NCBI GenBank assembly: GCA_024278555.1
Contig: JAJRSX010000170.1
Span: forward strand, 1-25,266
Direction: 5' to 3'
Source of the DNA: a bacterium
GTDB taxonomy: Bacteria > CG2-30-53-67 > CG2-30-70-394
DNA length: 25,266 nucleotides
This document shows positions 1 to 25,266 of this stretch, in pieces. Each line of letters starts with the position of its first letter. The first letter of the stretch is position 1. Made by a program: the position numbers and the translations under genes. Under the pieces are notes generated by a model that worked only from the letters and a program-made list of their open reading frames with translations, ran no database searches and had not been told where the DNA came from.

Positions 1-12
1 AAAAAACCGCCA

Positions 13-32
13 GCCGCGAATGGGCGCGAATG
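13..32. repeat. Two-copy decamer repeat (GCGAATG type)
   Basis: Two adjacent 10-base units, GCCGCGAATG and GGCGCGAATG, stand next to each other. They resemble the other short-period micro-arrays in this window in having few copies and degenerate units. No gene is visible from here to position 85. The function is unknown. Confidence 0.45.
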
Positions 33-57
33 CGGAGAACGGGGGATACGAGCGGGA

Positions 58-102
58 TCTCTACGCGACGGCAAAAACTGACAATTCAAGACTTGACCCC
101 GG
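58..102. repeat. Dispersed-repeat-like segment next to truncated gene
   Basis: This segment contains TTCAAGACTTGACCCC, read on the plus strand. From memory, near-identical words recur in many proteobacterial genomes close to small transposase genes, but I cannot search for this. It forms the abrupt 3' end of the DUF2283-like remnant, which suggests that the insertion or rearrangement that brought it in truncated that gene. No transposase gene is visible in the window. Confidence 0.3.
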
Positions 103-190
103 AGTTTGCGGACAGGTAGAGGACATCGGCCTCTTCATCGTACTCCCAGGTAATCTCGCCCGGCTTATCCAGAATCTTCAACGTTTCCAT
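86..190 (-). pseudogene. DUF2283-like protein, C-terminally truncated remnant
   Basis: This frame encodes 34 residues starting METLKILDKPGEITWEYDEE and continuing ADVLYLS. The pattern W-x-YDEEADVLYLS is the characteristic N-terminal half of DUF2283 proteins, small conserved proteins of about 60-80 residues and unknown function. The usual second half (an acidic strand followed by a hydrophobic strand) is missing. The frame leaves the family after YLS and stops at TGA inside a segment resembling a dispersed repeat. The start ATG has AAGGGA about 6 bases upstream and overlaps the end of the preceding frame, as in a two-gene unit. I infer a decayed gene and would not expect a folded product. Confidence 0.55.
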
Positions 191-288
191 ACCGTTTCCC
201 TTCTGACCGACGGCCGGCGCGTGATGTGCAGCCAGCGCTCTTCGGTCAGACGAACAGGTACCCCGTTAATGGACCGGACAATGAGCAT
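178..288 (-). pseudogene. Remnant of the small gene preceding DUF2283
   Basis: This frame encodes 36 residues starting MLIVRSINGVPVRLTEERW, then LHITRR, then a short basic tail and TGA. The N-terminus resembles small conserved proteins that, from memory, are often encoded directly upstream of DUF2283 genes and are about 90-110 residues long. Here the middle appears to be deleted: the LTEERWLHI start passes almost directly into a typical basic end (RRETVWKR). A perfect 9-base inverted repeat (TCTGACCGA at 202-210, TCGGTCAGA at 242-250) flanks the suspected deletion. The two-gene arrangement is toxin-antitoxin-like, but that role is inference, and both genes look inactive. Confidence 0.45.
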
Positions 289-302
289 CCGTCACTCCCC
301 AT

Positions 303-325
303 CTTTTTTCGCGCAGCGAAAAAAG
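303..325 (-). terminator. Hairpin directly after nuoN stop
   Basis: A perfect 10-bp palindrome (CTTTTTTCGC, loop of 3, GCGAAAAAAG) abuts the nuoN TAA. It marks the end of the nuo operon on the minus strand. The T run lies in the 5' arm rather than after the stem, so it is not a classical rho-independent terminator. It may protect the 3' end or terminate weakly in either direction. Confidence 0.4.
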
Positions 326-1768
326 TTAGAACGCCGCGGCCGAGGCGCGGGCCAGGGCCAGGACGGCGTCCGGGAAGAGCCCCAGGCCGAAGATGCCGAT
401 GATCGACGCCGCCAGGGACCAGCGCATGGATACGGGGACCATGACCTGCGGCTCGCCCTCCGGCTCGCGCATGTACATGTAGACCGCCACCCGCAGGTAG
501 TAGTAGGCGGAGACGGCGGAGTTGAGCATGCCGATGATCGCCAGCCAGATGAGGTTCGCCTTTACCGCCCCCATGAAGATGTAGAACTTGCCGAAAAAGC
601 CGGCGGTGGGGGGGATGCCGGCGAGCGACAGCATGAGCATCAGCATTACCGCCGCCAGCGCCGGGTGGAGCTTCGCCAGCCCGGCGAAGTGGTCGAGGTT
701 GGAGCCCTCACGACCGTCGGTCCGGTTGAGCGCCGCCACCACGCCGAAGGCGCCGACGTTCATGAAGGCGTAGGAGAGCATATAGAACATCACCGTGGCC
801 GAACCGACCGAGCCGCCCACCACCACCCCGACGAGGATGTAGCCGGCGTGGGTGACCGAGGAGTAGGCGAGCATCCGCTTCACGTCGCGCTGCTGGATCG
901 CCATGAGGTTGCCCACCGTCATGGTGATCACCGCAAGGGCCGTCACCAGGCCGGTCCACAGCTCGCTCTGGCCGCTGAGGCCGGAGACGAAGATGCGGAG
1001 GATGGCGGCGAAGGCGGCCGCCTCGGAGCCCACCGAGAGGAAGGCGGTGACCGGGGTGGGGGCGCCGGTGTAGACGTCCGGGCTCCAGAAGTGGAAGGGC
1101 ACCATGGAGACCTTGAACCCGAGGCCGACGATCACCATGACGATCGCCAGGGCGAGGGGGGCGGCCATCGCCTCCGGGTGGGCGGCGAGGAAGGTGTGGA
1201 TCCCGGCGATCGAGGTGGTGCCGGTGATCCCGTAGATCAGGGAGAAGCCGTAGAGGAGGAAGGCGGAGGAGAAGGCGCCGAGGATGAAGTACTTGAGGGC
1301 CGCCTCGTTCGAGCCGAGCCGCCCGCGCAGGTAGCCGACCAGGCAGTAGAAGGTGATCGACATGAGCTCCAGCCCCACGTAGACCACCATGAGGTCGCGC
1401 GCCGAGGCCATCACCATCATCCCGAGGACCGCGAAGAGGAGCAGGGTGTAGTACTCGCCGTGCTCCATCCCCTCCTGGCGCAGGTAGCTCCCGGAGTGGA
1501 GGATCGCCAGCACCGCGGCGAGGAGGAAGACCCACTTGAAGAAGAGGGCGAAGTTGTCCACCGCGTAGCTGCCGGCGAAGGTGACCACCGGGTGGTTCCA
1601 CAGGGGGATCATGGTGGCGCCGGCCACCGCCAGGATGAGGATCGCCATGGCCGCGAGCGACCCCTTGTTCTCCTCCCTCACGGTGAAGGAGAGCATCAGG
1701 TGGCCGAGGCCGAAGACGACCAGGCAGAGCTCGGGGAGGATCGCGGCGTAGTGGATGTCGGGCATCAT
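326..1768 (-). CDS. nuoN: NADH-quinone oxidoreductase subunit N
   Basis: This is one of three antiporter-like, proton-pumping subunits in the membrane arm of complex I. The protein has 480 residues, the normal length, and about 14 hydrophobic segments. Conserved features are visible: Glu134 in VGLELMS (TM5), Lys219 in [12 protein letters not shown] (TM7), the [10 protein letters not shown] loop and the [14 protein letters not shown] segment with the TM12 lysine. In TM8 the usual xxxK motif reads SVGSEAAAF, with Glu249 at the position of E. coli Lys247. I placed the start at the first of two tandem ATGs (1768), which overlaps the nuoM stop by four bases. No Shine-Dalgarno is evident, so translation is probably coupled to nuoM. 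It is the last gene of the operon. Confidence 0.95.
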
Positions 1769-3270
1769 GGGAGGGGGCCGAGGGAGGCGACGCTCACCGG
1801 CGCCTGGGCGAGGAGGTGGTTCACCGTCGGGTGGAGGATGGCGAGGAAGGGGTCCGGATAGAGACCGATCCACACCGCCAGGACCACCAGGGGGGCGAGG
1901 ACGACGAACTCGCGGACGTTCATGTCCTTCAGCTCAAAGTTCTTCGGGTTGTCGAGCCTGTTGAACATCACCCGCTGGAACATCCACAGCATGTAGCCGG
2001 CGCCGAGGATGATGCCGAAGGCGCCGACCACCGCGAAGATGCGGAACTGGGAGTGGAAGACCCCCACCAGGGTGAGGAACTCGCCGACGAAGCCGTTGAG
2101 CCCGGGCAGGCCAATGGAGGACATGGTGAAGATGGAGAAGAAGACCGCGTAGATCGGCATGACCTTCGTCAGCCCCCCGAACTCGGAGATCAGCCGGGTG
2201 TGGCGCCGCTCGTAGATCACCCCGACGAGGAGGAAGAGGGCGCCGGTGGAGATCCCGTGGTTGATCATCTGCAGGATCCCCCCCTCCATCGCCTGCTGGT
2301 TGAGGGCAAAGAGCCCGAGGGTGATGTACCCCATGTGGGAGACGGAGGAGTAGGCGACCAGCTTCTTCAGGTCCTTCTGCGCCAGGGCCATGAGCGCCCC
2401 GTAGATGATCGCGACGCCGGAGAGCAGCATGATCGCCGGCAGGAAGCGCGGCAGGGCATCCGGGCACATGGGGATGGCGAAGCGGAGAAAGCCGTAGGTC
2501 CCCATCTTCAGGAGGACGCCGGCGAGGATCACCGAGCCGGCCGTGGGGGCCTCGGTGTGGGCGTCCGGCAGCCAGGTGTGGAAGGGGAACATCGGCACCT
2601 TCACCGCGAAGGCGAGGAAGAGGGCGGCGAAGATCCACCCCTGCATCGCCGGCGAGAAGGTCGGGGCGAGGTGGGCGATGGTCTGGATGTCGAAGGTGCG
2701 TCCCGACTTTACGTAGAGCACCAGGATCGCCACCAGCATGAGGACCGAGCCGGCGAGGGTGTAGAGGAAGAACTTCACCGCCGCGTAGATCCGCCGCTCG
2801 CCGCCCCACACCCCGATGAGGAGGTACATGGGGACGAGCATCGCCTCCCAGAACAGATAGAAGAGGAAGAAGTCGAGGGCGATGAAGACGCCGATCATGC
2901 TGGTCTCCAGGACCAGCATGGCGACCATGAACTCCTTCACCCGGGTGGTGACCGCCGTCCAGGTGGAGAGGATGGCGATCATCGACAGGAGGGTGGTGAG
3001 GAGGATCAGGAGCAGGGTGATGCCGTCGATCCCCACGTGGTAGCGGATCCCCATGGAGGGGATCCACGCGTGGGTCTCCACGAACTGCATCGCCGCGGTG
3101 GTGCGGTCGAAGCGGACGGCCAGGGGGAGGGAGGCGAGGAAGGTCACCACCGAGGTGGCGAAGGCGACGTGGCGGGCGGCCGCCGGGTTGTCGCGCCGGA
3201 CGCCGAAGAGGATGGCCGCCGCCCCCACCAGGGGGAGGAAGGTGACGATCGACAGGATGGGAAGGGACAT
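1765..3270 (-). CDS. nuoM: NADH-quinone oxidoreductase subunit M
   Basis: This is an antiporter-like subunit of the membrane arm of complex I, 501 residues long as usual for NuoM. The key charged residues are present: Glu142 in [12 protein letters not shown] (TM5), Lys224 in [18 protein letters not shown] (TM7) and Lys255 in [10 protein letters not shown] (TM8). The [17 protein letters not shown] segment is typical of the family. The stop overlaps the tandem nuoN start. Upstream, the ATG is preceded by CCAACCCCC and then, 8 bases away, by a tandem GCTGAAA-type heptad array, with no recognisable Shine-Dalgarno. A 360-base repeat-filled spacer separates it from nuoL, unlike the tight junctions elsewhere in the operon. 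Confidence 0.97.
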
Positions 3271-3278
3271 GGGGGTTG

Positions 3279-3306
3279 GCTTTCAGCTTTCAGCGGTCAG
3301 CTTTCA
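3279..3306 (-). repeat. Heptad array upstream of nuoM
   Basis: Four 7-base units stand in tandem: GCTTTCA, GCTTTCA, GCGGTCA, GCTTTCA (plus strand). In the mRNA this reads as GCTGAAA-type units ending 8 bases before the nuoM ATG, where a Shine-Dalgarno would be expected. A complementary copy lies at 3613-3629. Confidence 0.85.
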
Positions 3307-3378
3307 GCGCGTGGGGCCGGGGGTTCGGAGTCGTAGGGGTGCAAGGGGATTTCGGTGGGGGGCTTGAAGGCGGATTCA

Positions 3379-3405
3379 CCACAGAGACGCAGAGGGCGCA
3401 GAGGA
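3379..3405. repeat. Three-copy nonamer array (CGCAGAGGG type)
   Basis: Three 9-base units stand in tandem: CCACAGAGA, CGCAGAGGG, CGCAGAGGA. This ACCACAGAGACGCAGAGG-type word is familiar to me from intergenic regions of many environmental bacteria. Its function is unknown. Confidence 0.7.
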
Positions 3406-3417
3406 CTGCATTGTTTT

Positions 3418-3510
3418 CGGTGCGCCGCGCTTCGCTTGACACACCCTACGGCCCGCTCCGGGGACGTGGATGAAAGACGTAGGGTGCGCCAAGCGAAGCG
3501 CGGCGCACCG
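3418..3510. repeat. Long inverted repeat element (GTAGGGTGCGCC type)
   Basis: Two 33-base arms (3418-3450 and 3478-3510) are reverse complements at 31 of 33 positions, with a 27-base centre. Each outer end begins CGGTGCGCCGCGCTTCGC and each inner end is the CGTAGGGTGCGCC word or its variant. It resembles REP or MITE-like palindromes whose transposase lies elsewhere. If transcribed as part of the nuo mRNA, it would form a long, very stable hairpin between nuoL and nuoM. Confidence 0.85.
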
Positions 3511-3612
3511 ACCGGAGCTGGAGCGACGCCGTACCGAAAAATGCGATAGAGACGAGGGTTAGCGGAAACCATATGAGCTGTGGGCAAGTCGCGATGGGCC
3601 GGGAATGGATTT

Positions 3613-3629
3613 GCTGATCGCTGAAAGCT
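3613..3629 (+). repeat. Inverted heptad array after nuoL stop
   Basis: The units are GCTGATC and GCTGAAA followed by GCT (plus strand), in the opposite orientation to the array at 3279-3306. It starts immediately after the nuoL stop. The 16 bases GCTGATCGCTGAAAGC match the strand opposite the nuoM-proximal array at 15 of 16 positions, so the two can pair in RNA. Confidence 0.75.
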
Positions 3630-3630
3630 C

Positions 3631-5625
3631 CTACAGCCACGTCGCCGACGCGACCACCGCGATGACCACAAAGCCGGTGAGCATGACCGTGGCGTAGTTG
3701 TTCACCCGGCCGGTCTGTAGCGGCCGGAGGCCGGCGCCGATGTCGCGGATGATGATGGCGGTGCCGTTGACGATGCCGTCGATGACGAAGACGTCGAAGC
3801 CGCGGTGCAGCAGCCGCGCGAGGGTCTTGATGGCGTTCACGAAGATGACGTCGTAGAGCTCATCCACGAAGTACTTGTTGAGCAGCACCCGGTGCACCTG
3901 CGGGAAGGCGCGGCCGAGGGCGACGGCACGCTCCGGCCGGCCGACGTAGAGGGCGTAGGCGATGGCGATCCCCGCCACCCCCACCGCCACCGAGAGGCCC
4001 ATGAGCCCCCACGCCACCGCCTCGGAGAGCTCGTGGGCGTGGGCCGCGTGGCCGTGGCCGAAGGCGGGGGCGAGGAAGGCGAGGATCCCCTCACCCATGT
4101 GGACCAGGGAGGGGCCGCCGAGGAGCTCGGGCCAGCCGACGATGCCGGCGACGCAGGAGAAGAGGGCGAGGACCACCAGGGGGCGGGTCATGGAGACCGG
4201 TGACTCGTGGATCTTCGACTCCGCCTCCGCCGGGTAGCGTCCCTCGCCGTGGAAGGTCATGAAGATGAGGCGGAACATGTAGAAGGCGGTCATCAGGGCC
4301 GCTGCCACCCCCACCCCCCAGAGGAGGGTGCCGAGTGCGTTGCCGTGGGCGAAGGCGCGCTCGAGGATCAGGTCCTTGGAGCAGAAGCCGGCGAGCGGCG
4401 GGATGCCGGCGATCGCCAGGGCGCCGACCACGAAGGTGCGGTAGGTGGCCGGCATCTGGGCGCGCAGGCCGCCCATGTTGCGCATGTCCTGCGGGTCGGC
4501 GTGGACCCCGGCGGCGTGGAAGCCGTGCTCCACCGAGTGGATCACCGCGCCGGAGCAGAGGAAGAGGAGCCCCTTGAAGAAGGCGTGGGTCATCAGGTGG
4601 AAGGCGGCGGCCCCGTAGGCCCCGAGCCCGGCGGCGAGGAACATGTAGCCGAGCTGGCTCACCGTGGAGTAGGCCAGCACCCGCTTGATGTCGTTCTGCA
4701 CCAGGCCGATGGAGGCGGCAAACAGGGCGGTGAAGCCGCCCACCACCGCCACCACGTCGGCGGCCACCGGCGCCAGGTCGAAGAGGGTGGAGCAGCGCGC
4801 CACCATGTAGACGCCGGCGGTAACCATGGTCGCCGCGTGGATCAGGGCGGAGACCGGGGTGGGGCCCTCCATGGCGTCGGGGAGCCAGACGTGCAGGGGG
4901 AACTGGGCCGACTTGCCCATGGCGCCGACAAACAGGAGCAGGCAGATGAGGGTGAGGGTCGGCACCTCCATCCCGAGGAGAGCGATGTGCTGGCCGACGA
5001 TCGTATGCGCCTGGGCGAAGACGGTGTGGTAGTCGAGGCTGCCGAAGGTCACCCAGATCAGGAAGATGCCGAGGCCGAAGCCGAAGTCCCCCACCCGGTT
5101 GACCACGAACGCCTTCTTGCCCGCGTCGGCGGCGGAGCGCTTCTCGTACCAGAAGCCGATCAGGTAGTAGGAGCAGACCCCCACCAGCTCCCACCCCACG
5201 TACAAGAGCAGGAAGTTGTTCGCCAGGACCAGGAGGAGCATGGAGAAGGTGAAGAGCGACAGGTAGGTGAAGAAGCGGCGGTAGCCGGGGTCCCCCTCCA
5301 TGTAGCCGGTGGAGTAGACGTGGACCGCGGAGCTGATCCCGGTGACCACCACCAACATCATCGCGGTGAGGGGGTCGACCTGGATGCCGACGCCCACCCG
5401 GAAGGTGCCGGCGGCAATCCAGGTGTAGAGGTCGCCGTAGAGGAAGGGGCCGTGGCCGGAGTGGCTCACCAGACCGATCACCGTGCCGATCGACAGGGCG
5501 AGGGCGGCGAGGACCGCCGCGGTGGCGATGCGGTGGCTCCAGCGGCGCGGGTAGAAGCTGCCGAAGAGGCCGTTGCAGAGAAAGGCCAGGAGCGGCAGGG
5601 CGGGGATCCAGGCGGTGGTGGTCAT
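3631..5625 (-). CDS. nuoL: NADH-quinone oxidoreductase subunit L
   Basis: This is the distal antiporter-like subunit of complex I. The protein has 664 residues, including the C-terminal extension that forms the long lateral helix along the membrane arm. Conserved residues are visible: Glu146 in YVGWELVGVCSYYLIGFW (TM5), Lys238 in GAMGKSAQFPLHVWLPDAM (TM7), His263 in LIHAATMVTAGVYMV (TM8), the QNDIKRVLAYSTVSQLG segment and CSKDLIL in TM12. The ATG at 5625 is preceded by AAGAG and then by a heptad array 8 bases away. The gene ends with TAG in GTAGGAG, which runs straight into another heptad array. Both flanks are therefore repeat-bounded. Confidence 0.97.
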   Translation of the reverse strand: MTTTAWIPALPLLAFLCNGLFGSFYPRRWSHRIATAAVLAALALSIGTVIGLVSHSGHGPFLYGDLYTWIAAGTFRVGVGIQVDPLTAMMLVVVTGISSAVHVYSTGYMEGDPGYRRFFTYLSLFTFSMLLLVLANNFLLLYVGWELVGVCSYYLIGFWYEKRSAADAGKKAFVVNRVGDFGFGLGIFLIWVTFGSLDYHTVFAQAHTIVGQHIALLGMEVPTLTLICLLLFVGAMGKSAQFPLHVWLPDAMEGPTPVSALIHAATMVTAGVYMVARCSTLFDLAPVAADVVAVVGGFTALFAASIGLVQNDIKRVLAYSTVSQLGYMFLAAGLGAYGAAAFHLMTHAFFKGLLFLCSGAVIHSVEHGFHAAGVHADPQDMRNMGGLRAQMPATYRTFVVGALAIAGIPPLAGFCSKDLILERAFAHGNALGTLLWGVGVAAALMTAFYMFRLIFMTFHGEGRYPAEAESKIHESPVSMTRPLVVLALFSCVAGIVGWPELLGGPSLVHMGEGILAFLAPAFGHGHAAHAHELSEAVAWGLMGLSVAVGVAGIAIAYALYVGRPERAVALGRAFPQVHRVLLNKYFVDELYDVIFVNAIKTLARLLHRGFDVFVIDGIVNGTAIIIRDIGAGLRPLQTGRVNNYATVMLTGFVVIAVVASATWL

Positions 5626-5633
5626 CTCTTTTG

Positions 5634-5661
5634 GCTCTCAGCTCTCAACGGTCAGCTCTCA
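5634..5661 (-). repeat. Heptad array upstream of nuoL
   Basis: Four 7-base units stand in tandem: GCTCTCA, GCTCTCA, ACGGTCA, GCTCTCA (plus strand), ending 8 bases before the nuoL ATG. This is the same order of units as at nuoM, with C for T in the core. An inverted partner lies at 5771-5790. Confidence 0.85.
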
Positions 5662-5770
5662 GCGCGCGGGGGACGGCCCTCGGCGTCGACTCCGCGGCAC
5701 ACGGCGGTCATCCATCTTGGGTGCTTCCTCCACTTACCCCTCCACGGCGCCCCCCCCTCGGCTCCAGAGA

Positions 5771-5790
5771 GCTGAAAGCTGAACGCCGAC
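5771..5790 (+). repeat. Inverted heptad array downstream of nuoK
   Basis: The units are GCTGAAA and GCTGAAC followed by GCCGAC, on the plus strand and in the opposite orientation to 5634-5661. The array lies 8 bases past the nuoK stop. Part of it, with the preceding GAGA, is complementary to the nuoL-proximal array. The rest of this 173-base spacer (5626-5798) shows no gene. Confidence 0.75.
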
Positions 5791-5798
5791 TGCTTCCG

Positions 5799-6110
5799 TT
5801 ACCACTTCAACAGGTTGAACTCATCCACATTCAGGGTCTGCTTGTTGCGATAGAAGGCGATGATGATCGCCAGCCCCACCGCCGCCTCGGCCGCCGCCAC
5901 GGTGAAGACAAAGAGGACGAAGACCTGTCCGGTGATCGACTCGGAGTGGCGGGCAAAGGCGACCAGGTTGAGGTTCACCGCGTTGAGCATCAGCTCCAGG
6001 GACATGAAGACCTGAATCATGTTGCGCCGGGTCAGCACCCCGACCACCCCCAGGGTGAAGAGGAGGGCGGAGAGGGCCAGGGGCCACTGGAGGGGGATCG
6101 GACCGGACAT
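5799..6110 (-). CDS. nuoK: NADH-quinone oxidoreductase subunit K
   Basis: This is a small membrane subunit of complex I that carries part of the proton channel between the quinone site and the antiporter-like subunits. It has 103 residues and three transmembrane helices. The two essential membrane glutamates are present: Glu39 in [12 protein letters not shown] and Glu75 in [10 protein letters not shown]. The ATG directly follows the nuoJ TAG with no gap, and GGAGG lies inside the nuoJ end at the correct distance. This is a tightly coupled junction. The downstream spacer to nuoL is opened by heptad repeats. Confidence 0.97.
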
Positions 6111-6620
6111 CTACAGCCTCCGCTTGGCAAGCATGATCGCCCCCACCATCGCCACCAGCAGGATCAAGGAGGCGACCTCGAAGGGGAGGAGGTAGGTGGT
6201 AAAGAGGGCGATCGCCACCGACTCGACGTTGCCCTGGCTGGCGAGGAGGGCCGCGGTGGCGGCACCGTGGATGGGGTTGAAGGTGCCACGGGCAACGACC
6301 ACCACCATGATCGCCCCCATCACCCCGGCGATCAGCGACGCCACCGTGGCCGAGGCGTGGCGCTGGCGCACCTTCGCCAGCTCGCGCACGTCGAGGAGCA
6401 TGATCACGAAGAGGTAGAGGACGAGGATCGCCCCGGCGTAGACCATCACCTGCAACGCGGCGATGAACTCGGCGTTCAGGAGCAGGAAGATCCCCGCCAT
6501 GTGGACGAAGAAGGCGAGCATCCAGAGGGCCGCGTGCAGGAGGTTGGAGCGGCTCACCATCGCCACCCCGCAGATCAGGGCGGCGACCGCGAAGTAGAGG
6601 AAGAAGAGGTGCTCAGCCAT
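6111..6620 (-). CDS. nuoJ: NADH-quinone oxidoreductase subunit J
   Basis: This is a membrane subunit of complex I next to NuoK, 169 residues with about five hydrophobic helices. The family segment VMVYAGAILVLYLFVIMLLD (TM3, with the pi-bulge region used in coupling) is clear near residues 58-77. The ATG at 6620 overlaps the nuoI end by 8 bases and has GGGGAGAGAG upstream as ribosome site. The stop is immediately followed by the nuoK ATG. Confidence 0.96.
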   Translation of the reverse strand: MAEHLFFLYFAVAALICGVAMVSRSNLLHAALWMLAFFVHMAGIFLLLNAEFIAALQVMVYAGAILVLYLFVIMLLDVRELAKVRQRHASATVASLIAGVMGAIMVVVVARGTFNPIHGAATAALLASQGNVESVAIALFTTYLLPFEVASLILLVAMVGAIMLAKRRL

Positions 6621-7209
6621 GGACTCTCTCCCCGAGGGCGTTGGTCGCCTCCCGCGGCGCCGCCGGCTCGCCGGCGAGGAGCTGATCGAGGGTGAGGATC
6701 ATGCCGTTGCGCGAGTAGGCGGCGAGGTCAACCATCTGGGTGTCCATGCGGATCGCGTCTTCCGGGCACGCCTCGACACAGAAGCCGCAGAAGACGCACA
6801 TGCCGAGATCGATGTCGAACCGCTTCGGCCGCTTCTCGATGTTCGGGTCCGGGTCCTCCTCGGCGACGATGTAGATACAGCGCGCCGGGCAGATCGTCTC
6901 GCACATCATGCAGCCGACGCAGCGCGGCGAGCCGTCCTCACGGCGGACGATCCGGTGGCGGGTGCGCGACCGTGGCGGCACGTAGCGCAGCTCCTCCGGA
7001 TACTGGACGGTCACCGCCGCCTGCTTGTCCTTGGCGAGGCCGACGAGGTGGAGGGTGTGGCGCCACATGTTGCGGCAGAAGTGGACGGTGGTGATCCACA
7101 CCCCGCGTGCCGCCTCCACCACGTAGATCCGCTCCCAGAAGGAGAGCGGCCCGCGCTTGGGCGCGCCGGCGGGGGTCACGGTGCCCGGCTTACGTGCCAC
7201 GTTTTCCAT
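6613..7209 (-). CDS. nuoI: NADH-quinone oxidoreductase subunit I (2x[4Fe-4S])
   Basis: This is the ferredoxin-like subunit of the peripheral arm. It carries clusters N6a and N6b and passes electrons to NuoB. It has 198 residues. Two classic motifs are complete: Cys97, Cys100, Cys103, Cys107 (CVGCMMCETICP) and Cys138, Cys141, Cys144, Cys148 (CVFCGFCVEACP). The N-terminal 20 residues are polar and the following stretch (about residues 28-58) is the amphipathic membrane-contact region. It lies one base after nuoH (TAG, G, ATG) and overlaps nuoJ by 8 bases. Confidence 0.97.
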   Translation of the reverse strand: MENVARKPGTVTPAGAPKRGPLSFWERIYVVEAARGVWITTVHFCRNMWRHTLHLVGLAKDKQAAVTVQYPEELRYVPPRSRTRHRIVRREDGSPRCVGCMMCETICPARCIYIVAEEDPDPNIEKRPKRFDIDLGMCVFCGFCVEACPEDAIRMDTQMVDLAAYSRNGMILTLDQLLAGEPAAPREATNALGERVHG

Positions 7210-7210
7210 C

Positions 7211-8341
7211 CTAGAGGGCCTCGATGAGGAGGATCACCAGTCCGGTGACGGCGATGTTGGCGAGGGAGACCGGCAACATCCGCTTCCAGCCGAGGTCCAT
7301 GAGCTGGTCGTAGCGGAAGCGCGGCAGGGTCCAGCGGATGGTCATCAGGAGCCAGCAGAAGAGGACCACCTTGATGAGGAAGGAGATGACCTGGATGGCG
7401 ACCACCCCGTAGTGGCCCACCGCCACCTGCGCCCCCCACGGGAAGACGAAGCCGGAGGCGTGCAGGTAGGGGAACTGCCAGCCGCCGAAAAACAGGGTGG
7501 TGGTGAGGGCCGCGACCATCACCGTCTCCACGAAGTCGGCGAGCATGAACATGCCGAACTTGGTCCCCGAGTACTCGGTGAAGTAGCCGATGATCTCGCT
7601 CTCCCCCTCGGGCAGGTCGAAGGGGATCCGCTTGGTCTCCGCCAGGGCGGCGGTGAAGAAGAGGATGCAGCCGAGGGGCTGGACAAAGACCCCCCACTTC
7701 GGCAGCCACCCCCACAGGAGCGCCCCCTGGCCGCGGACGATCTCCTGCAGGTCCAGGGAACCGTAGACCATCACGATGCCGATCACCGTCGCCCCGAGGG
7801 TCACCTCGTAGGAGATCATCTGGGAGGCGGCGCGCACCGCGCCGAGGAAGGCGTAGTTGTTGTTCGACGAGACACCGGAGAGGACGATGCCGTAGACCCC
7901 GAGGCCGGCCATGGCGAAGATGAAGACGAAGCCGACGTTCAGGTGGGCGACCTGCAGGGAGATGTCTCGGCCGGCCACGTGCAGGGTGTCGCCGAAGGGG
8001 ATCGCCGAGAAGCCGACGAAGGCGAACAGCAGATAGAAGAAGGGGGCGGAGGCGTGCAGCCACTTCATCCCCCCTACCGGCGACCAGTTCTCCTTCGCCA
8101 CCAACTTCATCAGGTCGGCGAGGGGCTGGAGAAGGCCGAGGTAGATGATCGGCCGCATGACCGGGTTGAGCCAGCGGAGCAACGGCGCGCGGAAGGTGAA
8201 GCCGGCCCGGTTCGCCCCCCACCGGTCCTGGATCACCGCCGACTGCTTGCGCTCCACCCACGAGTGGATCCCGGCGATGTTGATCACGATCAACATCATC
8301 ACCATCGCCAGCCCCACCTTGATCGCCACATCAATCCACAT
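7211..8341 (-). CDS. nuoH: NADH-quinone oxidoreductase subunit H
   Basis: This is the membrane subunit that forms much of the quinone-binding chamber and connects the peripheral and membrane arms. It has 376 residues and eight or so transmembrane helices. The family signatures are visible: WVERKQSAVIQDRWGANRAG near residues 28-47 (the usual GPNR is GANR here) and PFDLPEGESEIIGYFTEYSG, with its essential glutamates, near residues 239-258. I chose the ATG at 8341 because it overlaps the nuoG stop as TGATG; a GTG one codon earlier is also possible. One base separates it from nuoI. Confidence 0.97.
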   Translation of the reverse strand: MWIDVAIKVGLAMVMMLIVINIAGIHSWVERKQSAVIQDRWGANRAGFTFRAPLLRWLNPVMRPIIYLGLLQPLADLMKLVAKENWSPVGGMKWLHASAPFFYLLFAFVGFSAIPFGDTLHVAGRDISLQVAHLNVGFVFIFAMAGLGVYGIVLSGVSSNNNYAFLGAVRAASQMISYEVTLGATVIGIVMVYGSLDLQEIVRGQGALLWGWLPKWGVFVQPLGCILFFTAALAETKRIPFDLPEGESEIIGYFTEYSGTKFGMFMLADFVETVMVAALTTTLFFGGWQFPYLHASGFVFPWGAQVAVGHYGVVAIQVISFLIKVVLFCWLLMTIRWTLPRFRYDQLMDLGWKRMLPVSLANIAVTGLVILLIEAL

Positions 8342-9903
8342 CACGCCACCTCCGCCGGTTGGGTGGTGCCGGAGCCGAGCGGTGCCCCACGGCGGCCGAG
8401 GCTTTCGTGGCTCAACCCCGCGAAGGGGGCGAGCTGGTCGGCCAGGGCCGCGAAGATGTCGTCCTCAAAGGCAAAGTCGAAGGGGTGGCCGAGGCGATCG
8501 CCAAGCTCCATCAGCAACCGCCACGTCTCCACCGCCCCACCGATCGGCGGCACCGCCACCCGGATCCGCTGCACCCGCCCGGCCAGGTTGGTGAAGCTCC
8601 CCTCCGCCTCCGCGTGGACCGAGCCCGGGAGGACCACGTGGGCCTGCTCCGTGGCCTTGCCCGGGTGGGTGGCGATGACGGCGACGTGGTCCACCTCCGC
8701 CTTCAGGCCGGTAAGCTCCGCCTCGCCCACCACCACCACCGCCTTGACCCCCTTTTCCTTCACCCAGGCGACCGGGTCGGCCGCCTGCTCGCCGAGGATC
8801 TCCTGGGCGCCGCGGGTGTTGGGAGCTTTGTCGGCGAGGATGAGGAGGTCGTCCGCCTCGCCCTGGGGTGGCGCCAGGTAGGCGGCGTGGCCGCCCAGGG
8901 CGCCGGCAAACAGGGCGCGGGCGAGGTAGAGCTCTTCGTTGGTCGCGGTGGTCGCCACCAGGACGCCGACGGCGTCACCCGCCTTGCGCAGGGCCGCGCC
9001 GGTCGCATCCAGCGCCTCCTCCACGGTGGCGGTACGGCCCTCCACCGTTGCCTCGGTGAGGCGGTCGTGGTCGATCTGCTTGTAGGTGTAGCGACCCTCG
9101 TCGCACATCCACCACTGGTTCACCTCCGGGTTCTCGCGCGGCTTGTAGCGCATCACCCGGGCGCCGCCCGCCTTGTGGGGGCGGTCGCGGTTCACGTGGA
9201 TGGCGATGTTGCAGCCACGGCCGCAGCCGGTGCAGATGGAGTCGACCGCGGTGAGGTACCAGACCCGGCACTTGAAACGGAAGTCGCGGTCGGTCAGGGC
9301 GCCCACCGGGCAGATGTCGACGACGCAGCCGGCGTAGCGGTTATCGAGCCAGGCGCCGTCGGCGAGGGTGATCTCCGAGTGGTCGGCACGCTCGGTGATG
9401 CCGAGCTCGTGGGTGTGGGTGATCTCGTCGGTAAAGCGGACGCAGCGGGAGCAGAGGATGCACCGCTCGGTGTCGAGCATGATGTTGGGGCCGATCTGCT
9501 TCGCCTTCGCCCGCTTCTTGACCTTGTCCTCGTCCAGGCGCGAGCCGGCGGCGCCGTGCTCCATGTAGTAGTCCTGAAGCTTGCACTCCCCCGCCTGGTC
9601 ACAGACCGGGCAGTCCAACGGGTGGTTCACCAGGATGAACTCGAGGATCGAGGCACGGAACTCGCGGCACTTGTCATTGTCCGTGTGGACCACCATGCCA
9701 TCCGCCGCCTGGGTGTGGCAGGCGATCATCATCTTCGGGGCGCCCTCCACCTCCACCAGGCACATGCGGCAGTTGCCGGCGATGGAGAGACCGCGGTGGT
9801 AGCAGTAGTGGGGGATGTGGATGTCGAGACGGCGCGCCGCCTCGATCAGGGTAGTCCCCTGCTCCACCTCCACCTCCCGTCCGTCGATGGTCAGCTTCGG
9901 CAT
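8341..9903 (-). CDS. nuoG: NADH-quinone oxidoreductase subunit G, compact form
   Basis: This is the iron-sulfur subunit of the NADH module. The N-terminal [2Fe-2S] ligands (Cys34, 45, 48, 62), the N5 ligands (His94, Cys98, 101, 107), the N4 ligands (Cys148, 151, 154, 198) and the extra N7 site (Cys224, 227, 231, 267) are all present. The protein has only 520 residues, whereas most bacterial NuoG proteins have about 680-900. The first 270 residues look complete, and only about 250 residues of a reduced molybdopterin-oxidoreductase-like domain follow. The reading frame is clean and ends in a TGATG overlap with nuoH, so this looks like an established short form and not a sequencing frameshift. 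The upstream 80-base spacer carries a nonamer array. Confidence 0.93.
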   Translation of the reverse strand: MPKLTIDGREVEVEQGTTLIEAARRLDIHIPHYCYHRGLSIAGNCRMCLVEVEGAPKMMIACHTQAADGMVVHTDNDKCREFRASILEFILVNHPLDCPVCDQAGECKLQDYYMEHGAAGSRLDEDKVKKRAKAKQIGPNIMLDTERCILCSRCVRFTDEITHTHELGITERADHSEITLADGAWLDNRYAGCVVDICPVGALTDRDFRFKCRVWYLTAVDSICTGCGRGCNIAIHVNRDRPHKAGGARVMRYKPRENPEVNQWWMCDEGRYTYKQIDHDRLTEATVEGRTATVEEALDATGAALRKAGDAVGVLVATTATNEELYLARALFAGALGGHAAYLAPPQGEADDLLILADKAPNTRGAQEILGEQAADPVAWVKEKGVKAVVVVGEAELTGLKAEVDHVAVIATHPGKATEQAHVVLPGSVHAEAEGSFTNLAGRVQRIRVAVPPIGGAVETWRLLMELGDRLGHPFDFAFEDDIFAALADQLAPFAGLSHESLGRRGAPLGSGTTQPAEVA

Positions 9904-9924
9904 GGGCTTACTCGATCACCGCCA

Positions 9925-9951
9925 CCTTCGTGGCCTTCGTGCCCTTGGTGG
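9925..9951. repeat. Three-copy nonamer array between nuoF and nuoG
   Basis: Three 9-base units stand in tandem on the plus strand: CCTTCGTGG, CCTTCGTGC, CCTTGGTGG. In the mRNA they read CCACCAAGG, GCACGAAGG, CCACGAAGG. The CACGAAGG word is, from memory, a common intergenic repeat in diverse bacteria. The array occupies a third of the 80-base spacer and ends about 20 bases upstream of the nuoG start. Confidence 0.7.
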
Positions 9952-9983
9952 TTTTGAAATGGATCCGCACCGCACCTCTCCCC

Positions 9984-11270
9984 TTACGCCCCGACCTTCT
10001 CGCCGCTCACCATCGAGCGGCCGTTCTTGCAGAAGTACTCGAACTCGTCGCGGAACTTCTCCACGAACCCCATCACCGGCCACGCCGCCGCGTCACCGAG
10101 GGGGCAGATGGTGGTACCGGTGATCTTGCGGGCGATGGAGTCGAGGTTGGCGGTGTCCTCGGCGCGACCGTGGCCGGCGAGGATGCGCTCGACGATGCGC
10201 CGCATCCAGCCAGTCCCCTCGCGGCACGGGGTGCACTGGCCGCACGACTCGTGGGCGTAGAACTGGATGATGGTGTGCATCGCCTCGACCATGCAGACCG
10301 ACTCGTCCATGACGATGAGGCCGGCAGAGCCGAGCATCGAATTCACCTGCTTGAGCCCCTCGAAGCTCCCCTCCGTGTCGAGCTCGTCGGGCCTGAGCAC
10401 CGGCGCCGACAGGCCGCCGGGGATCACCGCCTTGAGCTTGGCGCCGTCGCGCATGCCGCCGGCGTAGTCGTCGATGAGCGCCCGCAGGGTAACCGACGGT
10501 GAGAGCTCGAAGATCCCCGGCCGGTTCACGTGGCCGGAGACGCAGTAGAGCTTCGTCCCCCCCTGGCTCTCCACCCCCAGCTTGAGGAAGGCGTCGGCGC
10601 CGAGGCGGGTGATGTGGGGGACCAGCGCCAGGGTCTCGACGTTGTTGATCACCGTGGGGCAACCGTGCAGACCCACCAGGGCCGGGAAGGGCGGCTTCAG
10701 GCGCGGGTGGCCCGGCTTGCCCTCCAGAGACTCCAGGAGGGCCGTCTCCTCACCGCAGATGTAGGCGCCGCCGCCGCGGTGGACCACCACGTCGAAGGGG
10801 AAGCCGGTCCCCATGACATCCGCCCCGAGGTAGCCGCGCTCGTACGCCTCGGCCACCGCCTGCTCCATCCGTTCGATCGGCAGGTCGAACTCACCGCGCA
10901 CGTAGATGTACGCCTTGTGGCACCCCACCGCCTTGCCGCAGATGAGCATCCCCTCCAGGAGCATGTGCGGCTCGTAGGTGAGGATGTACTTGTCCTTGAA
11001 GGTGCCCGGCTCGCCCTCGTCGGCGTTCACCGCCAGGTAGACCGGCTTGTCGCCCCCCTTGGGGATGAACGACCACTTCATGCCGGTGGGGAAGCCGGCG
11101 CCGCCGCAGCCGCGCAGCTTGGCCCGCTTCACCTGGTCGATCACCTGCTCCGGCTCCACCTCGGCGATCACCCGGCGCGCCTCGTCGTAGCCGCCACGCT
11201 CGAGGTAGTGGTCGAGGCGGTGGGAGACCTCGGAGCCGAAGTTGGCGGACAGCAGCTTGGGCGCGCTCAT
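9984..11270 (-). CDS. nuoF: NADH-quinone oxidoreductase subunit F (NADH/FMN)
   Basis: This subunit oxidises NADH, holds FMN and carries the [4Fe-4S] cluster N3. It has 428 residues, a normal length. The NADEGEPGTFKD segment (residues 82-93) and the cluster ligands Cys343, Cys346, Cys349 (ESCGQCTPCREG) and Cys389 are present. The glycine-rich FMN loop reads LRGCGGAGFPTGMKW, with Cys55 where Arg is usual (GRGGAGF). The ATG overlaps the nuoE stop by four bases (ATGA). An 80-base spacer with repeats follows before nuoG. Confidence 0.97.
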   Translation of the reverse strand: MSAPKLLSANFGSEVSHRLDHYLERGGYDEARRVIAEVEPEQVIDQVKRAKLRGCGGAGFPTGMKWSFIPKGGDKPVYLAVNADEGEPGTFKDKYILTYEPHMLLEGMLICGKAVGCHKAYIYVRGEFDLPIERMEQAVAEAYERGYLGADVMGTGFPFDVVVHRGGGAYICGEETALLESLEGKPGHPRLKPPFPALVGLHGCPTVINNVETLALVPHITRLGADAFLKLGVESQGGTKLYCVSGHVNRPGIFELSPSVTLRALIDDYAGGMRDGAKLKAVIPGGLSAPVLRPDELDTEGSFEGLKQVNSMLGSAGLIVMDESVCMVEAMHTIIQFYAHESCGQCTPCREGTGWMRRIVERILAGHGRAEDTANLDSIARKITGTTICPLGDAAAWPVMGFVEKFRDEFEYFCKNGRSMVSGEKVGA

Positions 11271-11806
11271 TCCAGCCCCCCGAAGATCTCCCGGACCCGC
11301 TGTCGGTCGAGACGGCCGTAGTAGCGGTCGTTCACCTGCATCATCGGCGCCTCCTCACAGGCGGCGAGACACTGAACCACCGACAGGGTGAAGCGGCCGT
11401 CGGCGGTGGTCTCGCCCACCGCGATCCCCAGCTCCTCCTCGATCATCCGGATTGTCTCCCGCGCCCCACACAGGGTACAGGAGAGGTTGCCGCACACCTG
11501 CACGTGGTGGCTGCCCACCGGGCGCTGGTTGTACATGGTGTAGAAGGTCACCGTCTCTCTGACCCAGATCAGCGGGATCTCCAGCTCCTCGGCGATCACC
11601 CGCTCCATCTCCCGGGAGACGTAGCCGTAGCGGCGCTGAAAGGCCCACAAGAGGGGCATGAGCGCCGCCCGTGGGGTCTCGTAGCGGGCGCGGAGGGCGT
11701 CGCACTCCTCCCGCAGCTCCTCGGGGAAGCAGGTGACCTCCACCTCCTTCGCCGCCAGGGCGGCGGACAGCGTCTCGCCGGTGGTCGTGTTGTCGCCGGC
11801 AGCCAT
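11267..11806 (-). CDS. nuoE: NADH-quinone oxidoreductase subunit E
   Basis: This thioredoxin-like subunit carries the [2Fe-2S] cluster N1a next to the FMN of NuoF. It has 179 residues from the chosen start. The ligands are Cys105 and Cys110 (VCGNLSC) and Cys146 and Cys150 (CLAAC). I chose ATG 11806 because GGAGC lies about 10 bases upstream and the family homology begins soon after. The frame stays open for 38 more codons upstream, but those codons lie in a palindromic repeat. The stop overlaps nuoF (ATGA). Just upstream, a 60-codon frame ends in TGATG with this start. Confidence 0.95.
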   Translation of the reverse strand: MAAGDNTTTGETLSAALAAKEVEVTCFPEELREECDALRARYETPRAALMPLLWAFQRRYGYVSREMERVIAEELEIPLIWVRETVTFYTMYNQRPVGSHHVQVCGNLSCTLCGARETIRMIEEELGIAVGETTADGRFTLSVVQCLAACEEAPMMQVNDRYYGRLDRQRVREIFGGLE

Positions 11807-11988
11807 CAGCTCAACGCTCCATAGTTCGCGGGCGCATAGGTGCCCCCAGATCCGGGGCGGCCCGCAACCCGGGCGACGCAGGCGTACGGTTCGTACGTCG
11901 AGGAGCACGGGTGAGGACACGGCCCGGAGATGGGGGCAGATAGGCGCCCGTTGGTAGGTCGAAGCACAGTGTCTCCCTGCGGGTTCAT
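11806..11988 (-). other. 60-codon open frame bridging nuoD and nuoE
   Basis: The frame starts at an ATG overlapping the nuoD stop by four bases (ATGA) and ends in TGATG shared with the nuoE ATG, so it exactly fills the junction. The predicted 60 residues are rich in Pro, Gly, Ala and Ser with three Cys, and resemble no family I know. Most of it is the translation of the palindrome at 11828-11951. It could be a coupling leader that keeps ribosomes running from nuoD to nuoE, or simply an accident of an open frame in a repeat. I do not claim a functional protein. Confidence 0.35.
11828..11951. repeat. 124-base imperfect palindrome in nuoD-nuoE junction
   Basis: The outer arms at 11828-11856 and 11923-11951 pair with a few mismatches (shared words CGGGCGC, TGCCCCCA and TCCGGG). 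Pairing resumes further in, around ACCCG/CGGGT, and closes at GTACGGTTCGTAC near 11884-11896. The whole element can therefore fold into one long hairpin. It looks like a mobile palindromic element inserted between two genes whose neighbours elsewhere overlap. Confidence 0.75.
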
Positions 11989-13328
11989 CGGTCGAGCTCC
12001 CCGGCGATCATGTTCACCATCCCGAAGATCGGGGTGACGTCCGCGATCATGTGGCCGACGAGGAGCTCGCTCATCGCCGCGACGATCGGGAAGCAGGGCG
12101 GGTGGCAGCGGACCCGGTACGGCCGGTCGGTGCCGTCGGAGACGACGTAGAAGCCGAGCTCACCGTTCGCCCCCTCCACCACGCCGTACGCCTCGCCCGC
12201 CGGGGGGTGGAGGCCGTGGCCGGTCATCACCAGCTTGAAGTGGTTCATCAGCCCCTCGATGGAGCCGTAGGCCTCCTCCTTCGAGGGCAGGAGCACATGC
12301 TTGTCCGGGTTGGTCACCTGCTCGATCTGGCCGCGGTGGGTGCCGTTCAGGGTCGGGTCGGCGACCACCCGCAGCTCCTGCACCCCACCCGTGAGGCCCC
12401 GCTTTGCCTCCTCCACCAGATCGGCGCCGGTGAGCTCGCGACCGCTCTCGTCCACCGCCACCGCCCCCTTGGGCATCTGCTCCAGACACTGCTCGACCAT
12501 GCGCATCGACTGCTCCATCTCCGCGAAGCGCACCGCGTACCGCTCGTAGTTGTCGCAGTGGCCGTCGCCGATCGGCACCTCGAACTCCAGCCGGTCGTAG
12601 ATCGAATACGGCTCATCGCGCCGGAGGTCCCAGTCAACGCCGTTGGCGCGGGCAAAGGGGCCCTGGATGGAGTAGGCGAGGGTCCGCTCCTTCGACATCA
12701 CCCCGACGTCGCGCATCCGGTCCATGAAGATCCGGTTGCGCGACAGGAGCTTGTCGCACTCCACGAGGATCTCGCGGGTGCGGGCGAAGGCCTTGTGGAC
12801 CTGGTTGGAAAAGCAGTCCGGCAGGTCCGCCTTCACCCCGCCGATGCGACCGAAGGAGACCGTGAGCCGGGCGCCGGTGACCGCCTCGATCAGGTCGTAG
12901 ATCGCCTCGCGCGCCTCCACGTAATAGAGGAAGGCGGTGAAGGCGCCGACCTCCATGGTCGCCGCGCCAATGCAGGTAAGGTGGTCGGCGATACGGCCGA
13001 TCTCGCTCATGATCACCCGCAGGTACTCACCACGCTCAGGCACGGTGATCCCCATGAGCTTCTCCACCGCGATGCAGTACCCCTGGTTGTTGATCGACGG
13101 CGAGACGTAGTTCAGCCGGTCGGTGTAGGGAATGACCGTGAGGTAGCTCCCCTGCTCCGACATCTTCTCGAAGCCCCGGTGGAGGTAGCCGATCTCGCAG
13201 TCCGCCTTGACGATCGACTCGCCGTCGAGCTCGAGGACGAAGCGCACCACCCCGTGCATCGACGGGTGCGACGGCCCCAGATTGAGGAGCATCGACTTGG
13301 TCGTCAGCGGACGTTCGGTAACGGTCAT
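11985..13328 (-). CDS. nuoD: NADH-quinone oxidoreductase subunit D
   Basis: This subunit (49-kDa homologue) forms the quinone pocket with NuoB at the base of the peripheral arm. It is related to [NiFe] hydrogenase large subunits but lacks the metal ligands. It has 447 residues and is not fused to NuoC. Characteristic segments are NLGPSHPSMHGVVRFVLELD near the N-terminus, GYLHRGFEKM, and the family C-terminus FGMVNMIAGELDR. The GPSHPSMHG form differs from the enterobacterial GPQHPAAHG. I chose ATG 13328; an in-frame TTG at 13367 lies in a repeat array. No Shine-Dalgarno is evident. A short hairpin (13340-13355) lies just upstream. Confidence 0.96.
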   Translation of the reverse strand: MTVTERPLTTKSMLLNLGPSHPSMHGVVRFVLELDGESIVKADCEIGYLHRGFEKMSEQGSYLTVIPYTDRLNYVSPSINNQGYCIAVEKLMGITVPERGEYLRVIMSEIGRIADHLTCIGAATMEVGAFTAFLYYVEAREAIYDLIEAVTGARLTVSFGRIGGVKADLPDCFSNQVHKAFARTREILVECDKLLSRNRIFMDRMRDVGVMSKERTLAYSIQGPFARANGVDWDLRRDEPYSIYDRLEFEVPIGDGHCDNYERYAVRFAEMEQSMRMVEQCLEQMPKGAVAVDESGRELTGADLVEEAKRGLTGGVQELRVVADPTLNGTHRGQIEQVTNPDKHVLLPSKEEAYGSIEGLMNHFKLVMTGHGLHPPAGEAYGVVEGANGELGFYVVSDGTDRPYRVRCHPPCFPIVAAMSELLVGHMIADVTPIFGMVNMIAGELDR

Positions 13329-13339
13329 GGGGATCGGAG

Positions 13340-13355
13340 GTGAAATTTTTTTCAC
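13340..13355 (-). promoter_or_regulatory. Small hairpin upstream of nuoD start
   Basis: GTGAAA, a four-base loop and TTTCAC form a 6-bp stem 11 bases from the nuoD ATG. It abuts the octamer array at 13353-13384. The leader has no evident Shine-Dalgarno, so this structure or the array may influence nuoD translation. That is inference. Confidence 0.3.
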
Positions 13356-13384
13356 GCGAAGGCGCAAAGAGGCAAAGGCGCAAA
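13353..13384 (-). repeat. Octamer array upstream of nuoD
   Basis: Four 8-base units stand in tandem on the plus strand: CACGCGAA, GGCGCAAA, GAGGCAAA, GGCGCAAA. An inverted, more degenerate array of the same family lies at 13497-13530, so the two bracket the nuoC-nuoD spacer. Confidence 0.8.
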
Positions 13385-13447
13385 GGGAAACATATACGGA
13401 GATTTGGGGTTGTCTTTCGTTGCTCGCCTCCCACAGACGATGCGTCC

Positions 13448-13467
13448 ACGTCGGCGCACGCCGACGT
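13448..13467. repeat. Perfect 8-bp hairpin in nuoC-nuoD spacer
   Basis: ACGTCGGC, a four-base loop (GCAC) and GCCGACGT form a perfect stem at the middle of the spacer between the two inverted octamer arrays. It is a symmetrical REP-like unit of unknown role. Confidence 0.6.
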
Positions 13468-13496
13468 TCATCGCCACCTCTCTGCCGGCAAGACCC

Positions 13497-13530
13497 TTTG
13501 CGTCCTTAAGTTCCTTTGCATCTTTGCGTT
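13497..13530 (+). repeat. Inverted octamer-type array after nuoC
   Basis: The units TTTGCGTCC, TTAAGTTCC, TTTGCATC and TTTGCGTT (plus strand) are the reverse-complement family of the array at 13353-13384. The array ends about 12 bases from the nuoC stop. The pairing potential with the nuoD-proximal array is imperfect but extensive. Confidence 0.7.
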
Positions 13531-13542
13531 GTGTCGTTCAAT

Positions 13543-14019
13543 TCAATTCACCGGCCCCACGAGGGGCTGGCGCTTGTCGACCCGGTAGTCCTTGCGCAGG
13601 GGATGGCCGGTGAACTCGTCGTACATGAGGATACGGCGCAGGTCCGGATGGCCGTCGAAGCGGACCCCATACATATCCCACACCTCGCGCTCGTACCAGT
13701 TGGCCGAGGCCCACAGGTCGTGGAGCGACGCCACCACCGGCCCCTTGCCGTCCACCGGGACCTTCAGCCGCAACCGCTCCCGGCGGCGGTGGGAGAGGAG
13801 GTGGTAGACCACCTCAAAGCGCGGCTTGCGCCGCAGGTAGTCGACCGCGGTGACGTCCATGAGGATCTCGAAGCCGTGGTCCGGGTCGTCGTGGAGAAAG
13901 GTCGCCACCTCGCGCATGGACTCCGGCCGGACCACCACGGTCTCATCACCACAGTGGGCGTGGCTGTCGATCACCGCCTCGGGGAAGCGCTCGCGCAGGG
14001 TCGCCACGATCGAAGACAT
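13543..14019 (-). CDS. nuoC: NADH-quinone oxidoreductase subunit C
   Basis: This is the 30-kDa homologue of the peripheral arm, without cofactors, contacting NuoD and NuoB. It has 158 residues. The signature YEREVWDMYGVRFDGHPDLR and the end GHPLRKDYRV are clear. The start ATG 14019 shares a base with the nuoB stop (TGATG), which excludes the longer upstream extension. A 214-base spacer with two inverted octamer arrays separates it from nuoD, although in many bacteria these two genes are adjacent or fused. Confidence 0.96.
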   Translation of the reverse strand: MSSIVATLRERFPEAVIDSHAHCGDETVVVRPESMREVATFLHDDPDHGFEILMDVTAVDYLRRKPRFEVVYHLLSHRRRERLRLKVPVDGKGPVVASLHDLWASANWYEREVWDMYGVRFDGHPDLRRILMYDEFTGHPLRKDYRVDKRQPLVGPVN

Positions 14020-14513
14020 CACCCCTCCACGCTCGTCTTCACGAACTCGGCACCGCGACGCGACTGGCGCTCGGTCTGGATCTTCTCGTGCAGCTTCATC
14101 ACCGCGTCGATGATCGCCTCCGGCCGCGGCGGACAGCCCGGGATGTAGACGTCCACCGGCACGATCGTGTCGATCCCCTGGACCACGGCGTAGTTGTTGT
14201 AGAAGCCGCCGGTGCAGGTGCAGACGCCGATGGCGATCACCCACTTGGGCTCGCACATCTGGTCGTAGATGGTCTTCAGGACCGGGGCCATCTTGTGGTT
14301 GATGGTCCCGACCACGAAGAGGACATCGGACTGGCGCGGCGTCCACCGCGGCCAGCCGGCACCGAAGCGGTCGAGGTCGTAGTGGGAGCACGACGCCGAC
14401 ATGTACTCAATGCCGCAGCAGGCGGTGGCGAACGGGTACTGGAAGATGGACCAGCGACGCGCCCAGCCAAAGAGCTCATCGGACCTGGAGGTGAACCAGC
14501 CTTGATCGGCCAT
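14019..14513 (-). CDS. nuoB: NADH-quinone oxidoreductase subunit B
   Basis: This subunit holds cluster N2, the last iron-sulfur centre before quinone. It has 164 residues. The tandem cysteines in FATACCGIEYMS, the cysteine in GVCTCTGGFYNN and the one in IPGCPPRPEAI are the N2 ligands. The CTCTGGFYNN form replaces the common CxxSGGMxx segment. ATG 14513 lies four bases after the nuoA stop; the frame continues upstream but only through nuoA. The stop overlaps nuoC by one base. Confidence 0.97.
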   Translation of the reverse strand: MADQGWFTSRSDELFGWARRWSIFQYPFATACCGIEYMSASCSHYDLDRFGAGWPRWTPRQSDVLFVVGTINHKMAPVLKTIYDQMCEPKWVIAIGVCTCTGGFYNNYAVVQGIDTIVPVDVYIPGCPPRPEAIIDAVMKLHEKIQTERQSRRGAEFVKTSVEG

Positions 14514-14517
14514 TGGT

Positions 14518-14868
14518 TTAGTCCCAGTTGAGGGCACCGCGGCGCCATGCATAGGCAAGGCCGACGCCGAGGACCGCAAGGAAGACCATCATCTCCGCAA
14601 AGGCGAAGAGACCGAGCTTCCGGAACAGGGTTGCCCATGGGTAGAGGAACATCATCTCGACGTCGAAGACCACGAAAAGGATCGCGACCATGTAGAACTT
14701 GACGTCGAACCGGCCACTAGGCAGATCAAAGGGCGTCTTACCGCACTCCACCGGCTGCTCTTTGTAGCCGAGACGTACCCGCGGGCCGAACGGGACACCG
14801 AGGAGCCAGATCAGCCCGGCGAAGCCCGCGGCAAAGAGGGCGAAGATCAGGAGACCGCTGTATTCCAT
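14518..14868 (-). CDS. nuoA: NADH-quinone oxidoreductase subunit A
   Basis: This is a small membrane subunit of complex I, 116 residues with three transmembrane helices. The conserved loop YKEQPVECGKTPFDLPSGRF and the TM2 segment VFDVEMMFLYPW, with its essential acidic pair, are present. It is the first gene of the operon. The 194-base divergent spacer to the K+ channel gene holds a candidate promoter. No Shine-Dalgarno is evident before the ATG (upstream CCTACCCACG). Confidence 0.96.
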   Translation of the reverse strand: MEYSGLLIFALFAAGFAGLIWLLGVPFGPRVRLGYKEQPVECGKTPFDLPSGRFDVKFYMVAILFVVFDVEMMFLYPWATLFRKLGLFAFAEMMVFLAVLGVGLAYAWRRGALNWD

Positions 14869-14953
14869 CGTGGGTAGGCGCGAGAGAGGCGGCGCAAAAG
14901 AGGAAACAGCTAGACGCAGGAAGAAACGACTCGGTCGACTTCAGCGGCCGGCG

Positions 14954-14981
14954 ATACTACCAAAGCACGGCCCCTTTGCAA
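14954..14981 (-). promoter_or_regulatory. Candidate promoter for the nuo operon
   Basis: On the minus strand TTGCAA (14981-14976) and TAGTAT (14959-14954) are 16 bases apart and each matches the sigma-70 consensus at 4 of 6 positions. Initiation near 14947 would give a leader of about 80 bases before nuoA. This is the best pair I found in the divergent region, but the assignment is tentative. Confidence 0.35.
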
Positions 14982-15062
14982 CTTCCGCTCGGGGCCGCTG
15001 CGAGCAGGGGAAAGTCCCCCGCCCTCTGCCCTCTCCACCGCCGTCGTAGTAGCGTCCCGCCC

Positions 15063-16547
15063 ATGGCCCCGCGCTCCTCCCGTCGGATCAAGGCGGTCGT
15101 CTACGACCTCCTCTCCAACCCCCTGTCGCCGGCGCGCAACGGGGTCGACCTGGGGATGAGCCTGGTGGTGGTGGTGTCGGTGATCGTCCTCCTGCTGGAG
15201 AGCAGCGTCGCCCCCGGCGACCCCCTGGCGGTGTGGGCCGAGCGGGTGGAGCTGGTGGTGGTGCCGCTGTTTATCGTCGAGTACCTCCTGCGCCTCTGGG
15301 TGGCGAGCGACTTCACCACCGACTACCTCAACCTGCGCGCCGCCGGCACCCCCCTTCCCGCCGCCGCCGGGCGGGCCCTGCTCCCGAAGCTCGCCTTCAT
15401 GGCCCACCCCCTGGCGGTGATCGACCTGCTCGCCATCCTCCCCGCCTTCCGCCCCTTCCGCCTGATGCGCATCTTCGTGCTGGTGCGCTTCCTGAAGATC
15501 CTCCGCTACTCGGGCCACGTGGGACAGCTCCTCTCCGCCTTCCGCGAGCGCTCCTGGGAGCTGGGGATGGTGACGCTCCTCTTCCTCGGGGTGTTGACCT
15601 TCTCCAGCTTCTCCATCTTCATCCTGGAAGCGGAGGTCAACCCGCGGATCCACACCCTCGGCGACGCCTTCTGGTGGGCGATCGTCACCATCACCACGGT
15701 CGGCTACGGCGACGTGGTGGCGGTCACCGGCGCCGGCAAGCTCCTCTCCGGTGGGGTGATGATCTCGGGCCTCGCCTTCCTCGCCTTCTCCACCTCCCTC
15801 ATCGCCTCCGCCCTCACCGAGAAGCTCCTCACCATCAAGGAGAAGAAGATGGTCGACGCCATTTCCCGCCTGAAGCGCCACTATGTAGTCTGCGGCTTCG
15901 GCCAGGTGGGCGAGGCGGTGGCCGACGAGCTCGCCGCCGCCCGCGCCCCCTTCGTCATCCTCGATCGCGACCCGGAGCGGGCCGAGGCCGCGGCAAAGAA
16001 GGGGTACGCGGCCTACGTCGGCAACGCCGTCTCCGAAGATGACCTCCAGGCGGTACGGCTGGATGAGGCGCGCGGCCTGGTGAGCGCCATGGCGAGCGAG
16101 GTGGACAACGTCTACACGGTGCTCACCGCCCGCGAGATGAACCCGACCATCCACATCGTCGCCCGCGCCGCCAGCGAAGAGGCGCGCAAAAAGCTCCTGC
16201 GTGTCGGCGCCAACCGGGTCGTCTACCCGGCGGCCGCCGGCTCCCGCCACATGGCCCACGTGCTCCTGCGCCCCACCGCAAGCGACTTCGTCGAGGTCGC
16301 CATGTCATCGGCCTGCGCTGAGCTCCAGCTCGAGGAGATCACCGTCAGCGCCGACTGCCCGGTCGCCGGCCTGCCGATCAACGAGAGTGGCCTGCGCTCC
16401 AACTACCACGTCCTGGCGGTGGCGGTGAAACGGCGCGACGGCACCATGATCACCGCGCCGCCGGGCAACCTCACCCTGGAGCTCGACGACGTGGTGGTCT
16501 GTATCGGCGGCCTCGACGACCTCGAACGGCTGCGCCGCGAGTGGTAG
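15063..16547 (+). CDS. Voltage-gated-like K+ channel with RCK (TrkA) domains
   Basis: The protein has 494 residues. A six-helix channel core (about residues 28-260) has an S4-like segment with regularly spaced charges (Arg133, Arg136, Arg142, Lys145, Arg148) and the selectivity filter TVGYGD at 212-217. It is followed by an RCK/TrkA-N domain starting VVCGFGQVG (residues 275-283), which has a Rossmann nucleotide-binding loop, and a TrkA-C domain from about residue 400. The domain order is that of E. coli Kch-type channels. I chose ATG 15063, close to the start of homology, although no strong Shine-Dalgarno precedes it. The gene is divergent from nuoA. It ends with TAG in GTAGGAG, which leads into a hairpin. 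Confidence 0.93.
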   Translation: MAPRSSRRIKAVVYDLLSNPLSPARNGVDLGMSLVVVVSVIVLLLESSVAPGDPLAVWAERVELVVVPLFIVEYLLRLWVASDFTTDYLNLRAAGTPLPAAAGRALLPKLAFMAHPLAVIDLLAILPAFRPFRLMRIFVLVRFLKILRYSGHVGQLLSAFRERSWELGMVTLLFLGVLTFSSFSIFILEAEVNPRIHTLGDAFWWAIVTITTVGYGDVVAVTGAGKLLSGGVMISGLAFLAFSTSLIASALTEKLLTIKEKKMVDAISRLKRHYVVCGFGQVGEAVADELAAARAPFVILDRDPERAEAAAKKGYAAYVGNAVSEDDLQAVRLDEARGLVSAMASEVDNVYTVLTAREMNPTIHIVARAASEEARKKLLRVGANRVVYPAAAGSRHMAHVLLRPTASDFVEVAMSSACAELQLEEITVSADCPVAGLPINESGLRSNYHVLAVAVKRRDGTMITAPPGNLTLELDDVVVCIGGLDDLERLRREW

Positions 16548-16550
16548 GAG

Positions 16551-16595
16551 TGCGGTCTTCTTCGCAGACCGCAGAGGCGGCGCTACGACGCCGCC
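16551..16595 (+). terminator. Two tandem hairpins after the K+ channel gene
   Basis: Stem TGCGGTCT/AGACCGCA (16551-16573, 7-base loop) is followed by GGCGGCG/CGCCGCC (16576-16595, 6-base loop). They begin four bases after the channel stop codon. There is no T run, so they could act as a rho-dependent or processing site; the first one is also REP-like (GTAGGAG plus stem). No gene lies from here to 16717. Confidence 0.4.
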
Positions 16596-16638
16596 GAGGG
16601 GGGAGGATTAGGTACGACACGGTGACCGTAGCAATGAG

Positions 16639-16721
16639 GTAGGAGCGGGCCATGCCCGCGATCCAGGCCCGGAGGGCCTGCCGCGCCGGTGGCGCGGATC
16701 GGGGGCATGGCCCCCTCCTAC
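16639..16721. repeat. REP-like element of four consecutive hairpins
   Basis: The outer arms 16639-16664 and 16696-16721 are inverted copies (24 of 26). Each arm is itself a hairpin: GCGGGC-CAT-GCCCGC on the left and GGGGGC-ATG-GCCCCC on the right. Two more stems lie between (AGGCCC/GGGCCT and GCGCC/GGCGC). The two differences between the arms are paired so that each arm keeps its own stem. The right end GTAG (minus strand) supplies the stop codon of the SRPBCC gene. Confidence 0.85.
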
Positions 16722-17329
16722 TCGCCCACCGCCACGCGCAGGGGCACCGCCGCACCACCCACGGCGCCCTGCCGGGCCGCCTCATAGGCGGCACGGAGGA
16801 ACTCGCGGGCGAAGTGCTCCATCACCGGCCGGGTGGCGATGTTCGGCAACCCCACGTCGATCACCGCCCAGTAGCTCAGGCGGACGTGGCCGTCCTGATT
16901 GCGGACGATCAGCGTCCCGTTGAGCTTCTTGAAGCTCCCCTCGATCTGGCGCCACGCCAGGGTGTGGCCGCCGAACTGTTCCACCTCCAGGCGCGCCCAC
17001 TGGCGGCCCGCGGGCCACGGCAGATCGAGGATCACGAAGACCTGCTGGGTCCCGTTGTCCGGATCAGTGGAGAGACGGTAGCTCTCGGCGATCCACGGGT
17101 GGAGCCCCGGATAGCGGGTGAGGTCACAGAGGACCCGGCATAGCTCGTGGTCCACCGCCCCAAAATCCGCCTCCACGTGGAGGATCTGCTCGTGGGGCGT
17201 CGCGCCGGGGGAAAAGCCGGTGTCGATCCGCGGCGAGACAGGCGCCGCACCCGCCGTGGCGACGGCCACCGCGACCGCCGCCAGCAAAGGCCGCCACCTA
17301 GCCACTTTATTTGCCGAGTTACGTACCAT
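16718..17329 (-). CDS. Exported SRPBCC/START-like domain protein
   Basis: The protein has 203 residues. Residues 1-29 form a typical signal peptide (basic start, hydrophobic run LLAAVAVAVATAGA, then Ala-rich end), so the mature protein should be periplasmic or secreted. The rest resembles SRPBCC or polyketide-cyclase-like ligand-binding domains: an N-terminal helix region followed by LTRYPGLHPWIAESYRL, several beta strands (LAWRQIEGSFKKLNGTLIV), and a long C-terminal helix. I do not know its ligand. The start has AGGGAA at a good distance, and a candidate promoter lies at 17433-17461. The stop codon lies within a REP-like palindrome. It is divergent from gcvPA. Confidence 0.7.
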   Translation of the reverse strand: MVRNSANKVARWRPLLAAVAVAVATAGAAPVSPRIDTGFSPGATPHEQILHVEADFGAVDHELCRVLCDLTRYPGLHPWIAESYRLSTDPDNGTQQVFVILDLPWPAGRQWARLEVEQFGGHTLAWRQIEGSFKKLNGTLIVRNQDGHVRLSYWAVIDVGLPNIATRPVMEHFAREFLRAAYEAARQGAVGGAAVPLRVAVGE

Positions 17330-17661
17330 TTTCGTTCCCTAACCGGCTCAACTCACCGCTTTCTCAGGGTAACTTCCGAAGAAGGAATGGGCCGTTAGTA
17401 GAAGAAGAGACGAAAAACAGAATAAGGGTTCTTCTATATCATCATCCCCCTGTAGTACCAATTGGTTACACATATCTAACGAGGTCTTGCTTGACCTGGT
17501 TGCGTTACATTTCCGACCTATTAATTACGCCATTGACACACTCTTCGGAAAAATTAACGACCCCATGACCCACGCACAAGTCCACCTCTATGGCGCAGCT
17601 TCTACCAACGGAGGCAGCCTCCCTTTCCACCGCCCGGCCCGAGGGGTACGATCCCCGCCCC
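17330..17661. other. Divergent A+T-richer spacer upstream of gcvPA
   Basis: These 332 bases between the SRPBCC gene and gcvPA contain no credible gene. From 17330 to about 17570 the sequence is clearly more A+T-rich than the surroundings. A leftward promoter candidate is present (17433-17461). For the rightward gene, a perfect TTGACA at 17533-17538 lacks a good -10 partner. I do not see the conserved core of a glycine riboswitch. Confidence 0.6.
17433..17461 (-). promoter_or_regulatory. Candidate promoter for the SRPBCC gene
   Basis: On the minus strand TTGGTA (17461-17456) and TATAGA (17438-17433) are exactly 17 bases apart; each matches sigma-70 consensus at 4 of 6. Initiation near 17426 would give a leader of about 97 bases. 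It lies in the A+T-richer spacer. Confidence 0.4.
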
Positions 17662-18993
17662 ATGCCGTACCTAACCACCACCGACGCCGATCGCGCCGCC
17701 ATGCTCGCCGCCCTCGGGGTGAACGAGAGCGACGCTCTCTTCGCCTCCATCCCGCCGCGGTTGCGCACCACCCGCCCCCTGGAGCTACCGCCGCCCCTGG
17801 CGGAGGTGGACCTGCGCCGCCACCTGACCGACCTGGCGGCCAGCAACCGCGGCGCCGAGCTGACCTGTTTTGCCGGCGGCGGCGCCTACGACCACGCGAT
17901 CCCGGCGGCGGTGGACACCCTCACCGCCCGCGGCGAGCTGCTCACCGCCTACACCCCGTACCAGCCGGAGATCAGCCAGGGGACCCTGGCGATCACCTTC
18001 GAGTTCCAGACCCTCATCACCCGCCTCACCGGCCTCGAGGTCGCCAACGCCGGCATGTACGACGGCGCCTCCGCCCTCGCCGAGGCCTGCCTCATGGCGA
18101 TGCGCGCCACCCGCCGCGACCGGGTGGTGGTCGACAGCCGCCTCCATCCCGACTGGCTGGCGGTGGTCCGCACCTACCTCGCCGGCAGCGGCGCCGAGGT
18201 GGTCGTCGCCGCCGGCGCCACCGCCCCGACCGAGGTGGACGAGACCACCGCGGCGGTGGTCGTCCAGACCCCGGACTTCACCGGCCGCTGCCTCGACCTG
18301 CGCGGCTGGGGAGAGGCGACCCACGGGGCCGGGGCGCTCCTGGTCACCGCCTGCGACCCCCTCGCCCTGGCGCTCCTCACCCCACCCGCCGCCTGGGGGG
18401 CGGACATCGCCGTGGGCGAGTGCCAGCCCCTCGGCCTGCCCCTCTCCTTTGGCGGCCCCTATCTCGGCTACCTCGCCTGCACCGGCAAGCTGGTGCGCCA
18501 GATGCCCGGCCGCCTGGTGGGGCGCACCGCCGACCACCACGGCAACGACGGCTTCGTCCTCACCCTGCAGGCGCGCGAGCAGCACATCCGCCGGGGCCGC
18601 GCCACCTCCAACATCTGCTCCAACCAGGCCCTGATGGCGGCGCGGGCGACCATCCACACGGCCCTCCTCGGGCCCGTGGGGCTGGCGCGGGTCGCCGCCG
18701 CCTGCGCCGACGGCGCCGAACGCCTGCGCACGGAGTTGCTCGCCATCGACGGCATCGAGGCGGTGGGTGAGCCGCCCCACTTCCGGGAGTTCGCCATCCG
18801 CCTGCCGGTGGCGGCGGAGGACTTCGTCGCGGCGATGGCCGAGCGCTCCATCCTCGCCGGGATCCCCCTGTCGTGCTGGGAGACCAACCGCCCCAACGAG
18901 CTACTCGTGGCGGTCACCGAGCAGCGCACCGCCGATGACCTGGCCGCCTACGTCGCCGCGGCCCGCGCGATCTGCGAGGAGCTTGGCCGCTGA
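17662..18993 (+). CDS. gcvPA: Glycine dehydrogenase (decarboxylating) subunit 1
   Basis: This is the N-terminal-half subunit of the two-subunit P protein of the glycine cleavage system, which decarboxylates glycine and passes aminomethyl to the lipoylated H protein. It has 443 residues, close to the usual 440-455. Typical segments are YTPYQPEISQGTLAITFEFQ, NAGMYDGASALAEA and the TSNICSNQALMA motif near the C-terminal third. I chose the ATG at 17662 because PYLTTTDADRAAMLAALGV is the family N-terminus; an in-frame ATG at 17590 would add 24 atypical residues. Its TGA overlaps the gcvPB ATG. No gcvT, gcvH or lpd is in the window. Confidence 0.94.
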   Translation: MPYLTTTDADRAAMLAALGVNESDALFASIPPRLRTTRPLELPPPLAEVDLRRHLTDLAASNRGAELTCFAGGGAYDHAIPAAVDTLTARGELLTAYTPYQPEISQGTLAITFEFQTLITRLTGLEVANAGMYDGASALAEACLMAMRATRRDRVVVDSRLHPDWLAVVRTYLAGSGAEVVVAAGATAPTEVDETTAAVVVQTPDFTGRCLDLRGWGEATHGAGALLVTACDPLALALLTPPAAWGADIAVGECQPLGLPLSFGGPYLGYLACTGKLVRQMPGRLVGRTADHHGNDGFVLTLQAREQHIRRGRATSNICSNQALMAARATIHTALLGPVGLARVAAACADGAERLRTELLAIDGIEAVGEPPHFREFAIRLPVAAEDFVAAMAERSILAGIPLSCWETNRPNELLVAVTEQRTADDLAAYVAAARAICEELGR

Positions 18994-20447
18994 TGGAGAC
19001 CCTCTTCGACCACCACCGGCCGGGCCAGGCCGGCTGCCGTCTGCTGGACGAGGCGCTACCCACCACCAGCGACGCCATCCCCGCCCCCCTCCGCCGCGCC
19101 GCCCTACCCCCCCTCGCCGAGGTCTCCGAGCCGGAGGTGGTGCGCCACTACACCCGCCTCTCCAGGCAGAACCTGGCGGTGGACACCGCCTTCTACCCGC
19201 TCGGCTCGTGCACCATGAAGCACAACCCGCGGGTGAACGAGCAGGCCGCGGCCCTGCCGGGGCTCGCCGCGCTCCACCCACACTGTGCTCCGCCCCTGGC
19301 CCAGGGGGCGATGCGCCTGATGGTGGAGCTGGAGCAGATGCTCAGCGAGATCACCGGCATGGCCGCGACCACCCTCCAGCCGGCGGCCGGCGCCCACGGC
19401 GAGCTCGCCGCCATGTCGATCGTCCGCGCCCACTTCGAGGGCCGCGGCGAGAGACGTACCACCGTCTTGGTCCCCGACTCCGCCCACGGCACCAACCCCG
19501 CCTCGGCGCGCATGGCCGGGTTTTCGGTCGAGGAGATCCCCTCCACCGCCTCCGGGACCATCGACCTCGACGCCCTCCGCGACCACCTCGGCCCGGACAC
19601 CGCCGCGATGATGGTCACCAACCCCAACACCCTGGGGCTGTTTGAAGGGGAGATCGACCGGATCGCCGATCTCCTCCACGAGGTGGGCGCGCTGCTCTAC
19701 ATGGACGGCGCCAACCTCAACGCCATCCTCGGCAAGGTGCGGCCGGGCGAGATCGGCTTCGACCTCGTCCACCTCAACCTCCACAAGACCTTCTCCACCC
19801 CCCACGGCGGCGGCGGCCCGGGCGCCGGGCCGGTGGCGGTGCGCGGAGACCTCGCCCCCCTCCTCCCGGGCCCGCGGCCGGTGGTCGGCGACGACGGCAC
19901 CATGGAGTGGCAGCAACCGTCCCACTCCATCGGCCGGCTCCTGGCCTCCCACGGCAACTTCGGGGTTCTGGTCCGCGCCTACTGCTACCTCCGCTCCCTC
20001 GGCGCCGCCGGGGTCGTGCGGGTGAGCGAGCAGGCGGTCCTCAACGCCAACTACCTCCGCCACCGGATCGGCGACGCCCTCCCCCTCGCCTACGACGCCC
20101 CCTTCCTCCACGAGTGCGTCCTCACCGCCAGCGAGCTCAAGCGGACCACCGGCTGCACCGCCTTCGACGTGGCCAAGGGGCTCATCGACTGCGGGATTCA
20201 CCCCCCCACCATCTACTTCCCCCTGATCGCCAAGGAGGCGCTGATGGTGGAGCCGACCGAGACCGAGTCCCGCGCCACCCTGGAGGCGGCGGCCGCCGCC
20301 TTCCGGGAGGTCGTCCGCCTCGCCCACGAGGACCCCGAGACCCTCCACGCCGCCCCCCACACCACCCCCCTCGCCCACCTCGACGACACCCGTGCCGCCC
20401 GCAACCCGATCCTCGTGGAGCCCCTGGCCGCAGCGGATCACGACTAA
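18993..20447 (+). CDS. gcvPB: Glycine dehydrogenase (decarboxylating) subunit 2
   Basis: This is the PLP-binding subunit of the two-subunit glycine decarboxylase, 484 residues, the usual length. The PLP lysine is Lys265 in LNLHKTFSTPHGGGGPGAG. FYPLGSCTMKHNPR (residues 68-80) and DSAHGTNPASA (162-172) are further family motifs. The ATG shares a base with the gcvPA stop (TGATG), which makes equimolar, coupled synthesis likely. The C-terminus ends with the usual LDDTRAARNPILV segment. A 59-base gap with no obvious terminator separates it from the convergent peptidase gene. Confidence 0.96.
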   Translation: METLFDHHRPGQAGCRLLDEALPTTSDAIPAPLRRAALPPLAEVSEPEVVRHYTRLSRQNLAVDTAFYPLGSCTMKHNPRVNEQAAALPGLAALHPHCAPPLAQGAMRLMVELEQMLSEITGMAATTLQPAAGAHGELAAMSIVRAHFEGRGERRTTVLVPDSAHGTNPASARMAGFSVEEIPSTASGTIDLDALRDHLGPDTAAMMVTNPNTLGLFEGEIDRIADLLHEVGALLYMDGANLNAILGKVRPGEIGFDLVHLNLHKTFSTPHGGGGPGAGPVAVRGDLAPLLPGPRPVVGDDGTMEWQQPSHSIGRLLASHGNFGVLVRAYCYLRSLGAAGVVRVSEQAVLNANYLRHRIGDALPLAYDAPFLHECVLTASELKRTTGCTAFDVAKGLIDCGIHPPTIYFPLIAKEALMVEPTETESRATLEAAAAAFREVVRLAHEDPETLHAAPHTTPLAHLDDTRAARNPILVEPLAAADHD

Positions 20448-20506
20448 GCTAAGGGCCCGCGAAACCCAGTCGTTACCTTTTCGCAGGCACTCAGTCGGAC
20501 GGACGC

Positions 20507-20917
20507 CTACGGGTGGTACTGCTTGACCCGGTCGCAGTTCCGGACATCGAAGTGGAGCCAGGAGGTGCCGAGCTCGACGCTGCCGATGAGGACAAAGTCC
20601 GAGTCGGCGGGGTTGGCCAAGATCTCCTGCCGCACCTCCTCCGCCGACCACTTGCTGAACAGACAATCGGCCGCGCGACCGAAGGTGTGCTGGCTGAAGG
20701 GGCTATAAAACGGGCTATCCGGGGTGCGCAGACCGCTCCACTCTCGCTCGTGGCCCCAATAGTAGTTGTTGACCGTCATCGGCCCGAACCGGGTGCGCAA
20801 CCGGTCCAGGGCGGTGAGCAGCCGCTCGTCCAGCAGCTCCCACCCCTTCTCTCCCCGCGCCGCGAACACCCCGGGAGGGACCAGCTCGTGAATGGCGAAG
20901 TGCTCACATCTGTACAT
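20507..20917 (-). CDS. Phage-type M15 peptidase-like protein
   Basis: The protein has 136 residues with the zinc-peptidase pattern of the M15 (VanY/DD-carboxypeptidase) family: SQHTFGRAADCLF with His77 and Asp84, and SWLHFDVRN with His122 and Asp124. The N-terminal MYRCEHFAIHELVPP and the MTVNNYYWG segment match small peptidoglycan-cleaving proteins of phages and prophages as I remember them. There is no signal peptide. The start has a strong AGGAGA at 7 bases. The gene stands alone between gcvPB and hupH, without other phage genes, so it looks like a prophage leftover or a domesticated cell-wall enzyme. Confidence 0.75.
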   Translation of the reverse strand: MYRCEHFAIHELVPPGVFAARGEKGWELLDERLLTALDRLRTRFGPMTVNNYYWGHEREWSGLRTPDSPFYSPFSQHTFGRAADCLFSKWSAEEVRQEILANPADSDFVLIGSVELGTSWLHFDVRNCDRVKQYHP

Positions 20918-20949
20918 CGCGTTCTCCTCGCGTCCTGACCTTCCCGTGG

Positions 20950-21618
20950 CTACCCCCCCGCCACCATCGCCGCCGCCTCCTTCGCCGCGTCGGCGAGGTC
21001 TTCGGGGGTGGCGCGGACGACCTCCGGGAGGTCGCCGATCTCGATGGTAGAGAGGATGGTCTTGCCCGAGGCGTTGGCGTGGCGGAGGTGCCAGACGTGG
21101 GCCAGGGCGGCGCCGGTGATGTGGGTCTCGCCGTAGCCGCGCACGTGGATCCGCACCGGCCGCTCCCCGAGGCTCGCGTCGATGAAGGCGAGATCGCCGG
21201 GGGTGAGGGGGAGGTGGGAGAGGTGGATCTGGTGGGGCGGGTCGCCCGGCCGGTAGGCGGCCGCCTGGGTGGTGACCTCGGCGACGATCGCCTCGCCGTT
21301 CATCAGGTCCTCCGGGCGCACCGGGAGGGGGCCGGGGAGGGGCGCCGTCTCCGGGAGCGTGGGGGCGGGCCCTACCTCCAGGCGCGGCGGCGACTCGTGG
21401 CGCCAGACACCGGCCAGCCGCGCCTCCCGGATCCTGCCGCCCGCCACGGTGAAATCCACCTCACCCCTGCCAAGGTAGTCGTCGACCTCGACAAGCTGGT
21501 CCGCCGGCAGGGCGGCGAGGTCGAGGCAGGCGTTGGGGGTGTCGGGCCGCCACCCCTCCAGGGTGGTGGCAAGCCAGGCGAGGACGGCGTCCAGGTCGGT
21601 GGGGGGGGCCACGCTCAC
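20950..21618 (-). CDS. hupH: Hydrogenase accessory protein HupH/HyaF family
   Basis: This is an accessory protein for maturation of membrane-bound uptake [NiFe] hydrogenase, thought in the family to act on the small subunit. It has 222 residues, shorter than the roughly 285 of E. coli HyaF. The C-terminal half carries the HupH motif LPLTPGDLAFIDASLGERPV, then RGYGETHITGAALAHVWHL and the ILSTIEIGDLPEV end. A weaker N-terminal copy (LDLAALPADQLVEVDDYLG, LAGVWR) is visible. The start is GTG, overlapping the hupD stop by four bases (GTGA), with GGGGAG upstream. It is the last hydrogenase gene in the window, followed by an unrelated peptidase gene. Confidence 0.85.
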   Translation of the reverse strand: MSVAPPTDLDAVLAWLATTLEGWRPDTPNACLDLAALPADQLVEVDDYLGRGEVDFTVAGGRIREARLAGVWRHESPPRLEVGPAPTLPETAPLPGPLPVRPEDLMNGEAIVAEVTTQAAAYRPGDPPHQIHLSHLPLTPGDLAFIDASLGERPVRIHVRGYGETHITGAALAHVWHLRHANASGKTILSTIEIGDLPEVVRATPEDLADAAKEAAAMVAGG

Positions 21619-22166
21619 CCCTCTCCCCTCCCCTCGTAGGCCGCCCGCGCCATCTCGGTCGGAGCGAGGGGGGCCGGGGAGGTCGTGCGTCTCTCCGGCT
21701 CGATGCCCCAGCCGCGCAGCTCCGCCACCGCCGCCTCCACCACCTCGTCGAGGCGGGCGGCCACCGGCTCCGTGAGGGAGCCGCCGAAGTCGTCGAGGGT
21801 GACCGGCTGAACACCGATCAGCGTCAGGCGCGACGGCAGGTCACCGGCCAGCGAGGCCGAGGCGAGAACCTCCTGGAAGCCGGTCTGGTGCATGGAGACC
21901 TTCTTCGCCCCGAGGTAGCGCGGCACCCCGTCGCCGCGCACCACCCGGACGGTGGCCGGCTCATCGCCGAAGTCGATGGCGTCGAGGACCAAGAGGTTGG
22001 CCGCGCCGCGCACCAGGGGCAGGAGGAAGAGCCCCTGGGTGCCGCCGTCCGCCACCTCCACCTCCGGGGGGAAGCGGTACCGCTCGTGGAGGAGCTCCAC
22101 CGCCCGCACCCCAAACCCCTCGTCCGCCCACAGGGGGTTGCCGATGCCGAGGACGAGGGTGTGCAT
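21615..22166 (-). CDS. hupD: [NiFe] hydrogenase large-subunit maturation protease
   Basis: This endopeptidase removes the C-terminal tail of the hydrogenase large subunit after nickel insertion. It has 183 residues. Its nickel-sensing residues occupy the same numbers as in HybD: Glu16 (GIGNPLWADEGFG), Asp62 (LDAIDFG) and His93 (SMHQTG). The substrate, HupL, is encoded two genes upstream and carries the expected tail. The C-terminus beyond about residue 160 is longer and Pro/Thr/Ala-rich. A heptad array lies five bases before the ATG and no Shine-Dalgarno is evident. The gene overlaps hupH at its end. Confidence 0.94.
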   Translation of the reverse strand: MHTLVLGIGNPLWADEGFGVRAVELLHERYRFPPEVEVADGGTQGLFLLPLVRGAANLLVLDAIDFGDEPATVRVVRGDGVPRYLGAKKVSMHQTGFQEVLASASLAGDLPSRLTLIGVQPVTLDDFGGSLTEPVAARLDEVVEAAVAELRGWGIEPERRTTSPAPLAPTEMARAAYEGRGEG

Positions 22167-22171
22167 TCTTG

Positions 22172-22185
22172 GCTTTCAGCGGTCA
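22172..22185 (-). repeat. Heptad pair upstream of hupD
   Basis: Two units, GCTTTCA and GCGGTCA (plus strand), lie five bases before the hupD ATG. These are the same units, in the same orientation relative to the gene, as those before nuoM. Confidence 0.7.
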
Positions 22186-22207
22186 GCGAAGCCGCGACGG
22201 GATGGTG

Positions 22208-22290
22208 GTAGGAGCGGGCCATGCCCGCGATCCGCGCCGCAGGCGGGGCAGGCCCTTCGAGCCTGGATCGCGGGCATGGCCCGCTCCTAC
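22208..22290. repeat. REP-like palindrome with perfect 26-base arms
   Basis: Arms 22208-22233 and 22265-22290 are perfect reverse complements, with a 31-base centre. Each arm begins GTAGGAGCGGGCC and contains the hairpin GCGGGC-CAT-GCCCGC. It is the same family and overall length (83 bases) as 16639-16721. Its right end supplies the TAG stop of hupC. It could stabilise the upstream hupS-hupL-hupC message against 3' exonucleases. Confidence 0.9.
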
Positions 22291-22985
22291 CTTCCTTTGG
22301 GCGAGCGCCATCCGCCGACGATCGAGGAGAGCGAGGTGGTGCGACCGACGATGTCGGCGCGCACCGCCATGTAGATGTGGATGATGACGAAGCACAGAAG
22401 GATCCACATGCCGAGGAGGTGCCAGTTATTAACCCGCTCGGCGTCGCCAAAGAGGGGGACCACCCAGCCGAAGGCGCGGTCCGCCCAGCTCCCGTGGCCG
22501 AGCCCCTCACCGTAGAGGGCGAAGCCGGTGAAGATCATGAAGAGGGTCCCCAGGGTGTTGAAGAGGAGCATGGCGACCTGCGCCAAGGGGGCGTGGCCGG
22601 ACTCGGTGGGCGGCTCTTTGCGCAGGAAGAGGTAAAAGGCGATCTCCTCCCCGAGGCCGCACCACCAGCTCCCACGCCACACCGGCAGGTAGAAGATCTG
22701 GCGCGACACCTGGTTGCCCACCAGGGCCCAGTAGATCCGCCCGGCGAGGGAGACCGCCAGGAGGTAGCCGGCGGTGAAGTGGACCAGCCGGATCCGCCCC
22801 ATGATGAAGTGGTCGCTCGCCTCTCCCATGACCGTGGGCAGGGGGTGGGCGATCAGGTAGCCGGTGGCGGCGAGGGTGAAGATGCACGCCGCATTCACCC
22901 AGTGGTAGAGGCGCACCGGCGCCTGGAAGGCGTAGACCGGCTGGGATGCCGGGACGGGGGATGCGTGGGTGGTGGTGGCAGCCAT
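22287..22985 (-). CDS. hupC: Ni/Fe-hydrogenase b-type cytochrome subunit
   Basis: This di-heme cytochrome b anchors the periplasmic hydrogenase and passes electrons from H2 to quinone. It has 232 residues and four transmembrane helices. Candidate heme ligands are His28 (RLYHWVN), His69 (RLVHFTAGY), His189 (NNWHLLGMW) and His203 (IIHIYMAVR), the pattern of the HupC/HyaC/CybH family. The family end DIVGRTTSLSSIVGGWR is clear. The start has GGGAG upstream. The final codons PKGR are followed by TAG that belongs to the REP-like palindrome. A 93-base spacer with a heptad array separates it from hupL. Confidence 0.95.
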   Translation of the reverse strand: MAATTTHASPVPASQPVYAFQAPVRLYHWVNAACIFTLAATGYLIAHPLPTVMGEASDHFIMGRIRLVHFTAGYLLAVSLAGRIYWALVGNQVSRQIFYLPVWRGSWWCGLGEEIAFYLFLRKEPPTESGHAPLAQVAMLLFNTLGTLFMIFTGFALYGEGLGHGSWADRAFGWVVPLFGDAERVNNWHLLGMWILLCFVIIHIYMAVRADIVGRTTSLSSIVGGWRSPKGR

Positions 22986-23003
22986 GGAGACTCCCGGATC
23001 GGG

Positions 23004-23038
23004 GCGTTCAGCGTTCAGCGTTCAGCGGTCGGCTCTTG
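23004..23038 (-). repeat. Heptad array between hupL and hupC
   Basis: The units GCGTTCA (three times), GCGGTCG and GCTCTTG stand in tandem on the plus strand, 18 bases before the hupC ATG. They are of the same family as the arrays in the nuo operon and before hupD, but no inverted partner is visible in this spacer. Confidence 0.8.
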
Positions 23039-23078
23039 GCGATAGGCCACATGGTCTCTGTCGGACTCATGCACGCGC

Positions 23079-24872
23079 CTAGCGCACCTTCACCACCGCC
23101 ATCTCCTGGTCGTCCGGGCTCATGACGTGGGCCGCGCAGGCGAGGCAGGGGTCGAAGCTGTGGATGGTGCGGAGGATCTCCAACGGCTTGGAGGGGTCGG
23201 CCATGGGGGTGTTGAGGAGCGCCGCCTCGTAGGCGCCGATCTGCCCCGAGGGGTCACGGGGTGAGGCGTTCCAGGTGGTGGGGACCACCGCCTGGTAGTT
23301 GGCGATCTTGGTCTCCTTGATGTGAATCCAGTGGCCGAGCGCCCCGCGCGGCGCCTCGCCCCCACCCGCCCCCTTGGCCTCCGCCGGCCAACTCGAAGGC
23401 TCCCAGGAGTCCATGTTGGCGGTGGCGGTATCGCCGGCCTTGATCGCGGCGATCAGCTTGTCGAACTGGTCGCGCATGAGATGCGCCGCGTAGGAGCACT
23501 CCAGGCCGCGGGCGGCGGTGCGGCCGAGGGTGGAAAAGAGGGCGGTGACCGGCAGGCCGAGGTCGTGGAGCAGACCCTCCACCTGCGCCTTGATCTCCTC
23601 GTGACCGCGGGCGTAGGCGACGATGTAGCGCGCCAGGGGGCCCACCTCCATGGCGTGGCCGCGCCAGCGGGGCGCCTTCAGCCACGAGTACTTGCCCGAC
23701 TCGTCGAGGGCATCGATGGCGGTCTTCGTCCCCTTGGTATCGGGGCCGAGCTCGAAGTTCGGCTCGGTGACCCCCTCCCACGGATGGAGCCCCTGGGACT
23801 CGTCCGGATAGCGGTACCAGGAGTGGGCGACGTATTCGCGGATCTGCTCCGGGTCCTTGAGGTCGACGTCGTGGACCGTGGAGAGGTCGCCGTCGAGGAC
23901 CGCGCCGGAGGGGAGGTGGAGGTTTTGCCAGCTCCAGTCGTTGGCCCGCTCCGGGAACTCGCCGTAGGCGAGGCAGTTCTTCGACGACAGGCCGCCGCCG
24001 TAGCCCCAGTCCTTGTAGAAGGAGGCCACCGCCTTGAGGTCGGGAATGTAGACCTGGTCGATGAAGGCGATCGCCTGGTCGATGATCGACGAGACCCGGT
24101 TGAGCCGCTCCATGTTGATAGCGCCCACCGCGCCCGCGTCGTCCACGTTGATGGCGCACGGCATGCCGCCCACCACCCAATTGGGGTGCGGGTTGCGGCC
24201 GCCGAAGACGGCGTGGATCTTGACGATCTCCTTCTGGAAATCGAGGGCCTCCAGGTAGTGGGCGACCGCCATGAGGTTGGCGATCGGCGGCAGCTTGTAG
24301 GCCGGGTGGCCCCAGTAGGCGTTCTGGAAGGGGCCGAGCTGGCCGGACTCGACGAACCTCTTGACCCGGTTCTGGACGTCGCGGAAGTAGCCCACCGACG
24401 ACTTCGGCCACGGCGAGATCGACTGGGCGAGGTCGGAGGTCTGCTTCGGGTCGGCGGCAAGCGCCGAGACCACGTCGACCCAGTCCAGGGCGTGGAGGTG
24501 GTAGAAGTGGACCAGGTGGTCCTGGACGTACTGGGTCATCATCATCAGGTTGCGGATGGTGTTGGCGTTCTCCGGGATGGCGATCCCGAGGGCGTCTTCC
24601 ACCGCGCGCACCGAGACCAGGGCGTGGACCCCGGTGCACACCCCGCAGATGCGCTGGGTGAAGGCCCAGGCGTCGCGCGGGTCGCGCCCCTTCAGGATGA
24701 TCTCGATACCGCGCCACATGTTGCCGGTGGAGACGGCGTTGCGGATCACGTTCTGGTCGTCGACGTTGACCTCGACGCGCAGGTGGCCCTCGATGCGGCA
24801 GATGGGGTCCACCACCACGCGGCGGCCCGAGTCATCGAGGGTGTACCCATTGGGTGTCCGTTGGGTCGCCAT
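23079..24872 (-). CDS. hupL: Uptake [NiFe] hydrogenase large subunit
   Basis: This is the catalytic subunit of a group 1 membrane-bound hydrogenase that oxidises H2 in the periplasm. It has 597 residues. Nickel ligands are Cys76 and Cys79 ([10 protein letters not shown]) and Cys576 and Cys579 (DPCLACAAH). The 15-residue tail after His582 is the expected target of the maturation protease, which is encoded downstream. Glu28 in CRIEGH is conserved. A strong AGGAGGAGG ribosome site within the end of hupS precedes the ATG, which follows the hupS TAA by one base. It should be co-exported with HupS through the Tat pathway. Confidence 0.97.
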
Positions 24873-24873
24873 C

Positions 24874-25266
24874 TTACTCCTCCTCCTTCTTGCCGAAGCG
24901 GCTCACCGCGGTGGCCGCCGCGTGGACCGCCACCGCCGCCCCGACCACCCCGGCGGCGGTCTTGCCGATCCGGTCGGCGGTCGCCTCCACCTGGCCGGTC
25001 ACCTCCAAGTTGGTCACCGGCGCGTAGAAGGAGCCCTTGTCCCAGAAGTTGTCCTCGGCGCAGCCGAGGCAGCCGTGCCCCGACCCCACCGGCCAGGAGA
25101 CGCCGCCGTTCCAGCCGATGGTGGAGCAGGCGTTGTAGGTGGTCGGCCCCTTGCACCCGACCTTGTAGAGGCAGTACCCCTTGCGCGCCCCCTCGTCGTC
25201 GAACTTTTCGACGTACTGGCCGGCGTCGAAGTGGGGCCGGCGGTAGCACTTGTCGTGGAGCCGCTG
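24874..25266 (-). CDS. hupS: Uptake [NiFe] hydrogenase small subunit, C-terminal part
   Basis: The 130 C-terminal residues are visible; the start and the proximal-cluster region lie beyond the window. Distal [4Fe-4S] ligands appear as His and Cys in [10 protein letters not shown], plus KGYC and KVGC. Medial [3Fe-4S] ligands appear in [10 protein letters not shown] and [18 protein letters not shown]. The end has a moderately hydrophobic stretch ([19 protein letters not shown]) fitting the C-terminal membrane anchor, followed by a charged KKEEE tail. Its stop is one base from hupL. Whether the proximal cluster has the six-cysteine oxygen-tolerant form cannot be seen here. Confidence 0.95.

Follow-up and report, generated by a model that had tools for sequence, protein, structure and literature searches.

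Heads of a GTAG-type REP family coincide with TAG stop codons that usually appear to be older than the element

Why do genes end exactly at the head of a repeat, and which was there first, the stop codon or the repeat? These questions are raised by a window of 25,266 nt (contig 150 in a genome of 3.06 Mb and 211 contigs), in which the string GTAGGAG occurs 10 times against 1.7 expected and, at the ends of nuoL, a K+ channel gene, an SRPBCC-type gene, and hupC, contains the in-frame TAG stop codon (Table 1). The closest named relative that we met is Nitrospirae bacterium CG2_30_70_394, the HupC of which is 84% identical. An earlier note on this DNA had suggested that all four stops lie at the head of a repeat or hairpin, that this head supplies the stop or coincides with it, and that gene ends are targeted or insertions with an in-frame stop retained. 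We found all four stops as described; however, a repeat or hairpin is present only at the SRPBCC-type gene and hupC. The pattern is real, and these two genes belong to it, while the other two do not. The coincidence itself is already known, as Di Nocera, De Gregorio and Rocco briefly stated in 2013 that the termini of GTAG REPs often provide a TAG stop to flanking ORFs (PMC3733652). Here, we turn this one-line remark into a measured effect by adding counts and, from empty-site comparisons pointing to a pre-existing TAG, the order of events. In the literature that we searched, we found no explanation for the coincidence.

Table 1. Repeats, stop codons and genes in the window
Feature	Position	Strand	Remarks
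GTAGGAG at nuoL end, non-REP	3628-3634	-	Stop 3631-3633; two degenerate heptads next; fold z +0.25
GTAGGAG at K+ channel gene end, non-REP	16544-16550	+	Stop 16545-16547; single copy in 0.97-Mb sample; fold z -0.33
REP doublet (REPIN) between K+ channel gene and SRPBCC-type gene, GTAGGAGCGGGCCATGCCCGCGATC ... GATCGGGGGCATGGCCCCCTCCTAC	16638-16721		Inverted arms 16639-16669/16691-16721; fold z -7.4
TAG stop of SRPBCC-type gene, common to REP head	16718-16720	-	Last codon GAG; GTAGGAG at 16715-16721
SRPBCC-type gene	16718-17287	-	Name from the earlier note; no NCBIfam match
REP doublet (REPIN) downstream of hupC, GGTAGGAG...CTCCTACC	22207-22291		Perfectly complementary 27-nt arms 22207-22233/22265-22291; fold z -9.0
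TAG stop of hupC, common to REP head	22287-22289	-	Last codon AGG; GTAGGAG at 22284-22290
hupC, Ni/Fe-hydrogenase b-type cytochrome subunit	22287-22985	-	TIGR02125, 231.7 bits (cut-off, 121.5)

We interpret the GTAGGAG at the ends of nuoL and the K+ channel gene as coincidental. Neither context combines the palindrome and the repetition of a GTAG REP. At the K+ channel gene, an 8-bp inverted repeat recognized by eye at 16551-16573 folds no better than shuffled sequences; there is no further copy of this context in a 0.97-Mb sample of the same genome and no match in a congener. Based on the single copy in the sample and the weak fold, we rejected the possibility that this hairpin represents another REP class. 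The context of nuoL consists of about two degenerate heptads and does not fold above shuffles; the congener protein terminates at the identical position (ATWL), with TGA as its stop codon (stretch L237). Heptad arrays as the common cause were also rejected, as they show no spike at stops in the sample: on the same strand and in head orientation, their distances to a stop are only 8, 33, and 35 nt and never 0 nt. The nuoL and K+ channel genes should, therefore, be dropped from the set that the earlier note assembled.

The repeat at the SRPBCC-type gene and hupC is a GTAG-type REP that is arranged as REPINs and is species-specific. The unit reads GTAGGAG(C/G)GGG(CCATG or TTGTA)CCC(C/G)CGATC, with the inverse repeat ∼83 bp away, and forms a short palindrome preceded by an unpaired GTAG; both doublets in the window fold far above shuffled sequence. 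Allowing at most one mismatch, we found 164 copies of the core in the whole genome (G000) compared with 0 for the reversed-pattern control, and 0 copies in 30 relatives, including the congener (G001). The sample of the same genome contains 30 inverted pairs, mostly 82-85 bp, and inspection of its doublets by eye revealed no consistent target-site duplications around REPINs. In the main families, every head lies in non-coding DNA or at a stop, save one copy at a doubtful gene start. True REPs inside genes were rejected, the apparent cases being chance matches in coding DNA or this type of doubtful start.

Based on sequence class, copy number, and pairing, the REPIN can be classed as a small non-autonomous element of the kind mobilized by REP-associated tyrosine transposases (RAYTs), and it is presumably moved in this way. 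The genome has four Y1 transposase (Y1_Tnp) genes, of which the three that were scanned are closest to the REP-associated tyrosine transposase family NF047646 and score just below its cut-off. None of the four is clearly flanked by a cognate inverted REP pair; a GTAGGAG palindrome lies 129 nt from the start of one RAYT-like gene. In these two respects, the family differs from described TnpA_REP/RAYT systems (PMC2817692, PMC8266576), with which it shares the GTAG motif 5' of a hairpin and the presence of RAYT-like genes. With the GTAG-tagged REP superfamily (PMC3733652), it has in common a palindrome of 20-40 nt with unpaired GTAG at one end, a high copy number, monomers and dimers, an intergenic location, and proximity to 3' ends; unlike that superfamily, it occurs near Nitrospirae bacterium CG2_30_70_394 and is confined to one species among the 31 genomes searched. 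The inverted REP doublet as the unit is as in the REPINs of Pseudomonas fluorescens (Bertels and Rainey 2011, PMC3116915); in the passages of that paper that we consulted, we did not find doublets fixed by one end or by both exactly at stops, as seen here. The REP of Pseudomonas putida, TGTGGGAGCGGGCNTGCCCGCGAA (PMC2817692), has a very similar core, GGAGCGGGC...GCCCGCGA; however, its head is GTGG rather than GTAG and, therefore, a shared stop codon is possible only in the present family.

How often is a REP head a stop? The check that the earlier note proposed for the whole genome was run on about a third of it, i.e., ∼0.95 Mb chosen for REP-like strings plus the window (0.97 Mb). Genes were called for this analysis by a hexamer model trained on the nuo and other genes of the window, which reproduced the window genes and gave a coding fraction of 0.84; both these calls and the selection of the sample to contain REPs bear on all stop counts. 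For true REPs, the outcome was strongly positive: in the two main families, TAG is the in-frame stop in 26 of the 87 intact heads (27/94 by other bookkeeping), and the next head-to-stop distances are 8 and 18 nt and then at least 32 nt, while uniform placement of each head within its own gap predicts 0.46 of 107 at a stop. We found no reading frame in the sample that continues through a true REP head in either of the remaining phases. The link between REP head and in-frame TAG is thus non-random, and the copies do not lie at random distances and frames from gene ends, the outcome that the earlier note had named as contradicting it.

This link does not in itself demand that gene ends are targeted. 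Among REP heads, 31 of 110 (28%) are stops compared with 206 of 1,039 (20%) of non-REP non-coding GTAG (p 0.047), and the share is 25-28% for non-REP strings GTAGGA or TAGGAG. As many as 20% of non-REP non-coding GTAG are stops because an in-frame TAG cannot occur elsewhere. The difference between 28% and 20% is barely significant; therefore, most of the effect would arise even with no bias towards gene ends if elements settled at a pre-existing GTAG, and the targeting suggested in the earlier note is not needed as such. Chance together with motif bias, i.e., non-coding strings headed by (G)TAG are often stops as TAG is excluded inside frames, could then explain the coincidence on its own. However, this requires that the elements sample GTAG sequences already in place, whereas uniform landing of elements with their own head gives less than 1%; we regard this explanation as possible but unlikely. 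TAG makes up 37-38% of stops in this species and the congener, a share that seems large given a GC content of 70%; an effect of REPs on this usage was rejected, as the REP-less congener has 37%.

To determine the order of events, we used the congener, which lacks the REP family and has ∼82% identity, as the empty-site reference, comparing 0.88 Mb of it. Orthologue ends were readable for 14 REP-ended genes, nearly all in the congener and for hupC in Nitrospirae bacterium CG2_30_70_394. In these orthologues without REP, the stop is TAG in 12 and TGA and TAA in one each, and the end lies at the identical residue in 8 and within two residues in 10. The TAG count exceeds the 37% TAG use in the congener (p 2e-4) and does not differ from that of ordinary TAG-ended genes of this genome, the orthologues of which have TAG in 54/83 and the identical last residue in 53/83 cases; for TGA- and TAA-ended genes, the orthologue has TAG in 30/123. 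The SRPBCC-type orthologue in the congener ends in ...RVAVRD followed by TAG at the same place and has no REP (L236). The identity and position of the orthologous stops suggest that the TAG is mostly older than the element and that a REP usually joins at an existing TAG rather than creating a stop. On the same comparison (p 2e-4), we reject the idea that an element introduces its stop irrespective of the stop previously in place. It may also be that the lack of REPs in the congener reflects loss there. The interpretation in the earlier note is therefore partly supported: the link is real, while a stop supplied by the repeat head is not the usual case. In the comparison of C-termini with relatives lacking the element, which it had proposed, hupC differs by -9 residues (its orthologue ends 9 residues later, also at TAG; L145), L067+ by -8, L088- by +9, and L052 by +2, and L045 also differs. 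The ends of hupC, L045, L088-, and L067+ would fit stops that came with the element and slightly changed the C-terminus.

The base before GTAG separates the copies further. Among non-stop copies, it is G in 75/79 and A in 0/79, while the 31 stop copies comprise 18 with G, 12 with A, and 1 with C. The ratio of A to G at stop copies (12:18) is the same as at ordinary GTAG stops (49:74), and C or T is nearly absent from stop copies (1/31) compared with ordinary GTAG stops (83/206, 40%; p 1e-5). The doublet at the SRPBCC-type gene displays both types: the element-type G precedes its left head (GGTAGGAG) and the host A its right head. In stop copies of the A type, the codon before TAG is GAG, CAG, or AAG; for the four genes of this type that we tested, the congener stop is always TAG; three of these stops are at an unchanged position, and the fourth is displaced by at most one residue. 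Of the 10 tested genes of the G type, the C-terminus is changed in 5, as an element-supplied stop would predict.

Taking these comparisons together, we consider it somewhat probable that a REPIN was joined to genes already ending in (R)GTAG, so that the TAG of the gene and the TAG of the element would coincide, with a minority of stops supplied by the element. According to this explanation, the element end, carrying (G)GTAG (in the unit GGTAGGAG...CTCCTACC of ∼83 bp), would be joined to a gene with an existing (R)GTAG stop, making both TAGs the same three bases, a coincidence that we observe; that the stop came first and the element later is the order supported by the REP-less congener. The join was probably made by pairing or microhomology between the GGTAG strand of the element and the stop template CTAC(C/T), either when the element inserted or when the spacer separating it from the stop was later deleted. 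The absence of read-through copies in the other phases is as would be expected if C-terminal fusions are removed. In the minority, the element itself would probably supply the last bases and the stop, so that a few residues at the C-terminus would change. The GGAG of the head belongs to the REP itself, with no role in translation indicated; a function as Shine-Dalgarno sequence for the next gene is not supported because the SRPBCC stop faces a convergent neighbor.

We tentatively considered a stronger version, which we find rather unlikely, in which RGTAG stops are the landing or joining sites themselves: a single-stranded GGTAG end would pair with template CTAC(C/T), G-T wobble being allowed, and one or both ends would anchor, replacing the convergent spacer. 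The purine rule at stop copies would fit such pairing; the pairing leaves the near-uniform G at non-stop copies unaccounted for. This 95% G does not fit a single simple RGTAG target rule for all insertions and, like the altered C-termini of G-type genes, also counts against the explanation preferred above; so does the finding that other TnpA_REP enzymes recognize GTAG and the hairpin in vitro but cut at CT or CA and not at GTAG (PMC8266576). If this version were true, stop codon choice would shape where a bacterial MITE-like element settles.

Doublets between convergent genes bear on how the join was made. In three REPINs (L088 4510-4593, L090 1157-1239, and L067 10883-10990), both outer ends are TAG stops of convergent neighbors, and a tandem REPIN pair (L058 9368-9577) likewise lies exactly between both convergent stops; the congener spacers of the first three gene pairs are ∼410-730 nt. 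Plain insertion could not easily yield such double-anchored REPINs, whereas they could arise if the spacer was replaced or deleted at shared TAGs. It is conceivable, although in our view unlikely, that deletion rather than insertion made the join, i.e., that REPINs land randomly in spacers and that later hairpin-promoted deletions between stop TAG and element TAG at 3-5 nt of microhomology fuse the two. The host-type A at the junction and the double-anchored copies agree with this scenario. However, the bases before GTAG should then mirror those at host stops, whereas C and T are nearly absent there, and the spacers may have been lost at any time; convergent spacers without REP are short in this genome generally (median 66 nt).

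More doubtful is the explanation that REPs insert within the final codons of genes or immediately ahead of the stop and that only the phase giving TAG survives. It accounts for the lack of read-through, as either of the other phases would extend the protein by at least ∼25 residues encoded by the REP, for the element-type GG before TAG in 18 of the 31 stop copies, and for the C-termini that differ from the relative in hupC, L067+, L088-, L045, and L052; however, the REP-less orthologues mostly have TAG already, often at the identical residue, and the host-type A is found at stop copies only. Finally, selection for a REP hairpin right after the stop that tunes translation, mRNA stability, or convergent termination is improbable: the folds are very stable, in other species REPs are concentrated close to 3' ends (PMC3733652), and E. 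coli REPs at most 15 nt from a stop reportedly lower translation (as cited in PMC12306157), but such selection does not predict exact TAG identity rather than distances of 1-15 nt, where almost none occur, and no U tract follows the hairpin in the sequence.

Two consequences follow for work on these elements. The choice of targets by REPINs becomes testable from sequence by way of the base at -1, the stop identity at empty sites, and double-anchored convergent copies. For gene annotation, TAG-headed REPs that can end genes exactly call for caution.

Several further observations concern related strings. Seven REP copies in the sample have a GCAG head instead of GTAG, and in none of them is the head a stop. 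The RAYT-like transposase at L034:904-1839 (-) has a C-terminal match to a DnaA-type domain. The recurring string TAGGAG(T/C)CTGTCGG starts at TAG stops in L035, L037, L055, L091, and others and is also found right after a congener stop (the L139 orthologue); it may be a separate element common to both species. Also frequent in the sample are the palindrome CCGCAGCGTTAACGCTG (28 counts, both strands) and GCCACGGAATCCAC (30). Heptad arrays with TTTCAGC/GGTCAGC units occupy many spacers of the window (3281-3308, 3612-3630, 5632-5660, 5768-5790, 22170-22190, and 23005-23035), and GGTCAGC units account for some of the commonest 14-mers in the sample (38 copies), with no clustering at stops. The nuoM-nuoL spacer (window 3417-3511) contains a second GTAG-headed inverted pair, CGTAGGGTGCGCCAAGCGAAGCGCGGCGCACCGA, which has its heads inward and resembles other GTAG REP classes, e.g., those listed for enterobacteria.
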